Source: a virus. Taken from it: a DNA stretch of 64,000 nt. The stretch lies in IMG/VR virus record IMGVR_UViG_3300036879_000022, positions 20,383 to 84,382 of that record; one strand, 5' to 3'. Both the position numbers and the translations under genes were made by a program. Positions 1 through 64,000 of this stretch are shown piece after piece. Position 1 is the first letter of the stretch. Every line of letters begins with the position of its first letter. The notes beneath the pieces were generated by a model. The model was not told the origin of the DNA. It worked only from the letters and a program-made list of their open reading frames with translations, and ran no database searches.

Positions 1-2520
1 TACGATAGACATGATTGCCTCAAATTCCTGCACATTACAAGTGTCAATTACTGCCTCCGCGATGACCTCGTCATGGATCGACAAAAGCAAGTCAAACTCG
101 GGCATTTCGTCGATCCGGAGCATCGCTTCCGCGAGCAGATCACGCGACGATGCCTGATCATAATTCTCGACAAGCGAACCGCCGTGCGTTCCGCATCGCT
201 TCCACTGTTTAGTGTAGGTATCACGCCCCATGAATGACAGATGCGGCGAGACGAAGCTCTCCGGCGGATCGGGGAGTAGCTTCTTGTGCTGCTTCTCCGC
301 GAGCTTCTCCGCGTGCCAGCGCACTTGATGCTGCGGCACTTTCTTCTTGGCGGGGAAGTTGATCGCGCAGGGGCGTCCGCGCTCATTGAGCGCAGCGAAG
401 CGATACGTGACGCGCTGGCGAACTTGCGGATAGAGATAGGCGAGCAGTCGGCCGCTGGGCAGCCTGCAATGCAGGAAGTTGCCATCGTCGGACATGAAGT
501 AGCTGACAGCTCCGATGCCTGTGATTGGGTCGCCGCCGCAGAAGTGCTCGCCGCCTTCAACCACCGCTGCGATAGCCGCCCTCTCGCTGTCGCGCCAGAG
601 CATCGGGACTTCGGGGTATTTGTCTTTGCGATAGACCTTGACGACCATCTGACAGAACTCGTCTTCAAGCCAAATGCCTTCGTCGGCCCAGACCGTCGCT
701 TGGAACTTCTCCCATCCCATCGCGTAGCCGAGGCCGAGCACCGCCTTCTTACCGAGGTTGCGCTCAGTCTTGTCGGCCTTCGTGATCAGGCGCTTGTAGA
801 TGCCGCTCGCCATGTCGCAGTAAATATCTTTGCCCGGCGTGAACATCGCGAGCATGTCAGCGCAGCCCGAGAGCCACGCGAGCTTGCGCGCCTCGATCGC
901 ATTGAAGTCGGCCGCGTACAGCTCTTTGCCCGGGGATGCGATCAGCGCGCCACGGCAGGCCTTGGCGAGCATCACCATCGGCTCGCCCCACATCATCGTG
1001 ATCAGGTCGTGATCGAGATGCATGATATCGTTCCATGCATCGCCCATCTCGTCGAACCCGTCAGATGTCAGCTTCTTGTATCCGCCGCCGTAGCCGCGAA
1101 CGAAGTTGTGCGGCTGCACACCTTTGCCGGACCATCGGCCCGTGCGGTCAGCTCCGTTGTAGAGCATGATGTCGTGCAGGCGATCGTCGGGGCAGACGCT
1201 CTGGAGCATGCGCTTGTATTTGGCGACCGATGAGCGGTTGACCTCCATGCAGATGCGGAGCGCCCGTTCGACGTACTCGCCCTCCGGACCGAACGCATCC
1301 CACTTCTCTCGACTGGGCTCCAGAGCAGCCTCGCGTGCCTCGTCGCCGGCTTTCGTCGGGACGCCGTCGAGCGCGAAGCTGAGCGTGTCGGCCTTGGTAT
1401 CCTTCAGTGGCTCGCCGCCCAGCTCAGTTAGCTTGTCATTCGCCCAGCGCAGGAGCGCGGTGCGTTGCGAGCCCTTGAGCACGCGGTTGCCCGTCAGGGC
1501 GGCCAGCTCGCCATTGAGCCTCTTGGCCTCTTCGGCGGCATAGTCAAACGCGGTTTGCGCGGCCGGGATATCGAGCGCGACGCCCCGCAGGTTCATGCGG
1601 AAGTCCATGAGCCAATACTCACGCTCACGATCGGTCATCTCGGGGCAGAACTCCGAGAGACCGCGCTCGGCGCGCACGTCGCCTTTGCAGTATTCCCAGT
1701 TGCGGCGATGCTCAATTTCTTCTTCGCAGAACCGGATTTCATTCGGGTTGATCGGGGCGGGCGCGCGGAGTTCGTTGTCCGGCGGCTCCACGTCGGTATA
1801 GACCCACTCTTCTCGCCTGACCTGACGGAGATAGCCCTTCTTGACCAACCGATCATTGAGGGAGTTACGCGCGCTCGCCCACGGCTCTTTCGTTGCCGGG
1901 TAGAACGGGACGAGGTCTTCGAGAATGTCGCGAGCCTCTACATTGGTCAGAACTTTGTCAGGCTCCCAGTTCGCGAGCACTTCCCGTTCGAAGGCGCCCT
2001 TCAGGGTCTCGCCCTCGGCCTTCTTGCGTCGTCGAGCCATTGGCTTCGATAGCTTGTTGATGAGCCGCTTGCCGTCCGCCACCTTGTGATAGGGGAGACC
2101 GAGCGCGGTGATTGCGTCCTCCAGCCCCCGGGGCAAGGATAGGCACGACGCTTTCGCTGCCGAGCAGAACATCTGTTCGAGCTGGAGCTTGACATCAAAC
2201 ATGGGAAACTCGCGCGTGAGCGCTTCATTCCAGATGTTGAACTCGAAGCCGGCGTTGTGCGCTTCGACCGGCTCGCCGTCGCGGATGCGCTCGATTAGTT
2301 CATCGGGGCGAGGGTCCGCCTCGCACCACGTGGTATTGGTGACCGGGTCATAGTGGCCCCGGTGCCAGAGATGCACAGGACCATCGATCGGCTCTTCTGG
2401 GAATTGCCAGCACAGGCACAAGGCTTGCGTGCTCGTGTCGAGCGCGTAGCGCCGCTGACCCCACTTTAGGAGGTCGGCGACGCTTCGCGTTTCGAAGTCG
2501 ATCGTGATCGGCCTGATCAT
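1..2520 (-). CDS. DNA polymerase I-like (family A) replicative polymerase, C-terminus cut by window edge
   Basis: Phage replicative DNA polymerase; 840 residues are visible and the frame is still open at base 1. The N-terminus has a 3'-5' exonuclease domain: DFETRS at residues 9-14, then AHNAGFEFN and YCKGDVRAE. The polymerase domain shows TGRWSGKGVQPHNF, motif A DFNAIEAR with the catalytic Asp at about residue 538, a motif B-like KKAVLGLGYAMGW, and motif C IHDEV with His816-Asp817. No 5'-3' exonuclease domain is present, as usual in phage enzymes. The ATG overlaps the stop of the upstream 94-residue gene. Long open frames on the opposite strand here are codon-bias shadows. Confidence 0.95.
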   Translation of the reverse strand, partial: MIRPITIDFETRSVADLLKWGQRRYALDTSTQALCLCWQFPEEPIDGPVHLWHRGHYDPVTNTTWCEADPRPDELIERIRDGEPVEAHNAGFEFNIWNEALTREFPMFDVKLQLEQMFCSAAKASCLSLPRGLEDAITALGLPYHKVADGKRLINKLSKPMARRRKKAEGETLKGAFEREVLANWEPDKVLTNVEARDILEDLVPFYPATKEPWASARNSLNDRLVKKGYLRQVRREEWVYTDVEPPDNELRAPAPINPNEIRFCEEEIEHRRNWEYCKGDVRAERGLSEFCPEMTDREREYWLMDFRMNLRGVALDIPAAQTAFDYAAEEAKRLNGELAALTGNRVLKGSQRTALLRWANDKLTELGGEPLKDTKADTLSFALDGVPTKAGDEAREAALEPSREKWDAFGPEGEYVERALRICMEVNRSSVAKYKRMLQSVCPDDRLHDIMLYNGADRTGRWSGKGVQPHNFVRGYGGGYKKLTSDGFDEMGDAWNDIMHLDHDLITMMWGEPMVMLAKACRGALIASPGKELYAADFNAIEARKLAWLSGCADMLAMFTPGKDIYCDMASGIYKRLITKADKTERNLGKKAVLGLGYAMGWEKFQATVWADEGIWLEDEFCQMVVKVYRKDKYPEVPMLWRDSERAAIAAVVEGGEHFCGGDPITGIGAVSYFMSDDGNFLHCRLPSGRLLAYLYPQVRQRVTYRFAALNERGRPCAINFPAKKKVPQHQVRWHAEKLAEKQHKKLLPDPPESFVSPHLSFMGRDTYTKQWKRCGTHGGSLVENYDQASSRDLLAEAMLRIDEMPEFDLLLSIHDEVIAEAVIDTCNVQEFEAIMSIV

Positions 2521-2801
2521 GCGAGATTGGATGCTTCCGCGACGGTGCGCGTGAGCGTCGTCTCCAGATCGCCAGCACGGCTATGCCGCTGAGACTGGAC
2601 AACACGAAGAGAGGGCTGGAGAAATTCTCTGAGACAGCCCTTCAATACCTCCCGTGCGTCGAGCACGTTCTGATAATTGGCTTGTCGCTGAGCCATGAAC
2701 CTCGGCTCGGGGGAGGCTGAGATCACGGATGCGAGTACGAGGGCCTCGATCGCTTCCGTGACGAGTTCAATCTTGGTTTCGGTGACAGGATTTGAGGACA
2801 T
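2517..2801 (-). CDS. hypothetical protein, 94 aa
   Basis: Starts MSSNPVTETK, about 11 kDa, not recognised. It lies directly upstream of the DNA polymerase and overlaps it by 4 bases (ATGA), so it is probably translationally coupled to it. A TTGACA promoter candidate lies just upstream. A role in replication is possible from position only. Confidence 0.75.
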   Translation of the reverse strand: MSSNPVTETKIELVTEAIEALVLASVISASPEPRFMAQRQANYQNVLDAREVLKGCLREFLQPSLRVVQSQRHSRAGDLETTLTRTVAEASNLA

Positions 2802-2830
2802 GATGCGCTTTCCAAATTGACGATGCAGAC

Positions 2831-2859
2831 TTTAGAGACCTTGGCCGCGCCGTTGTCAA
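2831..2859 (-). promoter_or_regulatory. sigma70-like promoter for the polymerase unit
   Basis: On the minus strand TTGACA (2854-2859), a 17-base spacer, then TCTAAA (2831-2836), about 30 bases before the ATG at 2801. The -35 box is perfect and the -10 box weak. Confidence 0.55.
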
Positions 2860-2962
2860 ATGGTTGGGGCGCGACACCGTTTTGCGATATCGCGCCCCGG
2901 AAGGTGCAGAGGTCGGACGCACTAATCCCGGCGTTCATTAGAGTGCTGGGTGCACCTAAAGC

Positions 2963-3012
2963 GGGGGCGGTGTCATCGGGCTCAAGAATGGCCTCCTGAA
3001 AGCACCGCCCCC
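2963..3012 (-). terminator. long-loop inverted repeat after the SSB gene
   Basis: GGGGGCGGTG (2963-2972) and CACCGCCCCC (3003-3012) form a perfect 10-bp stem with a 30-base loop, 20 bases past the SSB stop. There is no clear U tract, so it could be a weak terminator, an RNA-stabilising hairpin or a protein site. Confidence 0.4.
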
Positions 3013-3032
3013 TAACAACCGCGCGTGGCCAG

Positions 3033-3671
3033 TTACGCGGTCGGATCGTCGTCGCCGACGCCGCCGAAGTCGTCGTCGTCATCGGACGTGAAGCCCTCGG
3101 CCGGATCATCGCCGAAGTCATCCTCGGCCGACGTGAAGCCTTCGAAGCTATCGTCATCGCCGAGCTTCTGGATGTTGCCCAGACCGATGGCCAGACCCTT
3201 GCCAATCTTGTCGAAGGCGTAGGGGTTGACCGAGGCGCGAGCCCAGCAGCCGGCGTAGAACTCTTCCGCGTTCTCGGATGTGATCGGGTTGCCCTTCACG
3301 TCGAGAATTTGGGGGCGCCGCTTCGAGTTGGCCATGGAGAAGAACACCATGTCCGGATCGCCGTAGCCCTGATAGGTCTTCTCGTCCCCCTTGTGGAACG
3401 GGATTTTGAAGGAGCGATCCTCCTTCATCTTCTTGATGTCCTTCTTGAAGAACTCCTGACAGACCTCGCCGAGCTTGGCGCGGATGGCCTGCCACTTCAG
3501 CTTGTCAGCCTCGGTGAACTCCTTGGGATAGAACAGACCCACGAGCGAATAGCGGAGCGTGCCGTCATTGTAGCTCGACTTCTCGAAGACTTGGGGAAAC
3601 GAGACCCGGAATTTCGGGGTCAGTAGGCGGGAGCCCTTTTTGCCGGGCGCAGCGGTAGCGTTGGATGCCAT
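3033..3671 (-). CDS. single-stranded DNA-binding protein, DUF2815 family
   Basis: 212 residues. The body (LTPKFRVSFPQVFE near the N-terminus, then LVGLFYPKEF and YAGCWARASVNPYAF) fits DUF2815, the phage SSB family related to T7 gp2.5. The C-terminal 45 residues are very acidic (runs of D/E ending DDDPTA), the tail type by which SSBs recruit replication enzymes. The ATG at 3671 is chosen because AAAGGAC lies 5-6 bases upstream; an in-frame ATG at 3746 would overlap the promoter. It has its own promoter, so it probably forms a separate unit. Confidence 0.9.
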   Translation of the reverse strand: MASNATAAPGKKGSRLLTPKFRVSFPQVFEKSSYNDGTLRYSLVGLFYPKEFTEADKLKWQAIRAKLGEVCQEFFKKDIKKMKEDRSFKIPFHKGDEKTYQGYGDPDMVFFSMANSKRRPQILDVKGNPITSENAEEFYAGCWARASVNPYAFDKIGKGLAIGLGNIQKLGDDDSFEGFTSAEDDFGDDPAEGFTSDDDDDFGGVGDDDPTA

Positions 3672-3725
3672 GTCTTTGTCCTTTCGATTTGATGTGATGT
3701 GATAATTGGACTTGGCAGTTGCGGG

Positions 3726-3753
3726 GTTTAACGATTTGGTAACCATGTGTCAA
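3726..3753 (-). promoter_or_regulatory. sigma70-like promoter for SSB
   Basis: TTGACA (3748-3753), 16 bases, TTAAAC (3726-3731) on the minus strand, about 55 bases upstream of the SSB ATG. The -35 box overlaps the stop codon of the PAP2 remnant. Confidence 0.55.
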
Positions 3754-3817
3754 GAGATAAAATGATGCCATCCAAAGAAAACGGTGGCCCCCAACATAGC
3801 ACCCGGGGATAACGCAA
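3750..3817 (-). pseudogene. remnant of a PAP2 phosphatase C-terminus
   Basis: On the minus strand this reads PGAMLGATVFFGWHHFIS then TGA, nearly the same as the end of the intact PAP2 gene at 5,067-5,687 (PGAMLGSIVFFGWHYFIP). The DNA is also alike: CCCAACATAGCACCCGGG occurs at both sites. Similarity fades upstream at the terminator hairpin. It is best explained as the end of a second, otherwise lost PAP2 copy. Confidence 0.75.
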
Positions 3818-3844
3818 AAAGATGCCCGGCAGAGCCGGGCGTCT
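3815..3844 (-). terminator. intrinsic terminator of the ParB-like gene
   Basis: Minus strand: GCCCGGC-TCT-GCCGGGC, extended by flanking AGA/TCT pairs and followed by CTTTTTG. It sits 18 bases past the stop of the gene at 3,862-4,779. Confidence 0.8.
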
Positions 3845-3861
3845 ATGACGGGTCGGGGAAT

Positions 3862-4779
3862 TTAAGCAGTCAAGGTCGGGGCCGGTAGGATCGGTTTTAC
3901 AGCCTTGGGGAAGAACCGCTTGCCCTCAACAGTGATGACGCCCTTATACTGGGCTACCGAGACCCCGGTCACAAGAGCGTTCCAGACCTTGACGCCGATT
4001 GCAAGACGGTCAATCGCCGAAATCTTCTTAGTCTTGTTCTTGCCGTTGGCCTCCGTCAGGCGCTCGCGGTAGAAAAGCACCGGATCACCCTTTTTGAGCC
4101 CAGCCCCCGTAGCCATCTGATCCGCCCAGACATCCGCCCAAGCCTTGTTGAGCTTGGCAAAGACATAGTAGAGCCCCGCCGCCTGTGACGGGGCCAAGTG
4201 CGAGATGGATTGCGACTTCACGACGGCAGCGATGAGGTTCGCCGGGTCCGCATCGTAAGCAGCCCTAACTACTTCGTTGTCCGCCGTGTAGCTCATCACC
4301 GACCACTGATTTTCAATGATGGTCGAGTTGCGGATCGCGCCAAAGACCAACGCGGCTGCGCGAGCCGGAGAGAGCCCTTCGATTTCGCAACCTTCGATCC
4401 CGACGATGTCGTTGCCGCGCCGAGTACGACCGCGACCCATAGTTGAGAAGGTCTCCCGATCAATGCCGTAGATAACGAAAGACATGAAAGGTGTTCCAGT
4501 TTCAACACTGGCGATACAGCGGTGCTGCCCGTCTAAAGTTTCGCCCTCGTCACTGATGATGATCGGCTCTCCGTTGACGCGCCACTTGTTCTCTGTAAGC
4601 TGGCGGCTGTAGTCGCGAACAGCACTCTTGTTGACGGGCCGGTTCTTAGTCATATGGTCGAGCAAGTCCTGTGCGCGCTCCGGTGAGATCAGTTCTACCC
4701 GCGCCAGATATGACTGTCGCCCGGTATGGACATGGCCCGTTGCGATGAGGGTATTGAGGCGATCAGATTTAGCTAACAT
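3862..4779 (-). CDS. ParB-like nuclease-fold protein
   Basis: 305 residues. Residues of about 60-105 hold the ParB/sulfiredoxin-fold signature ISDEGETLDGQHRC followed by a hydrophobic strand; this motif is common in phage ParB-like proteins that may bind or cut DNA or bind nucleotides. The C-terminal two thirds are mostly helical and not recognised. The ATG at 4779 follows GAGGA by 8 bases; the 16-residue in-frame extension upstream lacks such a site. It forms its own unit, ended by the terminator at 3,815-3,844. It shares a general fold idea, but not close sequence, with the gene at 16,490. Confidence 0.75.
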   Translation of the reverse strand: MLAKSDRLNTLIATGHVHTGRQSYLARVELISPERAQDLLDHMTKNRPVNKSAVRDYSRQLTENKWRVNGEPIIISDEGETLDGQHRCIASVETGTPFMSFVIYGIDRETFSTMGRGRTRRGNDIVGIEGCEIEGLSPARAAALVFGAIRNSTIIENQWSVMSYTADNEVVRAAYDADPANLIAAVVKSQSISHLAPSQAAGLYYVFAKLNKAWADVWADQMATGAGLKKGDPVLFYRERLTEANGKNKTKKISAIDRLAIGVKVWNALVTGVSVAQYKGVITVEGKRFFPKAVKPILPAPTLTA

Positions 4780-4944
4780 AGCATTGTTCCTCGTGTTTGA
4801 TGGTTGGTATGGATTGGACTTGTTCACATGCCGTCGTCTGTATCAACGACCACGCGGATGCGAAAGTCAAGAGGCATTTGCCACATCTTAACGAGCACCC
4901 TCGAAATCCTCTTAATATCCGGTTAAGACGAAAGAACAGCGATT

Positions 4945-5070
4945 TCAGATTTTCAGGGCCGTCAGAGCTTTAGGCGTTTTCCCGAGTTTCGTGACGTGAG
5001 TGCGCCACGTCCACTCGCCAGTCAGCGGGTCGTAGCGCAGGATCGATTTCAGATACGCTTGGGAGATCAT
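4945..5070 (-). CDS. truncated HNH endonuclease-like ORF, 41 aa
   Basis: Reads MISQAYLKSILRYDPLTGEW and then TWR. The pattern LKxxLxYDPxTGxxTWR is how many phage HNH homing endonucleases begin, but the protein stops before any HNH core. The ATG overlaps the PAP2 stop (ATGA). It is probably a decayed endonuclease; a short functional peptide cannot be excluded. The following 160 bases to the ParB-like start hold no other gene. Confidence 0.5.
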   Translation of the reverse strand: MISQAYLKSILRYDPLTGEWTWRTHVTKLGKTPKALTALKI

Positions 5071-5687
5071 GGGATGAAGTAGTGCCAGCCAAAGAAGACG
5101 ATAGACCCCAACATAGCACCCGGGATGATATCGACGCAATAATGCTGCTTGGTCTTGAGCGCGGACGTTGCGATGAGCAGCGGGAAGAGCGCGCAGACGT
5201 AGCCGGCGACCGGCCAGTTGGCGCCGATGGTCAGATCAACCATCATGGCGACGCTGACGTGCATGCTCGGCAGGCTGTTGCGGAGCTTGTCATAGCTCCA
5301 GACCATGTCGAGCATCCGCATTGACTTCGGATGCTCCACACGGGCATCGGAGACATGGAAGGCCGTGCGCCAGTGCCCGGGGATAGCGACCGGCCACGTG
5401 ACGAACATGAAGACCTGTATGGCCAGCAACGTCAGGAAGCATCCCACGGTGTAGGCATAGGCCTGCCACGTCGGCACGCTGAGCGCGGCAAGCAGGATCA
5501 TCGGATAGTAGAGCCCGGAATAAATCCAGACCCATCGCGGATCGAAGTTGATCCGCTGATCCCAGCCGGTCTCGAAGTAACGTGCGTCGAAGAACGTCTG
5601 GCGCTGCGCCCAGAAATAGAATTGGTACCCGCCGACGATCAAGACGACCGTGATGAAGAGTTCAAGAATTCGGTCGAATAGTTCCAT
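5067..5687 (-). CDS. PAP2-superfamily membrane phosphatase
   Basis: 206 residues with about five hydrophobic segments. The PAP2 active-site blocks are visible: NSLPSMHVS (like PSGH) and LKTKQHYCVDIIPGAMLG (like SRxxxxxHxxxD), with a WSYDKLRNSLPSMH context resembling the inositol phosphorylceramide synthase/PAP2_3 subgroup. Such enzymes remove or transfer phosphate on lipids at the membrane. The ATG at 5687 follows GGGGAG by 7 bases. It lies among replication genes, so it may be an auxiliary gene that alters host lipids. A broken second copy lies at 3,750-3,817. Confidence 0.85.
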   Translation of the reverse strand: MELFDRILELFITVVLIVGGYQFYFWAQRQTFFDARYFETGWDQRINFDPRWVWIYSGLYYPMILLAALSVPTWQAYAYTVGCFLTLLAIQVFMFVTWPVAIPGHWRTAFHVSDARVEHPKSMRMLDMVWSYDKLRNSLPSMHVSVAMMVDLTIGANWPVAGYVCALFPLLIATSALKTKQHYCVDIIPGAMLGSIVFFGWHYFIP

Positions 5688-5841
5688 CGTCAAGCTCCCC
5701 TTTGGCAACGGCTTCCGCGCGCAGCCTCGCATGTATGATACCGACATTCGGGCCGGTTGGGTTTTTGATCCACTCTGCCGCCGCCTCGGTCATAAGCCGC
5801 ATCTCGACCCGGCGGCGCTCGCATCCTACGCACCGCTCCAC
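5662..5841 (-). CDS. small cysteine-pair protein, 59 aa (GTG start)
   Basis: GTG start with AAGGAGG 7 bases upstream, one of the best ribosome sites in the region. It reads VERCVGCERRRVEMRLMTEA and continues to TIRPNS. The CxxC pair suggests half of a metal site. It starts 3 bases after the stop of the upstream gene and overlaps the PAP2 start by 26 bases. Function unknown. Confidence 0.65.
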   Translation of the reverse strand: MERCVGCERRRVEMRLMTEAAAEWIKNPTGPNVGIIHARLRAEAVAKGELDDGTIRPNS

Positions 5842-5844
5842 GGC

Positions 5845-6477
5845 TCAGCCTCCTTGAGGGTGCCGAATGAGACAATAGACGGTGCCGACCTCGCCGCCGT
5901 GGACGGTCATGAAAACCCATGACACGTCAGTCGGATTGTCGAGATCGTCGTCGAGCTTGTTGACGAGTTCTGGCGGAACCGGGACTTCCGTTCCATTCGG
6001 GATGGCTTGTCGTGTCGTGCCGTCCGGATACGCCTTCGCGGAGCCGTCGCCGATCTTCGCGGTCCATGTCCCGTCCGCATTACGCCAATAGTCTTCGACC
6101 GGATAGGCATCGCCCTTGCCACAACACGAGCCGGGCATGTTCGGGCGCTGAAGGCGCTCAAACCATTTCGTTGTCGCGCTGTTCGGGTTGAAGCCGTGAT
6201 CCATTGCTGGAGCCGAGTGCGGCCAGAGAACCCAGAGCGCGAGGGCGAGGAAGCAAGCCCAGCCCACGAGCGAGCGCGCAGTGTTCGCGGTCGGGCTCGA
6301 CGGTGCTGGCCCGTCATAGGTCTCGATCAGGCGCGCATACGGATGACCGCGATCACGTCCGTCCGGGCATCCCGGATACTCGCACGTGAAAAAGCGGTTC
6401 TTGTCGCCGTTGCAGATCGGGCAGCGATACTCCTTGCGGGGCTCCGGATACGCCGGGCCGTGTTCATCCGTGCCCAT
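5845..6477 (-). CDS. zinc-ribbon/transmembrane protein with a Rhizobiales-type exported domain
   Basis: 210 residues. Residues 18-40 hold CPICNG and CEYPGCPDG, a possible metal-binding ribbon. One transmembrane segment (WACFLALALWVLW) follows, then an approximately 115-residue domain with RPNMPGSCCGKGDAYPVED, a YPDGTTR segment and TVHGGEVGTVYCLIRHP. That C-terminal domain resembles small exported proteins common in Rhizobiales, so the gene may be host-derived and fused to a phage ribbon. The N-terminus would be cytoplasmic and the domain periplasmic. Confidence 0.7.
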   Translation of the reverse strand: MGTDEHGPAYPEPRKEYRCPICNGDKNRFFTCEYPGCPDGRDRGHPYARLIETYDGPAPSSPTANTARSLVGWACFLALALWVLWPHSAPAMDHGFNPNSATTKWFERLQRPNMPGSCCGKGDAYPVEDYWRNADGTWTAKIGDGSAKAYPDGTTRQAIPNGTEVPVPPELVNKLDDDLDNPTDVSWVFMTVHGGEVGTVYCLIRHPQGG

Positions 6478-6862
6478 GGGCGTCCTCGTTGATTGTGATC
6501 GGCGCCTTCTCGACGCCGCTCAGCGGCGGATTGTCCTTGAGCGAGAGCGGATCAAGGCCGCGCGCAAGACACTCTTCAACGCTGAGCCCGTCAAGCTCAT
6601 GCGGGACCGGCTTGACGACGTAGGCGCGCATCGCCGGCTGATTGGCGGTGCAGAGACCGATCTCGACAACGCCGCCCTCGTTGAGCATCTTGAGTTCGTG
6701 CTTGGTCGGCTTCCATGTGCTGATCAGCTCGACAACGTTGGCCTCGCCGAATGTTTCCGCGCGGACCTGTAGGTCACCGCACTCCCCGTCCATGGTTTTC
6801 GCATCCCAGTTCTCGGGCTTCGCGAATAGATGCGTGGCTCCACGCGTGACTGTCGGCTTCAT
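6464..6862 (-). CDS. hypothetical protein, 132 aa
   Basis: Starts MKPTVTRGATHLFAKPENWD. No recognised motif; a soluble mixed alpha/beta protein by composition. It overlaps both neighbours (14 and 4 bases), so it belongs to the same operon. Confidence 0.75.
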   Translation of the reverse strand: MKPTVTRGATHLFAKPENWDAKTMDGECGDLQVRAETFGEANVVELISTWKPTKHELKMLNEGGVVEIGLCTANQPAMRAYVVKPVPHELDGLSVEECLARGLDPLSLKDNPPLSGVEKAPITINEDAHGHG

Positions 6863-7158
6863 TTGGGGCTCCTATGACTTTTCTTCGGCCGCTTGTCATA
6901 CTCGACGGCCTTCAGTGCCTCGCCAACGAGATACCAAACATGGTGCTCATCGCTGGGGACTTGACTGACTTTTCCTTGCCGGTTTACGATGCGCTTGTCA
7001 AGGTCTTCTTTCTTCCGGCCGCGCAACGTTTTGACATCGTAGTTGTGAAGTCCGGCGGGCTCGCTCCCGTCATCGATATTGCTGATATGCATCCGAGCAA
7101 GCTCTTTGCTCCGGCTGGAATGGATCGCGCTGTCAAGGTAGACCGTCACGATGATCAT
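6859..7158 (-). CDS. hypothetical protein, 99 aa
   Basis: Starts MIIVTVYLDSAIHSSRSKEL. The ATG at 7158 overlaps the upstream stop (ATGA) and follows GGGAG by 7 bases; a longer in-frame extension reads as out-of-frame translation. The pattern IxVxLxSAxxxxRxxELxRxxIxN is often seen in small phage proteins of unknown function. The C-terminus is basic. Confidence 0.75.
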   Translation of the reverse strand: MIIVTVYLDSAIHSSRSKELARMHISNIDDGSEPAGLHNYDVKTLRGRKKEDLDKRIVNRQGKVSQVPSDEHHVWYLVGEALKAVEYDKRPKKSHRSPK

Positions 7159-7421
7159 CGCAGAACTCCCGCCGAGCTGTTGATGTATTGACACGGGCTG
7201 AGCCCGCTCGGTGACCGCTCGTACTTGAAGCGCGGCACTCCGTTCGCGACCTCCTGTACGAACCGAATGAGGCGCTGAGTGTAGATCGGCGCGAGCTGCG
7301 CATTTCCCCACGTGTAGTCCGTATAGACGACTACGGCGTGGCCTTCATCGTCTCGGGCCATGCCGATGATCGTGTAGAGGCCGCTCTTATAGTGCCTCCA
7401 CGCCTCGCCAGTCGCGGGCAT
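7155..7421 (-). CDS. DUF1653-like protein
   Basis: 88 residues from the ATG at 7421 (AGGAC 6 bases upstream); a TTG at 7445 is an alternative. WRHYKSGLYTIIGMARDDEG, VVVYTDY, IYTQRLIRFVQEV and NGVPRFKYE match the DUF1653 pattern (YRHYKGGxYxVxGxA...VVYR...RPxxxFxExV...RF). DUF1653 proteins are small SH3-like domains of unknown role, common in phages. Confidence 0.75.
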   Translation of the reverse strand: MPATGEAWRHYKSGLYTIIGMARDDEGHAVVVYTDYTWGNAQLAPIYTQRLIRFVQEVANGVPRFKYERSPSGLSPCQYINSSAGVLR

Positions 7422-7441
7422 CCGGAAGTCCTGTTGCACGG

Positions 7442-8752
7442 TCAAAAGTCATCTCCATCGTCATCGTCATCGGCGAACTCGTTGACTGCATCGTCGAGCA
7501 CGCTTGTCGCCTCGCGCGGGTCGTAGCCGGGCGCGATCGTCAATTTCCCGTTCGGCATGAAGGCCAGCTCGCCAATGGCTTTCTTGACCCGCTTACGCTG
7601 ATCCTTGCCGACGCCGAGCTTCTCCAACTGCGCGGGCGTCTTGAGTTTGGGCTCAACATAGAGGTCTTCGACCGCGAGCCCGATGTAGTCGATATCCGGG
7701 CCAAGCTCTTCAGCCGACGCGGTCAGGCGCCGTTTCGTTTCCTCGGGATCGATCAGACGCCGCTTCGACTTCCCACGTACAAGCTTCCAGTCGCCCACGG
7801 CGTTGCCATTCTCAAGCTCACGCTGGATATCGCCCTTGATGTTGTTGCACCATGCTTCGATCACCGGAAGCCATTCGGCCTTGTGTGCCAGCTCCTTGGT
7901 GCTTGTCGGCAACGGCAGTTGAGCCGGCGGCTCGTCTTCCGTGAAGTCGGCCTGCGCCTCTTCAAGCAACATGCTGTCGAACTCGGTACAGCGGCGCTTG
8001 GCCGGGCACCATAGGCACCAATCGCCTGCACGCAGCGGCGCATTCGGCGCGTCCGTCGCGTCGGCCGCTTCCTTCATCCTGATCTCGTAGAGCTTCAGCT
8101 CATCGATCGAATAGCTCTCGGATCGGATGGTCCCTTCCTTGTGCGGGGCATGCGGTTGGGAGATCGTGACCGTGACGCCTTCGCAGTCGGGATGCTCATG
8201 CGCGGCAAGAACCGCGTACTGCTTGAGCTGATCGTTATCCTTCGCCTCGACGATGATGTAGCCGTTCTTGTGATCGACGATGTCGAGCCATCCGTAGGGC
8301 TCGGCAACGCGAACGTCGATCGACCCGCCGAAGCGATGGTCTAGCCACGAGCCGTCGAGATAGACCTCGGAGTAGACCTCCGGCGCGAAGCGGGCCGCCT
8401 TGATGCGGCCAACCTCGTCAATGGTTTGCTGCACGCCTTCGACCATCTTCTCATCGGCGACGAACATGAACCATCCCGGGCGCGCGTGCTCGGGATCGAG
8501 CGCAGGCTTGCCCGGGGGATAATACTCGGTCTCTTCGTCACCGTCCGCCTTCACGAGGAAGGTTGAGCCTGCGTACTCGCTGGCGTCTTCGGCTCCGGCG
8601 ATGATCATGATCTCGACGAGCTTGTGCGCGGCCGTGCCGAGCATCGCGGCTTGGCCTGTCGTTGAGCTTTCGTCGCCGATTAGGGCGATCGAGCCCGGAC
8701 AGTTCATCCATCGGTGCGACGCGGAGGGGGATAGCTTTGCGTGGCCGGCCAT
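7442..8752 (-). CDS. DUF2800 PD-(D/E)XK nuclease, Cas4-like
   Basis: 436 residues. LSPSASHRWMNCPGSIAL near the N-terminus is the DUF2800 hallmark. The nuclease core is LDIVDHKNGYIIVEAKDNDQ with the D...ExK pattern, followed by QLKQYAVLA. A WCLWCPAKRRC cluster resembles the iron-sulfur cysteines of Cas4/AddB-type nucleases. Such enzymes process DNA ends in phage recombination or host DNA breakdown. The ATG at 8752 follows AAGGA by 5 bases. It sits between tRNA genes and small early genes, downstream of the 13.2 kb promoter. Confidence 0.9.
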   Translation of the reverse strand: MAGHAKLSPSASHRWMNCPGSIALIGDESSTTGQAAMLGTAAHKLVEIMIIAGAEDASEYAGSTFLVKADGDEETEYYPPGKPALDPEHARPGWFMFVADEKMVEGVQQTIDEVGRIKAARFAPEVYSEVYLDGSWLDHRFGGSIDVRVAEPYGWLDIVDHKNGYIIVEAKDNDQLKQYAVLAAHEHPDCEGVTVTISQPHAPHKEGTIRSESYSIDELKLYEIRMKEAADATDAPNAPLRAGDWCLWCPAKRRCTEFDSMLLEEAQADFTEDEPPAQLPLPTSTKELAHKAEWLPVIEAWCNNIKGDIQRELENGNAVGDWKLVRGKSKRRLIDPEETKRRLTASAEELGPDIDYIGLAVEDLYVEPKLKTPAQLEKLGVGKDQRKRVKKAIGELAFMPNGKLTIAPGYDPREATSVLDDAVNEFADDDDDGDDF

Positions 8753-8772
8753 TTCGTTTCCTTCTAAAAAGT

Positions 8773-8930
8773 TGGCGCGCTGGGGAGGACCGGACCCTCC
8801 ATCCATACTCTACGTTTCGATTTCGTCTCGGCGTCCCGGCCACTTCCGTCAGGTCTCGCCTGATGGCGTTGTGTGGCGACGACTACTGACTACCTCGTAA
8901 AGTCGCTCTGTCTGTTTGAGCTACCAGCGC
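8773..8930 (-). tRNA. tRNA-like gene with an approximately 80-base insertion
   Basis: The acceptor stem GCGCTGG (8924-8930) pairs perfectly with CCAGCGC (8777-8783), followed by G and encoded CCA. D stem GCTC/GAGC and T stem GGAGG/CCTCC are perfect; the T loop is GTCCGGT instead of TTCRANY. The span is about 155 bases rather than 75. One fold pairs ACTTT with AGAGT as anticodon stem and leaves about 80 extra bases in the anticodon loop; another uses GACT/AGTC nearer the D arm. The anticodon cannot be assigned. It lies 10 bases after the tRNA-Cys in the direction of transcription. Confidence 0.6.
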
Positions 8931-8940
8931 AAATTTGGTT

Positions 8941-9015
8941 TGGAGGATCAGGCGGGTGCTTCCCCCACTCATACGAGTTTTGCAGACCCGCGCGTTCGTG
9001 TTTCGCCACCGACCC
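8941..9015 (-). tRNA. tRNA-Cys(GCA) with atypical D and T loops
   Basis: Acceptor GGGTCGG/CTGATCC (two G-U pairs), discriminator T, encoded CCA. D stem GCG/CGC, anticodon stem CGGGT/ACTCG with the canonical loop CTGCAAA (U33, anticodon GCA), T stem GTGGG/CCCGC. U73 and GCA both fit cysteine. The D loop AAACACGAA lacks the GG pair, and the T loop GGAAGCA lacks TTC, so the normal elbow contacts are missing. Confidence 0.75.
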
Positions 9016-9018
9016 TAA

Positions 9019-9378
9019 TCAGGCAACCGTATAGGGGAACGTGATCGGCTTGCGGCCGACGCGAACGTCCCACGCCATCATGTCGTCCTTGAAGACGCAA
9101 CAGTAGCGCTTGTTGACCTTGATCTGATCGTCCTCGACGCCCTCGGGATGCTCCCACTCGTCATCCTCGCCAGTCAGTGGCGTAAGCGGCATGCCACGGG
9201 CGAGCGTCTCGAAGACCGCGAGCGTCTGCTCGGCGCCTCCGCCGGAGTGACCATAGGCCGTGAAGACCTCCATCAACGACGTGACTTGCACGGCGACATC
9301 GCCGTTGTATTCGGCGTCCGCGTCGAAGAGGCCGGCGGCGCGGAGTTCGCGCTTGGCGTGTTGGCTGAGCCTACTCAT
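9019..9378 (-). CDS. conserved phage protein, 119 aa
   Basis: Starts MSRLSQHAKRELRAAGLFDA. QVTSLMEVFTAYGHSGGGAE and PLTPLTGEDDEW are familiar from a widespread phage family of unknown function. The ATG at 9378 follows GAGG by 8 bases and overlaps the upstream stop. Ends 4 bases before the tRNA-Cys. Confidence 0.8.
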   Translation of the reverse strand: MSRLSQHAKRELRAAGLFDADAEYNGDVAVQVTSLMEVFTAYGHSGGGAEQTLAVFETLARGMPLTPLTGEDDEWEHPEGVEDDQIKVNKRYCCVFKDDMMAWDVRVGRKPITFPYTVA

Positions 9379-9668
9379 TTTCGAAACCTCTTGATGATAC
9401 GACCCTTGAGGATACAACTGCGCAGCCGGGTCGCGACATGGCTACCGTCTTCGTCTTCCTTGTCTTCGTAGTCGCGCGCGATGTGCGCGACCGTCGTGAT
9501 CGTCTTCGGCGTGACCTCGACAACGAAACCGACAGTCTCGCAAATCGAAGGCGTCAGCGCCCCGACAATCTTCTCCTTGATGTCGAGCCATCCTTTACCG
9601 TCGTATGTGCAGTGGTCTTCCCACAACACGTAGACGAGATCGCCGACCTTCGGATCGAATTTAATCAT
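9375..9668 (-). CDS. hypothetical protein, 97 aa
   Basis: Starts MIKFDPKVGDLVYVLWEDHC, a GDLVxVxWxD opening typical of small SH3-like barrels in phages. Basic C-terminus GRIIKRFRK. Overlaps both neighbours. Confidence 0.75.
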   Translation of the reverse strand: MIKFDPKVGDLVYVLWEDHCTYDGKGWLDIKEKIVGALTPSICETVGFVVEVTPKTITTVAHIARDYEDKEDEDGSHVATRLRSCILKGRIIKRFRK

Positions 9669-9930
9669 CAACCTTGGCCCCGTAAACGATGTCCACGCCC
9701 CGCTCGTTGCCTTCGACGCCGACCTTCACATTCATGTACTGACCAACCTTCGGCGCAGCGACCCCCAAGCGAATGGTTTCGGAGCCGTCATCCGAGGTCA
9801 CGACAGCTTCCGCGACGGCGCCCGCCGTCGAGACGTTGAATAGCACGACGCTCCAGCCGGGGGCAGGCGTGATCCTGACGTGGTCTTTGCTGATATGACG
9901 GACGGTTGCGGGGGCGGCAGTGAGGGTCAT
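9661..9930 (-). CDS. hypothetical protein, 89 aa
   Basis: Starts MTLTAAPATVRHISKDHVRI; beta-rich by composition. The ATG overlaps the previous stop (ATGA). Not recognised. Confidence 0.7.
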   Translation of the reverse strand: MTLTAAPATVRHISKDHVRITPAPGWSVVLFNVSTAGAVAEAVVTSDDGSETIRLGVAAPKVGQYMNVKVGVEGNERGVDIVYGAKVDD

Positions 9931-10268
9931 GACTGATCCATCGGCACGGGGAGAGGGTTCTGAGCTGCGATCTGGGCCATGCGCGCTTCGTGCTGCGCCA
10001 GCTTGATCTTCTCCTTGAGCCGGGCCTGCTTGCCCAGCATGTCCTTGATCGCCGGAGGATAGCTCTCGAAGCTGGCGTCGCCGATATGCGTCGAGACAGC
10101 ACGCCACCCGTAAGTTCGGTCGGGCTTGCGGTCCAACTGTTCGACATGGAAAATGAGGTTGAGGTCGTTCACGACGATGCGAAGTGCTCGGGTGGGGACT
10201 GCAACGGCGAGGACACGCCAGCCCTCGGGGCAAGCGTTGATGATCTTTCCTGCTTCAACTGCATCCAT
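9927..10268 (-). CDS. hypothetical protein, 113 aa
   Basis: Starts MDAVEAGKIINACPEGWRVL. The second half is a charged helix (MLGKQARLKEKIKLAQHEAR). The ATG at 10268 lies inside the last codons of the upstream gene (14-base overlap). Not recognised. Confidence 0.7.
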   Translation of the reverse strand: MDAVEAGKIINACPEGWRVLAVAVPTRALRIVVNDLNLIFHVEQLDRKPDRTYGWRAVSTHIGDASFESYPPAIKDMLGKQARLKEKIKLAQHEARMAQIAAQNPLPVPMDQS

Positions 10269-10674
10269 TGTGTTTGGCCCAGCGCGCGATATGGTGTTGG
10301 ATAGGTATACCGCGTTTGATGTCGTAGTCAATCCATCCGCAAAGGCGCATACGCACGCCCTTCATGATGTTCTTCGTTACGGGGAGGCCCTCATTGCGGA
10401 AGCAATGAAGCGCGAAACGCTCTGCCTCAAACTCTTCGCGATGTTTCGGAAGCTTGAGCTTGAAGTGGTCCTGCTTGACGTGTCCGACTTCGTGAAGGTA
10501 GAGAAATAGGCTGTCGTCGTCCTTGAGCGTAGGAACGGAAAGGGTGCGTTTGTTGCTATCGGCCTCTGCGCTTTCCCAAGTCCATCGGTGCTGGCTCTGT
10601 CGAACGCGCCAGCCTCGCGGCCTGTGCCGCTTGACGATCTCATTGATCCTCTCCTGCGACAGCTTGCGGCTCAT
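10255..10674 (-). CDS. HExxH metallopeptidase-like protein (ImmA/IrrE-like)
   Basis: 139 residues. LFLYLHEVGHVKQDHFK contains HEVGH, a zinc-binding HExxH, and HREEFEAERFALHCF downstream can supply the third ligand, as in ImmA/IrrE-type minimal gluzincins that cleave repressors. No DNA-binding domain is attached. ATG at 10674 with GGAG 7 bases upstream. Substrate unknown. Confidence 0.65.
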   Translation of the reverse strand: MSRKLSQERINEIVKRHRPRGWRVRQSQHRWTWESAEADSNKRTLSVPTLKDDDSLFLYLHEVGHVKQDHFKLKLPKHREEFEAERFALHCFRNEGLPVTKNIMKGVRMRLCGWIDYDIKRGIPIQHHIARWAKHNGCS

Positions 10675-10975
10675 CGGGTGGCTCCCATCGGACGACGACA
10701 ACGCCGGAGGTTCCAAACCTCGGGTCGCGTGACTTGTGCACGGTGACCGTCACGCCTGCATCCATCAATGGCGCCAACTCCGCCGCAAGACCGCGCGGAA
10801 GGTGCCCGAGTTTTTGATTGAAGATGTGGAGCGAGATAGCGTTGGGATCGTACTTGTTCGTGGGCTCCCGTTCAACTCGCAATTGCTGGCCGGGCCACAA
10901 TCTCGGGATATGGTTTCCTGCTCCCGGATAGAAGCTGGAACCCATTATGGACGCTTGTCTTTCTTGGAGGGCCAT
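10640..10975 (-). CDS. HIRAN-domain protein
   Basis: 111 residues. GSSFYPGAG, VEREPTNKYDPNAISLHI, LGHLPRGLAAELAPLMDAG match the HIRAN pattern (GxxxxxxxL...REPxNxYDxNAI...xGYLPRxxAxxL). HIRAN domains bind 3' ends of damaged or stalled DNA, so a link to replication or repair is likely. ATG 10975 overlaps the upstream stop by one base with GGAGG 8 bases before. Confidence 0.8.
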   Translation of the reverse strand: MALQERQASIMGSSFYPGAGNHIPRLWPGQQLRVEREPTNKYDPNAISLHIFNQKLGHLPRGLAAELAPLMDAGVTVTVHKSRDPRFGTSGVVVVRWEPPDEPQAVAGEDQ

Positions 10976-11568
10976 CAAAAATACCTCCGGATAGAGTTGG
11001 AGACGGCGGCGGAGACTTCCTCGGCGGTCGCCGGGCGCGGCATGGCGTCAACCCAGTGAGTTCCCCACGGCCAGAAGACGCGGGCGTGCTCAGTGTCGCC
11101 GGTCCGCTGATTGAGCGTGACGGAGCCATCCACGAACTTCGTCTCGTGGATTTCGTCGGCGCGCTGTCCGTAGACATCGCCGGGCTCGTACAGCTCTTCG
11201 TAGCGCGGCTCCAGCACGCAAGCACCATATGCAGACTTCTCCAGCCCGCCGCCCTCGCCGGTCTTGATCGTTGTGAATGCGTGCGTCGGCTCGAACGATG
11301 AGCCCGCGTGCCGCGTCATGTTGTATCGCTGATTGGCGAACTCGCCCGCGACGATGACCGACGTGAAGTCCCACGGATGATCATGGATGGTCGAAACATT
11401 GGGGACCGTGAAGTGATGGTCCCAGAGGTTGAGCCGATACATCTTGGGCGCGTTAGGCGGCCCGAAGTAGGTTCGCAGAAAACCAAAGCCTTGCACGGTC
11501 CAAGACCGGCGATCGTCCTGCATGATCGTAGCGACAAGCGGCTTGAGAAAAGTCAGATCGTTTTTCAT
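10975..11568 (-). CDS. cupin-like protein
   Basis: 197 residues. LWDHHFTVPNVSTIHDHPWD carries a cupin-like HxHPxxF metal site, followed by RYNMTRHAG and, later, DEIHETKFVDGSVTLNQRT with a second His/Glu pair. It resembles single-domain cupins in phages that may be oxygenases or small-molecule binders. Substrate unknown. Confidence 0.65.
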   Translation of the reverse strand: MKNDLTFLKPLVATIMQDDRRSWTVQGFGFLRTYFGPPNAPKMYRLNLWDHHFTVPNVSTIHDHPWDFTSVIVAGEFANQRYNMTRHAGSSFEPTHAFTTIKTGEGGGLEKSAYGACVLEPRYEELYEPGDVYGQRADEIHETKFVDGSVTLNQRTGDTEHARVFWPWGTHWVDAMPRPATAEEVSAAVSNSIRRYF

Positions 11569-11581
11569 GATCGGTCTCGAA

Positions 11582-11612
11582 GAAAGTCGGGCGGCGCACC
11601 ATTGCGCCGCCC
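11582..11612 (-). terminator. intrinsic terminator
   Basis: GGGCGGCGCA-ATGG-TGCGCCGCCC on the minus strand, a perfect 10-bp stem, followed by GACTTTCTTC. It ends the Ala-rich gene, which thus forms a one-gene unit with the promoter at 12,224. Confidence 0.75.
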
Positions 11613-11630
11613 GGGACTTGGGTGCGCGGC

Positions 11631-12167
<537 letters not shown>

Positions 12168-12206
12168 GGGGGACAACTCCGGGTTGGATGGTCTCATTGA
12201 GACTAG

Positions 12207-12252
12207 ATCGTTAACGATGATGGCTCATATCCCGAAAGCCGGGAGCCGTCAA
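12207..12252 (-). promoter_or_regulatory. promoter with palindromic operator for the Ala-rich gene
   Basis: TTGACG (12247-12252), 17 bases, TATGAG (12224-12229) on the minus strand. The 12-bp perfect palindrome ATCGTTAACGAT (12207-12218) covers the expected start of transcription and could be a repressor site. Confidence 0.6.
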
Positions 12253-12272
12253 GCGGGGTCAATGATTTATTT

Positions 12273-12509
12273 TCAATGTTCTCCGGTAGAAGTTAAATCG
12301 AACAACAGCCGGACGGCGCGGTTCAACATTCGCGTCTCGCGGTGAACCTTTGCGCGATAGCGTTCTTCCGTGAAGTGTTTTTGTTCGGGATGCGCCTTGA
12401 TGTAGGCGCGCTGACGGCGCGCAGTGCGGACAGCACTACACTTCGGAGAGCATGTCTTGGAGTTTCTGCGAGGCGCGAATGGCGCCTCGCAGATGATGCA
12501 CGACCTCAC
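12273..12509 (-). CDS. small zinc-finger protein, 78 aa
   Basis: GTG start overlapping the upstream stop (GTGA). CIICEAPFAPRRNSKTCSPKC gives a Cx2C...Cx3C metal site, followed by an Arg/Lys-rich helix (RTARRQRAYIKAH), the make-up of a small nucleic-acid-binding protein. GTG at 12524 is an alternative start. Confidence 0.7.
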   Translation of the reverse strand: MRSCIICEAPFAPRRNSKTCSPKCSAVRTARRQRAYIKAHPEQKHFTEERYRAKVHRETRMLNRAVRLLFDLTSTGEH

Positions 12510-13084
12510 GCCGGGATGCCCCACGTGGTCGTCGTCTCCAGCGGGACGGGCAACTGCACGTCCTTGAGACCCTCGACGTAGGCGAGGCCCTTCTCGGTCG
12601 CGCGATACGCCCAGCCCGGATGCGCGTTGCGCTGGGCATGCGTCGGCCGCTCGATCATCTCGTCAGCAAGCAACTGCTTGACGAACTTCGTGTAGGCCGG
12701 CGATGTGCGCTGAGCCTCGGGAGCGAACGGCGAGATGGTCGTCGCGAAGTGCAGCATCATCGCGATCTTCATCGGGGGCGTGCGGTAGCGTTTCGGGGGC
12801 GGGTCGAACGGGAGCAACATCCGCGCCAGTTCGGCCATCGTGTATGTTTCAGACATGGGAGTTCTCGTTGGTTGGGGTTGACGCGCGGACCATCGGCCTG
12901 TGACCGTTCCGGCGTAATTGATCCGCCAGTCCGTGAGGACAGCGGTCGCCTCTGCTTGTCGGAGAGCGGCCGTCCGGCGCACGTCAAGAGCCCGCTTGAT
13001 TTCGACCGGCTTTCCGGAGTAGCTTTTCCAGCATGCGGGATCGATTTCGTAGGCGATGGCTTTGACGTGCGGCGGGTATGGCAT
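12506..13084 (-). CDS. winged-helix-like hypothetical protein, 192 aa
   Basis: ATG at 13084 with GGAG 5 bases upstream, reading MPYPPHVKAIAYEIDPACWK. The last 70 residues (SPAYTKFVKQLLADEMIE to YRATEKGLAYVEGL) look like a winged helix. A second start in the same frame (ATG 12856, MSETYTMAEL) may give a separate 116-residue protein, so this could be two fused genes or one gene with an internal start. Confidence 0.6.
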   Translation of the reverse strand: MPYPPHVKAIAYEIDPACWKSYSGKPVEIKRALDVRRTAALRQAEATAVLTDWRINYAGTVTGRWSARQPQPTRTPMSETYTMAELARMLLPFDPPPKRYRTPPMKIAMMLHFATTISPFAPEAQRTSPAYTKFVKQLLADEMIERPTHAQRNAHPGWAYRATEKGLAYVEGLKDVQLPVPLETTTTWGIPA

Positions 13085-13127
13085 GGGTTCTCCGTTATTC
13101 CATTCTTGTTCATCTGTCAAGTCGGGA

Positions 13128-13139
13128 TTACAGCGTCAT
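13128..13139 (-). other. three-codon minigene (Met-Thr-Leu) with consensus ribosome site
   Basis: AGGAGG (13147-13152) is placed 7 bases before ATG-ACG-CTG-TAA, directly after the early promoter. No longer frame uses this ribosome site. It may be a leader minigene, or a relic of a shortened first gene. Confidence 0.4.
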
Positions 13140-13173
13140 GTCGAGACCTCCTGAGCGTCTATGCGCTAGATGC

Positions 13174-13201
13174 AGCGTACACGAACTCGGAACGCTGTCA
13201 A
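13174..13201 (-). promoter_or_regulatory. early promoter for the leftward gene block
   Basis: TTGACA (13196-13201), 16 bases, TACGCT (13174-13179) on the minus strand, upstream of a run of overlapping genes. The facing gene at 13,277 reads the other way, so this is a divergent control region. Confidence 0.55.
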
Positions 13202-13276
13202 CATCGTGGGGCTGGACATAGTTAACAAAAGGGTGTAGACGAGCCGACTGTCCCCGATCCGCGTGAGAACTTTCAC

Positions 13277-15631
13277 ATGATTTTTGATAGCTTGGCGCTC
13301 GCGCTCGCATACCTTGATCGGCATATGTATTCGCGATATCTTTTCCCGATCGCCGCAGGCAAAAAGTTTCCGCCGTGCCTCAAAGACAATCTCGACGGCA
13401 ACTGTTCGAACGACCCAAAGCAGATCATCGCGTGGGCCAAGCAGTTTCCCGGCTGCAACTGGGGCGTAGCGCACCGCAAGTCACGCTTGATGGTCGTGGA
13501 CGTTGACACCAACAAAGCCAAGGGTAAGGTCGGCGACGAAACATTCGCCTATCTCGACATGCTGTACGGCTGGCCCGAAACCGAGCGCACGGGGACGCCG
13601 TCCGGCGGCTGGCATTTGATCTACGAGGGCTGGGACGACGCAAACCATCCTGCGCACATCTTCGCGCTCGGCGAGAACGGCATCGGCAAAGATATTGATA
13701 GCCCGAACTACTCGCTGATCCCCGGGTGCCGCTTTGCTGACGGCACGAGCTACACCACGAATGACGCCGACGCCGTCGCGTGCCCGGAATGGATTTACGA
13801 CACCATCAAAAGCTCCAAGACCAAGTCGCGTATCACCGACGCGGGCGAGGTCGTTGTCGAGCTTGATCAGCAAGCGAACATCGATATCGCAATCGACTTT
13901 TTGCAGGATGATGCAGTCCCGGCCATCGAAGGGTCGGGCGGCGACTTCAATACCCTGAAGACCGCGATGTACCTCAAGGACCTCGGCATCTCGCCGACGC
14001 TGTCCGTCGATCTCTTGAACGAATACTACAATCCCCGCTGCGTGCCGCCGTGGGATCGCGATGATCTGGAGCGCAAGGTTGAGAACGCCTTCGCCTACTC
14101 CAGCCTCTCGAAGGCCGGCGGCAAAACCGCCGAGGCCGACTTCGCCGATGACGCGCCCGAGCCAATCACGCGGAAGGGCACCTACAATATCGAGACCAAG
14201 CAATACGAGTTCAAGCCCAGTGCCGATCCGGACACCGCCAAAGAGAACCGGGAAGCCGCGCGAAAGGGGGTCGCTGCTCTTACGCCAGAGCAACGAGAGC
14301 GATTTCTGAAGATGACCGAACTCATCAATGAGTGGGTATGGGTCGGTGGCCTCAAGCGGTTCATTGAAAAGGTAGACACCCGGCGTCTCTGGGACAAGGA
14401 AGCCTTCAACAGCCAGTACAACAACATTCTCGGCGAGAAGGCCACCAAAAATATCTCCGACGTTCTGCTCCGCAAAAAGAAAGGCACGATCGCCCGCTTC
14501 AAAGAGATCGCGTACAAGCCCGGGCTAGGGCAGAGGATCAGCGGCGAGGTCTTCAACGTCTATCTGCCCTCGGACGTGCTCCCGGTGGAGGGCGATGTCT
14601 CGTGGTGGGATGATCATCTCGAATACCTCTTCCCGATTGAAGAGGATCGCGTGATGGTCCTCAATTGGATGGCTTGGCTACTCCAGAACATGGCGACCAA
14701 GCCAAAGCACGCGTTGCTGATCCAAGGCGATGATCAGGGTACGGGCAAGAGTTTTCTTGTCGAGATGCTCGGCCGTATCCTCGGCCAGCGCAACGTCTCG
14801 AACATCAATCAGACCGATTTGCACGGCGACTTCAATGGATGGGCTCAGCACTCGAAGCTGCTCGTCATCGAAGAGCTGCGCGCGATCGATAAGACCGAGG
14901 TCGCCAACAAGCTGCATCCGTTGATCACGCAAGACATGATCAGCGTCAACGAAAAGAACCTGCCCCGGCGCGATGTTGAAAACTGTTTCGGTATCTTCGC
15001 GATGTCAAACCATGAGGCAGCCCTCAATCTCGACGACAAGGACCGGCGCTATCTCGTCATCAACACGAAGGCGACACCGCGTTACGGGAAGGGCTCGCCG
15101 GCCTCGGTCGCATACTATACCGACCTCTACGTCACGAAGCTCAATGACCCGGCGGCCGTCGCGGCCGTCGCATTCAAGCTCCAGAACTGGGACTACGGCG
15201 AGTACAGCGGCGCGGCAGCCGCGCCCGCTACGTCGGCCAAGACTTCGATGATCACGGCCGGTCAGAGCGATCTCGAACATTGGATGGATGAGAACCGCGA
15301 CAAATTCCCGTTGAATGGTCGGGTCGTCGCGGTCAGCGATATCATCTTGGTCTTGCCAAAACGTCTGGAGGGCCGAAGCCCGCGCCTGCATGCGTCCATC
15401 AAGGGCATCTTGATGCGGAGGTTCGGCGCCGAAGAGGTCGGACAGGCCACGCTCTCCGATGGCGAGCGTCCGCGTCTGTACGCGATCAACGGCAAAGCAG
15501 GTATCCTGAAGAACCTCTCGCCCAAGGCAATCGGCACGATCTACGAGACCGACAGGGCGAAGGCGGGCAAGGGCCAGCCTCTCGACGATGACGCGACCGA
15601 AGAGTTCGGCGAACCCAACAATATAGCTTGA
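13277..15631 (+). CDS. primase-polymerase/helicase fusion
   Basis: 784 residues. The N-terminus is a bifunctional primase-polymerase domain: FPIAAGKKFPP, CNWGVAHRKSRLMVVDVD (catalytic Asp pair) and GTPSGGWHLIYEG. The C-terminal half is a D5/DUF5906-type SF3 helicase: Walker A GDDQGTGKS at about residues 484-492, Walker B-like LLVIEELRA, sensor FGIFAMSNHEAAL and arginine-finger region LDDKDRRYLVI. It would prime and unwind DNA for the phage polymerase. First gene of the rightward block at the 13.2 kb divergence; GAG lies 9 bases before the ATG. Confidence 0.92.
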   Translation: MIFDSLALALAYLDRHMYSRYLFPIAAGKKFPPCLKDNLDGNCSNDPKQIIAWAKQFPGCNWGVAHRKSRLMVVDVDTNKAKGKVGDETFAYLDMLYGWPETERTGTPSGGWHLIYEGWDDANHPAHIFALGENGIGKDIDSPNYSLIPGCRFADGTSYTTNDADAVACPEWIYDTIKSSKTKSRITDAGEVVVELDQQANIDIAIDFLQDDAVPAIEGSGGDFNTLKTAMYLKDLGISPTLSVDLLNEYYNPRCVPPWDRDDLERKVENAFAYSSLSKAGGKTAEADFADDAPEPITRKGTYNIETKQYEFKPSADPDTAKENREAARKGVAALTPEQRERFLKMTELINEWVWVGGLKRFIEKVDTRRLWDKEAFNSQYNNILGEKATKNISDVLLRKKKGTIARFKEIAYKPGLGQRISGEVFNVYLPSDVLPVEGDVSWWDDHLEYLFPIEEDRVMVLNWMAWLLQNMATKPKHALLIQGDDQGTGKSFLVEMLGRILGQRNVSNINQTDLHGDFNGWAQHSKLLVIEELRAIDKTEVANKLHPLITQDMISVNEKNLPRRDVENCFGIFAMSNHEAALNLDDKDRRYLVINTKATPRYGKGSPASVAYYTDLYVTKLNDPAAVAAVAFKLQNWDYGEYSGAAAAPATSAKTSMITAGQSDLEHWMDENRDKFPLNGRVVAVSDIILVLPKRLEGRSPRLHASIKGILMRRFGAEEVGQATLSDGERPRLYAINGKAGILKNLSPKAIGTIYETDRAKAGKGQPLDDDATEEFGEPNNIA

Positions 15632-15646
15632 AACAGGTAGCTGCCT

Positions 15647-16351
15647 ATGGTAGACGAAGTTCGCGACTGTAGCTCAATGTTAGAGCACCCCGGGTCCACT
15701 GGGGAAGATGGCGGTGCAATTCCGACCCGGTCGCTCCATATCAAACAAATCCCCGTTGCCCAAGCCCGTGCGTTCATCAAGATGTGGCACAGTCGTTTGC
15801 CCAATTGCGATGGGCCTTTCAAGATCGCGTTTGGGGCGTTCGATCAGGGCGGCTACCTCATGGCGGCTGCACTCTGGCATAACTGCTCAGCGCGAAACCT
15901 CCCGCAAGACTGGACTGAGTTGCGGCGCATGGCTGTCGCCAGCATGTACGCGCCACCGAATACGGCGTCCATCATGATCGGCCAAATGGTCAGATGGTTC
16001 AAGAGAGAAGGCAAAGCGACAACGCTCGTCTCTTATCAGGACCTCGGTGAAGGCGCCCCTAACTCAGTAGGGTTCGTCAAGCATACCGGCACGATCTACA
16101 AAGCAACTAATTGGACCCCGGTAGCGATCAGCCGTCCGCGTCTTCGAACCCGCACAGTAGCGGATCAAGATTGGGTCAAGAATGGTCGGAAGGTGTACCG
16201 CCGTAATGACAAAAACCTCACGCCGGAGGGGACGACCGACGCTATCGCATCCGCGAAAGTCCGTTGGCAGTACAGCTTGCGAGGCGAGAAGTTCACTGCC
16301 CTGACCCCGGAGCAGATCGAGGCCGCCCGAAGGATGAAGCCGACCAAATAG
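15647..16351 (+). CDS. Mom-like DNA modification protein (GNAT fold)
   Basis: 234 residues from the first ATG. TELRRMAVASMYAPPNTASI, LVSYQDLGEGAPNSVGF and HTGTIYKATNW match the Mom family; in phage Mu, Mom turns adenine into a carbamoylmethyl form that resists restriction. The conserved part starts at about residue 32 (HIKQIPVAQARAFIKMWHSR). No start codon lies between the tRNA-like sequence (15,663-15,738) and this region, so translation seems to begin at 15,647 and run through the tRNA-like DNA. An ATG at 15,782 would remove the first conserved helix. Confidence 0.75.
   Translation: MVDEVRDCSSMLEHPGSTGEDGGAIPTRSLHIKQIPVAQARAFIKMWHSRLPNCDGPFKIAFGAFDQGGYLMAAALWHNCSARNLPQDWTELRRMAVASMYAPPNTASIMIGQMVRWFKREGKATTLVSYQDLGEGAPNSVGFVKHTGTIYKATNWTPVAISRPRLRTRTVADQDWVKNGRKVYRRNDKNLTPEGTTDAIASAKVRWQYSLRGEKFTALTPEQIEAARRMKPTK
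15663..15738 (+). tRNA. tRNA-Gly(TCC)-like sequence inside the mom-like gene
   Basis: Acceptor GCGACTG/CGGTCGC (one G-U), discriminator T, encoded CCA; D stem GCTC/GAGC; anticodon stem CCCCG/TGGGG. The loop GGTCCAC places TCC at the anticodon, but with G at position 33 instead of U. The T stem pairs only with a bulged A, the T loop is TGCAATT, and the D loop AATGTTA has lost one of the GG pair. U73 and TCC fit glycine. It may be a degenerate tRNA, a tRNA mimic or an RNA control element. Confidence 0.6.
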
Positions 16352-16360
16352 TTAACATCC

Positions 16361-16427
16361 CGCCGGCGAAAAAGTCGCTCGCCGGCGAAAATAACGCTTG
16401 ACGCTCGCCGGCGAACGCGTGTATGGG
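16361..16427 (+). promoter_or_regulatory. promoter with three TCGCCGGCGA operators
   Basis: CGCCGGCG (16361-16368) and two perfect TCGCCGGCGA palindromes (16379-16388, 16405-16414). The last lies between TTGACG (16398-16403) and TATGGG (16422-16427), where a bound repressor would block polymerase. The leader also carries a hairpin CCCACG-CCTA-CGTGGG (16445-16460). Confidence 0.6.
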
Positions 16428-16489
16428 TATTCTCATGAGGCAACCCCACGCCTACGTGGGACCCTCTCAAAAAGAGAAAGTCCCTCAAG

Positions 16490-17488
16490 ATGACAGTACG
16501 TGTTGTTCAGGCCAAGTGGTCTAAGAAACAGATGCTCGCCCTCCCGGAGTGGGAAGGTCAGCGCGATACCGACAAGCGGGTTGCGAAGTACCTCGCGCGC
16601 AAGGATTTTGATGCGACGAACGCAACCATCAAGACTGGATGGGCGACCGTGGTCGTAGGCGGCGAAGAGAGCCGGATTAACGGCAACACTCGCGCGCACG
16701 TCATGAACCATATGCCTCTCGACGAAGCCGAGATGACGGTACGGCGCAAGGACTTCGCCAAGCACTTCCCCGAAGAAGTGCTCGGCGACAAGTACATTTG
16801 CTCAACGAAGGAGGAAGCTCAGGAAATGTATAACAGCATTGACAACACTTCTTCGAGCAAGGGCGCAGCGGACAAGCTGACTTCTGCATTCAAGGCTTGC
16901 GGAGTTGGCGTGCGGTCGAAGATGTACAGGTCAGGGCGCGGTACGTCCGGTCTTGCTCTCGCATGGCGGGCGTTACTCGGTCAGGCTTCCAATTCCGCCT
17001 GTTGGCGGACCGAGACCATGGTCACTGAGTTCATTCATGAGCTTCGGCTTTTGGATAAGCTCATGTCCGACAATAACGTTCCGGCCAATAGCCGGGTCGT
17101 ATCCTATCCCGGCTTTCAGATGGCCGTGCTGCTCACGCTCTACCGCGCTCGTTTAACCCCGCACAAGCGGGGCGATGGCGAGAGCGTTGATGAGGTCTAC
17201 AAGTTCTGGGACACCGTCATCAAGTACGAAGGGGAGATTATCGTCGCCGGGAGCGATCTCGTGTCGAAGTCCCCCGTGATCAAGATGTGGACGATGGTCA
17301 ACGACGATGTTCTTGCTGCGTCCGACGACAAGACACAGTCGCGGGAGACGTGGTATGAGGTCGGAGCCAAGGCGCTCAGCCTCTTCTTGCGCCGCCGTGA
17401 GGCGTCAGTTGACAGGCCGTCCCATAAGAAGGTGGTTATCGAAACCTTCTTCCCCTGTCTCGTGGAAGCTCAGGCCGAAGCGGCCTGA
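16490..17488 (+). CDS. ParB-like fold protein, 332 aa
   Basis: Starts MTVRVVQAKWSKKQMLAL. WATVVVGGEESRINGNTRAH carries an NGNTRAH motif like the ParB/sulfiredoxin-fold NGxHR, and the next part (EEAQEMYNSIDNTSSSKGAA) is the usual follow-up in phage homologues. The rest is helical. It is expressed from a promoter with three palindromic operators and ends at a hairpin (17,537-17,564), so it forms its own regulated unit. It could bind DNA, perhaps its own operators (inference). Confidence 0.65.
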   Translation: MTVRVVQAKWSKKQMLALPEWEGQRDTDKRVAKYLARKDFDATNATIKTGWATVVVGGEESRINGNTRAHVMNHMPLDEAEMTVRRKDFAKHFPEEVLGDKYICSTKEEAQEMYNSIDNTSSSKGAADKLTSAFKACGVGVRSKMYRSGRGTSGLALAWRALLGQASNSACWRTETMVTEFIHELRLLDKLMSDNNVPANSRVVSYPGFQMAVLLTLYRARLTPHKRGDGESVDEVYKFWDTVIKYEGEIIVAGSDLVSKSPVIKMWTMVNDDVLAASDDKTQSRETWYEVGAKALSLFLRRREASVDRPSHKKVVIETFFPCLVEAQAEAA

Positions 17489-17536
17489 TACCTACTCCTA
17501 CTCGGAGCCGGTCGCGAATGACCGAGTGGCTAAACA

Positions 17537-17564
17537 GCGCGCCGGGGTCTCCGCCTCGGCGCGC
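17537..17564 (+). terminator. strong hairpin after the ParB-like gene
   Basis: GCGCGCCGGGG-TCTCCG-CCTCGGCGCGC, 11 bp with one G-U, followed by ATCTTATTG. The U tract is poor, but the position 50 bases after the stop suits a terminator. Confidence 0.5.
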
Positions 17565-17939
17565 ATCTTATTGTGCTTGACACCTTCCGTTCCCGTGCGT
17601 AGGCTTCTCACGTGCAGTGGCCGGAAGACGTAACCCCCGAAGTGTTCTAGACGCGGACAGGGGAACAGCCGGCGCCCCGCTAATCCCGAGGGCAAGACGT
17701 GTGACGAGAGACGCGGCGACCCGGTTGCTGATCAGATCGGACCTCTACGCACTCAATCACATTCATCGGGGGACGAACCAACGTTGCGGCCTCGCGAACC
17801 GCCTGCACATTTCTCCCTCTTGACACGCCTCACACATCGGTCTAGTCTTCGGGTGCGATCGATACAACGGACGAGGCTTTGGCCCTCACGTACCAAGGTG
17901 CGCAAAGAGGGATGGGTAGCGAGCGGTTGACCAATCGAG
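17565..17939 (+). other. 375 bases without a recognisable gene
   Basis: No frame here has a good ribosome site or protein-like composition. Its place between a terminator and the tmRNA, and its short inverted repeats, suggest non-coding RNA, perhaps the tmRNA precursor leader or other degenerate tRNA-like units; none could be folded convincingly by eye. Confidence 0.35.
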
Positions 17940-18248
17940 CGTGATGGTTCTGAATGTTGAGACGGACTGCGGTCAGACCCGGGGGCAGTACCCGGCGCCT
18001 CCACCACGAGCAGCGCGATGAGGCATGGATGCCTTGCACTAAATGTGCGTACACCCCTCGGGGAACACGCGCTGCTTCTGATGGGGGCGACACAGGATCG
18101 ATGGACGCTCGGAAAGTCTCGAAAGTGAACTCGGCGTGATCTGCCGCGATCGGATCAAACACCTAAATGACAACGACAACTTTGTCATGGATCAGCGCCT
18201 CGCGGCGTAACGTTCCGGGGTTGGTCGCCTAGCAACAGAAAGACCCCA
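17940..18248 (+). ncRNA. ssrA: tmRNA, circularly permuted two-piece form
   Basis: The acceptor piece comes first: T arm CCGGG-GGCAGTA-CCCGG, acceptor strand CGCCTCC, A, CCA (17,996-18,006). The coding piece starts GGGGGCG at 18,083 and pairs with CGCCTCC. The reading frame encodes DNDNFVMDQRLAA then TAA (18,208-18,210), a tag with the usual LAA end for ClpXP. The spacer is closed by AGCAGCGCG (18,009-18,017) against CGCGCTGCT (18,068-18,076), which would hold both pieces before processing. The 5' end is not sharply defined. It would rescue stalled ribosomes and tag the products. Confidence 0.85.
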
Positions 18249-18249
18249 G

Positions 18250-18280
18250 ACGCCCTAGCCGCAAGGCTGGGGCGTTTTGC
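18250..18280 (+). terminator. intrinsic terminator of the tmRNA gene
   Basis: ACGCCCTAGCC-GCAA-GGCTGGGGCGT, an 11-bp stem with one G-U and a GCAA tetraloop, followed by TTTTGCTTT. Confidence 0.85.
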
Positions 18281-18325
18281 TTTATAGTGGGTTCATTCAA
18301 GCAGCCGTGGCCCGGTATCAACCCA

Positions 18326-18814
18326 TTAAAAGGGGATGTCTTCTGGGGGCGGCGTCTTGGACCGCGCTGGGCGGACCGGAGAACGCGCTGTACGCCTATT
18401 CTGGGAGGGGGTCGCCCATTCGAGGTTGTCCCGCCGGCAATTCAGGCTGTCGCCGTCGCCGTGGTCGCCCATGACGTGCTTTCCGCAGGGTGGGAGCTTC
18501 ATTGAGCGGACCAAGATTTCCTTGTGGAGATAGAGCTTGATCCGGCGCGGACCGGCATGGGTCGAGCGCGTCGCATACGCTTTGCGTTTGTGCCGGTCCC
18601 ACGTGATCTGCCACTTCCACTGAAGCGCCCACGCATAGTCCTCGAATGAGACCGTGGCGTAAATGCCTGCCTCAACGTCGAGCCAAATGCGGTGTTCAAT
18701 AGTAGTAGTGCGGAGGGAGGCATCCGACGCTGATGAAGCCGGGTCGGCCACTGGCTTCGATCCATCGCCATGCAATGGCGAGGCCACAACGATCGGCCGG
18801 GACTGTTCGCTCAT
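18326..18814 (-). CDS. HNH homing endonuclease-like protein
   Basis: VSFEDYAWALQWKWQ, YLHKEIL, VMGDHGDGDSLNCRRDNLEW and ATPSQNRR match the phage HNH family (LHRxIL...DHxNGDxLDNRxxNLRxAT). The first Asp-His of the core is present. The C-terminus ends EDIPF, like an SSB tip. The start is unsure: ATG 18814 adds 36 residues that overlap the neighbouring 55-residue gene and look non-native, and the conserved part begins near 18,700. It may be an intruder next to the tmRNA. Confidence 0.75.
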   Translation of the reverse strand: MSEQSRPIVVASPLHGDGSKPVADPASSASDASLRTTTIEHRIWLDVEAGIYATVSFEDYAWALQWKWQITWDRHKRKAYATRSTHAGPRRIKLYLHKEILVRSMKLPPCGKHVMGDHGDGDSLNCRRDNLEWATPSQNRRTARSPVRPARSKTPPPEDIPF

Positions 18815-18863
18815 AGCAAGGGGCTTCCCAGTCGGCGTGGTAGGTGAAGACATAGGCGTGCAT
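18696..18863 (-). CDS. hypothetical protein, 55 aa
   Basis: Starts MHAYVFTYHADWEAPCYERT and ends PPHYYY. The MHAYVFxY...W opening is known from small phage proteins of unknown function. The ATG overlaps the upstream TGA region. The last 40 codons overlap the longest version of the HNH gene, so one of the two is over-long. Confidence 0.55.
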   Translation of the reverse strand: MHAYVFTYHADWEAPCYERTVPADRCGLAIAWRWIEASGRPGFISVGCLPPHYYY

Positions 18864-18864
18864 G

Positions 18865-19047
18865 TCACGCAACGCGGAAGAGGATGATATTGTCGGGGAG
18901 TTCTTCTCCCGGGTCGGGGTCACCGTCATCGAAGCCCTCTATCAACAGAACCATGCAAGCCAAAGTCTTGACCGCGAACGTGTCGCCGCCGATCGCGCGA
19001 CGCTCCAGCTCATTGACGTGAGCAACGATGTCTTGGCGGGTGCTCAT
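18865..19047 (-). CDS. hypothetical protein, 60 aa
   Basis: Starts MSTRQDIVAHVNELERRAIG, helical and acidic (GFDDGDPDPGEELPDN). ATGA overlap with the previous gene. Not recognised. Confidence 0.65.
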   Translation of the reverse strand: MSTRQDIVAHVNELERRAIGGDTFAVKTLACMVLLIEGFDDGDPDPGEELPDNIILFRVA

Positions 19048-19316
19048 TCCAGCGACTTGAGCCATTCTCTGGCCTCTTCGAGACTGATCTCGGTATGGCC
19101 GCGACTGGCGAGGAACCGACGCTGACGAGGCGTGGCCTCCATGTCAATATAGCGCAGCTTCTCGGGATCGTATCCGCGCAGGATTTCCACATCCTCGTCG
19201 CGCTCGACGATCATGAGTGTGCGCCGCGCGGCCGTGCTGGGATAGTCGAGATCAGTGATCGCGCGAGCGTAGCGGGCGCCTCGGCCGAGGCAGACGATGC
19301 GCTTGAGGTCACTCAT
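19044..19316 (-). CDS. hypothetical protein, 90 aa
   Basis: Starts MSDLKRIVCLGRGARYARAI. A strand-turn-helix opening followed by basic and acidic helices; no motif recognised. Overlaps both neighbours by 4-8 bases. Confidence 0.65.
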   Translation of the reverse strand: MSDLKRIVCLGRGARYARAITDLDYPSTAARRTLMIVERDEDVEILRGYDPEKLRYIDMEATPRQRRFLASRGHTEISLEEAREWLKSLE

Positions 19317-19647
19317 TGCCGTTCTCCCTCCACGCCTTGACCTCGACCTCGGTCATCGGCCGCAGGTTTGTGAACGGGCTATCCTCGGTCAACTCCATCT
19401 TCGTGAGGATCGCCGCATCCTTCAGGTTGCCGAAGTTGGCGAGGTCCTTCTCCGCGACGACGGCCGACCACCCGCTGGACATCTCGCCCTCATCGCACGT
19501 GATCATGCGCTGGAGCGTGACGATGAAAAACTGTTCGGTATCAGGCATAGGCTTCTTTCTCCGTTTGGTCGGCTTGCAGCTCGCGCACTGGACCTTGCAC
19601 GTCGGGCCGTTGAACTCTTCGCTCTCGCACATGAAGTTAGCGGGCAT
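19309..19647 (-). CDS. cysteine-cluster hypothetical protein, 112 aa
   Basis: Starts MPANFMCESEEFNGPTCKVQ, then CASCKPTKRRKKP: four cysteines in a short basic region, perhaps a zinc knuckle. The rest begins MPDTEQFFIVTLQRM and could also be a separate 79-residue gene from ATG 19548, with AAGAAG upstream. Function unknown. Confidence 0.6.
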   Translation of the reverse strand: MPANFMCESEEFNGPTCKVQCASCKPTKRRKKPMPDTEQFFIVTLQRMITCDEGEMSSGWSAVVAEKDLANFGNLKDAAILTKMELTEDSPFTNLRPMTEVEVKAWRENGNE

Positions 19648-19759
19648 GGCGCGCAACCCTCACGCTGATCCGGCGCCCGTGCTCCTTGCGGCTGCGGGCC
19701 GGCGGCATCTTCGCCAGATGACGAAGAGCCCTACGCTGTTTCTTGTTGAGCCTGATCAT
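19637..19759 (-). CDS. basic mini-protein, 40 aa
   Basis: MIRLNKKQRRALRHLAKMPP and then an Arg-rich end. ATGA overlap with the upstream gene and an 11-base overlap with the next. Strongly basic, so perhaps nucleic-acid binding. Confidence 0.55.
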   Translation of the reverse strand: MIRLNKKQRRALRHLAKMPPARSRKEHGRRISVRVARHAR

Positions 19760-20013
19760 TTGATCCGATGAACCTCGTAGTCGGCTTCGCGGAGATAGAT
19801 GCGATAGACGTTGACGCCGTAGTTGATGCAGTTGTGGAATTGCTGCTCGCTCGTCATCATCGGCTCGCGGCGCATGTAGCCTTCGACCATCTTCTCGCCC
19901 CCGATCTGGGCAGGGAACGCAAGCTCGACCATGTCACTCTTGAACAGTTGATGACCGTCGATCGGGAGCTGTTCGCTCGCCATGAGCAGATAGGCGCGTT
20001 CGGCGTTGCTCAC
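19756..20013 (-). CDS. hypothetical protein, 85 aa (GTG start)
   Basis: GTG at 20013 overlaps the upstream stop (GTGA) with GAGG 8 bases before; reads SNAERAYLLMASEQLP after the start. Beta-rich, ending YEVHRIK. Not recognised. Confidence 0.65.
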   Translation of the reverse strand: MSNAERAYLLMASEQLPIDGHQLFKSDMVELAFPAQIGGEKMVEGYMRREPMMTSEQQFHNCINYGVNVYRIYLREADYEVHRIK

Positions 20014-20210
20014 TTGACCACCCTCAAATCGGGAAACTTTATCTTGCGTCGGCAGTCCGGGCACGTTGTCCGGACATCGAAATGCGTGGTCTTGATCGGC
20101 TCGTCATAGTAGCCGCGCGACGTGTCGGTGTCGCTCAGCCGAATGCCGCACCGCGTATAGACAGAGCCGTGCTCCAGCAATGCCAACCGATGAACGTCAC
20201 ATCGTGCCAT
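20010..20210 (-). CDS. small CxxC protein, 66 aa
   Basis: MARCDVHRLALLEHGSVYTR at the start and TTCPDCRRKIKFPDL near the end: Cys/His ligands at both ends suggest one zinc site. Overlaps the previous gene by 14 bases. Confidence 0.65.
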   Translation of the reverse strand: MARCDVHRLALLEHGSVYTRCGIRLSDTDTSRGYYDEPIKTTHFDVRTTCPDCRRKIKFPDLRVVK

Positions 20211-20487
20211 AGATGATCTTCCGGGGCGTTGCCTTGGCCGCTACGGACGCCGCCTGTCGTGCGGTCACCACGAGGGAGACACCGGTGCGCTCGGCCAGCG
20301 CACGCGCCAGAAGAGCCCGGGGAGTGGCTTTCCGACCGCTCGGGCCAGACCCGGAAGTCTTGCTGTTGCCGCCGCGCTTCTGCCAGACGAACCGGCGATG
20401 TTTCGTCATGCCATCACGCATCGGCTCCAGCCACGCCCCCTGACCGGCTACCTTCGGGCTGACACAAACTCCTGCACGTCCACGCAT
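20197..20487 (-). CDS. basic hypothetical protein, 96 aa
   Basis: Starts MRGRAGVCVSPKVAGQGAWL; rich in Arg, Lys, Ala and Thr, with an Ala-rich helical C-terminus. TGATG overlap with the upstream gene. An internal ATG (MTKHRRFVWQKRGG) is an alternative start. Confidence 0.6.
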   Translation of the reverse strand: MRGRAGVCVSPKVAGQGAWLEPMRDGMTKHRRFVWQKRGGNSKTSGSGPSGRKATPRALLARALAERTGVSLVVTARQAASVAAKATPRKIIYGTM

Positions 20488-20684
20488 CACGATTTTCCTT
20501 TTGCTTTGAGCTTCGCCTTATAGCTCCGATCGAACAGCCGCGCAAGGTCTTGTTGAAGAGCATGCGTGTTCGCGTTGAACGTCGCCAGCCGGCAGTTATA
20601 GTCCCGGGTATAGATGCCGACCTTGCCATCTTCTCCCGTGCGAATTTCGTAGTTGGCCCAGCCGAATTTCTTGGGATACCCCAT
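20487..20684 (-). CDS. hypothetical protein, 65 aa
   Basis: Starts MGYPKKFGWANYEIRTGEDG, ends with a Lys-rich tail (KAKLKAKGKS). GAGGGA lies 7 bases before the ATG. Not recognised. Confidence 0.7.
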   Translation of the reverse strand: MGYPKKFGWANYEIRTGEDGKVGIYTRDYNCRLATFNANTHALQQDLARLFDRSYKAKLKAKGKS

Positions 20685-20703
20685 AGCATGTCCCTCATGA
20701 GAA

Positions 20704-20725
20704 CGGAGCCGGTCGCCCGGCTCCG
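20704..20725 (-). terminator. hairpin after the lipoprotein gene
   Basis: CGGAGCCGG-GCGA-CCGGCTCCG, a perfect 9-bp stem with a tetraloop, 19 bases past the lipoprotein stop. Only a short T-containing stretch follows (TTCTC). Confidence 0.55.
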
Positions 20726-20743
20726 CTACGCTAGAAGTTGATC

Positions 20744-21250
20744 TCAGTGATCGGCGGTGCCGACGATGAGCGGCTGGATGCGGAGCCGGATCGGCTGATC
20801 GCTGTAGAGGTACGATCCCTGACCCCACTGACGATAGACGCCGTCCGTGTTCCAGTAGTAGATGTATTCGCCCGACGAGCCCCACGTTCCTTCGTCGGAG
20901 GCTGCGGCCCGGGCGATGGTGTTCGTGCCACCGCCGCCCCAGCCTGACGAGGCGCGATCGGGCGGCGTAAGGCGCTTGCCGCCGCTCGTCACCTTACCCT
21001 TGACGCCTTCGTACAGGATCGGCTGGCCTGCCTGATTGAGCAGAACGATGAAGCCGAGCTTGCCCGGGTCCGCCGTCAACTGGAGGCGATGCTTGATATT
21101 GTCGATCTCGGCATTGTCCTCGAAGTTGATTGACTTGGCGGCCTCGGCCGCCTTGTTAGTCTGGACCTGCTTGTTGGTCGGCGGGTCCACATCGCAGCCG
21201 GCGAGCATCACGCACGCGAGGGCCGCAAAGATAGCAGAGATAGTCTTCAC
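20744..21250 (-). CDS. phage lipoprotein
   Basis: 168 residues. MKTISAIFAALACVMLAGCD is a lipoprotein signal with the lipobox LAGC, so Cys19 would be lipidated. The mature part (KHRLQLTADPGKLGFIVLLN, and near the end WGSSGEYIYYWNTDG) resembles a common phage lipoprotein found next to a small membrane protein, as here. Such proteins act in the envelope, perhaps in exclusion or lysis. ATGA overlap with the upstream membrane gene. Confidence 0.75.
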   Translation of the reverse strand: MKTISAIFAALACVMLAGCDVDPPTNKQVQTNKAAEAAKSINFEDNAEIDNIKHRLQLTADPGKLGFIVLLNQAGQPILYEGVKGKVTSGGKRLTPPDRASSGWGGGGTNTIARAAASDEGTWGSSGEYIYYWNTDGVYRQWGQGSYLYSDQPIRLRIQPLIVGTADH

Positions 21251-21678
21251 TCACATTCTCCTGAGTTGAGCTGATCGGGGAGGTCGTGCGACCGGAAGAT
21301 GCCCCGGTTCATCTTCTCGGAATTGGCATTGTACCGACGCGAGAGATCGCGGCAGGACTGCTGAATGGCCGCCATATCGATGCGGAGCCTGCTCTTCTCC
21401 TGAGCATCGGTCTCGGCGCCGAGCAAGCCCTTGAACTGCTTGACCTGAGCGACGCGCGCCAGATAGTTGCCGTTCGCGTCATGGAACCATTCGTAATTCG
21501 TGATGACGTTGTCGGCGTCGAGCGTCTTGTTGACGATGCGCCCGGGCTGCAAGATCAGACTGCCGATGCCGAGCGCGGAGCCCAGCACGAACAGCCCGAT
21601 GATGGTTGCGAAAAAGATTTTGGGGAGCGACCAATAGAAGTTGCCCTCCGCCTCGTGAACGTCTCTCCGATAGCTCAT
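21247..21678 (-). CDS. membrane protein, 143 aa
   Basis: One transmembrane helix near residues 20-42 (IFFATIIGLFVLGSALGIGS), then a probably periplasmic part with NVITNYEWFHDANGNYLARV and a coiled stretch. This NxITNYEWF family is found paired with the lipoprotein in many phages. Function unknown; an envelope role is likely. Confidence 0.75.
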   Translation of the reverse strand: MSYRRDVHEAEGNFYWSLPKIFFATIIGLFVLGSALGIGSLILQPGRIVNKTLDADNVITNYEWFHDANGNYLARVAQVKQFKGLLGAETDAQEKSRLRIDMAAIQQSCRDLSRRYNANSEKMNRGIFRSHDLPDQLNSGECE

Positions 21679-22067
21679 CGCTTTCCTCCGATTAGTAATG
21701 GACCACGGCTTGCCTCATACGCGATGATCAGCCGTTCGACAATAGCCTGTAACGAGTACGCCTCAAATTCCGAGGACGGGGTTAATTCGCCCATCGCCTC
21801 CCGCATCTGGCGCCAGACATGGCTTCCCTCGTGGACAAGATAGCCCACGACCTTCCGCTTGGACTTGACGTGCTCCCCGACACAGACGAGCGTTGTGGAC
21901 ACGCCCTCACGATCTATGAAATGGATACTGCACGCGTCGTGATCCGGATAGGCCCGGTCAAGATGATATCGCTTGTCGGCCTCTCCCCACGCTCGCGCGC
22001 TGGGACAGAACGCGAAGTGATACGGAAGCCAATCGTCGCTGCACCAAACTAATTTGTGCTTGATCAC
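21675..22067 (-). CDS. HExxH metallopeptidase-like protein
   Basis: 130 residues. GYLVHEGSHVWRQMREAMGE contains HEGSH, and SSEFEAYSLQAI downstream offers the third ligand. This VHExSH...ExEAYxLQ arrangement is familiar from a phage family of putative zinc peptidases. ATGA overlaps on both sides. Confidence 0.65.
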   Translation of the reverse strand: MIKHKLVWCSDDWLPYHFAFCPSARAWGEADKRYHLDRAYPDHDACSIHFIDREGVSTTLVCVGEHVKSKRKVVGYLVHEGSHVWRQMREAMGELTPSSEFEAYSLQAIVERLIIAYEASRGPLLIGGKR

Positions 22068-22288
22068 ATCAAGTCCTCAAACTCATCCACCGGCTGAAGC
22101 TCATTGAACCGCTTGCGCTGATCTTCGATCTCGCTGGGGTACACTGGCGCGTTGATGCACCAAAGAAGAAACGCTTGCTCGGTGCCGACCTCAGACGACG
22201 CCGGCACCAATGCCTTAACGAGCCCAGCGCATCGCTCGCGCTCTTCCTCGATATAGTGCTGGATCGTGTGCTCGTAGACATAGCTCAT
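22064..22288 (-). CDS. hypothetical protein, 74 aa
   Basis: Starts MSYVYEHTIQHYIEEERERC; mainly helical and acidic, ending DEFEDLM. Not recognised. Confidence 0.65.
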   Translation of the reverse strand: MSYVYEHTIQHYIEEERERCAGLVKALVPASSEVGTEQAFLLWCINAPVYPSEIEDQRKRFNELQPVDEFEDLM

Positions 22289-22533
22289 TTGCGTTTGGCC
22301 CGACGTTTATTCTCGGCGTCAAATGCGGCGTCGCACGCTTCTTTGCCTTGCTCCTTGACGAACCGAGTGAGCGCGAGCCGCGATGTGATGCGCTCCAACT
22401 GATCACGCGAGCCGACGCCGTCCACGAGTTTGTTGAACTTGCGGGCTTCCGCCGTGGTCAGCTTCTTGGGCGGCAGGAGGCTGTCGGCGCCGAGCTTCTT
22501 GACCTGAGCCTTGATGTTGAAGCGTGGGATCAT
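22285..22533 (-). CDS. basic hypothetical protein, 82 aa
   Basis: Starts MIPRFNIKAQVKKLGADSLL; a charged helical protein with a KRRAKRK tail. GAGGGG lies 3-4 bases before the ATG, which overlaps the upstream stop. Confidence 0.65.
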   Translation of the reverse strand: MIPRFNIKAQVKKLGADSLLPPKKLTTAEARKFNKLVDGVGSRDQLERITSRLALTRFVKEQGKEACDAAFDAENKRRAKRK

Positions 22534-22655
22534 TTGCCCCTCAAGATCAGATAGCACGCGGCCGTGATGAGCAACAGCCGCCATTCTCCGGTGGCTACCG
22601 CGCCGACGCAGGACACGACGAACGCGATGATAGCGAGTGAGCCGATGAGCATCAT
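22530..22655 (-). CDS. two-span membrane mini-protein, 41 aa
   Basis: MMLIGSLAIIAFVVSCVGAV, a short turn, then WRLLLITAACYLILRGK: two hydrophobic segments. ATGA overlap with the next gene. Size and topology fit a small holin-like protein, but no lysis genes are adjacent. Confidence 0.55.
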   Translation of the reverse strand: MMLIGSLAIIAFVVSCVGAVATGEWRLLLITAACYLILRGK

Positions 22656-22656
22656 G

Positions 22657-22776
22657 TCAGAAGCACCTTTCGCTTTGCGTGACCGCGCACCAAACGTGCG
22701 CACTCCAGAACGGATTGATGGCCGTCGCTATAGCGAGTGCTGCGATGGCTGTCAACATGCCCAGTGCAAACCTCAT
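22657..22776 (-). CDS. exported or membrane mini-protein, 39 aa
   Basis: MRFALGMLTAIAALAIATAI and then NPFWSAHVWCAV: a signal-like segment and a short tail with two cysteines. ATGA overlap with the exonuclease stop. Confidence 0.5.
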   Translation of the reverse strand: MRFALGMLTAIAALAIATAINPFWSAHVWCAVTQSERCF

Positions 22777-23498
22777 AAAGCCCAGTGTCCCCAGACCTTA
22801 TGGGCCTGCACGATGCAATCGTAGACTGGGTCGTGTGGAACACCGTCGATCTTCATAGAGGGCGGGATGATCCGCGTCGGCGGCGTCTCACGGCAAAATG
22901 ACCGCATGTCGCGCGGTGCCTGATAGTGCCAAAGCTCGGGCTCATCCCGGTCGTTCGACTGGCCATAGGCGCCCATCTGCATGTTGAGGCCGACAAGATT
23001 AGACAAATCGAACTGTGTGCCATTGGCCCAGACGCGTGATGCGTTCCGACAGAAGTCCCGAACATCCTTGAGCGTGCCGGCCATTGAGCGCCGCTCGCCC
23101 ACGTATTCTGCCCAGTGCGCCCGCGCTTCCTTCGACTGCGCCATCCACCACTTCTGAGTGCTGGCACTGACTTCGCGTCCGAGGATGAGCTGTTGCTCGA
23201 TACTGGGGATGATCAGCTTGCGCTTACCGATGCGCAGACCCTCGATCGGCTCCGGCGTGAACTCGATCAGGCCGATCGACAGGATCAGCGCGTTGTTCGG
23301 GTGCAGCGACATGGTTTCGATATCGATCATCACGTGATCAAACAGCTCTTCCGTCAGGCCGCGATCAAATGCCTCGCGCTGCTCGGGCGTAGCGTCGCGG
23401 ATATACGCACACGATCCCGGGTCATTCTCCGCGCACTTGATCAGTGTAACGCCGACCGTGTCATCATCGATCACCGCGTCGTATTGGGTCGTCACCAT
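22773..23498 (-). CDS. 3'-5' exonuclease, DnaQ/RNase T-like fold
   Basis: 241 residues. VMIDIETMSLHPNNALILSI is motif Exo I (DxE), VWANGTQFDLSNL is Exo II, and PHDPVYDCIVQAHKV is Exo III (HxxxxD); DMRSF supports the phage-type exonuclease family related to Rv2179c. It would trim nucleic acid 3' ends, perhaps RNA. ATG 23498 has GGAG 6 bases upstream; the first about 65 residues are an extra domain. Confidence 0.8.
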   Translation of the reverse strand: MVTTQYDAVIDDDTVGVTLIKCAENDPGSCAYIRDATPEQREAFDRGLTEELFDHVMIDIETMSLHPNNALILSIGLIEFTPEPIEGLRIGKRKLIIPSIEQQLILGREVSASTQKWWMAQSKEARAHWAEYVGERRSMAGTLKDVRDFCRNASRVWANGTQFDLSNLVGLNMQMGAYGQSNDRDEPELWHYQAPRDMRSFCRETPPTRIIPPSMKIDGVPHDPVYDCIVQAHKVWGHWAL

Positions 23499-23668
23499 GA
23501 CACACGCTCCAGAGTTGTAAGTTGGAAGGGATATTCGTTTGGCTTCATGTTGAGGTCGAACCAAATGCACCGGGCAAACTCGCCCTCGATTTTCTTGACG
23601 ACCATCTCTTGGTTGCAGCCGGACAGACGCACGACCGAGCCGTCGCGAACTTCATGAGATCGGGCCAC
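23492..23668 (-). CDS. DUF2158/YodC-like small protein (GTG start)
   Basis: 58 residues from GTG 23668, with GGGGGG 5 bases upstream. GSVVRLSGCNQEMVVKKIEG and ARCIWFD fit DUF2158 (GDxVxLKSGGPxMTV...VxCxWF). An upstream ATG (23698-23704 region) in the same frame would overlap the previous gene. Function of the family is unknown. Confidence 0.65.
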   Translation of the reverse strand: MARSHEVRDGSVVRLSGCNQEMVVKKIEGEFARCIWFDLNMKPNEYPFQLTTLERVSW

Positions 23669-23690
23669 GTAAGCCCCCCTATGGGTCCGG

Positions 23691-24116
23691 TCAGAAGGGA
23701 ATGTCATCGCCATTATCCACATATCCCGAGGCTTTGCGAGCCTCGGCTGCTTGATGGTTCTCAGCACGGCGCCGGGCGATTGCCATACTGTGCGGGAAGC
23801 CGAGCATTTCTTTGTCGGCCCCGACGTACTGGATCGTATACCCCTTGAGCGCGGCACTGACAAGCCATTTTCTCATGCGCTCTTTGTCGAGCATCTCGAC
23901 GCCGACGCGGTCCTTCTTGGCCCAGTCGAAGTGCAGGGGACAGGCGAGGTTCTTCGGCGGCCGGATATCATGATTGATCGCGAACCGGAAAGGCCTCTCA
24001 GTCAGCTCCAGACACTTCGCCGCGAGCAGTTCGGCGACGCGCCGATCGCTATAGGCCGGCGTGATCGCGAGGACTTGCTGATTGATCGACAGCTTGCTCG
24101 GCCCGTGCTCGCCCAT
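23691..24116 (-). CDS. hypothetical protein with SSB-like C-terminal tip, 141 aa
   Basis: Starts MGEHGPSKLSINQQVLAITP; a basic body and a C-terminus of YVDNGDDIPF. DDIPF is the tip that bacterial SSB uses to bind partner proteins. Body not recognised. Starts 4 bases before the end of the upstream stop region. Confidence 0.65.
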   Translation of the reverse strand: MGEHGPSKLSINQQVLAITPAYSDRRVAELLAAKCLELTERPFRFAINHDIRPPKNLACPLHFDWAKKDRVGVEMLDKERMRKWLVSAALKGYTIQYVGADKEMLGFPHSMAIARRRAENHQAAEARKASGYVDNGDDIPF

Positions 24117-24117
24117 T

Positions 24118-24585
24118 TTAGGTGATGCCCTTCTCGCACGCCTGCCACGACGCGCAGTCCGCTGGCTCAATGCAACGAGAACACGGGACCCACGCGTCCG
24201 GCTCCAGCCCGTGCGCAGCGCGGATCGCGTCGAGCCTCTCGGCTTCGTTCGTTGGGGCCGCGTGGACCCTGATCTGTTCGTTCGGATCGCGCTTCAATTC
24301 GCGCGGATCATATCCCTTGCGGATGCAATTGGCGACGACGCGGAACGCCTTGGCGACCTCTTCGAGTAAATGGGCGTTGTACTCCCACTTGGGCGCGACA
24401 TGCGTGGTCTTCTTGAACGGGGGCCAGATCGCCCGGGCAGTGAACGTGCCCTCCTTGCGAACACGATCGGCACTGACGATGCTGATATCCGCGCGCATTT
24501 CGCAGAGCAGCGCGCAACGTTCGGTCTCGTCGGCGCGATGCGCCCGCTCCATGGCATAGAGTTCGTCCTCGGATAAGTCGGCCAT
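24118..24585 (-). CDS. hypothetical protein, 155 aa
   Basis: Starts MADLSEDELYAMERAHRADE; the N-terminal half has EVAKAFRVVANCIRKGYDPR, typical of phage proteins of the A..I..G.DP type. The C-terminus has WVPCSRCIEPADCASWQAC, a cysteine-rich cluster. TGATG overlap upstream. Confidence 0.65.
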   Translation of the reverse strand: MADLSEDELYAMERAHRADETERCALLCEMRADISIVSADRVRKEGTFTARAIWPPFKKTTHVAPKWEYNAHLLEEVAKAFRVVANCIRKGYDPRELKRDPNEQIRVHAAPTNEAERLDAIRAAHGLEPDAWVPCSRCIEPADCASWQACEKGIT

Positions 24586-24791
24586 CACCGCGCCCTCGCT
24601 TCATCCAATTCACGGTCCAATTCACGGTCTCGCTCACGCGCCGCTCGCCGAAACGTGTCAGCGCGCTTTTGCAGGTCCAAGGCCCGGACATGATGTCCAT
24701 CGCAGAGTTCGATCCCGGCCCGGCGCATCGCTTCGTCGGCGCCCGCGTCCAAAAGCTCGGGCGAAAACTGCTTGCTGATCGGGTCACTCAT
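24585..24791 (-). CDS. hypothetical protein, 68 aa
   Basis: Starts MSDPISKQFSPELLDAGADE; ends in a charged repeat (RERDRELDRELDEARAR) encoded by a repeated CGTGAATTGGA-type unit. Probably a coiled helix. Confidence 0.6.
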   Translation of the reverse strand: MSDPISKQFSPELLDAGADEAMRRAGIELCDGHHVRALDLQKRADTFRRAARERDRELDRELDEARAR

Positions 24792-24966
24792 CTTCGTTGC
24801 ACTTTCCGTCTTTTCGCAGGCACGAACCGGTTGGCAGGAAATAGAAATCGTTGCCCAGTCGCACGTGACAGTCGCACGGCTCCAGTGGGATTGTATCCAT
24901 CCCCGAACGCTGCACCGTATCGGGCAGATGGATGATCGTTCCGTCCTGAGTGCGAAACTCACGCAT
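24784..24966 (-). CDS. hypothetical protein, 60 aa
   Basis: Starts MREFRTQDGTIIHLPDTVQR; CDCHVRLGNDF and CLRKDGKC give five cysteines. Overlaps the next gene by 8 bases. Confidence 0.65.
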   Translation of the reverse strand: MREFRTQDGTIIHLPDTVQRSGMDTIPLEPCDCHVRLGNDFYFLPTGSCLRKDGKCNEDE

Positions 24967-24969
24967 TCC

Positions 24970-25233
24970 CTAATCCTCTGATTTGCAAGCTGCACAACGA
25001 AGATCGGATGACCCGCGCGCTACGATCGCCTCGAACCGCTGGAGCCAATCGCCCATGAAGTTTTGGTGCTGTCGAAACGCCCCTTCGATATTGTCCGCTG
25101 CGCGCAGCATCAGATCGGCCGAACCGCTGACGGTATCGCCTGCGCGCAGCATCAGATCAGCCGCGCTGGATATCGTGCGGCCGGCGCGGAGAACATCCTC
25201 GGCGCCCATCAATGTAACGTATTCGCCCATCAT
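24970..25233 (-). CDS. coiled-repeat protein, 87 aa
   Basis: After MMGEYVTLMGAEDV three near-identical segments follow: LRAGRTISSAADLM, LRAGDTVSGSADLM, LRAADNIEGAF. This is a tandem helical repeat, also visible in the DNA. It ends with CAACKSED. GGGGGTGC precedes the ATG. It may form a helical bundle or oligomer. Confidence 0.65.
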   Translation of the reverse strand: MMGEYVTLMGAEDVLRAGRTISSAADLMLRAGDTVSGSADLMLRAADNIEGAFRQHQNFMGDWLQRFEAIVARGSSDLRCAACKSED

Positions 25234-25607
25234 GCACCCCCAAGGTATGAAACAAGCCGGCACTCATAGTGCTCCGGCTTGCTGGCGCGTGTCAAGCAGC
25301 TATCCCAAACTTTTCCGTCGCGCCAGACGACCCAATGCCAGTCGTAGCCGCCCTCGCACTCAGGAGGGATCACCTTGACGATCGCGCGCTCGGGTGGAAT
25401 GTCGTGCCAGCTCTTGACGCGGATCAGCTTTGGCTTCGTGATGTCGATCGCGGTTGCAACCTGTTTTGTCCGGGTGTTGAACCTGAGCCTGTTGTAGTGC
25501 GCGTTGCCCCATATGCGATGAGCGGCAGCTCTCCACGAGATGTCGAGCAGATTGGCCACGGCGCAGACGCCGCAGTCATGGAGCTTGGTGTTCTTGATCA
25601 TCCTCAT
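25230..25607 (-). CDS. C39-like cysteine peptidase-fold protein
   Basis: 125 residues. KLHDCGVCAVANLLDISWRA places Cys in a CGxxAxxNL block; GYDWHWVVWRDGKVWDSCL places His and Asp as in papain-like C39 domains (HxVV...D). All three catalytic residues can be seen. It may be a small protease or a bacteriocin-type processing domain. ATGA overlap upstream. Confidence 0.6.
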   Translation of the reverse strand: MRMIKNTKLHDCGVCAVANLLDISWRAAAHRIWGNAHYNRLRFNTRTKQVATAIDITKPKLIRVKSWHDIPPERAIVKVIPPECEGGYDWHWVVWRDGKVWDSCLTRASKPEHYECRLVSYLGGA

Positions 25608-25903
25608 GGGATATAGGCCTTCGCTACCCATGCGACGATCAGCAACACGAAAATCCCGCCGAAGATATATCCAAGGTAGTCCGGCTTCTCGACGCGCGGC
25701 TCCCAGCCCTCGCCCGTGGTCCCGCACATCTCTTCGGCCTCCCGGACAGTCCGGGCCTGTTGCGCATACCAGCCGTCAACGACATCGAACTTGCGGTATA
25801 GAACATTGGTGCACGTGTTGCCGTCGTCGCCTCCACGAGAAAACCATTTGCACTCGCGGCAGGGCTTCAATGTGTTGGTGTAGTCAGTCATTCGCAGCTT
25901 CAT
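25604..25903 (-). CDS. cysteine-rich protein with C-terminal membrane anchor, 99 aa
   Basis: Starts MKLRMTDYTNTLKPCRECKW; Cys residues at CRECKW, NTCTN and EMCGT form a possible zinc site, and IFGGIFVLLIVAWVAKAYIP is a C-terminal transmembrane helix. The soluble part would face the cytoplasm. Confidence 0.65.
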   Translation of the reverse strand: MKLRMTDYTNTLKPCRECKWFSRGGDDGNTCTNVLYRKFDVVDGWYAQQARTVREAEEMCGTTGEGWEPRVEKPDYLGYIFGGIFVLLIVAWVAKAYIP

Positions 25904-26109
25904 GGCATCCATCCCATCATGGTGTTGACCGCGCGCACAAACTCAGACCACTGATCCTGAGTGAGAAACTCGGTCGCGTCCTGATCCGATCCGAGGACGC
26001 TCAGCGCAATCTCGCCCACGTTGTTCGGCGTAGCCACAACGCACCGACGCTGATCGCAGCCCTCATCGTTCTCGTCATCAGGGTCGGTGAAGACTACAGC
26101 TTCGGTCAT
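25900..26109 (-). CDS. hypothetical protein, 69 aa
   Basis: Starts MTEAVVFTDPDDENDEGCDQ, strongly acidic; GGAG 8 bases before the ATG. Not recognised. Confidence 0.65.
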   Translation of the reverse strand: MTEAVVFTDPDDENDEGCDQRRCVVATPNNVGEIALSVLGSDQDATEFLTQDQWSEFVRAVNTMMGWMP

Positions 26110-26333
26110 GACGTATGCTCCGTCCACCACTTGGCGAGCAGTCGGGCTTGCGCGCCGGTGCACATGACTTCATCGCAGCACGCACCCGTGCCGAACGTGC
26201 AACCAATCTGCTCGGCATAGCGATGCATCTCGTCGAACAGCTTAGCCTTAGCCTCCCGCCACTGTTGCTGGCGCAGCGCCTCCATATCAACGCGCATCGC
26301 CGGCCGACGAAAGTTTGGGTCAAACTTACGCAT
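26106..26333 (-). CDS. hypothetical protein, 75 aa
   Basis: Starts MRKFDPNFRRPAMRVDMEAL; helical with Cys-Cys pairs (FGTGACCDEVMC). ATG 26333 has GGGG 7 bases upstream, better than the ATG at 26339. Confidence 0.6.
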   Translation of the reverse strand: MRKFDPNFRRPAMRVDMEALRQQQWREAKAKLFDEMHRYAEQIGCTFGTGACCDEVMCTGAQARLLAKWWTEHTS

Positions 26334-26520
26334 CTGCATGCCCCGGGCCGATGTATCGGATCGTGGTGCCATCAGGCAGAATGATGGGCGGCGGTGGATC
26401 GGTCGCAGCCAGCGCGGCGAGAGCCTTGATGTACGGCTCAGCACGCGTATGATATTCGTTTCGGAGCCTGTCAAGCTCCCGATACAGAAACTCACGCTGG
26501 CGCTCTTTATAGAAGCTCAT
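26326..26520 (-). CDS. hypothetical protein, 64 aa
   Basis: Starts MSFYKERQREFLYRELDRLR, a long charged helix, then a Pro-rich turn and a beta hairpin (IILPDGTTIRYIG). ATGA overlap upstream. Confidence 0.65.
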   Translation of the reverse strand: MSFYKERQREFLYRELDRLRNEYHTRAEPYIKALAALAATDPPPPIILPDGTTIRYIGPGHADA

Positions 26521-26639
26521 CGGAAAAATCCATGCACCCAATCGAGGTAGTAGGGATAGCCGAGCATAATCCACGGCAGCACCAAGAACGTCACGACGAA
26601 ACCGCCGATCACCGCCAGCATCGCTTGCAGATAGCTCAT
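26517..26639 (-). CDS. membrane mini-protein, 40 aa
   Basis: MSYLQAMLAVIGGFVVTFLV and then LPWIMLGYPYYLDW: one long or two short membrane segments. AGAGGG lies 7 bases before the ATG. Confidence 0.6.
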   Translation of the reverse strand: MSYLQAMLAVIGGFVVTFLVLPWIMLGYPYYLDWVHGFFR

Positions 26640-26785
26640 CGGAAAGCCCTCTCCAGCTTCTCTAGCCGGTCCATGAGACCGACTGTTCCCTGTTTCATCA
26701 CGTACACTGCCGCGCTGTCCACGACGATCCAAGCCGCCATGATCGCGACGACCATCAGCAAGGACGCTAACAAGCTGCGTTTCAT
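26636..26785 (-). CDS. membrane mini-protein, 49 aa
   Basis: MKRSLLASLLMVVAIMAAWI is an N-terminal membrane helix; the rest is a charged helix ending LEKLERAFR. GGAG 8 bases before the ATG; ATGA overlap with the next gene. Confidence 0.6.
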   Translation of the reverse strand: MKRSLLASLLMVVAIMAAWIVVDSAAVYVMKQGTVGLMDRLEKLERAFR

Positions 26786-27012
26786 ATTGCGGCTCCCAGC
26801 TCTCGAAGTGTGCGCTTCGCCAGCGCCATCACGTTGCGTTCTGCCCGATGATCGCTCGGGGTATTGCCGATCACGATGAAGCGAGACTTCTCCCGAAATA
26901 CGAAGTACACTTTCGGGTGCCGTCCACCGTGAACGACGTTGATTTGAGCGCCGACGCTTTCGGCTAGGTCGGCTAGGTATTGTTCGATCTCACGCGTCTT
27001 GCTGCTTGCCAT
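26782..27012 (-). CDS. HicA-like small protein, 76 aa
   Basis: HGGRHPKVYFVF and VIGNTPSDHRAERNVMALAK resemble the HicA/YcfA fold (GSHxxF...T.SD.RA..N). HicA proteins are mRNA-cleaving toxins, but no HicB partner is adjacent, so toxin function is doubtful. AGGAGG lies 6 bases before the ATG, a consensus site. Confidence 0.6.
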   Translation of the reverse strand: MASSKTREIEQYLADLAESVGAQINVVHGGRHPKVYFVFREKSRFIVIGNTPSDHRAERNVMALAKRTLRELGAAI

Positions 27013-27057
27013 GTTGGCCTCCTGTCCCAGTGGCTTCGCATGCCGCCGGGGCAGTGT

Positions 27058-27162
27058 CTATCTAAAACCCTCGGGATGGTTAACCCTTCGGGTGATCGGC
27101 ATGCCGTATTGATTGAGCCACGCTTCTTTGGTGCCATTCGTCGGATTGATATAATAGCCCAT
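27058..27162 (-). CDS. shortened conserved phage protein, 34 aa
   Basis: MGYYINPTNGTKEAWLNQYG begins like a widespread phage family (MGYYINPxxxxKExWL) whose members are usually 80-110 residues. Here it stops at TAG after 34 residues, so it is probably truncated. GGAG 6 bases upstream. Confidence 0.55.
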   Translation of the reverse strand: MGYYINPTNGTKEAWLNQYGMPITRRVNHPEGFR

Positions 27163-27165
27163 GGT

Positions 27166-27591
27166 TCACTCCGTTGTCAGATAGGCCTCGACGGCCTCAA
27201 GAAGCTTCCTGTCTTTGTCCGGTTGCTCGCGCCCGACCGAATAGGCCAGCAACTCTTCGATCTGCTTCGCGAGCGAGGGCACGTCATCACGCTCTTCGAG
27301 AAGCCGGGTCACGTCTTTGACAAGGCCCTTCATCGTGGTCGGCTCGCACGTTGCGATGTGGCGCATGTCATTGCGGCCACTCATGCCGGCGTTGATCCCA
27401 TAGACCGTGTGATCCTTTTCGTTCCACGGCTGCTTGCACACATCGAAGTCGGCGCCGCCCTTCTTATTCTTGCCGGGCGAGATGACGTGGCCATGGCTCA
27501 TATACCACGGGCCGGGCGAGGTCGCCTCGGTGTTGGCCGCGATCGTCGCGATGACGCGCTTGATCCGGTTGATGGCACTTGTCTCAATCAT
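27166..27591 (-). CDS. Ead/Ea22-like protein, 141 aa
   Basis: Starts MIETSAINRIKRVIATIAAN; EATSPGPWYMSHGHVIS carries the TPGPW-like core of Ead/Ea22 early phage proteins, and IATCEPTTMKGLVKDVTRLL follows as usual. Function of the family is unknown. GAGGA 8 bases before the ATG. Confidence 0.7.
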   Translation of the reverse strand: MIETSAINRIKRVIATIAANTEATSPGPWYMSHGHVISPGKNKKGGADFDVCKQPWNEKDHTVYGINAGMSGRNDMRHIATCEPTTMKGLVKDVTRLLEERDDVPSLAKQIEELLAYSVGREQPDKDRKLLEAVEAYLTTE

Positions 27592-27751
27592 TGTTTTGGT
27601 CCTCATCAATGAACACGGGCACGATCTGCCCTGTCCACGGGTTGCGTCTCGGGTCAAGAGGCCTCTCTTGGCTCCGGTCTTGTGTTGTTGGCCGAAGAGC
27701 CACGTCTCCCCTGACTTTCCAGTCCGGCCGATCTTTAGATTTTGGTTTCAT
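27584..27751 (-). CDS. hypothetical protein, 55 aa
   Basis: Starts MKPKSKDRPDWKVRGDVALR and ends GQIVPVFIDEDQNND. Overlaps both neighbours. Not recognised. Confidence 0.6.
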   Translation of the reverse strand: MKPKSKDRPDWKVRGDVALRPTTQDRSQERPLDPRRNPWTGQIVPVFIDEDQNND

Positions 27752-28572
27752 TTGCGTCGCTTCTTGCTGCGCTGTTCCCAGTCCCGCTTCTTGGGACCGC
27801 GACCGTAGACCGCGTCCTCGGTTGTCTTTACCGTGAGGTCTCGAAGCGTGTCAAGCTCCATATGGCCGAGTGCACGCTGCTCCATCTGCGAATAGTCGAA
27901 ACGGTTAAGAACGTCAGACCTCATTTTGTAGTCCACCCAATGCGGATCGCCGTTCTTGTCGATCATCATTGCGTCGTGGCCAGCGCGCACGCGCTCGCGC
28001 TCGGCCGCCGTGAGCGGATACATGGGATCACCGCCCATGACCACGAGCACTTCGGCTTTCGAAACCATCGCAGCATAGGCACGCAATTGCTCTGTGCTTT
28101 TCGCCATCGCCGCCGTGTGCTCGGCAACGCTGTTATACATGCCGATGTGCGTGTCACCCACGATCAGCGTGTGCTTCGTCGGATCGCGGCCTGTCGCTGA
28201 ATAGGGTTCGTCCATCGCGTTCGTCTGTGCTCCCGGGTGCGGGTTGATGCGCTCGCGCCAGTTCGTTGCGAAGCTGTCGTCCCGATAGAAGCGAGCGAGC
28301 CAATACCGATCGTAGAAGCCGGAGCCCGGGTTGTTCTCGGTCAGGATTTTCTCTGGGGTAAGTGGTGACAGGCGCAGCGTCAGCGCATTGAGCGCCGCAT
28401 TGGTCAGCGGCTCATTGCCATTTTCCTTGATCGCCTCTTCGATCTGTTGATGGACCCACGTGCCAAAGTCCGCAGGGTTGGACATCTGATGGGTCGATCG
28501 GCTCTCGAAGTCGAGCGTGACCATCTTTTTGCGTTCGTTGTTCTTCGCAGCTCTGCGTCGTTTGTTGCTCAT
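27748..28572 (-). CDS. hypothetical protein, 274 aa
   Basis: Starts MSNKRRRAAKNNERKKMVTL with a basic head and ends in a basic tail (RDWEQRSKKRRK). The centre has TLIVGDTHIGMYNSVAEHTA and a strand VLVVMGGDPM. GDTHIG looks like a metallophosphatase opening (GDxHxG), but the other metal-site blocks are not visible. Function unknown. Confidence 0.7.
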   Translation of the reverse strand: MSNKRRRAAKNNERKKMVTLDFESRSTHQMSNPADFGTWVHQQIEEAIKENGNEPLTNAALNALTLRLSPLTPEKILTENNPGSGFYDRYWLARFYRDDSFATNWRERINPHPGAQTNAMDEPYSATGRDPTKHTLIVGDTHIGMYNSVAEHTAAMAKSTEQLRAYAAMVSKAEVLVVMGGDPMYPLTAAERERVRAGHDAMMIDKNGDPHWVDYKMRSDVLNRFDYSQMEQRALGHMELDTLRDLTVKTTEDAVYGRGPKKRDWEQRSKKRRK

Positions 28573-28608
28573 CTGATATCCACGAGACCACTCTCGCGCT
28601 CCTTCATC

Positions 28609-29277
28609 TTAGTCATCGAAGTCAATCCCTGCGAAGCGAGCCGCGTCACCGACAGGCTTTGGTGTCGGAGGCTCTATAGGTTTTGCTGTTGGGAGGGTCC
28701 AACTCGGGTAACGGTCAACATCGAGCACCCTCCACGACGTGTCACTGAAGCGCGTGATCTCGGCCCGCACGCGGCGTGTCTGATCACACAGATAGACGCG
28801 TTGGTCGTTCGGATTGGCTTCCACGGACCAACGAGGGGGCATGACCTCGAAGATCATTCCAACGAGAGGCTGCTCGGTGATATACAGCGGACCGGTGGGG
28901 CCGCCGGTCGAGCCGGGGCTGTCGAGAGAGGCGTTGGCGACGCGGGCTGCATTTTGGGCCTTCCGGTGTTCGCGCTCGCACGTCGTGCACAGTTCGCCCT
29001 CATTGACCGGGTGACCGTTGCTGCAAAAGAGTGGCTGATTGACGCGGATCATGAACTGATTGGCGCTGCTGCTGCTGCCCCGGGCGTTCTGCATGAGCCG
29101 CGCCAGCTCGGCGACGGCGATGGCTTCCTCTTTTGTCACGTAGAGGACGGCGACCGATCGCAAGTTGGGCTCGCCGCTCAGTGGCGTCTTGGTCTCGTGA
29201 GTTTCGATCCTGCTCGTCTTCGGCGTTGCCACTTTATCATCCCATCCAGCCGCTCGGGCCATCGCATCGCTCAGCAT
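28609..29277 (-). CDS. zinc-ribbon hypothetical protein, 222 aa
   Basis: Starts MLSDAMARAAGWDDKVATPK. LFCSNGHPVNEGELCTTCE in the middle looks like a treble of Cys/His ligands. A beta-rich C-terminal part (TRRVRAEITRFSDTSWRVLD) follows, then a Pro-rich linker. Not recognised. Confidence 0.65.
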   Translation of the reverse strand: MLSDAMARAAGWDDKVATPKTSRIETHETKTPLSGEPNLRSVAVLYVTKEEAIAVAELARLMQNARGSSSSANQFMIRVNQPLFCSNGHPVNEGELCTTCEREHRKAQNAARVANASLDSPGSTGGPTGPLYITEQPLVGMIFEVMPPRWSVEANPNDQRVYLCDQTRRVRAEITRFSDTSWRVLDVDRYPSWTLPTAKPIEPPTPKPVGDAARFAGIDFDD

Positions 29278-29312
29278 ATGTTTTCATCAATTGCACGCTC
29301 GCGAAGCCATTG

Positions 29313-29726
29313 TCAAGAGATGCGCGACCACGTGATGACGCCCTCGAAGTTGCCGAGCTGGGCGCGCTCGGCCTCGGTCAGCTCCAGCCGATCCATGATG
29401 GCATAGGGCGTCTCAGGGGCGTCCGTGGCAGCTCTCAGGTTGGCCGCAGTCGCAAGGTGGCCGGCAGCTTTTGTGGCTCTTTCGGTCTCGTACCCGGGCC
29501 GCCCGCGCCGGAGCAGACTGAGCACGTATTTCTCATTCTTGGTTGCCAGCTCTTCCACGGTAAGAGCCCGACGCGTCGGTGGCCCGGCGTCAACAACGGC
29601 TCGCTCTGCACGGGACAAGTACATTCGGTTGACCCGGCTAGGTCGGCCATTGAAAGGCTTGGTCATGCCCTGAGCGGCGGCAATCTCGGCATACGAGCGG
29701 ATGAGCGGTCGGCGAACTTGGGGCAC
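29313..29726 (-). CDS. hypothetical protein, 137 aa (GTG start)
   Basis: GTG at 29726 with AGGA 8 bases upstream; reads PQVRRPLIRSYAEIAAAQG after the start. Helical and basic, possibly DNA-binding. It is the first leftward gene after the origin-like region and has its own promoter, so it may be an early regulator (inference). Confidence 0.65.
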   Translation of the reverse strand: MPQVRRPLIRSYAEIAAAQGMTKPFNGRPSRVNRMYLSRAERAVVDAGPPTRRALTVEELATKNEKYVLSLLRRGRPGYETERATKAAGHLATAANLRAATDAPETPYAIMDRLELTEAERAQLGNFEGVITWSRIS

Positions 29727-29771
29727 TTTTCCATCCTTTTTGAGGGGTCATTTTCGCGGTGTTTGATGTGC

Positions 29772-29799
29772 GTTATCACAAGGCTCGGGCCGATGTCAA
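29772..29799 (-). promoter_or_regulatory. leftward promoter beside the origin region
   Basis: TTGACA (29794-29799), 16 bases, GATAAC (29772-29777) on the minus strand, 45 bases upstream of the GTG at 29726. Confidence 0.6.
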
Positions 29800-30200
29800 G
29801 TTGGGCGCTCTGGGACGGCTCGCCGGGGGATTGTTCAATGGTTTCAACGTTTGTCGCTGGGCGGCTACTCAGTGACGCACACTCAGAACTCAGTGGCCGC
29901 TGAAAGGTTTTCCATTTGTCAAATCAACAACTTGTCTTGTATTAACTCATCCACTCATTAGGTCTCATAAACTCCAGCTATAGAAGTCCATGTATCAGCC
30001 CCTCGGAAGAGCCCTATATATGCTGTATGTGGAAAGGCTGGTAAGGGAAATCATAACAGCACAGTAAGAGAGTGTCCGGTAAGTGCTTGATCAGTCAAGG
30101 CCTTTAGCGATGCTCAAATCGCGACCCAACCCTCAGGGGCCTATGGCTGCGCTGCCATACTGACCATGTCAAGCACTAGTTTAGATTAACTGCCTCAATG
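29800..30200. other. non-coding part of the divergent control region
   Basis: About 400 bases with no protein-like frame on either strand and clearly higher AT than the genes around it. It lies between the leftward promoter and the TTAACC repeats. Short repeats of ACTCAG occur near 29,870-29,895. Confidence 0.5.
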
Positions 30201-30560
30201 GGCGCGTTAACCTTACCAGTTAACCTTAACTACGCGCATGCGTGGTTAACCTTAATTGTGCGCCATAATGGCACACCTTATCGCTTATTAACGTTAATAA
30301 TCAACCACTTAACCCCTGTATAGGGCACCCTTAACCCTACTAATTAAGGTTAACCCTCCCCTACGCGCGAGCACACAGGGTCAGGGGGGCTGTCAACCAC
30401 ACTATACTACCTATTGGTATTAACCTTAACTATTCAGGTTAACCGCAGCCTGCCTTGTAGGGTGCAGCCTATAGGCTATGTGGTATTAACCTTAACTATT
30501 AAGGTTAACGATCCCCTACGCGCGCGCGCAGCCACATGCGATGCATTAACCTTAATAGTA
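30201..30560. repeat. TTAACCTTAA iterons, candidate replication origin
   Basis: TTAACCTTA or its complement occurs at 30,207, 30,220, 30,246, 30,345, 30,420, 30,486 and 30,546, with further partial copies. At 30,486-30,508 it forms a perfect dyad, TTAACCTTAA-CTA-TTAAGGTTAA; the unit at 30,416 is nearly the same. ACGCGC blocks recur between them. Such dense dyad repeats in a non-coding, AT-rich gap between divergent blocks are typical of an origin or a master operator. Confidence 0.6.
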
Positions 30561-30761
30561 CACCATATCATGCAGTACAACCTGTGATCGCGTTGACCTA
30601 CCAAGGTTGGTGTGGTACCCTGCGCGCCGGGGAACTACGGGGTAGGCCCCAAATTTCGACGGATCGGCAGGATGCCTATGCCCCCTTGTGCATTCACACT
30701 TCCCCGATTTTGAGATTAAACCCGCCAGAAAAATAAAAATATCCCGGAGAAAAATTTAGGG

Positions 30762-30790
30762 TTGACACAATTCCGGTTTTCTACTAGACG
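30762..30790 (+). promoter_or_regulatory. rightward promoter beside the origin region
   Basis: TTGACA (30762-30767), 17 bases, TAGACG (30785-30790), with only 6 bases to the ATG at 30797, so the first mRNA would be nearly leaderless if this -10 box is right. Confidence 0.5.
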
Positions 30791-30796
30791 ACAAGC

Positions 30797-31399
30797 ATGG
30801 CACTCACGTTCAAAAATGATCCGGCTCGCACCGCCGCTCTCGCGGACAACCTGACCACGTATGTCGGGCGCCCGTGTCTCCGTTGCGAAACCGTCGAACG
30901 ATATACTTCGTCCGGGGCGTGCATCACATGCACAAAAGCCCGATCGACCCAACGTGGTGGCTCCGCACTGACGCGCTACAGGCCGAGCGAAGACAGCGCA
31001 CGCGGTGCCGCGCTCGCGGCTGAAGAGAAGACATACATCGGGCCGCCGTGTCGAACGTGCACAAGCACCGAACGATACACGTCGTCAGGCGGATGTGTCC
31101 ACTGCACGAAGGCCGCTGTCACTCAGCGCGGCGACGGCAGGCCCCGGCGAAAGTACGAGCACCACGAGAAGCACGGGCTCAGCGTTCCGCTGCAACCGGA
31201 AGACAGCAAGTGCGAATGCTGCGGCAAACCCGCGAAGCTCGTCATCGATCACGACCATAAGCTCGAAATTCTCGGCTTCCCGGGCAGCGAAACTTTCCGA
31301 GGATGGATTTGTTACGCTTGCAATGCAGGCATTGGTCGGCTAGGGGATGACATCGCGGGAGTGCAGCGCGCTCTCGACTACCTACGGAGACCACGATGA
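30797..31399 (+). CDS. endonuclease VII-like resolvase with two zinc ribbons
   Basis: 200 residues. Two similar ribbons come first (CLRCETVERYTSSGACITC and CRTCTSTERYTSSGGCVHC), then the endonuclease VII core: CECCGKPAKLVIDHDHKLE, FRGWICYACNAGIGRLGDD. The DHDH...RGxxCxxCNxGxGxxxD pattern is the family hallmark (T4 gp49). It would cut branched DNA before packaging. First gene of the rightward accessory block. Confidence 0.85.
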   Translation: MALTFKNDPARTAALADNLTTYVGRPCLRCETVERYTSSGACITCTKARSTQRGGSALTRYRPSEDSARGAALAAEEKTYIGPPCRTCTSTERYTSSGGCVHCTKAAVTQRGDGRPRRKYEHHEKHGLSVPLQPEDSKCECCGKPAKLVIDHDHKLEILGFPGSETFRGWICYACNAGIGRLGDDIAGVQRALDYLRRPR

Positions 31400-31644
31400 C
31401 CGTTGCATGCGACGACCGCTATCACACCGAACTCAATTTCCAGCGCGAGGTTTTCGCGAGCCGCGTCCGCGCGAGCCTCGCTCGCGAGACGCATGTCATC
31501 GTCGGCGATCACACACCCGAGGTTCGCGACGAAGGGCTCTGGCCTGACGACGGTCTCGGCAACATGCGGCTCAGCGGCTCCGGCGCCCAAGTGCGCGCGA
31601 TGAACCGTTATCGTGGACAGGCGTTCAAGGATGGCCCGCGATGA
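31396..31644 (+). CDS. hypothetical protein, 82 aa
   Basis: Starts MTVACDDRYHTELNFQREVF. Overlaps the endonuclease stop (ATGA). Not recognised. Confidence 0.65.
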   Translation: MTVACDDRYHTELNFQREVFASRVRASLARETHVIVGDHTPEVRDEGLWPDDGLGNMRLSGSGAQVRAMNRYRGQAFKDGPR

Positions 31645-32156
31645 GACCCGGTGACGAAGTCGAATGCATCAAGGACATGAGCCGCATCTGGCATCTGCGC
31701 AACGAACGGTTCTGGCATTGCGCGACCCCCGTCGTCGGCCGGCGCTACATCGTGCGCAACGTCTGTCCTGTGTCCCGGGACGTGCCGCGCATCCTTCTTG
31801 CGGGGCTCGTGAACCCGGTCGTGAAGTTCTACGCGCACGCATCCGGCGAGGCGTCGTTTCCGATGAAGCACTTTCACAAGATCACGACGACGACCGTCGA
31901 GACATGGCTTGAGAAGCCAACCGACGCGGACAGCGAGCAGTGGGATAATCGACGGGAGGGTCAACGCGTGAGCACAGTTTCGAAGTTCATGAGCATCGGC
32001 GACGACGACGATCAGTACGCGATGGTTGGCTACACCGGTTTTCACAAACCGATGGCGCCCATCGCAGCGGTCTCCGATGATTTCTTTTTGTGGCTCAAGA
32101 GCCACGCGCAGCCGAGCGCGTGCGAGTGGATGATCCCCGGAGCAAACCATGAGTAA
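31641..32156 (+). CDS. hypothetical protein, 171 aa
   Basis: Starts MRPGDEVECIKDMSRIWHLR; the first 60 residues look like a small SH3-like barrel (GDxVxCI...VGRRYIVRNV). The later part is unrelated and not recognised. Confidence 0.65.
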   Translation: MRPGDEVECIKDMSRIWHLRNERFWHCATPVVGRRYIVRNVCPVSRDVPRILLAGLVNPVVKFYAHASGEASFPMKHFHKITTTTVETWLEKPTDADSEQWDNRREGQRVSTVSKFMSIGDDDDQYAMVGYTGFHKPMAPIAAVSDDFFLWLKSHAQPSACEWMIPGANHE

Positions 32157-32259
32157 ACTCGAACGCGTCCTCATCTGGACATTCATCATCACGGGCATGG
32201 GCTGCAACGTCGTGCTCTACTACGCGATCTTCAAGATCGCAACCGGATGCACGTCATGA
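32149..32259 (+). CDS. membrane mini-protein, 36 aa
   Basis: MSKLERVLIWTFIITGMGCN and then VVLYYAIFKIATG: a single membrane helix. Overlaps both neighbours. Confidence 0.6.
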   Translation: MSKLERVLIWTFIITGMGCNVVLYYAIFKIATGCTS

Positions 32260-32492
32260 TGCGCAAAACCATTTTCACTCTCAACGATCTCCGCGCCGCG
32301 TTCGACGGGACGTACCCGACGAAGCTGTCGGAAGAGCTGTACGATCGCGCCAAGGCCGAAGGCTACGAGATGGCTGGCTACGTGAGAGGCTGGCAGCGAA
32401 CCAACTACTTCTCCGGCGGCTGCGCGTCGCACGCGCCGGATCGCAGCAACCGCTATGTCGTGCCCGCCTCCGCAAGTCATGGACCACGCTAA
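32256..32492 (+). CDS. hypothetical protein, 78 aa
   Basis: Starts with two Met codons, then RKTIFTLNDLRAAFDG. ATG 32256 overlaps the upstream stop. A helical N-terminal half and a polar tail. Not recognised. Confidence 0.6.
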   Translation: MMRKTIFTLNDLRAAFDGTYPTKLSEELYDRAKAEGYEMAGYVRGWQRTNYFSGGCASHAPDRSNRYVVPASASHGPR

Positions 32493-32755
32493 TGGCGGCG
32501 CTCTCCCTCACCCAGCGATACGCGCTCGAAGCGATGTACTGTTCGAACGGGATCGGATATGACGGGCAGCGGGATCGCACCATGATTGCTCTGCAACAGC
32601 GCGGGCTCGCTCGATTTCAGCGGCGTCACAAATACGGACGCGACTGTTGGCACCTGACCGAGGCTGGCACCGCCGAAGCCGCGAAGCGCGCAGCCCAACG
32701 GGCGCGACGCTTCACTAGAAGTGGATCACCCGGAGCAGATGATGTCCCATCGTGA
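32492..32755 (+). CDS. winged-helix-like protein, 87 aa
   Basis: MAALSLTQRYALEAMYCSNG, then MIALQQRGLARFQ and CWHLTEAGTAEA: the L..L..+GL......W.LT..G pattern of small winged-helix proteins. A DNA-binding regulator is possible. Confidence 0.6.
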   Translation: MAALSLTQRYALEAMYCSNGIGYDGQRDRTMIALQQRGLARFQRRHKYGRDCWHLTEAGTAEAAKRAAQRARRFTRSGSPGADDVPS

Positions 32756-33215
32756 AAAATCCCTGACGCCGTGGATCACCAACGAGACGCACGGCGATTT
32801 GCCGCCGGCACATTTCGACGGCACGCGCTGGAGCGACGACGATCCGAAGACCGACCGCGAGAAGCACGAATTCTGTCGGCGGCGGACCGGCGTCTGCGCG
32901 ACGTTCCTCTCGCCCTCGCTCTATGCGAAGGCCGAAAGCCTCGGATACGATATGCGCAATTTCGTAATCAACAAGTCAATCCCGGTCGTACTCAGCCCCG
33001 GCGAAATCTCGCTCGACAATGGCAAGACGTGGGAAATCTCGAAGCTCGCGCCGTCGCACGCGGTGCGCTGGGATGATTGCCGACCGGCCCCCAAGCTGTA
33101 CCCGCATGGCAAGGTTGGCCGCAAGCATATCAGCGAGAAAACGTGCGGCGACAAAGATGTCGTCTGCATGCCCGGGCTCGACGGCAAGTGCGTGGCGTGC
33201 TCCGATGACGATTGA
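32742..33215 (+). CDS. hypothetical protein, 157 aa
   Basis: Starts MSHREKSLTPWITNETHGDL with GGAG 6 bases upstream. The end carries cysteines (CGDKDVVCMPGLDGKCVACS), perhaps a metal site. Not recognised. Confidence 0.65.
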   Translation: MSHREKSLTPWITNETHGDLPPAHFDGTRWSDDDPKTDREKHEFCRRRTGVCATFLSPSLYAKAESLGYDMRNFVINKSIPVVLSPGEISLDNGKTWEISKLAPSHAVRWDDCRPAPKLYPHGKVGRKHISEKTCGDKDVVCMPGLDGKCVACSDDD

Positions 33216-33387
33216 CGCTTACCACTACGAACAAACGGAGCGCTGGATCAGAGCGATGGCCCAGCGTATCGAGAACTGCCCGCATACCGAGATGTATAGC
33301 CTCCGGCCGAAGTCGCTGCGAATGAGCTGCAAGGATTGCTTTTTCACTCGCGCCATGACGGCCGAGGAAATCGAGAGGACAAAATGA
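33205..33387 (+). CDS. small CxxC protein, 60 aa
   Basis: Starts MTIDAYHYEQTERWIRAMAQ; NCPHTE and SCKDCFF can form a zinc site. Overlaps the previous gene by 11 bases. Confidence 0.6.
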   Translation: MTIDAYHYEQTERWIRAMAQRIENCPHTEMYSLRPKSLRMSCKDCFFTRAMTAEEIERTK

Positions 33388-33566
33388 AAACTTCCGAGGT
33401 AGCGCAGACCATCACGAACCCTCTGCTCAACCTGCGGAGCAGCGCGATCGTCGAGCACGAGCAGACGATGGTCGGCACCGAGACGATCCACCTGACAACA
33501 CGCGAGCCGTTCACCGAGGGCGGCCAGATCGACACGTTCAAGATCACCGTCACGAGGCAGCGATGA
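33384..33566 (+). CDS. hypothetical protein, 60 aa
   Basis: Starts MKTSEVAQTITNPLLNLRSS; beta-rich end (DTFKITVTRQR). ATGA overlap upstream. Confidence 0.6.
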   Translation: MKTSEVAQTITNPLLNLRSSAIVEHEQTMVGTETIHLTTREPFTEGGQIDTFKITVTRQR

Positions 33567-33581
33567 CCGGTAAGTCGAAGT

Positions 33582-33851
33582 ATGACTAGCTTCATGGAGC
33601 CATCGGACATCAAGCCCGGCGATCAGGTCGTTTCTCGCGTCCTAGTCGCGGGCCGAGCCCATACACCAACGATGGACGTTGTCAGTGTCACGGCAGGCTT
33701 CGCCACGTGCAGATGGATTGGCGTCGATCCGAGCCGCCTCTCTAAGGATGGCAAGGAAATAATTCTTCAGAGATACCCTGTCCCAAGGTTCAACATTTTC
33801 CACACGTCCGATTTGGTCGTCGTGGCTCGACAAGAAGGATTGAGATCGTGA
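33582..33851 (+). CDS. hypothetical protein, 89 aa
   Basis: Starts MTSFMEPSDIKPGDQVVSRV; VTAGFATCRWIGVDP and FHTSDLVVV suggest a small beta barrel (GDxV...xxCRW). Not recognised. Confidence 0.6.
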   Translation: MTSFMEPSDIKPGDQVVSRVLVAGRAHTPTMDVVSVTAGFATCRWIGVDPSRLSKDGKEIILQRYPVPRFNIFHTSDLVVVARQEGLRS

Positions 33852-34048
33852 GCGTCATTGACAAACAAATGCTGCGAGAGCTGGAGCGGCGCCTCGCCGA
33901 ACACGAAGCGGTCATCAAAGAGCTGTTCAACGTTTTCTCCGCCTATGGAGAGGGCGCGACGGTAGAGCATCGATACCTCGAAGGCACGGACATAACTCCG
34001 GATGCGCCGACGATCGCTGCTATCATTCGAAAAGGACCAAAATCATGA
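33848..34048 (+). CDS. hypothetical protein, 66 aa (GTG start)
   Basis: GTGA overlap with the upstream stop; SVIDKQMLRELERRLAEHEA follows the start, a coiled helix. Not recognised. Confidence 0.6.
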   Translation: MSVIDKQMLRELERRLAEHEAVIKELFNVFSAYGEGATVEHRYLEGTDITPDAPTIAAIIRKGPKS

Positions 34049-34485
34049 CCACCAAACCCCCGGGCGGCAGGCCCGTCAACGATAACCGCCAGATCGCGCT
34101 CCAGTACGGTCTCAAGACCTACGACGGCAGCCCGCACTCGAAGTGCGGCACCACGGAACGCTACGTCAGCGGCGGCGGATGTGTGCATTGTGCGCGCGTC
34201 ACCGCGACCGAGCAGCGTGACGCCCTGAAGTTCTTGAAGCAGCATGCGATCGACGAAGCGATTGCAGCGAAGCAAGCGGCGGACGGCGTTGATCCGGCGA
34301 GCATTAACGATGATTTTGGGATCATCTCGACGCCGTTCGGGACGCAAGGCGAGACCTTCGCGGAAGAGCCTGTTAACGATGACGCCGACAACCCCGACGA
34401 TCCGCTTGACAGTGCCGACGAAGATGGCTTAGAGATCGATGACGCTGAAGCCCGGAGACTGGCGGCGATCGAAGACCTTATGTGA
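34045..34485 (+). CDS. zinc-ribbon protein with acidic tail, 146 aa
   Basis: HSKCGTTERYVSGGGCVHCA is nearly the ribbon found twice in the endonuclease VII-like protein. A charged helix and a very acidic tail (NDDADNPDDPLDSADEDG) follow. It may be a DNA-binding partner or decoy of the resolvase (inference). Confidence 0.65.
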   Translation: MTTKPPGGRPVNDNRQIALQYGLKTYDGSPHSKCGTTERYVSGGGCVHCARVTATEQRDALKFLKQHAIDEAIAAKQAADGVDPASINDDFGIISTPFGTQGETFAEEPVNDDADNPDDPLDSADEDGLEIDDAEARRLAAIEDLM

Positions 34486-34492
34486 GAGCAAT

Positions 34493-35029
34493 ATGCCCCC
34501 CGAAAGCAGCACCAACTTCTATGGCCATCTTCTCGCGGACCCCGCGCGCAATCGCGATCTGATCGACTGCTACCTCAGCGGCCAGATTTCGGAGCGCCAG
34601 TGGATGAAACACCTTGACGCGGAGCCCGGCCTGCTTGACGCATGGGTGGATCGCAAGTATGTGGGTGGACCCCGGCTGACCGTGGAGCACGCCAAGCGCA
34701 CGATCAGCAAGCACCCCGCGCTCGCCGTGCCCTACGGCCGAGGCCTTCAGGAGAACACCATTCAGCTCGACGAGATCGCCGTGGCCCAGCGCAAACTTTC
34801 ACCGCGCCTCCCCACGATCGCGGAGGCCACCGAGCGCCGCACCGCGCTGCGCGAGACGATCATCGCGCGCACGCTGCTCGGGCTCACGGTCGGCGGCTTG
34901 ATCTATTCCGTCTGGGACCGCTCCGGCTTTGGCCTCGCCGGGGCCAGCTTCGTCGGCTTCGTCATCACGTGCTTCGTCGCTGGCAACCGCCGGCATGGGC
35001 GCAGCGGCGGCGGAGGGTTTCCCGGATGA
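34493..35029 (+). CDS. membrane protein, 178 aa
   Basis: Starts MPPESSTNFYGHLLADPARN; a soluble helical part of about 110 residues, then two membrane helices (IARTLLGLTVGGLIYSVW, GLAGASFVGFVITCFVAG). Not recognised. Confidence 0.65.
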   Translation: MPPESSTNFYGHLLADPARNRDLIDCYLSGQISERQWMKHLDAEPGLLDAWVDRKYVGGPRLTVEHAKRTISKHPALAVPYGRGLQENTIQLDEIAVAQRKLSPRLPTIAEATERRTALRETIIARTLLGLTVGGLIYSVWDRSGFGLAGASFVGFVITCFVAGNRRHGRSGGGGFPG

Positions 35030-35220
35030 GTGCGGTCATGGGAAGTGGTCCCCGAAACAAGGAAGAGACGCTCAACGAACTCAACGAGCGTCATCGGCGT
35101 CGTGTGCAGCTCATGCGGATGCAGGGCGACATCGATCGGCAGGAGAGACGCGTGCACATCATGTGGGCCGTCGCTGCTGTCCTCGGCGCCATCGCTCTCC
35201 TGCTGTTGGCCGTGTCGTGA
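35026..35220 (+). CDS. single-span membrane protein, 64 aa
   Basis: Starts MSAVMGSGPRNKEETLNELN; a basic helix, then IMWAVAAVLGAIALLLLAV as a C-terminal membrane anchor. ATGA overlap upstream. Confidence 0.6.
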   Translation: MSAVMGSGPRNKEETLNELNERHRRRVQLMRMQGDIDRQERRVHIMWAVAAVLGAIALLLLAVS

Positions 35221-35438
35221 GTGTCCCGCCGGAAGAGAAGTTCGAGATGACGCCGGATGAAAGGTTTGAGCTTGCCAAGCAGCTTCGGATTGCCACGCGC
35301 AACCGGCGGGTCAGCAAAGCGTTGCTGAAGCGCGCCGAACAGCGGCAGCTCAACTCCATCGGGTTTGGCGCGGTCGGAAGCGTGATCTTGATTGGCCTGT
35401 TAATGTGGGGAATGTTCTATGTCGCATTGGCGAGATAA
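35217..35438 (+). CDS. single-span membrane protein, 73 aa (GTG start)
   Basis: GTGA overlap; the body MTPDERFELAKQLRIATRNR is helical and basic, followed by GAVGSVILIGLLMWGMFYVA as a membrane helix. ATG 35247 is an alternative start. Confidence 0.6.
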   Translation: MSVPPEEKFEMTPDERFELAKQLRIATRNRRVSKALLKRAEQRQLNSIGFGAVGSVILIGLLMWGMFYVALAR

Positions 35439-35538
35439 AACGCGCGCACGGCGAAGGCTGGAGATCGTCCGGGTCGTCGTGTTCTTCGGCGTCTCCGTGA
35501 TCGTTATTGCCTTGATCACGTTCGGGGCACTGCGATGA
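35419..35538 (+). CDS. single-span membrane mini-protein, 39 aa
   Basis: MSHWRDKTRARRRLEIVRVV and then FFGVSVIVIALITFGAL: a basic head and a membrane helix. One of a run of five small membrane proteins. Confidence 0.6.
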   Translation: MSHWRDKTRARRRLEIVRVVVFFGVSVIVIALITFGALR

Positions 35539-35678
35539 AACCGGACTGCGATATCTGCCAAGGCACTGGCCATGTCCGCCTGATCCGGCACCGCGACAGC
35601 GGAGAAAGTTCGCGACGTTCGCGAGAGCCGCGAGAGCGCCCGGGATCGGTTTTCCGGTCTCGAACTGTTTCAGGATGA
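35535..35678 (+). CDS. basic CxxCxGxG mini-protein, 47 aa
   Basis: MKPDCDICQGTGHVRLIRHR and then an Arg/Ser-rich tail. CDICQGTGH is half of a DnaJ-type zinc repeat. ATGA overlap upstream. Confidence 0.55.
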   Translation: MKPDCDICQGTGHVRLIRHRDSGESSRRSREPRERPGSVFRSRTVSG

Positions 35679-35690
35679 TGGAGAGATGTC

Positions 35691-35831
35691 ATGAGCCCGG
35701 CTACCGAAAATGTTTGCACGCTCGCTGTCACGGGCGCAACGATCGCTCTTGCACTTTGGTTCGGAGCTGGCGGCTGGAGCTTCGTTGCGCTGATCTTCCT
35801 CGGGAACTTGAACAAGCGAACGCACAGATGA
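35691..35831 (+). CDS. membrane mini-protein, 46 aa
   Basis: MSPATENVCTLAVTGATIAL, then WFGAGGWSFVALIFLGNL: one or two membrane segments. GGAGAG lies 5 bases before the ATG. Confidence 0.6.
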   Translation: MSPATENVCTLAVTGATIALALWFGAGGWSFVALIFLGNLNKRTHR

Positions 35832-36007
35832 GCCCGCCTCCGGATGGAAAACATGCCGCGCTTCAGGAGCAGCTCCGTCGTCTCGCGTCGCAGACACTCG
35901 ATGTGCTCGTGCCGTCCGACGATTTGATTATGCTGCTCGATTACATCCGTGAGCTTGAAGAGGCCGACTACCATTCGTGGGAAGCCCATATGGGAGAAGA
36001 TTTGTGA
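35828..36007 (+). CDS. hypothetical protein, 59 aa
   Basis: Starts MSPPPDGKHAALQEQLRRLA; helical and acidic. ATGA overlap upstream. Not recognised. Confidence 0.6.
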   Translation: MSPPPDGKHAALQEQLRRLASQTLDVLVPSDDLIMLLDYIRELEEADYHSWEAHMGEDL

Positions 36008-36240
36008 CGCACGACATTATCGCGACGCGCATCATCGCCGCGCTCCACGCTGCGGAGGTTGATCTTGTCGGCTCGACCGTGCAGACGTTCAACGGCGAGG
36101 CTGGCACCTGCAAAGGCGTCCGGCTTGACGATCACCACGGACTGTGCTTTACAATCGATGATCCGCGCACGTCGCTCGATATGTACGTGCGCGACATGCG
36201 CCGCTGGTACCCCGTTTCAACAATTAGGATGAAGTCATGA
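36004..36240 (+). CDS. hypothetical protein, 78 aa (GTG start)
   Basis: GTGA overlap; THDIIATRIIAALHAAEVD follows the start. Ends WYPVSTIRMKS. Not recognised. Confidence 0.6.
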   Translation: MTHDIIATRIIAALHAAEVDLVGSTVQTFNGEAGTCKGVRLDDHHGLCFTIDDPRTSLDMYVRDMRRWYPVSTIRMKS

Positions 36241-36743
36241 GTGAAGCGACTATCGTCATCCGTTTCATCGCCGAGAAGGGCTTCGTGCCGTGGGCCATCC
36301 GCGTGCAAGCGGGCGTCACGATGCCCATCACCCCGAACCATGTCGAGAGCGTTTCCCCGGATGGTCAGTGGTATTATGGCGAGCACATCTCAGGCGGCTT
36401 GCGCAAGCGCCCCAAGGGGTATGACAGCGCGACGTTGCTGCGCGAGTTCTTCGTCACGATCCCCTGCACTCAGGCGCAGGCCGATGCCTACTATGGCTAT
36501 CTCGAAGGCAAGGTCAACAATGAGCCGTATGACTGGCGGTCGATCGTCAGCTTCGTCATCCCGTCGTGGAATTTGCACAAAGTCGGCGAGCTGATCTGCT
36601 CGGCGATCACGGGCGCGGCCTTGCGCAAGAGCGAAGTTTTCCCGTGGCCACTGGCTGTCCCTTTCCATCATCTGTCGCCGCGTGATATCCTGCTCTTGCT
36701 GAGCGCAGTCGTGAAGGTCGATCATCCGGAGATGCCACTGTGA
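36237..36743 (+). CDS. permuted papain-like hydrolase, NlpC/P60-YiiX type
   Basis: 168 residues. TPNHVESVSPDGQWYYGEHI gives the His block, EPYDWRSIVSFV the middle block and GELICSAITGAAL the nucleophile Cys before a helix, the order of permuted NlpC/P60 (YiiX-like) enzymes. They act on peptidoglycan peptides or lipids. Without a signal peptide it may use a holin or act inside the cell. Confidence 0.65.
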   Translation: MSEATIVIRFIAEKGFVPWAIRVQAGVTMPITPNHVESVSPDGQWYYGEHISGGLRKRPKGYDSATLLREFFVTIPCTQAQADAYYGYLEGKVNNEPYDWRSIVSFVIPSWNLHKVGELICSAITGAALRKSEVFPWPLAVPFHHLSPRDILLLLSAVVKVDHPEMPL

Positions 36744-36961
36744 CCTCACTCCGCATCATCGTCTGTCTGCTTGTCGGTCTCAGCTTTCTGGCGGGGAATA
36801 TCGTCGGGTATAAGAGCGGCTGGGGTGATGGCGCCGGCTCCGCCCTCAACGACGTTGCTAAGGTCAAGGAAGAACACGACCGCATCATGCACAAGCTCGG
36901 CCTGTGCAAGTGGGCGCAAATCTGGGCCGAGGATACCCGGTGCAAGGCGGAGCGGCCATGA
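36740..36961 (+). CDS. membrane-anchored small protein, 73 aa (GTG start)
   Basis: GTGA overlap; TSLRIIVCLLVGLSFLAGN is an N-terminal membrane helix, the remainder a charged helix with two cysteines. Its place after the hydrolase and its shape recall spanin or Rz-like proteins, but the match is only general. Confidence 0.55.
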   Translation: MTSLRIIVCLLVGLSFLAGNIVGYKSGWGDGAGSALNDVAKVKEEHDRIMHKLGLCKWAQIWAEDTRCKAERP

Positions 36962-37296
36962 TCACGATCGAGAAACCTGACCCTCACTGCATCGGATGGG
37001 TACGAGCAAGCGCCGCACTCTACGGCATGTCGCGTGATCACGATCTTGATGAGCCCGTTCTGTTGAGCGAGCCAGTCTTCTGTCGCGTGAGGCTCGGCGA
37101 GATGTCGGTCATCGCCGATCGCGAGATTGTATTGAAGGCGTGGTGCGCAGGGCACCATGTTGCGCTTCGCTTCACATTCAAGGACGGGAGCTTCTACGAG
37201 GTCGAAAGCGGCGAAATTTCCAGCATCCTCAACGGCCAGACAGCAACAGTGGACGTGACCCGTCCCACATTACGGGGCGCCCGGGGCATGTCATGA
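36958..37296 (+). CDS. hypothetical protein, 112 aa
   Basis: Starts MITIEKPDPHCIGWVRASAA; beta-rich. Overlaps both neighbours by 4 bases. Not recognised. Confidence 0.6.
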   Translation: MITIEKPDPHCIGWVRASAALYGMSRDHDLDEPVLLSEPVFCRVRLGEMSVIADREIVLKAWCAGHHVALRFTFKDGSFYEVESGEISSILNGQTATVDVTRPTLRGARGMS

Positions 37297-37571
37297 AGGT
37301 TCATCCGAACAACGATCCGATGCTTGACCGTTGCGAGGCCGCGTACCGCGCGGAGTACGAGCGATGGTGCGTGCGCCGTGTGCGCGCCGACGACAGCCAC
37401 AACTTCCATCTTGTCCGCAACGCGAGCCCAAACCGCGACCTCATCACCGATCAACAAGAGATCGTCAAGCTGGCCAAGCACGAGGCCGAGAGCTACAGCG
37501 ACGCGGAGAGTTGGCTCAACACCTATCGCGGACGCGCTGCGATGCGCGCCGCACTGGAGACGCTGAAATGA
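37293..37571 (+). CDS. hypothetical protein, 92 aa
   Basis: Starts MKVHPNNDPMLDRCEAAYRA; helical. Ends AAMRAALETLK. Not recognised. Confidence 0.6.
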   Translation: MKVHPNNDPMLDRCEAAYRAEYERWCVRRVRADDSHNFHLVRNASPNRDLITDQQEIVKLAKHEAESYSDAESWLNTYRGRAAMRAALETLK

Positions 37572-37804
37572 TCATCTGCAAGCTTCCGCCCAAGCAGGGT
37601 ATCCGGTTCGCGTGGATGCCCGTGTGGACCGAGGATGGCAAGGTATGGCTTGAATGGGTCCACTTCCGCTACAACGATGTCGGGCTCGAAGGTAGCTACA
37701 CCTATCGCCGCTGGGTCCCAACGAAGGAATACGACGCGGGCAAGCGTGCGTGGGGCTCGACGTGTCCGAGCGTGACCGGCCGCGACGGAGCCGACTATGA
37801 GTGA
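37568..37804 (+). CDS. hypothetical protein, 78 aa
   Basis: Starts MIICKLPPKQGIRFAWMPVW; many aromatics (WLEWVHFRYND), beta-rich. Not recognised. Confidence 0.65.
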   Translation: MIICKLPPKQGIRFAWMPVWTEDGKVWLEWVHFRYNDVGLEGSYTYRRWVPTKEYDAGKRAWGSTCPSVTGRDGADYE

Positions 37805-38042
37805 CGTGCTCGCACTCGCGGCCCGCGCCGCCGGCATGCTGGAGAATACCAGCGACAGCCTCGAAGACCTCGCCGAGCGCGACGCGCGGACTGCCGAGGT
37901 AGTTGACGACGCCGAGTTTTTGAAGTATCTCGACAGCATGGTCTTCTGTTGTGTCTCGTGCAATTGGTGGCATCGCCAGCGCGAGAACGCGACGCCGGAC
38001 GGCGCCGAGTGGGAATGTCAGGAGTGTCACGATGAGCGATAG
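37797..38042 (+). CDS. zinc-ribbon protein, 81 aa
   Basis: Starts MSDVLALAARAAGMLENTSD; the end has CCVSCNWW and WECQECHDER, two CxxC pairs that make a zinc ribbon. Overlaps the previous gene by 8 bases. Confidence 0.65.
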   Translation: MSDVLALAARAAGMLENTSDSLEDLAERDARTAEVVDDAEFLKYLDSMVFCCVSCNWWHRQRENATPDGAEWECQECHDER

Positions 38043-38259
38043 CGCATATGAAGCGGAGGCCGCGCGCACGCACGCGGCCATGCTCAAGGCCCGTGATCCC
38101 GTGCCCAAGTCGTACCCGGCGCGCGACAAGGCATTCAGGGAATGGGCGGACAGTGCGATCAGCGCTGCGAACCCGCCGGAGCGTGCGTTCGCCAAGGCTA
38201 TATTCGTCGCCGGCTGGGACGCGCGCAAGCGTGCCCAGTACAGCGGCGACGCCAGTTAA
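38032..38259 (+). CDS. hypothetical protein, 75 aa
   Basis: Starts MSDSAYEAEAARTHAAMLKA; AKAIFVAGWDARKRAQ is the F.AGW.AR helix seen in many small phage proteins. Not recognised further. Confidence 0.6.
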   Translation: MSDSAYEAEAARTHAAMLKARDPVPKSYPARDKAFREWADSAISAANPPERAFAKAIFVAGWDARKRAQYSGDAS

Positions 38260-38284
38260 CCATTCGACCAACGAGGGCTAGACC

Positions 38285-38386
38285 ATGTTCTTCGATCATG
38301 CTATCGGGTGGCTCGTGATTGGCACGTGCGCGCTGATCCTGATCAGCGTTATCGTTTCCGGCGCACGAGGGAAGTTCAAGTTATGA
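38285..38386 (+). CDS. membrane mini-protein, 33 aa
   Basis: MFFDHAIGWLVIGTCALILI then SVIVSGARGKFKL: one membrane helix. ATGA overlap with the next gene. Confidence 0.5.
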   Translation: MFFDHAIGWLVIGTCALILISVIVSGARGKFKL

Positions 38387-38469
38387 CCGAGACCCAAGCG
38401 CGAACGTGGACCGTCTGCGCGCTGCCGTTTCTGATCCTCGCTGCGCGGAGTTTCGTGTTGTGGATTTGA
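38383..38469 (+). CDS. membrane mini-protein, 28 aa
   Basis: MTETQARTWTVCALPFLILA then ARSFVLWI. Very short, but in a continuous overlapping chain of genes. Confidence 0.4.
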   Translation: MTETQARTWTVCALPFLILAARSFVLWI

Positions 38470-38669
38470 ACGACGCCATCCATACGGCGGAGTGCGGCGG
38501 CTTCATCCGCAACGATGATACCATGCGTCCCGGTTGGTCAATCCGCTGGGACGCCAAGGACAAGCTGCTCTACTTCTTCGACCCGCAAGGCGAGCGCAAG
38601 CACCGGGTTCAATTCAGCGACACGCACCGCATGTCGTTTCAATGGCGCACCACGATCGACGGCAACTAG
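38460..38669 (+). CDS. DUF2829-like small protein, 69 aa (GTG start)
   Basis: GTG at 38460 with GGAG 9 bases upstream. AIHTAECGGFIRNDDTMRPG, LLYFFDP and RVQFSDTHRMSFQWRT match a common phage protein; the general shape (AxxAGxxIRRxxW...DxxxxDW) recalls DUF2829, whose members include the anti-Thoeris protein Tad2. That link is only an inference from pattern. Confidence 0.6.
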   Translation: MDLNDAIHTAECGGFIRNDDTMRPGWSIRWDAKDKLLYFFDPQGERKHRVQFSDTHRMSFQWRTTIDGN

Positions 38670-38684
38670 GAAAGGAAATCGACA

Positions 38685-39656
38685 GTGACCCCCTTCGGTA
38701 TTTTTGGAGTGGCAGTTCTTGCGGTCCTCGTGATCGTGATCCTCGCGCTCACATTCTCGCCGCGACGCAAGCGTCGTCCCGGCGACGGCGAGATGGTCGA
38801 TCTCTGGGACGGTTCGCACTTAGACCGCTCTGGCCTTCCACGTCCCGGCTTCAACGCCAAGGGCGAGTATATTCCATTCCCGCCGCCCGCGTACTCCCCC
38901 GTCGCGCTCGACAAGATGCGCGATCGTTTCCGGGACGGCGGCCTCGCGCATTCAATCCCGCGTGCGGAGCCCCCGGCCGCTGCAAATGCCTATCACACGG
39001 CGAAGGGTCCGGTGCCGCCGAGCTTCGGCAAGCGCAAGCCCTCGATCTTCCTGACCCCGCGCCAGTTGGAGCGGGTCAACATTCAGCGCAAGCTTCAGGG
39101 GCGCCAGCCGCTCAACCGGCGGGGCTTCACCAACGCGGTCGCCCATGCGTGGGACCAACATGAGAGCACTCATCCCACGCGCCAGAGCCAGCCGGTCAAT
39201 ACCGGAGATTGGTTGACGTACCTCATCCTGTACGAATGCCTGTTCGATGACCACTCGACGGGCCGGACCTACGTCGATACCGGCCTGACGATCACCCCCG
39301 AGGCCCCCTACAACGGGCACGGGGGCGAGTTCGCCGGGGCGGGCGCATCCGGTGACTGGGCGAGCCCGACCGCATCCACGGCTGCGGCTGCGGCGGCTAT
39401 CGCGGCTGACGGGGGCGCGCCGTTCCCCGCCCCGCAATACACCGATGACAATGCGCCTGAGCGCGCCGTCGAGCCGGCCATCACCGGGAACGGCTACCAC
39501 TTCACCGACCCGGCGCCGTCAACTCCGAGCTATACACCGGACCCCGCGCCGTCAACTCCGAGCTATACGCCGGACCCGTCGCCCAGCTACTCGCCGGACC
39601 CGAGCCCGAGCTTCGACAGCGGCAGCTCGTCTTCGGGCGGCGGCGACGGCTCATGA
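38685..39656 (+). CDS. membrane-anchored Pro-rich protein, 323 aa (GTG start)
   Basis: IFGVAVLAVLVIVILALTFS is an N-terminal membrane helix followed by a basic stop-transfer (PRRKRRP). The middle is Pro/Ala-rich with one folded part (GDWLTYLILYECLFDDHSTG). The C-terminus has tandem repeats of DPAPSTPSYTP and ends in a Ser/Gly tail. Function unknown; a surface or envelope protein is likely. Confidence 0.65.
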   Translation: MTPFGIFGVAVLAVLVIVILALTFSPRRKRRPGDGEMVDLWDGSHLDRSGLPRPGFNAKGEYIPFPPPAYSPVALDKMRDRFRDGGLAHSIPRAEPPAAANAYHTAKGPVPPSFGKRKPSIFLTPRQLERVNIQRKLQGRQPLNRRGFTNAVAHAWDQHESTHPTRQSQPVNTGDWLTYLILYECLFDDHSTGRTYVDTGLTITPEAPYNGHGGEFAGAGASGDWASPTASTAAAAAAIAADGGAPFPAPQYTDDNAPERAVEPAITGNGYHFTDPAPSTPSYTPDPAPSTPSYTPDPSPSYSPDPSPSFDSGSSSSGGGDGS

Positions 39657-39859
39657 GATGCCTCGACGCGAGCGATCGTGAAAAACTGCTTGACCTCATC
39701 GTGGAGGCCAAGTTAGTAGAGATCACCTACGCTCGCGTCGAAGACGGCTCGATCTATTGCACCATTCAACGAAGGAAGAACCCCCATGGCGACCTCAGCC
39801 GAACAACTGATCCTGCGCGGATTGAACCTCGTGATCCGGGCGAGCTTTTCACCGAATGA
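39653..39859 (+). CDS. hypothetical protein, 68 aa
   Basis: Starts MRCLDASDREKLLDLIVEAK; the first 45 residues look native. The last 25 overlap the next gene and look like out-of-frame reading. ATGA overlap upstream. Confidence 0.45.
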   Translation: MRCLDASDREKLLDLIVEAKLVEITYARVEDGSIYCTIQRRKNPHGDLSRTTDPARIEPRDPGELFTE

Positions 39860-40007
39860 TCCCGCTGGGCAGGCGAAGCACTTCGCCGCGCTGACGCAGG
39901 ACATCGGACCGTGGTTCAAGGACTACGCCGAAGAGATTGCGAAGCCCGCAGTCGATTGGAGTGTTGATTTCCAGGAGGCGACCGAAGACGGCGACCTGCA
40001 ACAGTGA
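39786..40007 (+). CDS. hypothetical protein, 73 aa
   Basis: Starts MATSAEQLILRGLNLVIRAS; helical and acidic. GGAAGAA lies 6 bases before the ATG. Overlaps the previous frame by 74 bases. Confidence 0.6.
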   Translation: MATSAEQLILRGLNLVIRASFSPNDPAGQAKHFAALTQDIGPWFKDYAEEIAKPAVDWSVDFQEATEDGDLQQ

Positions 40008-40222
40008 ACCCCTACAGGGTCACATGGGCGATCGAGCACACGCCTGACGGCTCCTATGTCGTCGAGCGCGAGACCGATCGCCCCGTGACCGTCTACGGCC
40101 CAATGCCCGCTGCTCTCGTGACCGCGTTCATTCGCGATCGGGAAGCAGTGATCCGAGAAGTTTTTCAGGCGCATCTTAACAGGAGTTTCCTTCATGGCCA
40201 AAACCCGCCGCAAGAAGATTAA
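40004..40222 (+). CDS. hypothetical protein, 72 aa (GTG start)
   Basis: GTGA overlap; NPYRVTWAIEHTPDGSYVV follows the start, a beta hairpin then helices. Not recognised. Confidence 0.6.
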   Translation: MNPYRVTWAIEHTPDGSYVVERETDRPVTVYGPMPAALVTAFIRDREAVIREVFQAHLNRSFLHGQNPPQED

Positions 40223-40604
40223 CAAGTCCCCCAGCCGTCCGTATCGCAACGCCAAGGCGTTCATCGCCGACAGGGGCGACATGATCACCACGGCCGGCGT
40301 GCGCGGACGCACCAAGGTCGTGCGCGTGCGCGACGAAAACGACAAGCGCGTCACGTCGGTTCGGTCCGTCATGGTCGTGCCGCAAGTCGCGGCGAAGACC
40401 GGGAGAGCCCGCGACGCCGAGGGAGCCCCGACCAACAAGCCCCGGGGCATCTTCGTGGGGCGCTGGTACACTGGCATCGCGCGCAGCAAGGTCTACCCGA
40501 CGCACGGCGCGAAGCGCGGCGGCGTGGCACCCAAGCCCGCCGGGCTCATGGCGCGGGCTGCCAAGGCGGTCAAGCGCGTGGTCGTCCGGGACGGAGCCAA
40601 GTGA
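40194..40604 (+). CDS. basic protein, 136 aa
   Basis: Starts MAKTRRKKINKSPSRPYRNA; over a quarter of residues are Lys or Arg, spread along the whole length. AGGAG lies 8 bases before the ATG, so it may be well expressed. Probably a nucleic-acid-binding protein. Confidence 0.65.
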   Translation: MAKTRRKKINKSPSRPYRNAKAFIADRGDMITTAGVRGRTKVVRVRDENDKRVTSVRSVMVVPQVAAKTGRARDAEGAPTNKPRGIFVGRWYTGIARSKVYPTHGAKRGGVAPKPAGLMARAAKAVKRVVVRDGAK

Positions 40605-40879
40605 TGCAGACGGCTATCGAAACCGAGTACCAGCGCCAGCGCATCATTGGCGTCGCTGACGCGATCCGTGGGCTACAGGCGTGTGGCGACGAGCGCCGCG
40701 CAATCCAGTTGCTCATTCTGAGATTTCCCGAGGCCGCGCGGTACGTGCCGATTGGCAGCCGCATCGGCGAGCCGAGGCTGACGCCGCGAGCCGCGATCTC
40801 ATATCGCGAGGGCACGGTCCACTACTGGCGCCCCGGCAATGATGGATACGCGGACAGCACATGGTTGGTACCGCAATGA
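40604..40879 (+). CDS. hypothetical protein, 91 aa
   Basis: Starts MQTAIETEYQRQRIIGVADA; GGAG 7 bases upstream; a helical first half and beta-rich second. Not recognised. Confidence 0.6.
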   Translation: MQTAIETEYQRQRIIGVADAIRGLQACGDERRAIQLLILRFPEAARYVPIGSRIGEPRLTPRAAISYREGTVHYWRPGNDGYADSTWLVPQ

Positions 40880-41160
40880 ATAGCGTTGACGCGAAGGGCA
40901 AGCCCCTCAAGATCGGCGACGAAGTCTATTGCTTCATCAAGGGCCATGGCAGCGAAGGGTGTTTTGGTTTCATCATCGGCGTGATGAGCTACGCGACAGA
41001 TGCGGATGACGAGGTTGTCTGCATCGCATCGGAGCAATACTCCGGCATGCCAGTGAACACCGCGCATCTCCAGCGCACGGGCGAGCACCGTCCGGACGTG
41101 GCGCGAGCGCGGCGCGAGCAGTATCTCATGCAAATCCCCGGCGCATTTAAGCCGGAATAG
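40876..41160 (+). CDS. hypothetical protein, 94 aa
   Basis: Starts MNSVDAKGKPLKIGDEVYCF; GxPLxxGDxV...G.I opening suggests an SH3-like barrel. ATGA overlap upstream. Confidence 0.65.
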   Translation: MNSVDAKGKPLKIGDEVYCFIKGHGSEGCFGFIIGVMSYATDADDEVVCIASEQYSGMPVNTAHLQRTGEHRPDVARARREQYLMQIPGAFKPE

Positions 41161-41174
41161 AACGTGGCGAAATT

Positions 41175-41381
41175 ATGAAAAACGACCCCGCGAGTAGATC
41201 AGTGACGGAGCGCGAAGTCCTTATCCGAGTGACCGCCAGTTTGGCCGCTGCGATCTCGATACTGGAGCGCATACCGGGCGCACCGAAGGCCGTTGCATCG
41301 GACAAGATGTTCAAGCAGATGATCGTGGACTATACGCGCTCGCTCAATGCAGCGCGGTCGCTGCTACGCGGAGCGGACTGA
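41175..41381 (+). CDS. hypothetical protein, 68 aa
   Basis: Starts MKNDPASRSVTEREVLIRVT; helical. Last rightward gene before the convergent island, overlapping the facing gene by 52 bases. Confidence 0.6.
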   Translation: MKNDPASRSVTEREVLIRVTASLAAAISILERIPGAPKAVASDKMFKQMIVDYTRSLNAARSLLRGAD

Positions 41382-41500
41382 TCTAATCCGACCCATGCGA
41401 GCCCGAGCTGTTGCTCAGCGGTGCGCTTGCGGACGTTCTCGAACGCCGCCCGCTGGAGCCTTGCAAGCTCCAGCGTGATCTCTTCGTGGATGTCAAACAT
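41330..41500 (-). CDS. hypothetical protein, 56 aa
   Basis: Starts MFDIHEEITLELARLQRAAF; NVRKRTAEQQLGLAWVGL closely matches the C-terminus of the MKDALGHGS protein at 49,190 (NVRRKAASQQLGEAWKGL). The last residues run into the facing gene, so the true end may differ. Confidence 0.6.
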   Translation of the reverse strand: MFDIHEEITLELARLQRAAFENVRKRTAEQQLGLAWVGLDQSAPRSSDRAALSERV

Positions 41501-41504
41501 CGGA

Positions 41505-41702
41505 CTAGGCTTTCCGGTAAGAGTTGATGAGGCCGCCGACCGACGCCGCGTAGTACGCGACGTAGTCGCCCTCCGGCTGTTTCTCCGTGGCGGCGCAGAG
41601 CCGGTCGAATTTCCGGTTGGCCTCGTGCCGCGTGCAGTAGACGCTTTCGGTCGAATGCGCGAAGTGATTGCACACGACGAAGGTGAACATTTCATTTTCC
41701 AT
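41505..41702 (-). CDS. hypothetical protein, 65 aa
   Basis: Starts MENEMFTFVVCNHFAHSTES; GGAG 7 bases before the ATG. Not recognised. Confidence 0.65.
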   Translation of the reverse strand: MENEMFTFVVCNHFAHSTESVYCTRHEANRKFDRLCAATEKQPEGDYVAYYAASVGGLINSYRKA

Positions 41703-42078
41703 TTTGCTTCTCCAGTGCTCTCACGATGGTCATGATCTCGACGGCGCGGCCCTGACAGTTGCCCAGCGTGCGCCGCCATTCGATGCCGAAGTGGTGCGTC
41801 AGGTATTTGTGCGCGTCGTGATCATAGACGCTGATGCCGAAGCCCGCGTCCGTGCTCTTGACGATGTCGAACTTGATGTTGCCGTGCTTGGCATGGTATT
41901 CGTACATCGGACGGCCCGAGTTATCCTCGCCGTCGTTCTCGCGCGTCCATTCCAGCCCGGCGACAACCTCCCATGCTTTCTTCGGCTTGCGCCGACAGAG
42001 AGCGGGGAAATTGTGTCTATGCACGGCCTCGGCAGACATGCTGCGAAACCGTTTGCCACATCGGCATGACAAGTCCAT
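41692..42078 (-). CDS. zinc-finger protein, 128 aa
   Basis: CRCGKRFRSMSAEAVHRHNF and then PALC give a C2HC-type finger at residues 5-28. The remaining part (NIKFDIVKSTDAGFGISVYD) is beta-rich and unknown. Overlaps the next gene by 11 bases. Confidence 0.65.
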   Translation of the reverse strand: MDLSCRCGKRFRSMSAEAVHRHNFPALCRRKPKKAWEVVAGLEWTRENDGEDNSGRPMYEYHAKHGNIKFDIVKSTDAGFGISVYDHDAHKYLTHHFGIEWRRTLGNCQGRAVEIMTIVRALEKQNGK

Positions 42079-42081
42079 AGC

Positions 42082-42282
42082 TCAACCCTCCAGTGACGCT
42101 TTGCAGGCGGCCAGCGAGACGAATACTTCGCCGCCGAGCTTGTCGCCCTTGGGGTAGTAGCACCACCCGCCGGTCACAAGGTGGGGGACGCGGGCGCCCG
42201 TTAAATGCCTGATAGTGCCGACGCGACGGCCGGCGATGAAGACCTTGACTTCGGTGTAGGTCTCATAAGTGATCGTGCTCAT
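42082..42282 (-). CDS. hypothetical protein, 66 aa
   Basis: Starts MSTITYETYTEVKVFIAGRR; YYPKGDKLGGEVFVSLAACK is a pattern seen in many small phage proteins (W.Y.PKG...G..F.s...CK.SLEG). Function unknown. Confidence 0.65.
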   Translation of the reverse strand: MSTITYETYTEVKVFIAGRRVGTIRHLTGARVPHLVTGGWCYYPKGDKLGGEVFVSLAACKASLEG

Positions 42283-42293
42283 GGTGTGCTCCG

Positions 42294-42629
42294 TTAGAAG
42301 TTTGCGCTGTCGTCGAACGAGAATGTCCGAACGTCCTGTGTTTCGTCACCATCCGCGAAGATGACAACGTCGCCTTCCGCCACTTCGTCAACCGCACGGC
42401 GGTCCCAGAAGCGATGGATAAAATCGGGTCGGCCCCATGTCTTGATCGCGTTCCAGTAGCGATCGTCCTTGAAGCCGACGAAGTGAAACGCACCGCGCTC
42501 TTCGTAGGGCGTGCCGCGCGTGACCTTCTGCCAAGCAGCGCGCGTCACGTAGAGCCCGCCATCGGCCCGGCGCTCGACGACGCCGCTGTCGATCAGGGAT
42601 TGATGCGGGTCTTCCCCGGGACCGTGCAT
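42294..42629 (-). CDS. hypothetical protein, 111 aa
   Basis: Starts MHGPGEDPHQSLIDSGVVER; WQKVTRGTPYEERG and WGRPDFIHRFWDRRA are distinct but not recognised. Lies just after the tRNA-like element in the direction of transcription. Confidence 0.65.
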   Translation of the reverse strand: MHGPGEDPHQSLIDSGVVERRADGGLYVTRAAWQKVTRGTPYEERGAFHFVGFKDDRYWNAIKTWGRPDFIHRFWDRRAVDEVAEGDVVIFADGDETQDVRTFSFDDSANF

Positions 42630-42694
42630 AGCTCAGCTCCAGAGTTTGAGGCGGCGCCTGCGATAGCGGGCAACAGAGTTCGCTAGAGAAACTG

Positions 42695-42795
42695 TGGAGA
42701 GGTCGGAGGGTATCGAACCCTCTACGCCTGCGGGGCGTGTCCGATGTAGGCCTTGCATCCGCTTCCCGCGTTCCGGGGATGGGGCCGTCGATCTC
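42695..42795 (-). tRNA. tRNA-like element with long variable arm, anticodon unresolved
   Basis: The 3' half is good: variable arm ACGCC-CCGCA-GGCGT, T arm GAGGG-TTCGATA-CCCTC with a canonical loop, acceptor strand CGACCTC, T, encoded CCA (42,695-42,697). The upstream partner GAGATCG (42,789-42,795) pairs at 6 of 7 positions. The 50 bases between do not give a normal D or anticodon arm; GATG-CATC closes a 9-base loop. It may be a damaged or unusual tRNA. Confidence 0.5.
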
Positions 42796-42920
42796 TTGTG
42801 TCCCCAACATACACGCTGCCCCCGGCCGTGCAAGGCAAACCGATGCTTATGGTTTACGAACCGTGAAGACCCTTGCAGAATAGGCGTTAGCGAAGCGTTA
42901 ACCACGGCGAGCGGTTTGAC

Positions 42921-42948
42921 TTGCGAGCCGCGATGGCATGCGCTACAT
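42921..42948 (+). promoter_or_regulatory. rightward promoter, TTG-N-CTACAT type
   Basis: TTGCGA (42921-42926), 16 bases, CTACAT (42943-42948) followed by CGGTG, 30 bases before the GTG at 42978. The same layout recurs at 43,625. Confidence 0.55.
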
Positions 42949-42977
42949 CGGTGGGTATAAGAGATGGAGCAAAGCAA

Positions 42978-43145
42978 GTGACCTACGAAGTGAGCATCAA
43001 GACCCAATACGCGCAGGCCGATAGCGTCTTTATCGAAGCGGCTACCGCGAAAGACGCGATATCGAAAGCCCGCCGGACCGCTCGTCTTGAAGGCTGGTTC
43101 TGTCTCCGCAATGACGGGCGTGTTACCTACACAGTGGTTAAGTGA
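42978..43145 (+). CDS. hypothetical protein, 55 aa (GTG start)
   Basis: TYEVSIKTQYAQADSVFIEA follows the start; AxTAKDAISKARR is the helix of a small ferredoxin-like fold seen in phage proteins of this size. GGAG 8 bases upstream. Confidence 0.65.
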   Translation: MTYEVSIKTQYAQADSVFIEAATAKDAISKARRTARLEGWFCLRNDGRVTYTVVK

Positions 43146-43351
43146 TGCATTTACGCACCGTCAACAACGTGTTCTCCGCCTCGAAGCTCCCGATCGAGCT
43201 TGTCAAGGGCAAGGACTATCTGTACCTCATCTTCGATGACGGCACGCGCTACGACACGCTGTCCATCATGGTGCCGAGGCTCAACGATCTCACGCTCGCG
43301 CAGTGGGTCGAAGAGGGAAAACAATTCGCCGCGAAAATGGAAAGCAAATGA
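43145..43351 (+). CDS. hypothetical protein, 68 aa
   Basis: Starts MHLRTVNNVFSASKLPIELV; GKDYLYLIFDDGTRYDTLSI and LTLAQWVEEGKQFA follow a known phage pattern without known function. GTG 43142 is an alternative start. Confidence 0.65.
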   Translation: MHLRTVNNVFSASKLPIELVKGKDYLYLIFDDGTRYDTLSIMVPRLNDLTLAQWVEEGKQFAAKMESK

Positions 43352-43605
43352 GCAAGCGCAAAACGATCCAGATCGCCGACCTCAAGGCGAAGGCCAACAA
43401 GGTCTTCCGCGAAAGCGAAGATGATTATGCGGACGGTCGCCGGCACATCCAGAACTTCGTCGAGAACGTCTTGATGGAGGCCGATCAGTACAAGGGCTTC
43501 GGCTACCTGAGCAAGGACAAGGTCGCCCCGGGCAAGACGTTCGGGATCGAGTTCGTCGGCAATGAGCCTAAGTTTCATGACCATACCCGGATCGAGTTCT
43601 TTTAA
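43348..43605 (+). CDS. hypothetical protein, 85 aa
   Basis: Starts MSKRKTIQIADLKAKANKVF; helices then PGKTFGIEFVGNEPKFHDHT. ATGA overlap upstream. Not recognised. Confidence 0.65.
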   Translation: MSKRKTIQIADLKAKANKVFRESEDDYADGRRHIQNFVENVLMEADQYKGFGYLSKDKVAPGKTFGIEFVGNEPKFHDHTRIEFF

Positions 43606-43624
43606 CCACGATCAACGGTTTGAA

Positions 43625-43652
43625 TTGACCCGATGTCAGCGAACGGCTACAT
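43625..43652 (+). promoter_or_regulatory. rightward promoter, TTG-N-CTACAT type
   Basis: TTGACC (43625-43630), 16 bases, CTACAT (43647-43652) followed by CGGGG. GGTTTGA precedes both this and the promoter at 42,921. Confidence 0.6.
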
Positions 43653-43679
43653 CGGGGAATGTCACCGAAAGACGACACC

Positions 43680-43859
43680 ATGACCAAGAAGTTCAAAGTT
43701 CAAAAGTGCGTGGCCCTCGCCGGCAAACTGCCGAGCGGCGTTCGGGTCGGGCGCGTCTGGGAGACGATCGGCACCTATGGGCGCCGGGCCGTTGCCGAGC
43801 GCGTAGCGCAGAACCTTCGGCAGGACTTGCACGACAACGAAGTGAGGATTTCACAATGA
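43680..43859 (+). CDS. hypothetical protein, 59 aa
   Basis: Starts MTKKFKVQKCVALAGKLPSG; basic with a C-terminal helix. ATG 43659 is in frame but would sit on the expected transcript start, so 43680 is preferred. Confidence 0.6.
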   Translation: MTKKFKVQKCVALAGKLPSGVRVGRVWETIGTYGRRAVAERVAQNLRQDLHDNEVRISQ

Positions 43860-44149
43860 AACGTATCTTGCTCGCCGCTGTCGCGGCGACTGCACTGTCC
43901 GCTTCGGCGTCTGCCGGGGGGTTGCAGTTCAACTGCCGGTCCACGAGCTACTACGGCACCTACAACGGTGGCTGCTCGCTTGAGGACATCAAGGACCCGA
44001 AGAAGCTGACTGAGGAAGAGATCGCTGCGCTCAAGGTCGAAGACGACAAGTGGCTGGCGTTCTGCAAGCCGGTCAGGCAGCCCGACGATGAAGGTGTCAT
44101 CCGTTTGCGCTACGCGCACAAGGGATGTGAATTTGGCAGGAGCGAGTGA
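43856..44149 (+). CDS. exported small protein, 97 aa
   Basis: MKRILLAAVAATALSASASA is a clear signal peptide with an ASA cleavage site. The mature part FNCRSTSYYGTYNGGCSLED and the later Cys residues could form disulfides in the periplasm. It resembles small periplasmic proteins common in Rhizobiales, which supports the host guess. Function unknown. Confidence 0.65.
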   Translation: MKRILLAAVAATALSASASAGGLQFNCRSTSYYGTYNGGCSLEDIKDPKKLTEEEIAALKVEDDKWLAFCKPVRQPDDEGVIRLRYAHKGCEFGRSE

Positions 44150-44730
44150 TGAACGTCCATCTTACACCGGACATGCTGATCAACCGGGCGCCCCATAAGC
44201 CGCTGTCGCCCTTCAAGGTACGACGGCGCGGAGCGAACGCGTTCTGGGATGCGGTCAAGCAGGACTATCCCAAATACGCCGATGCGCAAGAACGCGCCGA
44301 GCGCGAGCGGGATAAATTTGATCCGAGCTACCATGCGCCCAAGACTGCAAGGGTTCACGCGGGCGAGCAGATCACTGGCGCATTCATTCTGGGATGGAAA
44401 GACCGATGGACAAATACCTCGGCGAGGCCTACGAAGAGTTTTGGCAGAACTATTACCCGGAGCAGCACAATGGCTGACCTTCTCAAAGACGGCGCCCGCA
44501 AGCCGCGTATCCTCGGCGGCACATGCTACACCGCCAACAACTACGACCGCAACGAAGTCACCGAACGCGGCGTCATGCCCGGGATGTGCTATGACCTCAC
44601 GATCAGCGGCAACACGAGCTACACCGCTCGCCTGACCGAGGTCGAGATGCTGCGCACCATGCAGGAGTGGTTGACGCGCTACAACGCGCATCAGGATCAA
44701 AAGCGGAGGCATGCCCGTGTCTCCGCTTGA
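44149..44730 (+). CDS. hypothetical ORF, 193 aa, probably two genes in one frame
   Basis: Starts MNVHLTPDMLINRAPHKPLS with GGAG 6 bases upstream. From ATG 44470 (MADLLKDGARKPRILGGTCY), with GGAG 7 bases upstream, a second protein of 86 residues seems to start in the same frame. The part between (WTNTSARPTKSFGRTITRSS) looks non-native, while another frame there reads MDKYLGEAYEEFWQNYYPEQ and stops at 44,477. A frameshift or lost stop may have joined the two. Confidence 0.5.
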   Translation: MNVHLTPDMLINRAPHKPLSPFKVRRRGANAFWDAVKQDYPKYADAQERAERERDKFDPSYHAPKTARVHAGEQITGAFILGWKDRWTNTSARPTKSFGRTITRSSTMADLLKDGARKPRILGGTCYTANNYDRNEVTERGVMPGMCYDLTISGNTSYTARLTEVEMLRTMQEWLTRYNAHQDQKRRHARVSA

Positions 44731-44890
44731 GGGCATCCCGGAGTACCTGAAAATTCCGCAGGACGAACGCAAGGCCGCGTGGGAGAAATTCCGCGCGGAT
44801 CGGAAAGCTCTACCACCGGAAGCGCCGCCGGCTATCAGGCGCATCACCGATCTGCCCGGAGCAAAGCACCATGACGACCCCGACGCTTGA
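44717..44890 (+). CDS. hypothetical protein, 57 aa (GTG start)
   Basis: GTG with GGAGG 7 bases upstream; SPLEGIPEYLKIPQDERKAA follows the start. Overlaps the next gene by 20 bases. Not recognised. Confidence 0.55.
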   Translation: MSPLEGIPEYLKIPQDERKAAWEKFRADRKALPPEAPPAIRRITDLPGAKHHDDPDA

Positions 44891-45251
44891 AGATACCATC
44901 CGCAGTCTCGCTGCCCGAGGGGAGATTTCGCATATCTCGCTTACCCCATCGCAGGGGGGCAGGATGTGGCGCGCATCGTTCACGATGTGCTCGCACTTTG
45001 GCGTCAGCTTCGCCGAGGACAAGGACCCGGTCGAAGCGCTCATGCTCGCGTTCACGAGCGCGAAGCTCAAGAAGCCTCGGGCCACGCTCAACCTGAAACC
45101 GGAGCCTGAGCCGGCTGACGCGAGCGACACCAACGATGCGGATGGACCCGCCCCGGGAAACCCGATCGCGCCGCTGGCCAATGTTGATGGCGGCGTCACG
45201 ATCGACTGGAGCACGGGGCAGGCGATCGACCCCCTCAGCGACTTGATGTAG
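44871..45251 (+). CDS. hypothetical protein, 126 aa
   Basis: Starts MTTPTLEDTIRSLAARGEIS; ISLTPSQGGRMWRASFTMCS and DPVEALMLAF fit small phage proteins of this kind; the tail is acidic. Ends at TAG, the last gene before the array promoter. Confidence 0.65.
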   Translation: MTTPTLEDTIRSLAARGEISHISLTPSQGGRMWRASFTMCSHFGVSFAEDKDPVEALMLAFTSAKLKKPRATLNLKPEPEPADASDTNDADGPAPGNPIAPLANVDGGVTIDWSTGQAIDPLSDLM

Positions 45252-45258
45252 TCGGGGG

Positions 45259-45324
45259 CTAATTCCCAGTTGTCTCCGGGAACGTTGCGCGCTAAGTTCA
45301 ACGCCCAATCGCCACCCGGAGACA
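45259..45324 (+). promoter_or_regulatory. CTAATTCCCAG element and leader hairpin
   Basis: CTAATTCCCAGTTGTC (45259-45274) recurs almost exactly at 50,335. TTGTCT, 16 bases, CTAAGT is a possible promoter. TGTCTCCGGG (45271-45280) and CCCGGAGACA (45315-45324) form a 10-bp stem, with CGTTG/CAACG inside. Confidence 0.5.
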
Positions 45325-45329
45325 CGCCC

Positions 45330-45578
45330 ATGGCCCGCCTCAAAGCCAAGACCCGCAACAAGCTCCCCGCCTCGAAGTTCGGCCTGCCCGGTGCCAAGGG
45401 CAAAGGCAAAGCCAAGGGCAAATACCCGATGCCCGACAAGGCCCATGCGGAGGACGCCGAGGGCCGGGCGACCCAGATGGTCGCGAAGGGCAAGCTGTCT
45501 CCCGAGCAGGCCTCGAAGATCAAGCACAAAGCTGAAGCGGTCCTCGGCAAGCACGACTGCAAGTATCACAACTGTTGA
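45330..45578 (+). CDS. DUF6582-like protein, 82 aa
   Basis: KLPASKFGLPGAKGKGKAKG, KYPMPDKAHAEDAEGRA, QMVAKGKLSPEQASKIKHKA: the LPxSxFGxPxxRxYPxPDxxHAxNAxAR pattern is widespread in phages near virion genes. A proposed link to head maturation is not proven. Confidence 0.75.
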   Translation: MARLKAKTRNKLPASKFGLPGAKGKGKAKGKYPMPDKAHAEDAEGRATQMVAKGKLSPEQASKIKHKAEAVLGKHDCKYHNC

Positions 45579-45590
45579 TCGGAACGCGCC

Positions 45591-46085
45591 ATGGCAAAAG
45601 ACGCCCTCGGACACGGTAGCGAAGGACGCGGCGCGCATGCGGGCGCGGTCGCGCGTGTTGGCTTGCAGAACCCGAACCACCCGATATACAACACGGCGCA
45701 GAAGATGCGCGGCTACAATGGCCCGATCTCGCCGCTCACTGCCGACTACAGCACTGGCGGCAGGATGCTGCGGGATCGCACGAGCGGCATGACGAAGGAT
45801 GAGCACATGGCTGCGGGCGATCAACACGCCCAACAGTCGGGAGCACTTCGCGCGGCCCACGGTGGTGCTGTTGATACGGCGATGCGTGGCCTTCAGGGGC
45901 GCGACCCCGGCCCGCTGATCTCCGGCATCGTCTCGGACAAGTTCTCGGCCAGCGACAAGGGCAAGCTGCGGGACTTGGCTGTCGGCTCCGGCAAACACAC
46001 GAGCGCAGCGTTCGCGCACTACGCCGCCGCTGGAATGCGGATCGGCACCGCACGCACGCGGTTTCACTCAGTAAGGGGTACGTGA
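45591..46085 (+). CDS. MKDALGHGS-family protein, 164 aa
   Basis: First member of the array: MAKDALGHGSEGRGAHAGAV. The rest is Gly/Ala-rich with QQSGALRAAHGGAVDTAMRG and a helical end. No known domain. It shares the first ten residues with eight further short genes downstream. Confidence 0.65.
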   Translation: MAKDALGHGSEGRGAHAGAVARVGLQNPNHPIYNTAQKMRGYNGPISPLTADYSTGGRMLRDRTSGMTKDEHMAAGDQHAQQSGALRAAHGGAVDTAMRGLQGRDPGPLISGIVSDKFSASDKGKLRDLAVGSGKHTSAAFAHYAAAGMRIGTARTRFHSVRGT

Positions 46086-46086
46086 C

Positions 46087-46458
46087 ATGAAGGACGCACT
46101 CGGACACGGATCGAACGATCGCGGCGGCGCAGGCCTCCACTCGGCTGGCGTGCAAGCGACGCCCCAGCTTCAGCGCCGGCACTTCGAAGCCATCGCAGCC
46201 GATCTGAAGGCGCAGGCTCCAAAGTCGTGGGGCGACAACAGCTCCAAGGCGAACTCGGACGCGAACGGCGCACACATGGCCAAAGTCAATGATGTCGCGG
46301 ACAAGCTCGCGATGACCAACCCGGGCTTCCGCCGAGATTTCTTCGTCAAGGCGGCGACGCCGGGCGGCGCGTACAATAACAAATCGCGCGAGCGATCGGC
46401 GACGAAACCGGGCTTCGCGTCGAAAGTGAGCAGGGCGAAGAAATTCGCAGGGATGTGA
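46087..46458 (+). CDS. MKDALGHGS-family protein, 123 aa
   Basis: MKDALGHGSNDRGGAGLHSA, then a helical body (HFEAIAADLKAQAPKSWGDN) and a basic end (SRAKKFAGM). Starts 1 base after the previous stop. Confidence 0.65.
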   Translation: MKDALGHGSNDRGGAGLHSAGVQATPQLQRRHFEAIAADLKAQAPKSWGDNSSKANSDANGAHMAKVNDVADKLAMTNPGFRRDFFVKAATPGGAYNNKSRERSATKPGFASKVSRAKKFAGM

Positions 46459-46461
46459 GCC

Positions 46462-46782
46462 ATGAAGGACGCACTCGGACACGGAAGTAACGGCGTCGGC
46501 GCGCAGCTTCGGCAGCGGATCGATGCGGATCGGCATATGTTCGGCGGACCCCGTCCGACGCTCCTGCGCGACAACACGTCGAACGCGCAGGCCGCGCGAT
46601 CTCTCATGGGCAGCTTGAAGTCCACCATGGTCCCCGTGCACGACAGCATGGCCGGCCGCGCATCGAACCCGACCTCGCAACGCGGGCCGACTGATCTGGG
46701 CAACCGGATCAAGTCCGCTGTAGGGCGCGGATCGAACTCGGAAGATCGCGCGGCGTTCGCCGCATGGAACGGACTGAAATGA
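46462..46782 (+). CDS. MKDALGHGS-family protein with VPVHDSM motif, 106 aa
   Basis: MKDALGHGSNGVGAQLRQRI at the start and NAQAARSLMGSLKS, MVPVHDSMAGR in the middle. The second motif recurs in six other small genes of the array. Confidence 0.65.
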   Translation: MKDALGHGSNGVGAQLRQRIDADRHMFGGPRPTLLRDNTSNAQAARSLMGSLKSTMVPVHDSMAGRASNPTSQRGPTDLGNRIKSAVGRGSNSEDRAAFAAWNGLK

Positions 46783-46961
46783 AACGGCACAAGCGGGTCA
46801 CGAACAAAGACGCGGCGAGAGAGCTTTCGAGCGGCTACGGCCCGGCCCCGGTTCACCCCGCAATGGTTTCCATGGCGACGGTCTACGCGGCGGACAAGGA
46901 CCCGGCTGCAAACGCAACGGATGCATCGGATGACACGGACGACCAAGGCGGAAGTGACTGA
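46779..46961 (+). CDS. VPVHxxM-motif protein, 60 aa
   Basis: MKRHKRVTNKDAARELSSGY, then PAPVHPAMVS and an acidic tail. Lacks the KDALGHGS start but has the second array motif. ATGA overlap upstream. Confidence 0.6.
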   Translation: MKRHKRVTNKDAARELSSGYGPAPVHPAMVSMATVYAADKDPAANATDASDDTDDQGGSD

Positions 46962-47112
46962 TCAGGACGTGAAGGTCCATCTCGCGCTCGGCGGCGGCAA
47001 ATCTCACGAGGCGCCGATCCATCCTGCGATGATCGGCAAAGGGCAGAACAAACTCGAAGTCGGCTCAACTCTGGGCTATGGCATCGGATCAGCGATAGGA
47101 GCGGGCACATGA
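46954..47112 (+). CDS. VPVHxxM-motif protein, 52 aa (GTG start)
   Basis: GTG with AAGGCGGAA just upstream; TDQDVKVHLALGGGKSHEAP then IHPAMIGKGQ. Ends in a Gly-rich stretch (GYGIGSAIGAGT). Overlaps both neighbours. Confidence 0.55.
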   Translation: MTDQDVKVHLALGGGKSHEAPIHPAMIGKGQNKLEVGSTLGYGIGSAIGAGT

Positions 47113-47582
47113 AAGACGCACTCGGACACGGAAGCAACGGCGGCTGGGGCCAGCATCCCGCCACCGGAAAGCTGAAGACCGCTTCGAAGTATCAGTCGTT
47201 CAACGGACGCATGGACGCCGTCGTCCGGACCGAGCGTATGCCAGCCGGACATCTCTGGCAGCATGGAAATCAGTATGGCTACGCCAACAGCGTGGCCGAC
47301 GCCAAGGCGACCGTCGAGAGCCGCGTTGCCGACGAAGACCGATACAAGACGCACGAGCCGGTCACCACGTCACAGTTCGACGGACCGCGCGAGCGGTCGG
47401 GGCTGGGCAACGCGACGCACAACGAGAACGGTCACGCATGGGGATCGCCCGAGGCGCTGAAAGACTTCAAGGACAAATACAACCGGGGCCGTGCCGAGGG
47501 CAACGCGAAGAACCGGGCAGAAGGCAAAGCGTTCCGCAGTGCCAAGGGCGAGATCAACCGTCTCCGCAAGCAGGGGAAGTGA
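47109..47582 (+). CDS. MKDALGHGS-family protein, 157 aa
   Basis: MKDALGHGSNGGWGQHPATG; later QFDGPRERSGLG, which is repeated in the next gene, and a charged helical end. ATGA overlap upstream. Confidence 0.65.
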   Translation: MKDALGHGSNGGWGQHPATGKLKTASKYQSFNGRMDAVVRTERMPAGHLWQHGNQYGYANSVADAKATVESRVADEDRYKTHEPVTTSQFDGPRERSGLGNATHNENGHAWGSPEALKDFKDKYNRGRAEGNAKNRAEGKAFRSAKGEINRLRKQGK

Positions 47583-47583
47583 C

Positions 47584-48009
47584 ATGGCGAAAGACGCAAA
47601 AGGCCACGGGTCCAACAGCCACGACTATAGCGGCGTCAAGACCTATCCAGCTATCACAGGCTTCGAAGGTCTCCGCAAGTCGCTCAATCTGGACGCTCTT
47701 CAAGCGGGCGGTCAGCCGGTCTCTGGCAACGCCAACGCAGCTCACGAGCTTTCGAGCGGCGGTCCGAAGTCGGTAGCGTCTCCGGTCCATGACAGCATGG
47801 TCGGCGCGAACGTGTCGCAGTTCGACGGACCGCGCGAGCGGTCGGGGCTGGGCGCGCACGACCAAGCGGTCAAGGATTTCAAAGAGGGTCGGATGACGCA
47901 CGGCGACATCCCGCCTCGGACCCCGTCCGAGCGAAACGTCAAGGCTCTCAATGAGAGCACGGGCTACCGCATTCGCAACGGCACCCTTCGCGGCAAACCC
48001 GGGAAATAA
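47584..48009 (+). CDS. MKDALGHGS-family protein with VPVHDSM and QFDGPRERSGLG, 141 aa
   Basis: MAKDAKGHGSNSHDYSGVKT, then AAHELSSGGPKS, SPVHDSMVGA and QFDGPRERSGLG: three shared array blocks in one protein, so it shows how the modules combine. Confidence 0.65.
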   Translation: MAKDAKGHGSNSHDYSGVKTYPAITGFEGLRKSLNLDALQAGGQPVSGNANAAHELSSGGPKSVASPVHDSMVGANVSQFDGPRERSGLGAHDQAVKDFKEGRMTHGDIPPRTPSERNVKALNESTGYRIRNGTLRGKPGK

Positions 48010-48022
48010 CGGAGCAAGTGAC

Positions 48023-48208
48023 ATGAAAGACGCAAAAGGTCACGGCAGCAATGAGCGCGGCGGCACCAAGCCGAACGCAAAGGGCATGCGGCTCATCAAG
48101 ACCCATGTGCTCGGGCCGCACTCAGCGAAGGTCTACAACAATCCCGAGTGGGGCGAGAAGGTCGTGCAGACGTTCCGCAACGGCGTCTATCAGTCGAAGA
48201 ACGACTAG
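48023..48208 (+). CDS. MKDALGHGS-family protein ended by an in-frame amber codon, 61 aa
   Basis: MKDAKGHGSNERGGTKPNAK, then KVYNNPEWGEKVVQTFRNGV and YQSKND before TAG at 48,206-48,208. The same frame goes on with HTDDLADAHATAQSQLKRWD, which looks native, so the TAG seems to interrupt one longer gene (163 residues with read-through). GGAG 8 bases before the ATG. Confidence 0.65.
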   Translation: MKDAKGHGSNERGGTKPNAKGMRLIKTHVLGPHSAKVYNNPEWGEKVVQTFRNGVYQSKND

Positions 48209-48514
48209 CACACCGACGATCTCGCGGACGCGCATGCGACCGCGCAATCGCAGTTGAAGCGCTGGGACGATCAAGATGGCGGCGGTGGCATGATGGGGGC
48301 CATGAAGGCCAAGCTTTCCGACGATATCGCCGCCGGCCGCATGCTGAGCAGCGGCGGCCCGAAGTCGGCGGCGGTTCCGATCCACGACAGCATGCAATCC
48401 GCGTCTCGCGCGTTCTCGGACAAGAATAACGAAAAGTGGGGCTCGTATGCTAACGTCGGGAACGCAAAGGCGAATGACGCCGTGTTCGGTTCCGGACGGC
48501 ACAAGCTCACGTAG
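48209..48514 (+). pseudogene. downstream half of the amber-split array gene
   Basis: Continues the frame of the previous gene after the TAG, with GRMLSSGGPKSAAVPIHDSM, one copy of the second array motif. No good ribosome site starts it alone; TTG 48254 or ATG 48290 are possible. It is made either by read-through of TAG, by internal initiation, or not at all. Confidence 0.55.
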
Positions 48515-48526
48515 GGGCAGCACGAG

Positions 48527-48781
48527 ATGAAAAACGTTCGCGGTACATCGGGGACGAACCGGCTCGCTGACGAGGGGGCGCGCGGCTTTGTGACGGCTCC
48601 CGGAGTGCGCGGCTTCGCCACGTCCACACAGAACACCGACGCGGCCAACGAGCTGGCCAGCGGCCCGAAGTCGCGCATGGTACCGGTTCACGACAGCATG
48701 AGCGGCTACAACGGCGTGCCGGTCCCGAGCGATAACATTCAGGACATGGCGCGGCAGCGCGGATATCAGGCGGCATCATAA
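48527..48781 (+). CDS. VPVHDSM-motif protein, 84 aa
   Basis: MKNVRGTSGTNRLADEGARG, then AANELASGPKSRMVPVHDSM. The start is a diverged form of the array N-terminus. Confidence 0.6.
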   Translation: MKNVRGTSGTNRLADEGARGFVTAPGVRGFATSTQNTDAANELASGPKSRMVPVHDSMSGYNGVPVPSDNIQDMARQRGYQAAS

Positions 48782-49002
48782 TGGCACCAATGCAACGGAT
48801 TTCCAAGCCGACCCACTCGGTCGGGGTCACGATCGCCGTCCCGCATACGCGGTTCGCGCCGACGCCGAATATGTCGCCGCTGGAGATCGCGTTCCGGAAG
48901 GGACAAGAGGCTAAGCGCCTCGGCCGTCCGGCGGAGAGCCCGCACACGGACAATGAAGTGGGCGAGCTTGCAAAAGAATGGGAACGGGGATATGGGTCAT
49001 GA
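48781..49002 (+). CDS. hypothetical protein, 73 aa
   Basis: Starts MAPMQRISKPTHSVGVTIAV; MSPLEIAFRKGQEAKRLG and ELAKEWERGY are helices typical of short phage proteins (A...G...A......P). Overlaps the previous stop by one base. Confidence 0.6.
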   Translation: MAPMQRISKPTHSVGVTIAVPHTRFAPTPNMSPLEIAFRKGQEAKRLGRPAESPHTDNEVGELAKEWERGYGS

Positions 49003-49193
49003 ACATGATTTGGGTAACAGCGCCGAACGGGGTCAGGTTCGAGATCGACCCCGAGAAGATCAGCGTCCTTGAGCCGGCTCAGCCGGGCATGTACGCGCCG
49101 GGAGCGAAGGCGGTTTTTCGCGTCGATGGCGAGATGCATGCAGTCAAAGAAACCGTCGCTCAAATCGACACCATGCGTGGGGCGGGAAAATGA
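48999..49193 (+). CDS. FlbD-like small protein, 64 aa
   Basis: MIWVTAPNGVRFEIDPEKIS (from the second Met), VFRVDGEMHAVKETVAQI: the MIxLTxxNGxxFxxNxxxI...V.Gx...VxExxxxI layout is that of the FlbD/YlzI family of short beta proteins. Role in a phage unknown. Confidence 0.55.
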   Translation: MNMIWVTAPNGVRFEIDPEKISVLEPAQPGMYAPGAKAVFRVDGEMHAVKETVAQIDTMRGAGK

Positions 49194-49405
49194 AGGACGC
49201 TCTGGGGCACGGGAGCGTGAGCAATGCGGACGCGGCGAATGCGCTTGCGAGCGGCGCGAAGTCGGCGATCGTTCCAGTCCATGCTAGTATGAGCGAGGAC
49301 ACTGCACTCGAAATATCGCGGCTCGAACGCCGCGCGTATGAGAACGTTAGACGGAAAGCAGCTTCGCAACAGTTGGGCGAAGCGTGGAAGGGGCTAGGTC
49401 AATGA
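49190..49405 (+). CDS. MKDALGHGS-family protein with VPVHxSM motif, 71 aa
   Basis: MKDALGHGSVSNADAANALA, SGAKSAIVPVHASMSE, then RRAYENVRRKAASQQLGEAW. Both array motifs are fused to a C-terminal helix that also occurs alone at 41,330-41,500 on the other strand. Confidence 0.65.
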   Translation: MKDALGHGSVSNADAANALASGAKSAIVPVHASMSEDTALEISRLERRAYENVRRKAASQQLGEAWKGLGQ

Positions 49406-49656
49406 AGGACGCTCTGGGACACGGCAGCAACCCGCAAGGCTTGATGGTCGCGCACCAAACGGGAGTGCGTAAGGCGATCGGCTTCAAGGTCGAGAAGCAT
49501 CTCGCGTTCTCCGGCAGAACGGCCGCCGGCCAGCGCAACCTCGCGACCGGCAACGTCTGGGGCAAGGTCGCTGGCGGCAAGCGGCGCGCGGTCGCGGAGA
49601 AGATCGCGATGGGCGCGCGAATTGACAACCCGAACTCAAGGATCAGGATCAGATGA
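49402..49656 (+). CDS. MKDALGHGS-family protein, 84 aa
   Basis: MKDALGHGSNPQGLMVAHQT, then a basic body (KVAGGKRRAVAEKIAMGARI). ATGA overlap on both sides. Confidence 0.65.
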   Translation: MKDALGHGSNPQGLMVAHQTGVRKAIGFKVEKHLAFSGRTAAGQRNLATGNVWGKVAGGKRRAVAEKIAMGARIDNPNSRIRIR

Positions 49657-50108
49657 AAGACGCACTCGGACACGGAAGCAACGGCCTGCACGCGGGCGGC
49701 GTCAACAAGATCGGCAATCTCCCGGTCCACCCGAACGAGCTGCGCACGATCCAGAAGAACCCATGGGGCGCGAGCGTGAAGCCGCAGACCGGTGTCTCGC
49801 CGACGACCGGGTACATGGTTTCGATACAGGGCCGCACTCAGAGCCCGACCTCGGCGGCGCTCGCCGGTCCGCAGGGTGCGAGCATCATTCGCGACTACGC
49901 GCGCAACAACTCCGATCTGTTGCAGAAGCCTGACATGCACATCGGGAGCCGGGCCGACGAAACCGGTCGCACGCATCTCGACGTGTCGCAGAACATCCCT
50001 GATCGCGCGACTGCTGTCCAAGAGGGGCGTCGTCGCAATCAACAGGGTATCTGGGATGTTGCCCGCAAGAAGTTCATCGGCACGGGCGGCACGGGAGACG
50101 CGGCATGA
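49653..50108 (+). CDS. MKDALGHGS-family protein, 151 aa
   Basis: MKDALGHGSNGLHAGGVNKI; the body has a short beta part (GYMVSIQGRTQSPTSAALAG) and DETGRTHLDVSQNIPDRATA, a phrase common in phage proteins of this kind (LDxSxNxxDxxxA). Function unknown. Confidence 0.65.
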   Translation: MKDALGHGSNGLHAGGVNKIGNLPVHPNELRTIQKNPWGASVKPQTGVSPTTGYMVSIQGRTQSPTSAALAGPQGASIIRDYARNNSDLLQKPDMHIGSRADETGRTHLDVSQNIPDRATAVQEGRRRNQQGIWDVARKKFIGTGGTGDAA

Positions 50109-50338
50109 TCAGTGCAACGAAGAGCCACGTGAAGTGGGATCGCGGCAATCGGAGTGTGACCGATGACGAAGCTGCTGACGTTCTTGCAAATGGCCATCCG
50201 AAGAGTGGTCCGCCGAGTTTTCCTGAGCCCGCTAAAGTTCTGCCGGGCGCGCCGGGCGCTGGCGCGGCTCCGGGCGCGAACGGCCCGCCTACGACAGGCG
50301 CGTCGGTAGGTCCGGGCGGGCCATTGGGTTCGATCTAA
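50105..50338 (+). CDS. array-edge protein, 77 aa
   Basis: MISATKSHVKWDRGNRSVTD, AADVLANGHPKS, then a Pro/Gly-rich tail. The AADxLxxGxPKS block is a worn form of the second array motif. Last member of the array. Confidence 0.6.
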   Translation: MISATKSHVKWDRGNRSVTDDEAADVLANGHPKSGPPSFPEPAKVLPGAPGAGAAPGANGPPTTGASVGPGGPLGSI

Positions 50339-50374
50339 TTCCCAGTTGTCCCGGAGAAGCTCTCCGCGTATGCT
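50335..50374 (+). promoter_or_regulatory. CTAATTCCCAG promoter element
   Basis: CTAATTCCCAGTTGTC (50335-50350); TTGTCC, 17 bases, TATGCT (50369-50374). A small hairpin CGGAG-AAGCT-CTCCG lies in the spacer. Same element as at 45,259. Confidence 0.5.
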
Positions 50375-50410
50375 TGCGAAGAAATTCCAACTATCGCAAG
50401 GATTATGCAC

Positions 50411-50779
50411 ATGGCACTTCGTGGCTCAGGCGTTGTAGCAAAGACCATCGATCCCCCGATGCAGGATCGCATCTCCAACAGCCCCGTCGATCCGCGCGCT
50501 GGCGCCGCCAAGCGGACCCAGACCAAGTTTCCGGTCAAGCCGGGCATGACCGATATGGTCAAGGGCTCCGTGTCATCGTTCGCCGGCCCGAAGAACCCGG
50601 GCGTCGGCCCGGATGCCTCCAGCTCCAATCCGCTTGACCCGTCGCCGACCGACAAGATTTTGCGTCGGCAGCCGCAGGAGATCAAGTCCTCGTGGGGCAT
50701 GGTGGACGCCAACGGTCAGTCGGTCAATGGCAACCTCGGCAAGGCCATCCTCGACGAAGCCGGCCGCCTCGGCCGCTAA
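50411..50779 (+). CDS. hypothetical protein, 122 aa
   Basis: Starts MALRGSGVVAKTIDPPMQDR; Pro/Ser-rich, low complexity. AAGGA 8 bases before the ATG. First gene after the promoter element; not recognised. Confidence 0.65.
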   Translation: MALRGSGVVAKTIDPPMQDRISNSPVDPRAGAAKRTQTKFPVKPGMTDMVKGSVSSFAGPKNPGVGPDASSSNPLDPSPTDKILRRQPQEIKSSWGMVDANGQSVNGNLGKAILDEAGRLGR

Positions 50780-50782
50780 CCC

Positions 50783-50923
50783 ATGCCAACCCCCGCATGC
50801 TCGTGGCAAACCTTCTGCGGCTTCTTTCTCGCCGCATTCGGGGCCGCGACAGGTTGGGGGATGGGCCTCTTCGTTGTGGCCCAAGTCACGCGAGCCATCG
50901 TGCGGCTGTTCGGCCTAACCTGA
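50783..50923 (+). CDS. membrane mini-protein, 46 aa
   Basis: MPTPACSWQTFCGFFLAAFG, then TGWGMGLFVVAQVTRAI: one or two membrane segments. Starts 3 bases after the previous stop. Confidence 0.55.
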   Translation: MPTPACSWQTFCGFFLAAFGAATGWGMGLFVVAQVTRAIVRLFGLT

Positions 50924-50935
50924 AAAGAGACGACC

Positions 50936-51220
50936 ATGGCGATTGATGTAGTCGGAAGCAAAATGAAGTCGGACAATGGCTATGGCCAGAACGGCTATAG
51001 TGGAAGTTCGAGCGATCTCCCCGGCCAGCACACTACCTCCGGCTTTCTGCCGCAGGCCACTGTGCCAGCCGACTGGGGCCAGACGCGCCCCATGTCCGCC
51101 GAGCAGAAGGTGCCGACCACGAAGGGCATGCGCTCGCGTAGTGGCGAAGGCGGAGTGATCCCGGCCGCCAATACCCGGCGTGCGGCCAAGCCCGCGCCCA
51201 ATCGTTCGTTCCAACGGTAA
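50936..51220 (+). CDS. hypothetical protein, 94 aa
   Basis: Starts MAIDVVGSKMKSDNGYGQNG; Gly/Ser/Pro-rich, low complexity, basic end. Not recognised. Confidence 0.65.
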   Translation: MAIDVVGSKMKSDNGYGQNGYSGSSSDLPGQHTTSGFLPQATVPADWGQTRPMSAEQKVPTTKGMRSRSGEGGVIPAANTRRAAKPAPNRSFQR

Positions 51221-51277
51221 CCCTTCCGGGGCGCTACGCGCCTCGGTTTCAACAGTCCCGACCATGGAGAGCCCAAA

Positions 51278-51589
51278 GTGTTGAAACTCGCATCGCTGTC
51301 CCTCGCTGCGCTTCTCTCCGTCGCTTCCCCCGTCCTCGCCAAGCCCCCGATCGCTGCGCCGCCCACGGCGAAGTGCATCGCACCGACCAAGTTTCCAGAC
51401 GCCATCCGCGTCGAAGGCGCCGCTCTCGTCAAGCTCCGAGAGATCGCTCGCGGGCTCCCGGATCAAGTCGATCTCGTGCTTCTGCTCAAGACCGCTCCCG
51501 TCGCCGTCGCCTTCGTCAACGGCTGCGCGGTCGGCTTCGGGCAGCTCGCTCCCCTCGGGCTGAAACCCGCCGATGATGGAGCGATCTGA
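51278..51589 (+). CDS. exported protein, 103 aa (GTG start)
   Basis: LKLASLSLAALLSVASPVLA is a signal peptide with a VLA cleavage site. The mature part is short with two cysteines. GGAGA 7 bases upstream. Periplasmic, function unknown. Confidence 0.65.
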   Translation: MLKLASLSLAALLSVASPVLAKPPIAAPPTAKCIAPTKFPDAIRVEGAALVKLREIARGLPDQVDLVLLLKTAPVAVAFVNGCAVGFGQLAPLGLKPADDGAI

Positions 51590-51590
51590 G

Positions 51591-51743
51591 ATGGCCGAGA
51601 AAAATAACACGTGCGCTCCGTCGAGTTACGAGAAGCGCCTCCAGCGGCAGCTCGCGGGTATCGAGAAGCATCTGGAAAATTTCCCGAATGACAAGCTGAG
51701 CCAGATGCGCGCAGCTACAATCCGATCGGAGCTATCAAAATGA
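51591..51743 (+). CDS. helical mini-protein, 50 aa
   Basis: MAEKNNTCAPSSYEKRLQRQ and further charged helix. ATGA overlap with the next gene. Not recognised. Confidence 0.55.
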   Translation: MAEKNNTCAPSSYEKRLQRQLAGIEKHLENFPNDKLSQMRAATIRSELSK

Positions 51744-52006
51744 GTTGGTCGATCTCAAAAATGGGGCTCTCGAAGCCCGTCCTCGCCGCGATCAAGAAAG
51801 AGCGCGCCACTACGGAGATGAGCGAGCCCGAACAGCTCGTCAGAGACCTCGTCGTCGGCGCGATCAAGCTCGCGCTCCGCGACATGCCGGATGATATGCC
51901 GGTCGAGATTTCCGCAAGCGGAAGTCAGTCCGATGTCGGCGACGGTACGTCAGTGAATTCGTTCACGGTCACCGTCACGCCGAAGTGGGGCTTCCTGAGC
52001 AAGTGA
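51740..52006 (+). CDS. hypothetical protein, 88 aa
   Basis: Starts MSWSISKMGLSKPVLAAIKK; EQLVRDLVVGAIKLAL and VEISASGSQSDVGDGTSVNS, then SFTVTVTPKW: a helix and beta strands as in small virion-region proteins (V.a.GH.....s..v.V.P). Last gene before the terminase. Confidence 0.65.
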   Translation: MSWSISKMGLSKPVLAAIKKERATTEMSEPEQLVRDLVVGAIKLALRDMPDDMPVEISASGSQSDVGDGTSVNSFTVTVTPKWGFLSK

Positions 52007-52081
52007 TACAGAACCTCGGATGTAGCTGAGCTGCACCCGACGTTTCGTATCAGAATTACGCGAGCGCGCATGTGCGCCTCC

Positions 52082-52098
52082 CATCGGCTGGGCCGATG
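52082..52098 (+). promoter_or_regulatory. hairpin in the terminase leader
   Basis: CATCGGC-TGG-GCCGATG, a perfect 7-bp stem, 23 bases before the terminase ATG. Confidence 0.35.
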
Positions 52099-52121
52099 CA
52101 CGACTATTGGAGGATATCCGC

Positions 52122-52946
52122 ATGAGCGGCATTGATGACACCGATCTCGCTGATCTTCTCGGCCCCGATCCACTCGGTGCCGAAGCCGAAGAAATTCTAG
52201 TTGATGTGACCCCGCCGAAATCGCGTCCCATGGGCGCAGCGAGCCGAGGCGTCCTAGAACGATCGCGCAGCTACCCCGTCAACGCTGCCGCCCGAGCAAG
52301 GCTCCCTGACCGCCTCAGCCGTCTGCTCAAGAACATCTCTGAAATCCCGATCGCAACGGACGCCGCGCGCCGCGCCGGCATTAGCCTGTCCCAGCTCAAG
52401 TATATGCTGCAAAAATCCAAGGAGGGTCGCTCCGGGGACGGGTATGACGTGGCCCTTCCGGAAGGCGAAGATAACGGCACCCCCGATAACACCGAACGGT
52501 TTCACGTCGTGTGGGAAGATGCGATGAGTGAAGGCCTCGGCAAAGCAGAGACGGCCGCGTGGGCTCTCGGGGTCGGCTTCAACGAAATCCAAGCTCACAA
52601 GGGTCGTGTCCAATACCGAATTGACCCGGAGAAGTACGATCTGTTCGTTCTGCTCGGCGACCCCATTGACGAGCGCAACCCGAGCCTATGGCTTCGCGAT
52701 GAAGTTGGGGCTCCAGTCCCCGAGACAATCTTCAAGCAGGACCCGGATATGCTCCGGTGGCTGCTCGAAAACCGCAAGCCGAAGGAATATGGCAAGCGAG
52801 CTGCTCTCGATCTGAATGTTACGGGCGGTGTTCTCGTGGTCGGTATGAAGGCGGCTACGTCGGAAGAGCTAAACGAAATCGAAACCGAATATCGCAAGGT
52901 CGGTCGTCCCGCCGTCACGTTCGAAGAGAGCGACGGGGACGTGTAA
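52122..52946 (+). CDS. terminase small subunit-like protein
   Basis: 274 residues. RLLKNISEIPIATDAARRAG is a helix-turn-helix-like stretch, followed by a second DNA-binding-like part (AWALGVGFNEIQAHKG). LLENRKPKEYGKRA near the C-terminus is usual in small terminases just before the large subunit gene. GGAGG 8 bases before the ATG. It would recognise the packaging site on phage DNA. Confidence 0.75.
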   Translation: MSGIDDTDLADLLGPDPLGAEAEEILVDVTPPKSRPMGAASRGVLERSRSYPVNAAARARLPDRLSRLLKNISEIPIATDAARRAGISLSQLKYMLQKSKEGRSGDGYDVALPEGEDNGTPDNTERFHVVWEDAMSEGLGKAETAAWALGVGFNEIQAHKGRVQYRIDPEKYDLFVLLGDPIDERNPSLWLRDEVGAPVPETIFKQDPDMLRWLLENRKPKEYGKRAALDLNVTGGVLVVGMKAATSEELNEIETEYRKVGRPAVTFEESDGDV

Positions 52947-54535
52947 TGGGTTTTCCTTGCGTAGCAAAATTTGTCCAAGATAGGAATGGGGCTTACGTCC
53001 CATACTATCTTGACGACGACAATGTACTCAGGGCCGCGATTTGGTGCCCGCAACCGGGTTCGCAGGAGTTCTTTCTGGCGGACCCGACGATGGAAGTTCT
53101 CTACGAGGGCACGCGCGGCCCCGGCAAAACTGACGCGCTCATCATGGACTTCTGTCAGGATGTTGGCAAGGGCTGGGGCGCGGAGTGGAAGGGCATTCTG
53201 TTTCGACAATCGCATCCGCAGTTGCGCGACATCATTGAGAAGTCGAAGAAATGGATCAAGCGCATTTGGCCGGATGCGATCTACAACGAAGTCAAGACGA
53301 TGTGGGAGTGGCGGACAGGCGAGCGCCTGTACTTTGCCCACTTCAATGTCCGAAGCGACTATGACAACTATCACGGCCACGCTTATCCGTGGATTGGTTG
53401 GGAAGAGTTGACGAACTGGCCGAGCCCGGACTGCTATATCAGCATGTTCTCGTGCTCGCGTTCGACGATCAAAGGGATGCCGCGCAAGGTGCGCGCGACG
53501 ACGAACCCCTATGGCGTCGGGCATAACTGGGTCAAGGCACGTTGGCGGCTGCCGATCAACGGCGAGACGATCAACGGCCGCAAGCCGACAGTCGGTCCGC
53601 TCATTCAGGATAGCGTTGATGCGGCGGGTAACAAAGAGCCGCCGCGCCGCGCCATCCACGGCTACCTCGACGAGAACGTGCTGTTGCTGCATGCCGACCC
53701 CGAGTACAAGAACAAGATTAAAGCGGCAGCCCGGAACGCATCCGAACTCGCGGCGTGGATGGATGGCTCGTGGGACATCGTCGCGGGCGGCATGTTCGAC
53801 GACATCTGGTATGAGCACAAAGACGCGATCGTCATGCCCCCATTCGACGTGCCGCCGGGATGGAAAATTTATCGGGCCTATGACCACGGCTCATCGAAGC
53901 CGTTCTCGGTTGGCTGGTACGCCGCCAGCGATGGCACCGATCTGAAGCTACGCGATGGGCGCACGCGCGCGACCGTGCGCGGCGACCTCTTCCGTATCCA
54001 CGAATGGTACGGCTGGCGTGGTCAGCCGAACGAAGGCGCTCGATTGTTGGTCCCGGATATCGCGAGGGGCATCATTGAGCGCGAGATCAAATGGGGCCTC
54101 CGTGATCCGCAGGGCACGTGGACCCGCGTGAGCCGGGGGCCAGCCGATAGTTCGATCTTCGACGCCGATCAGAAGGCGACGACCGTGTCGATCGCCGACG
54201 ACTTCGAGAAGCCGGTTACAATCAACGGGATCAAGTTCAAGGGTATTTTCTGGGAGCGCGCTGACAAGGGTCCGGGCTCCCGCGAGCAAGGATGGGAGCA
54301 AATCCGCAAGCGGCTCAAGGCGACCAAACGTCCGCCCGGCGGCTTCCGGGAGACCCCCGGGCTGTTCATCACGACGGACTGCCCGCAATGGCTCCGGTGC
54401 GTGCCTGTGCTTCCACGGGACGAAACCGAAATCGATGACGTAGACGACGACGCGGAAGATCATAACGGCGATGAAACTCGGTACATGCTCCGCCACGAGA
54501 TCAGGACAACACGGTCGGGCCGCGTGGCGGCCTGA
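52946..54535 (+). CDS. terminase large subunit
   Basis: 529 residues. Walker A-type YEGTRGPGKTDALIMDF at about residues 53-69, an acidic Walker B-like strand PWIGWEELTNWP, and ATTNPYGVGHNWVKARW as coupling motif. The nuclease part includes IYRAYDHGSSKPFSVGWY and DSSIFDAD. It translocates and cuts DNA during packaging. The ATG shares one base with the upstream stop. Confidence 0.92.
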   Translation: MGFPCVAKFVQDRNGAYVPYYLDDDNVLRAAIWCPQPGSQEFFLADPTMEVLYEGTRGPGKTDALIMDFCQDVGKGWGAEWKGILFRQSHPQLRDIIEKSKKWIKRIWPDAIYNEVKTMWEWRTGERLYFAHFNVRSDYDNYHGHAYPWIGWEELTNWPSPDCYISMFSCSRSTIKGMPRKVRATTNPYGVGHNWVKARWRLPINGETINGRKPTVGPLIQDSVDAAGNKEPPRRAIHGYLDENVLLLHADPEYKNKIKAAARNASELAAWMDGSWDIVAGGMFDDIWYEHKDAIVMPPFDVPPGWKIYRAYDHGSSKPFSVGWYAASDGTDLKLRDGRTRATVRGDLFRIHEWYGWRGQPNEGARLLVPDIARGIIEREIKWGLRDPQGTWTRVSRGPADSSIFDADQKATTVSIADDFEKPVTINGIKFKGIFWERADKGPGSREQGWEQIRKRLKATKRPPGGFRETPGLFITTDCPQWLRCVPVLPRDETEIDDVDDDAEDHNGDETRYMLRHEIRTTRSGRVAA

Positions 54536-54589
54536 AATTTCCAGTGTCAAGGACATTGACAGAATATGGTTAATAGGCTAGAGAGCCTA
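54535..54589 (+). promoter_or_regulatory. promoter upstream of the portal gene
   Basis: AAATTTCCAG (54535-54544), then TTGACA (54556-54561), 17 bases, TAGAGA (54579-54584). An inverted repeat TAGGCT-AGAG-AGCCTA (54574-54589) covers the -10 box and could be an operator. Confidence 0.55.
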
Positions 54590-54609
54590 GCCCCCGGAAG
54601 GATTTTCAC

Positions 54610-56301
54610 ATGGCACTTCCCGACAAGCACCCCGAGTACGTAGAGAGGCTGGGCGAATGGCTCCAGCTTTCGGACACCTATCAGGGCGAGCGCGCCGTCA
54701 AGTCGAAGCGGCTTGACTACCTGCCCGCGACCGAGGGAATGGTGCAGGACGGGATGACCACGCCCAGCTCCCCGGGCTGGCGCGACTACGAAGCGTACTT
54801 GATGCGCGCCTACTTCCACGACGTTGTCAAGGAAGCTGTCAAAGCCATGGTTGGCATCATGCACAACAAGCCCGCCGTGATCACGCTGCCCCCGCGCCTC
54901 GCCGGCATGATCGACCGGGCGACGATCCAAGGCGAAGGGCTCCAGATGTTGCTCCGCCGGATCAACGTCTCGCAACTCCTGTACGGCCGCTGCGGTCTTC
55001 TCGCGGACGCGCCGCAGGGCGTCGATATCGACAAGGCCACTCCCTACCTGTCCTTCTACGAGCCGATGCGGATCATCAACTGGGACGCCGGGCGCCTCAA
55101 TGAGGGCCGCAACGAACTCGACCTCGTCGTGCTCGACGAAAGCGGCTTCCGCCGTGAGGGCTTCACGTGGAAGACCGAACGCAAGTATCGCGTGCTGACG
55201 CGCGGCGGCCCGGAGAGCCTTGAGAGCGGCTGGGAACGACCGCCGGAGGGCTCGCCGTATTGCGTGGCCGTGAAGGTCAACGACAGCTCCATGCCCGTCA
55301 TGGAGGACTTCATTCAGCCGTCGATCGGTGGGCGCACGCTCCCGGCGGTTCCGTTCGTCTTCATCGGCGCCAACGATCTCGTACCCGAGCCCGAAGTGTC
55401 CCCGCTTCTCGGCCTGTCGAACCTCGCGCTCGCAATCTATCGAGCCGAGGCCGACTACAGGCAAACGCTGTTCACGCAGGGACAGGCCACGCTCGTCATC
55501 ATCAACGGCAACGTTGACGATGCGGCTCCCGACAAACTGCGCACCGGCTACAAAGGCGTTATCGATCTGCGCATGGGCGGCGACGCGAAGTATATCGGCG
55601 TGCCCGCCGCCGGGCTCGGCGAAATGCGTCAGTCGCTCAAGAGTGATATCGATGCCGCCGCTCTGGCGGGCATCGCGTTCTTGGACGTAGGCAACGCGCG
55701 CGGCGAGAGCGGCGAAGCTCTGCGCATCCGCGTCGCGGCGCGCACGACCACGATTTCATCCGTCGCTCAGTGCGCCGGCAAAGGGCTTGAGCAAGCACTC
55801 CGGTATTGTGCTGCTTGGGTTGGAGAAGACCCGAACGAAGTCTCGGTCAAGCCGACCACCGACTTCGCCGATCAGACTGTCGCTGGCGCCGCGCTGCTCG
55901 CGTTCATGCAGGCCAAGCAGCTTGGATTGCCCTTGTCGCTCCGTTCGATGCATCGCATGATGCAGATGAACGACATGACGGAGATGGATTTTGCGCAAGA
56001 GAACGCACAAATCGAAGAGGAAGCCGCTTCCATGCTGGGCTCTATGGTGGGTTGGGGCCAGTCGGCCAGCGTCACCGATGATACTTTCTTGGATGACAGC
56101 GTTGATCCGGTTCCCGGTCCGCCGTCAGAAGGCGGCACAACTCCGCCCTCTGCGACCGTTCCGCCGCTTGACCCCGCCCCGCCCATCCCGCCAAATTCGA
56201 ATGTGCCGATCGTCCCGACCGCTCGCGCAAAGGGCCACACCCGGGGATCGCCGGTCCCACTGAAGCGTAAGGTCGGCAAGAAGGGCGCGTCCGCTAAATG
56301 A
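54610..56301 (+). CDS. portal protein, DUF4055 type
   Basis: 563 residues. Starts MALPDKHPEYVERLGEWLQL; RAYFHDVVKEAVKAMVGIMH, LYGRCGLLADAP, SPLLGLSNLALAIYRAEADY are hallmark blocks of DUF4055 portal proteins. The C-terminus is Pro-rich and basic. It forms the ring at the head vertex through which DNA passes. Follows the large terminase as usual. Confidence 0.9.
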   Translation: MALPDKHPEYVERLGEWLQLSDTYQGERAVKSKRLDYLPATEGMVQDGMTTPSSPGWRDYEAYLMRAYFHDVVKEAVKAMVGIMHNKPAVITLPPRLAGMIDRATIQGEGLQMLLRRINVSQLLYGRCGLLADAPQGVDIDKATPYLSFYEPMRIINWDAGRLNEGRNELDLVVLDESGFRREGFTWKTERKYRVLTRGGPESLESGWERPPEGSPYCVAVKVNDSSMPVMEDFIQPSIGGRTLPAVPFVFIGANDLVPEPEVSPLLGLSNLALAIYRAEADYRQTLFTQGQATLVIINGNVDDAAPDKLRTGYKGVIDLRMGGDAKYIGVPAAGLGEMRQSLKSDIDAAALAGIAFLDVGNARGESGEALRIRVAARTTTISSVAQCAGKGLEQALRYCAAWVGEDPNEVSVKPTTDFADQTVAGAALLAFMQAKQLGLPLSLRSMHRMMQMNDMTEMDFAQENAQIEEEAASMLGSMVGWGQSASVTDDTFLDDSVDPVPGPPSEGGTTPPSATVPPLDPAPPIPPNSNVPIVPTARAKGHTRGSPVPLKRKVGKKGASAK

Positions 56302-58712
56302 CCTTCGACCCAAACGAAGAGCGGGACCCGCATGGGCGGTGGACGCGTGGCGGCAACGACACGGGCGAGATCGCGAAAGTGATCGACCCGCGTGTTGTTG
56401 ACGTGAGCGGCGACGACTGGAACAGGAAGACGGCGGAGCGGCTCGAAAAAGAGTACGCCGATGTACGGCCGGAGATTGACAAGATCGCGACCGAGGGCGT
56501 CGAAAAGCACGCGGGCGTTGCGCTCGGAGCCGAGCCCGAGGAAGAGGACGAAGACGCGCCTGTCGTTCCAGAGACATGGAGCGACTTGTCGGGCTCGCAA
56601 CAGGAAGAGGCTGAGCAGAGCTATATCGATAACCACATCGATCAGGAAAAAGAATACGCTGTCTCCAATTGGCAGGAGAACGGCGAAGCCCTTGTGGAGG
56701 CCAAGCATGCTCTCGCTAACGATGACGACTTCAAGAGTGAGTTCCTGAGCGAGTTTCTCGCTGACCGCGAAGCGAACGATGAGGCACGCATCCCTTTCAG
56801 TGCCGGCGATCTCGCGGGCGCGATCCATATTGAGGCGGGTGACGAACACAACGACGATCCGGCGATCACATTCGACGACAAATATCTGGACAAGCCGGAC
56901 AATTTCGCCCACGAAGGGCAGATGAGCTTCCCCGGGATTGAGCCGCAAAACCCGGCGGATTTCCTCACGCCTAAAATGCGCGAAGAGATCACAAATGCGC
57001 TGCTCGAAAAGTTTGAGGAAGAGGCCAAGTCCAAAGCGGAAAATATCGATCCGCCCGACTACCTCAATGAAGAGGCTCAGACCAACGTGCAGGAAGCATG
57101 GGGGAGTATGAGCGATGAGGACCAATTTGAATACGCAAAGGACCACGTTGACAGCCTCAAAGAGCAACTGGAAGAGCCTGCCAAAGTCGCGCGCACCCCG
57201 ACGATTGACCTTGCATGGCCTGAGAAATTCGATCCGCTTAACCTGACCTCGGGTCGCGACTACATGCGGACGCAGGCACTCGCGAAGTACATCGCCGACA
57301 AGCGCGGAGCGCAGTTGATCACTCAGCGTACCGATGCGGGCCTCATCGGGCGCAAGGGGAGGCTTGACACTCCGGCGGTTATCTCAGCTAGGGCCGTGCT
57401 CAACGATCCGAACTCCAATCCGGGGAACGTGGAGAGCGCCAAGAAAATTATCGCCGACTTCGAAAACGTGTCGGGTGGCTGGAAGCCCCGCGACAAGTTC
57501 CTCGGGTCGGATGCTGACTACGAAAAGCTCTATGGGACCGGCGGCGTCGGCGCGAAGAAAGATGCGGCGTGGACCGAGCGCATGATGAAAGAGCTTCAAC
57601 AGGTGGATTTCAAGCTTTGGTCCGGATGGAAGGGCAGCTCGACGAACGCGGAAGGCAGGCTGTTGCAGGTAGCGGCATCCGACGAACTCGGCGGCCGTAT
57701 CCGCGACGCGCGCCCGCCCAAATGGAAAGACCCGGCGAACGATCCTCCGGAAGTGGTGCTCGCGAAATCCGTCGTGGGCAATCCGAACTCTACGGCCGAG
57801 GACACGGGAAACCATAACCTCGTCATCGCCGCGTACAAGGATGGGGCGCCGCCGGCTATCTTGAAGGCCATGTCGGACGCCGCGCAGGGCCACAAGACGC
57901 CTGAGACGGACAAGATGATCATGGACTATCTCTCCAGTTCGACCGGGGCCAAAGAACGCGCCAAGGCCCCGAACTTGGACGCGGAGAGCTTTAACGGCGG
58001 CTACATCCGCCTGCCCAAAGTGGTCATCGAAAAGAACGGCGCGGCCTCGACGACGGTCAGCCGAGACGTGGCCAATGGTTGGAATGGCACGTCGAACAAC
58101 GCGCCCGAGGGGATCAACAAGAAAGAGAGCATCGAATACGCGAACCACGCCTACGCGGCGATCGGCGGCTACGAAGGCGTCAAGGCGGCGCTCCGTGCGA
58201 AGTGGGAGACGACGCAATACCTGCTCGACAAGGCCGACATCCCGGTTGTGCAGGCGTATCGCGGCATCACGTATGCGCACAAGCTCCCGGGCGCTGCGAA
58301 CGTGGGCGACTTCAACCCGCCCGCGTCCGGGATTGTTAAAGAGAGTGGCAGTCAACAAAGCGTCAATCTCGCGGAGATGCCGGTCGGGGCGAGCGTTAAG
58401 ATTTCATCGGGAAAGACCATCACTAAAGTCAGTGCCGAAGACTTGCCATCTGGATACGCGAAGGGCACGGGCAAATGGACTTATGCGGAGCCCAAGGAAA
58501 CACAGTCACGCATCGTGTTGCGCGCGGAAGTACCGCGCACCGCTGTCGTGTCTGTGCCCGCCTATGGCGTCAACGTCAAGAGCGAGCAGGAAGTGGTCGT
58601 CGTCGGCACCGGCTGGAAAGGCTGGGACGCTTGGTCCGGCCGCGCGCCCAGTTTCGAGGAAGTCCCGATGCACGCGCCGGCTCCGGCAGCCCCGAAGAAC
58701 CCGCAATCATGA
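56298..58712 (+). CDS. large virion protein with C-terminal ADP-ribosyltransferase-like domain
   Basis: 804 residues. N-terminus FDPNEERDPHGRWTRGG, a tag shared with the metallopeptidase at 59,146. A long acidic helical middle (residues 30-300) is unknown. The C-terminal 200 residues look like an R-S-E ADP-ribosyltransferase: VQAYRGITY with Arg655, and VKSEQEVVVVG with Glu763-Gln764-Glu765 as the ExE motif; the central Ser motif is less clear. Its place after the portal fits minor head proteins that are injected with DNA and modify host proteins. Confidence 0.7.
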   Translation: MTFDPNEERDPHGRWTRGGNDTGEIAKVIDPRVVDVSGDDWNRKTAERLEKEYADVRPEIDKIATEGVEKHAGVALGAEPEEEDEDAPVVPETWSDLSGSQQEEAEQSYIDNHIDQEKEYAVSNWQENGEALVEAKHALANDDDFKSEFLSEFLADREANDEARIPFSAGDLAGAIHIEAGDEHNDDPAITFDDKYLDKPDNFAHEGQMSFPGIEPQNPADFLTPKMREEITNALLEKFEEEAKSKAENIDPPDYLNEEAQTNVQEAWGSMSDEDQFEYAKDHVDSLKEQLEEPAKVARTPTIDLAWPEKFDPLNLTSGRDYMRTQALAKYIADKRGAQLITQRTDAGLIGRKGRLDTPAVISARAVLNDPNSNPGNVESAKKIIADFENVSGGWKPRDKFLGSDADYEKLYGTGGVGAKKDAAWTERMMKELQQVDFKLWSGWKGSSTNAEGRLLQVAASDELGGRIRDARPPKWKDPANDPPEVVLAKSVVGNPNSTAEDTGNHNLVIAAYKDGAPPAILKAMSDAAQGHKTPETDKMIMDYLSSSTGAKERAKAPNLDAESFNGGYIRLPKVVIEKNGAASTTVSRDVANGWNGTSNNAPEGINKKESIEYANHAYAAIGGYEGVKAALRAKWETTQYLLDKADIPVVQAYRGITYAHKLPGAANVGDFNPPASGIVKESGSQQSVNLAEMPVGASVKISSGKTITKVSAEDLPSGYAKGTGKWTYAEPKETQSRIVLRAEVPRTAVVSVPAYGVNVKSEQEVVVVGTGWKGWDAWSGRAPSFEEVPMHAPAPAAPKNPQS

Positions 58713-59146
58713 AAATCGATCTCAACAATCTCCCGGGCAAGCCCAGCCCCCTCGGCGACCCCCATTGGCTTTCGGGCTCGGGCAGGGTTGACCGCAAGGG
58801 TATCCATGAGCGCTACAAGGCGGCGCATCTCGCGGAGATCAAGGCGCGTCCGCGCAAGCCCGCGCGCCCGGAGACAACCGCCAAGCTTGAGGCCATGTCG
58901 GCGCGCGTCAAGAAGACCGAACAGGCGAAGCTGGTCAGGGTTTGGAATACCGCGATCGGGATCATTGACCGCACGGAGCCCCGGCTCCGCGACCTCATTG
59001 AGCGTGAGCTGATCGACGTGGCGGGCATCGATCATACGCGTGTCGGGGACGCGATGCAGGCGACCGAGGACCTCATGAAGCTGATCCGCCCCGTTCGAAC
59101 CAAGGCAATCAAGAAGGCCTTCCGATATCTGCGGGAGCATCTGTGA
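58709..59146 (+). CDS. hypothetical protein, 145 aa
   Basis: Starts MKIDLNNLPGKPSPLGDPHW; a basic linker and long helices (RLRDLIERELIDVAGIDHTR). Between two likely virion proteins, so perhaps also in the head. ATGA overlap upstream. Confidence 0.65.
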   Translation: MKIDLNNLPGKPSPLGDPHWLSGSGRVDRKGIHERYKAAHLAEIKARPRKPARPETTAKLEAMSARVKKTEQAKLVRVWNTAIGIIDRTEPRLRDLIERELIDVAGIDHTRVGDAMQATEDLMKLIRPVRTKAIKKAFRYLREHL

Positions 59147-60168
59147 TGGCGTATGATCCGAACGAACAGCGCGACCCGAAAGGTCAGTGGTCGGCCAGCG
59201 CGGGCGGCTTCGGCGCCCATTCCGAAGGGCCGTACATGGCCGTGGAGAAACCGGAGAACGCAGAGAAGGCGAACACGGTCGCCAAGATCGCTGCTCAGGT
59301 CGCGAAGAAACTCGATTTTGACCCGACCGGGATCAACATCTCGGATGAGAGCAAGACCTTCGAGTTGAACGGAAAGACGATGCCCTACGCTGGATGGGCG
59401 ACAGTTCCACCGGAGCCAACGCTGACGACTAACCCGGATGGGTCGAAACAGGTCATCGGAGGCGGGATCGGCACCGTGACGTTGTTCACGCCGCACGTCG
59501 GGAATGACCCGGCCGGGATCGCTGGCGTCACGGCGCACGAAATCGCGCATCAAAAGTTCAACGCCCTTCTGAGCGACAAGGCGGTCGATCAGCTCAAGAT
59601 GGCGCAAGACCCGGACTACGGCAAAGACACGCAATGGATCACATACGACAGTACCAACCCTGAGCATGTACGGATGAGCGTGAACGGGGCTATGGTTTCG
59701 TCACCGCAACCGGACGGGACCCAGAAAATCCGAGAGCCGGGCTTCATGAAGCCGGACGGCACGCTCAATGAGCCCTACGCGAGTAAGTATCCCGCGTATC
59801 AGCTCTACACGAAAGCGATGATGCCGATGGTCGCGGACTTCGCAAAGTCGGACGGCGTGTCCGACTACAGCAAAGAGTATTGGCAGGGCGTGCAGACGCC
59901 GAAAGTCGTAGAGTATGTGAAGGACGCCAACACGGGCGAGAAGGGCACGTATACGACGGCCTCCATCCCGCACCTGAGCGCGTTCCACGAAACCCTCGCG
60001 GAGATCGCGCGGCTCAAGTACGCGGGCCAGCCGGTCTACCATAGGAAACTCGGCGAGGTCGAAGGCAAACCGGTTTACTTTGCGCAGGGCACGAAAGGCG
60101 TCAAGCCGGCGTGGAGCACCCTCTACAAGGCGATCAATGAGAATTGGAAACGGCGGAACGGCAAATGA
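59146..60168 (+). CDS. virion-associated HExxH metallopeptidase-like protein
   Basis: 340 residues. N-terminal tag YDPNEQRDPKGQWSA as in the gene at 56,298. GIAGVTAHEIAHQKFNALLS carries HEIAH; the downstream FHETLAEIARLKYAG supplies a Glu ligand, so it has the gluzincin layout. It may be packed into the head and injected, or act in head maturation. Confidence 0.7.
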   Translation: MAYDPNEQRDPKGQWSASAGGFGAHSEGPYMAVEKPENAEKANTVAKIAAQVAKKLDFDPTGINISDESKTFELNGKTMPYAGWATVPPEPTLTTNPDGSKQVIGGGIGTVTLFTPHVGNDPAGIAGVTAHEIAHQKFNALLSDKAVDQLKMAQDPDYGKDTQWITYDSTNPEHVRMSVNGAMVSSPQPDGTQKIREPGFMKPDGTLNEPYASKYPAYQLYTKAMMPMVADFAKSDGVSDYSKEYWQGVQTPKVVEYVKDANTGEKGTYTTASIPHLSAFHETLAEIARLKYAGQPVYHRKLGEVEGKPVYFAQGTKGVKPAWSTLYKAINENWKRRNGK

Positions 60169-60557
60169 TCGAACGTCAGACCATAGACGGGCGTAACGCG
60201 ACCATCGCGTACATCACGGATAAGTTTGCGCCCGCGACCGCGAGCACTGCGCACTACGTGAAGGTATCGTTCGATGACGGCGAGACGCTGTTTCTGAAGT
60301 CCGACCCTCCGAAGGCGAAGGGCCTGCAAATCCTCGGCGCCTCGCTGGCGCAATGGGCCGCGACTTTCGCAGCGGCCGACGAGCACCGTATTGAAACGGC
60401 AATCCGAACTGGATTGCTCAGCGGATTTGAGAACACCGAAGTCGCGAGAGCGGTCGTCGGCAGTCAGCGCCTCGCGGGCGTAGACGGCGTCACCGAGATC
60501 ACGCGACGACAGATCATCCAGCTTGCGCGCGTCACGCTCAAGAGAAAATCCGCATGA
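60165..60557 (+). CDS. MuF-like C-terminal domain protein, 130 aa
   Basis: Starts MIERQTIDGRNATIAYITDK; the second half (IRTGLLSGFENTEVARAVVG, GVTEITRRQIIQLARVTLKR) resembles the helical end of SPP1 gp7/Mu F head morphogenesis proteins. Probably a minor head protein. ATGA overlap upstream. Confidence 0.6.
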   Translation: MIERQTIDGRNATIAYITDKFAPATASTAHYVKVSFDDGETLFLKSDPPKAKGLQILGASLAQWAATFAAADEHRIETAIRTGLLSGFENTEVARAVVGSQRLAGVDGVTEITRRQIIQLARVTLKRKSA

Positions 60558-60604
60558 GCGGTGTTTCAGTGGATGTCCACTGAGGCCTACACGGAGGACT
60601 TACT

Positions 60605-61453
60605 ATGTTGAAGACAATCTACGACACGGCCGAGGAAATTCCGGAGGGCTATGCCGCTCTCTACACGGAGCGGAACGGCAAATGGGAGTTGACCGGCGTC
60701 ACGGGTGTCAAGACCCAAGCCGACATCGATCGCGTACAGGCCGCGCTCGTGAAGGAGCGCAACGACCACAAGGCGGTCAAGACCGCGTTCGCGCCGTTCG
60801 AAGGGCTCGATCCCGAGGTCATCCACGCGCAGGCGACCGAGCTGGAGGAAACCAAGGCCCAGCTCGCCGCCGTCAAGAAGGATGGCACGATCGACGAGAC
60901 CAAGCTGGAGCCGATCATCACGGCCCGGCTCAAGCAGATCACCGCTCCGATGGATCGTGATCGGCTCGCTCTTGAGCGCCGGCTCGAAGCGCAGCAAAAG
61001 CTCGTGGCCGAAAAGGATGGCGAGGTCTTGAGCCTGAAGACCGCCATCACCACGGGCAACGTCGAGCGCGCCATCCGTGACGCAGCCGGCGAAGCCAAGA
61101 TCGTTTCGACCGCGATCTCGGATGCTGTCTTGCAGGGCAGCCGCGTGTTCGAGGCGACCGAGGATGGCCGCGTCATCACCAAGGATGTCCCCGGGGTTAC
61201 GCCGGGCTTGAACCCGCGTGAATGGTTCAAGGACATGCAGGAGAAGTCCCCGCATTGGTGGCCGGCGTCAGTCGGCGGCGGATCGAAGGGTGGCTCCGGC
61301 CCGGCCGGACGGGCGAATAACCCGTGGTCGCGCGAAGCTTGGAACCTGACCAAGCAGGGCGTCTACCTCAAGGAGTACGGCGAGGACAAGGCCAAGGTTC
61401 TGGCGGAAAGCGTCGGCTCGCACATCGGCGCGACCAAGCCGGCAGCGGCCTGA
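60605..61453 (+). CDS. capsid scaffolding protein
   Basis: 282 residues. EEIPEGYAALYTERNGKWEL and then a long coiled region (LEETKAQLAAVKKDG, RLEAQQKLVAEKDGEVLSLK) are typical of phage scaffolds. The C-terminus NPWSREAWNLTKQGVYLKEY is the block that binds the capsid protein in this family. It guides head assembly and leaves before DNA entry. Confidence 0.85.
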   Translation: MLKTIYDTAEEIPEGYAALYTERNGKWELTGVTGVKTQADIDRVQAALVKERNDHKAVKTAFAPFEGLDPEVIHAQATELEETKAQLAAVKKDGTIDETKLEPIITARLKQITAPMDRDRLALERRLEAQQKLVAEKDGEVLSLKTAITTGNVERAIRDAAGEAKIVSTAISDAVLQGSRVFEATEDGRVITKDVPGVTPGLNPREWFKDMQEKSPHWWPASVGGGSKGGSGPAGRANNPWSREAWNLTKQGVYLKEYGEDKAKVLAESVGSHIGATKPAAA

Positions 61454-61483
61454 GCCCTTCGCTAACTGCCAGTTGAGTACGAG

Positions 61484-61518
61484 AGCGCGTCCGCCTAAAA
61501 TGGCGGACGCGCTTTTTC
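61484..61518 (+). terminator. intrinsic terminator after the scaffold gene
   Basis: AGCGCGTCCGCC-TAAAAT-GGCGGACGCGCT, a perfect 12-bp stem, then TTTT. CTAACTGCCAGTTGAGT just before it (61,462-61,478) resembles the CTAATTCCCAG element. Confidence 0.85.
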
Positions 61519-61555
61519 CGTGCCCCGCAGGGGCATCGGCTTGCAAGGACTTCCC

Positions 61556-61930
61556 ATGATCTTGTCTCGCACATACGCGTCGCGAAAGGAAATTCCGCAA
61601 GGCGCAGAAGCCCTCTATACGCCGACCGGCAACCTATTCATCCTGAACGGGGCGAAGCACGACATCGTCGCGGATAATCCGTGGGAAGGCGACAACTGGA
61701 ATTTGACCGAGCAGGGGCGCTTCATCTCGCAATACGGGCTCGTGATCGCGGCTGCATTTGCGAAGATCGCCGGCACCAAGATCGGCGGCCTGAAGCCTCG
61801 CGCGGCGTATCAGCCGTCTCTCAAGGTCCTGATCCAGAAGCGCGATGTCACGACCAACATCTATCAGACCGGAGGCGGCGGCGGTGGGACCGATGACGCG
61901 CTCGTGGCTGGCCTCGTAACGAAGACCTGA
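61556..61930 (+). CDS. short scaffold paralogue with Gly-rich tail, 124 aa
   Basis: [20 protein letters not shown] matches the scaffold N-terminus, and [20 protein letters not shown] matches its capsid-binding C-terminus, but the 200-residue coil between them is missing. A new end follows ([11 protein letters not shown], six Gly, [12 protein letters not shown]). It may be a decoration or capsid-bound linker for the next gene. Confidence 0.7.
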
Positions 61931-61932
61931 CC

Positions 61933-64000
<2,068 letters not shown>

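What the first reader, a model, noticed from the sequence alone, without database searches (positions are those of the whole stretch)
45591..50338. Tandem array of short proteins starting MKDALGHGS
Nine neighbouring genes begin with M(A)KDA(L/K)GHGS, and the codons are also nearly the same (ATGAAGGACGCACTCGGACACGG). After this leader the proteins differ completely in length and sequence. A constant N-terminal leader with variable bodies, repeated in tandem just before the terminase, looks like a sorting or packing signal for a set of cargo peptides (for example injected small proteins) or like diversified anti-defence peptides. I know no described system of this kind.
Basis: partly seen in the sequence, partly recalled or inferred. 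Interest (0 to 1): 0.85.

Follow-up and report, generated by a model that had tools for sequence, protein, structure and literature searches.

The report
Tagged cargo proteins of a phage
A family of soil and peat phages puts the same ten-residue N-terminal tag on up to a dozen unrelated small proteins, including ADP-ribosyltransferases and an acetyltransferase, and several independent signs suggest that the tag loads them into the virus particle for injection with the DNA.

Summary
In detail: nine + strand genes (45591-50108) begin M(A)KDA[LK]GHGS. The tag is real and widespread: 183 distinct tagged ORFs in uncultivated phages, mostly of one portal lineage. The core K-D-x-x-G-H-G-S is N-terminal in 182 of 182 cases, its codons vary synonymously, and it sits on about 66 unrelated body families. 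Some bodies are polyvalent-protein effector domains (ART-PolyVal, Arr, GNAT, ParB_N). Tagged genes lie in morphogenesis territory: directly before terS-TerL-portal (141 of 142), behind the portal, or behind the tape measure. The array and the morphogenesis operon share a promoter-like element. Tagged proteins almost never contain cysteine (4 in 22,382 residues against about 1% in neighbouring genes) and are basic. In T4, T7 and P22 the known ejected proteins are equally cysteine-free (1 in 3,958 residues). Untagged homologues of two cargo families do contain cysteine. The commonest cargo domain also lies inside a cyanophage internal virion protein. Best explanation: a capsid-targeting leader for injected effectors, working like the T4 internal-protein leader but unrelated in sequence. 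Presence in particles is inferred, not shown; no isolate carries the tag. New variant of a known kind.

The parts
45266..45296 (+). Promoter-like element CCAGTTGTC...CTAAG in front of the array operon
   Evidence: Identical 16-nt core CTAATTCCCAGTTGTC occurs only here and at 50335; conserved upstream of the same gene in relatives
45330..45578 (+). First gene of the operon, basic 82 aa, no leader, 2 Cys
   Evidence: phrog_16160 E 1.4e-18; Cys count
45591..46085 (+). Leader gene 1, MAKDALGHGSEGRG, 164 aa
46087..46458 (+). Leader gene 2, 123 aa; body family 1 (LQRRHFEAIAxxLK...NPGFRRDFF)
46462..46782 (+). Leader gene 3, 106 aa, carries motif B (KSTMVPVHDSM)
46779..46961 (+). Leaderless ORF with motif B (DAARELSSGYGPAPVHPAM)
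   Evidence: no Cys
46921..47112 (+). Leaderless ORF with motif B-like KSHEAPIHPAM
47109..47582 (+). Leader gene 4, 157 aa, with the SQFDGPRERSGLG module
47584..48009 (+). Leader gene 5, MAKDAKGHGS, 141 aa, motif B plus SQFDGPRERSGLG module
48023..48208 (+). Leader gene 6, cut short by TAG at 48206; remnant of its frame runs to 48514 and holds motif B; intact in L026 (163 aa)
   Evidence: phrog_7884
48527..48781 (+). Leaderless ORF with motif B
49190..49405 (+). Leader gene 7, 71 aa, motif B directly after the leader
49402..49656 (+). Leader gene 8, 84 aa; body family 3; ATGA overlap with gene 7
49653..50108 (+). Leader gene 9, 151 aa; commonest body family (25 members), folded domain behind a disordered leader
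   Evidence: AF2 mean pLDDT 84.8, residues 1-19 below 50; homologous to part of a cyanophage internal virion protein
50105..50338 (+). Leaderless last ORF of the array, degenerate motif B
50342..50372 (+). Second copy of the promoter-like element, in front of the morphogenesis operon
52107..54535 (+). Small terminase subunit gene (52107-52946, assigned by position) and large subunit gene (52943-54535)
   Evidence: Neighbouring the portal as in RDJL3 and Vid5; homologues in relatives
54610..56301 (+). Portal protein
   Evidence: Pfam DUF4055 2e-15; about 45% identity to annotated portal proteins
56298..58712 (+). 804 aa protein with a second leader type, MTFDPNEERDPHGRWTRGG; no Cys
59143..60168 (+). 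341 aa protein, MAYDPNEQRDPKGQWSASAGG leader, HEIAH motif; no Cys
60605..61453 (+). Head scaffolding protein, no Cys, acidic
   Evidence: phrog_206 1.3e-38
61469..61499 (+). Third, looser copy of the promoter-like element, between the scaffold and the next gene

Best explanation
The ten-residue leader M(A)KDAxGHGS, often extended as NxRGG and sometimes followed by AHxxGV, is a capsid-targeting (cargo-loading) tag. During late expression it recruits unrelated small basic proteins into the forming head, so that they leave through the portal and tail with the DNA and act in the host at once. The cargo are single domains of the kind known from polyvalent proteins (ADP-ribosyltransferases, GNAT, ParB-like, others unknown). 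They lie as separate exchangeable genes in a tandem array before the terminase, with extra copies behind the portal and behind the tape measure. Shown here: the tag, its N-terminal restriction and protein-level conservation, the unrelated bodies, the genomic positions, the shared promoter-like element, cysteine exclusion and its match to known ejected proteins, and homology of a cargo domain to part of an internal virion protein. Inferred: late expression, binding to a head component (scaffold, portal or capsid), presence in particles, injection, and host targets.
For: 1) 182 of 182 distinct leader cores start at residue 2 or 3 after a start codon; K, D, G, H, G, S are invariant while their codons vary. 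2) One tag on about 66 body families. 3) Tagged genes lie on the TerL strand in 142 of 142 cases, and 141 lie 2.2-7.5 kb upstream of TerL; the exception follows the portal. Distal copies that were examined sit in the tail module behind the tape measure (phrog_3547, 1e-17 to 1e-19). 4) The promoter-like element CCAGTTGT...TAWG stands before the array and before the morphogenesis operon, here and in relatives, with a looser copy after the scaffold gene. 5) Cargo: ART-PolyVal 8.7e-14 and 1.5e-9, Arr 7.4e-7, ParB_N 2.7e-4, Acetyltransf_1 4.2e-4, phrog_2563 (acetyltransferase in Streptomyces phages) 2e-23. 6) The commonest body is homologous to residues 785-905 of the cyanophage SS120-1 internal virion protein (profile E 1e-9 for Z=1e6; phrog_6651) and structurally to parts of 767-1102 aa phage proteins. 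7) Cysteine: 4 in 22,382 residues of tagged proteins against 0.99% in other genes of the same loci and 1.34% in those of 70-205 aa; 169 of 180 are basic; 63 of 66 families have none. Known ejected proteins: T4 IPI-III 0 of 388, T7 gp14-16 1 of 2,261, P22 gp7/16/20 0 of 1,309, while most other structural proteins of those phages contain Cys. 8) Untagged homologues: 4 Cys in 408 residues (GNAT) and 4 in 517 (family 0); tagged forms 1 in 459 and 0 in 3,674. 9) AF2: leader disordered, body well folded.
Against: No virion proteomics; no isolate in 50,697 phage records carries the tag. Most bodies match no known family. Cargo homologues in other phages are leaderless and partly sit near genome ends. 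The promoter-like element resembles sigma-70 and was not shown to be late. The leader lacks the T4-type LxE protease site (2 of 183 within 25 aa), so removal of the leader is not supported. The scaffold also lacks Cys, and so do a few other structural proteins such as P22 gp26, so absence of Cys marks ejected proteins only imperfectly.
Confidence: 0.72

Rival explanations
1. The leader attaches the proteins to the outside of the particle or to the tail (decoration or accessory structural proteins) rather than putting them inside for injection.
For: Same morphogenesis context and the tail-module copies fit any virion protein.
Against: Enzyme-type cargo (ART, Arr, GNAT) has no obvious use outside the cell; cysteine exclusion matches ejected proteins better than outer structural proteins; homology to part of an internal virion protein.
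Confidence: 0.1
2. The leader is a recombination or duplication scar: a conserved gene start that lets modules be swapped, with no sorting function; the proteins are ordinary host-takeover proteins.
For: The first Gly codon is GGA in 86 of 183 leaders against about 13% of Gly codons in the bodies, so leader DNA is copied; modules such as SQFDGPRERSG and motif B are shuffled.
Against: Residues are invariant although synonymous sites vary, also with an inserted residue (MA-, MP-, MS-); within-genome codon identity (0.55) is only slightly above between-genome identity (0.52); a scar would not explain cysteine exclusion or the morphogenesis context.
Confidence: 0.1
3. The leader targets the proteins to a common partner inside the infected cell (complex assembly, membrane, protease or a host protein), not to the virion.
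For: A short conserved disordered motif can be any docking peptide; motif B (57 of 58 occurrences in the array zone) could be a second docking motif.
Against: Does not predict cysteine exclusion, the shift from acidic untagged to basic tagged homologues, or the promoter-like element shared with morphogenesis genes.
Confidence: 0.07
4. Peptide-toxin or RiPP-like precursors: constant leader, variable core.
For: Superficial layout of constant leader and variable body.
Against: Bodies include folded domains and enzymes and contain almost no cysteine; the leader is far shorter than known RiPP leaders (own knowledge).
Confidence: 0.01

Closest known systems
T4 internal proteins IPI, IPII, IPIII and Alt with the capsid targeting sequence (CTS)
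   Same: Diverse small proteins sharing only a short N-terminal leader, described as a highly diverse set of defence proteins with only a conserved CTS (PMC3012670); IPI-III are basic and cysteine-free like the tagged proteins.
   Different: Leader sequence unrelated (MKTYQEFIAEA against MKDALGHGS); no LxE cleavage site; different head module with a DUF4055 portal; up to a dozen tagged genes per phage; cargo includes polyvalent-type enzymes.
Phage P1 DarB capsid targeting sequence
   Same: A targeting region that can direct a heterologous reporter to the capsid of a phage delivering anti-restriction proteins (PMC9024508).
   Different: DarB is one 250 kDa protein in a stepwise Dar pathway; no shared short tag on many small genes.
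Polyvalent proteins (Iyer et al. 2017, PMC5512222)
   Same: Same kinds of domains (ART, GNAT, ParB-like), predicted to be injected with phage DNA.
   Different: There the domains are fused into one long protein; here each is a separate gene and the common element is a ten-residue tag.
Signal peptides of contractile injection system payloads (PVC/eCIS)
   Same: N-terminal signal peptides load unrelated effectors into a phage-derived particle (PMC11495950).
   Different: Loaded into a tail tube with the help of an AAA ATPase; not a DNA-filled head; no sequence relation tested.
Encapsulin cargo-loading peptides (own knowledge)
   Same: A short terminal peptide loads unrelated enzymes into an HK97-fold shell.
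   Different: Cellular nanocompartments without injection; a leader-capsid contact here is only inferred.

Membership tests
T4-type internal proteins with CTS | Short common N-terminal leader on otherwise unrelated proteins | tested here: met
   182 of 182 N-terminal, about 66 body families
T4-type internal proteins with CTS | Sequence similarity of the leader to the T4 CTS | tested here: not met
   By inspection: MKTYQEFIAEA / MKTFKEFTSTT against MKDALGHGSN
T4-type internal proteins with CTS | Prohead protease site (L/I)xE behind the leader | tested here: not met
   2 of 183 within the first 25 aa
T4-type internal proteins with CTS | Basic, cysteine-free proteins like T4 IPI-III | tested here: met
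   4 Cys in 22,382 residues, 169 of 180 basic; T4 IPs 0 Cys and basic
T4-type internal proteins with CTS | Present inside virions and injected | not testable with these tools
   No proteomics and no isolate
Polyvalent proteins | Domains of the polyvalent repertoire | tested here: met
   ART-PolyVal 8.7e-14 and 1.5e-9, ParB_N 2.7e-4, Acetyltransf_1 4.2e-4; for a minority of the members
Polyvalent proteins | Several disparate domains in one long polypeptide | tested here: not met
   Longest of the 183 tagged ORFs is 205 aa, median 128
Ejection proteins of T7/P22 type | Sequence homology to known internal virion proteins | tested here: inconclusive
   One body family is homologous to part of the SS120-1 internal virion protein; not compared directly with T7 or P22 ejection proteins
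RiPP precursors | Short unstructured core peptide after the leader | tested here: not met
   The body modelled is folded, pLDDT about 90 or more over most of residues 31-140
MuF fusion effectors | Effector fused to a MuF or portal domain | tested here: not met
   No MuF or portal Pfam match among the tagged ORFs

The most novel reading that the evidence does not exclude
A genetically portable ten-residue peptide is a general cargo-loading code for the heads of one phage lineage. Effector domains that elsewhere are fused into giant polyvalent proteins are here kept as an exchangeable set of single tagged genes, and new cargo is recruited by gaining the tag and losing cysteines. In addition, near-absence of cysteine may be a general sequence signature of proteins ejected through phage tails.
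Probability: 0.5. Interest if true: 0.88.

Novelty: new variant of a known kind. Interest (0 to 1): 0.78.

Why it matters
If true, this is a capsid-targeting code unrelated to that of T4, in phages with a different head module, and it names about 180 candidate injected proteins from sequence alone. It would give a search key (tag plus cysteine exclusion plus position) for injected effectors in uncultivated phages, and a short portable tag for loading chosen proteins into phage heads. The cysteine-free signature, seen here in ejected proteins of T4, T7 and P22 as well, would make predictions of injected proteins testable in any phage with proteomics.

Tried and rejected
Pfam, NCBIfam, PHROGs and PADLOC found no family for the leader itself. 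A literature search for the leader letters found nothing. Leader-only searches of isolated phages and plasmids found nothing. The PDB fold search of the commonest body gave no match. The AF2 model of the HHEIGH cargo failed (mean pLDDT 47), so a metallopeptidase is claimed on motif only. The weak vRNAP match of ORF 48527 (E 0.0069) is not used. Single leader-like hits in unrelated bacterial genomes are treated as chance, except two contigs binned with Hyphomicrobiales that carry two tags each; no portal of this lineage was found in those genomes, so the host stays open. Strong within-genome homogenisation of leader DNA was expected and not found.
Full report
Observation. The window is bases 20383-84382 of an 84,382-base uncultivated virus record. 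Nine + strand ORFs between 45591 and 50108 start M(A)KDA[LK]GHGS; the pattern is far above chance (8 matches against 0.06 expected). The genes are close-packed, some with ATGA start/stop overlaps. A second motif, DAAxxLxSGxxKSxxxPVHDSM (motif B), recurs in tagged and untagged ORFs of the array, and a 40-nt module is shared by two genes, so the bodies are mosaics rather than wholly unrelated. The sixth gene is cut short by an in-frame TAG (48206-48208); the intact form is seen in contig L026 and the same short form in contig L042.

The tag elsewhere. A degenerate DNA scan of viral contigs found 53 stretches with 183 distinct tagged ORFs, median 128 aa. The core is N-terminal in all 182 distinct occurrences. 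K, D, G, H, G and S are invariant, whereas all four Gly codons and all six Ser codons occur. This is selection on the protein. The bodies form 66 clusters after masking motif B. Of 32 carrier records tested, 26 encode a homologue of the window portal (66-90% identity); the other six may be fragments or other phages. The window portal is about 45% identical to portal proteins of Roseobacter phage RDJL3 and Pseudomonas phages such as PaMx25, but no isolate held here carries the tag.

Position. In loci that contain TerL, 142 of 142 tagged genes lie on its strand and 141 lie 2.2-7.5 kb upstream; the exception lies directly behind the portal (L008), in the slot where relatives have a protein with another leader, RDxxGRWT. 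In the larger records examined, distal tagged genes sit in the tail module behind a tape measure gene (phrog_3547), and one cargo family recurs there at 47% identity. A promoter-like element (CTAATTCCCAGTTGTC and a TAWG box about 20 nt on) occurs before the array (45259) and before the morphogenesis operon (50335); a looser third copy follows the scaffold gene (61469). Equivalent elements precede both operons in relatives: 16 of 24 and 23 of 29 under a loose pattern that matches 17 times on both strands of the 84 kb record.

Cargo. Pfam finds ART-PolyVal in three members (best 8.7e-14), Arr in one (7.4e-7), ParB_N and GNAT in one each; phrog_2563, annotated as acetyltransferase in Streptomyces phages, matches at 2e-23. 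An HHEIGH motif in two proteins suggests a metallopeptidase, on motif only. The commonest body (window 49653; 25 members) folds with high confidence behind a disordered leader. It is homologous to residues 785-905 of the 1,807 aa internal virion protein of cyanophage SS120-1 (PHROG class head and packaging), and structurally to parts of 767-1102 aa phage proteins, one annotated with a zeta toxin domain.

Cysteine. Tagged proteins contain 4 Cys in 22,382 residues, in 3 of 180 proteins, one of them the outlier L060. Other genes of the same loci have 0.99%, those of 70-205 aa 1.34%, and the window genes before 45.3 kb 1.52%. By family, 63 of 66 have none; about 80 Cys would be expected in one longest member per family and 4 are seen. 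Tagged proteins are basic (169 of 180), while portal and scaffold are acidic. As a yardstick, proteins known to be packaged and ejected were counted: T4 IPI-III 0 of 388 residues, T7 gp14-16 1 of 2,261, P22 gp7, gp16 and gp20 0 of 1,309; TerL, portal, coat and most tail proteins of those phages contain Cys, with exceptions such as P22 gp26. The effect follows the tag rather than the fold: untagged homologues of two cargo families have 4 Cys in 408 and 4 in 517 residues, and the untagged family-0 proteins are acidic. The gene models behind these controls came from a simple script, so the control percentages are approximate. Searches of the held literature and of a review of ejection proteins did not turn up this pattern.

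Interpretation. The simplest account of all these facts is a capsid-targeting leader for injected effectors. It works like the T4 internal proteins, of which only the targeting sequence is conserved (PMC3012670), and like the P1 DarB targeting region (PMC9024508), but the leader is unrelated and has no LxE site. The domain repertoire overlaps that of polyvalent proteins (PMC5512222), here unlinked. Late expression, packaging, the docking partner and injection are inferred. The second leader type (RDxxGRWT) on cysteine-free proteins behind the portal may be a parallel tag.

Noticed in passing
window 61520-61930: A small protein shares the N-terminal (EIPxGxxALYT) and C-terminal (NPWxxxxWNLTxQG) motifs of the scaffolding protein 60605-61453 but lacks its middle; small proteins with the C-terminal motif also occur in L009, L021 and L061.
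   Followed up: partly
window 56298-58712 and 59143-60168; L010, L021, L033, L043, L050, L061: A second constant N-terminal leader, M[TA][FY][DN]P[ND]ExRDxxG[RQ]W, on different bodies directly behind the portal; all four proteins counted are cysteine-free.
   Followed up: partly
window 48206-48208: In-frame TAG splits the sixth tagged gene; present also in contig L042 from another sample, absent from L026.
   Followed up: partly
L060:2775-2987: A single tagged ORF with two cysteines in a record of another lineage, near a different large terminase gene.
   Followed up: no
window 61933-63999: Collagen-like GxTGATG repeat protein running off the end of the record.
   Followed up: no
L063 and L069: Two contigs binned with Hyphomicrobiales MAGs carry two tagged genes each and may point to the host group.
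   Followed up: partly
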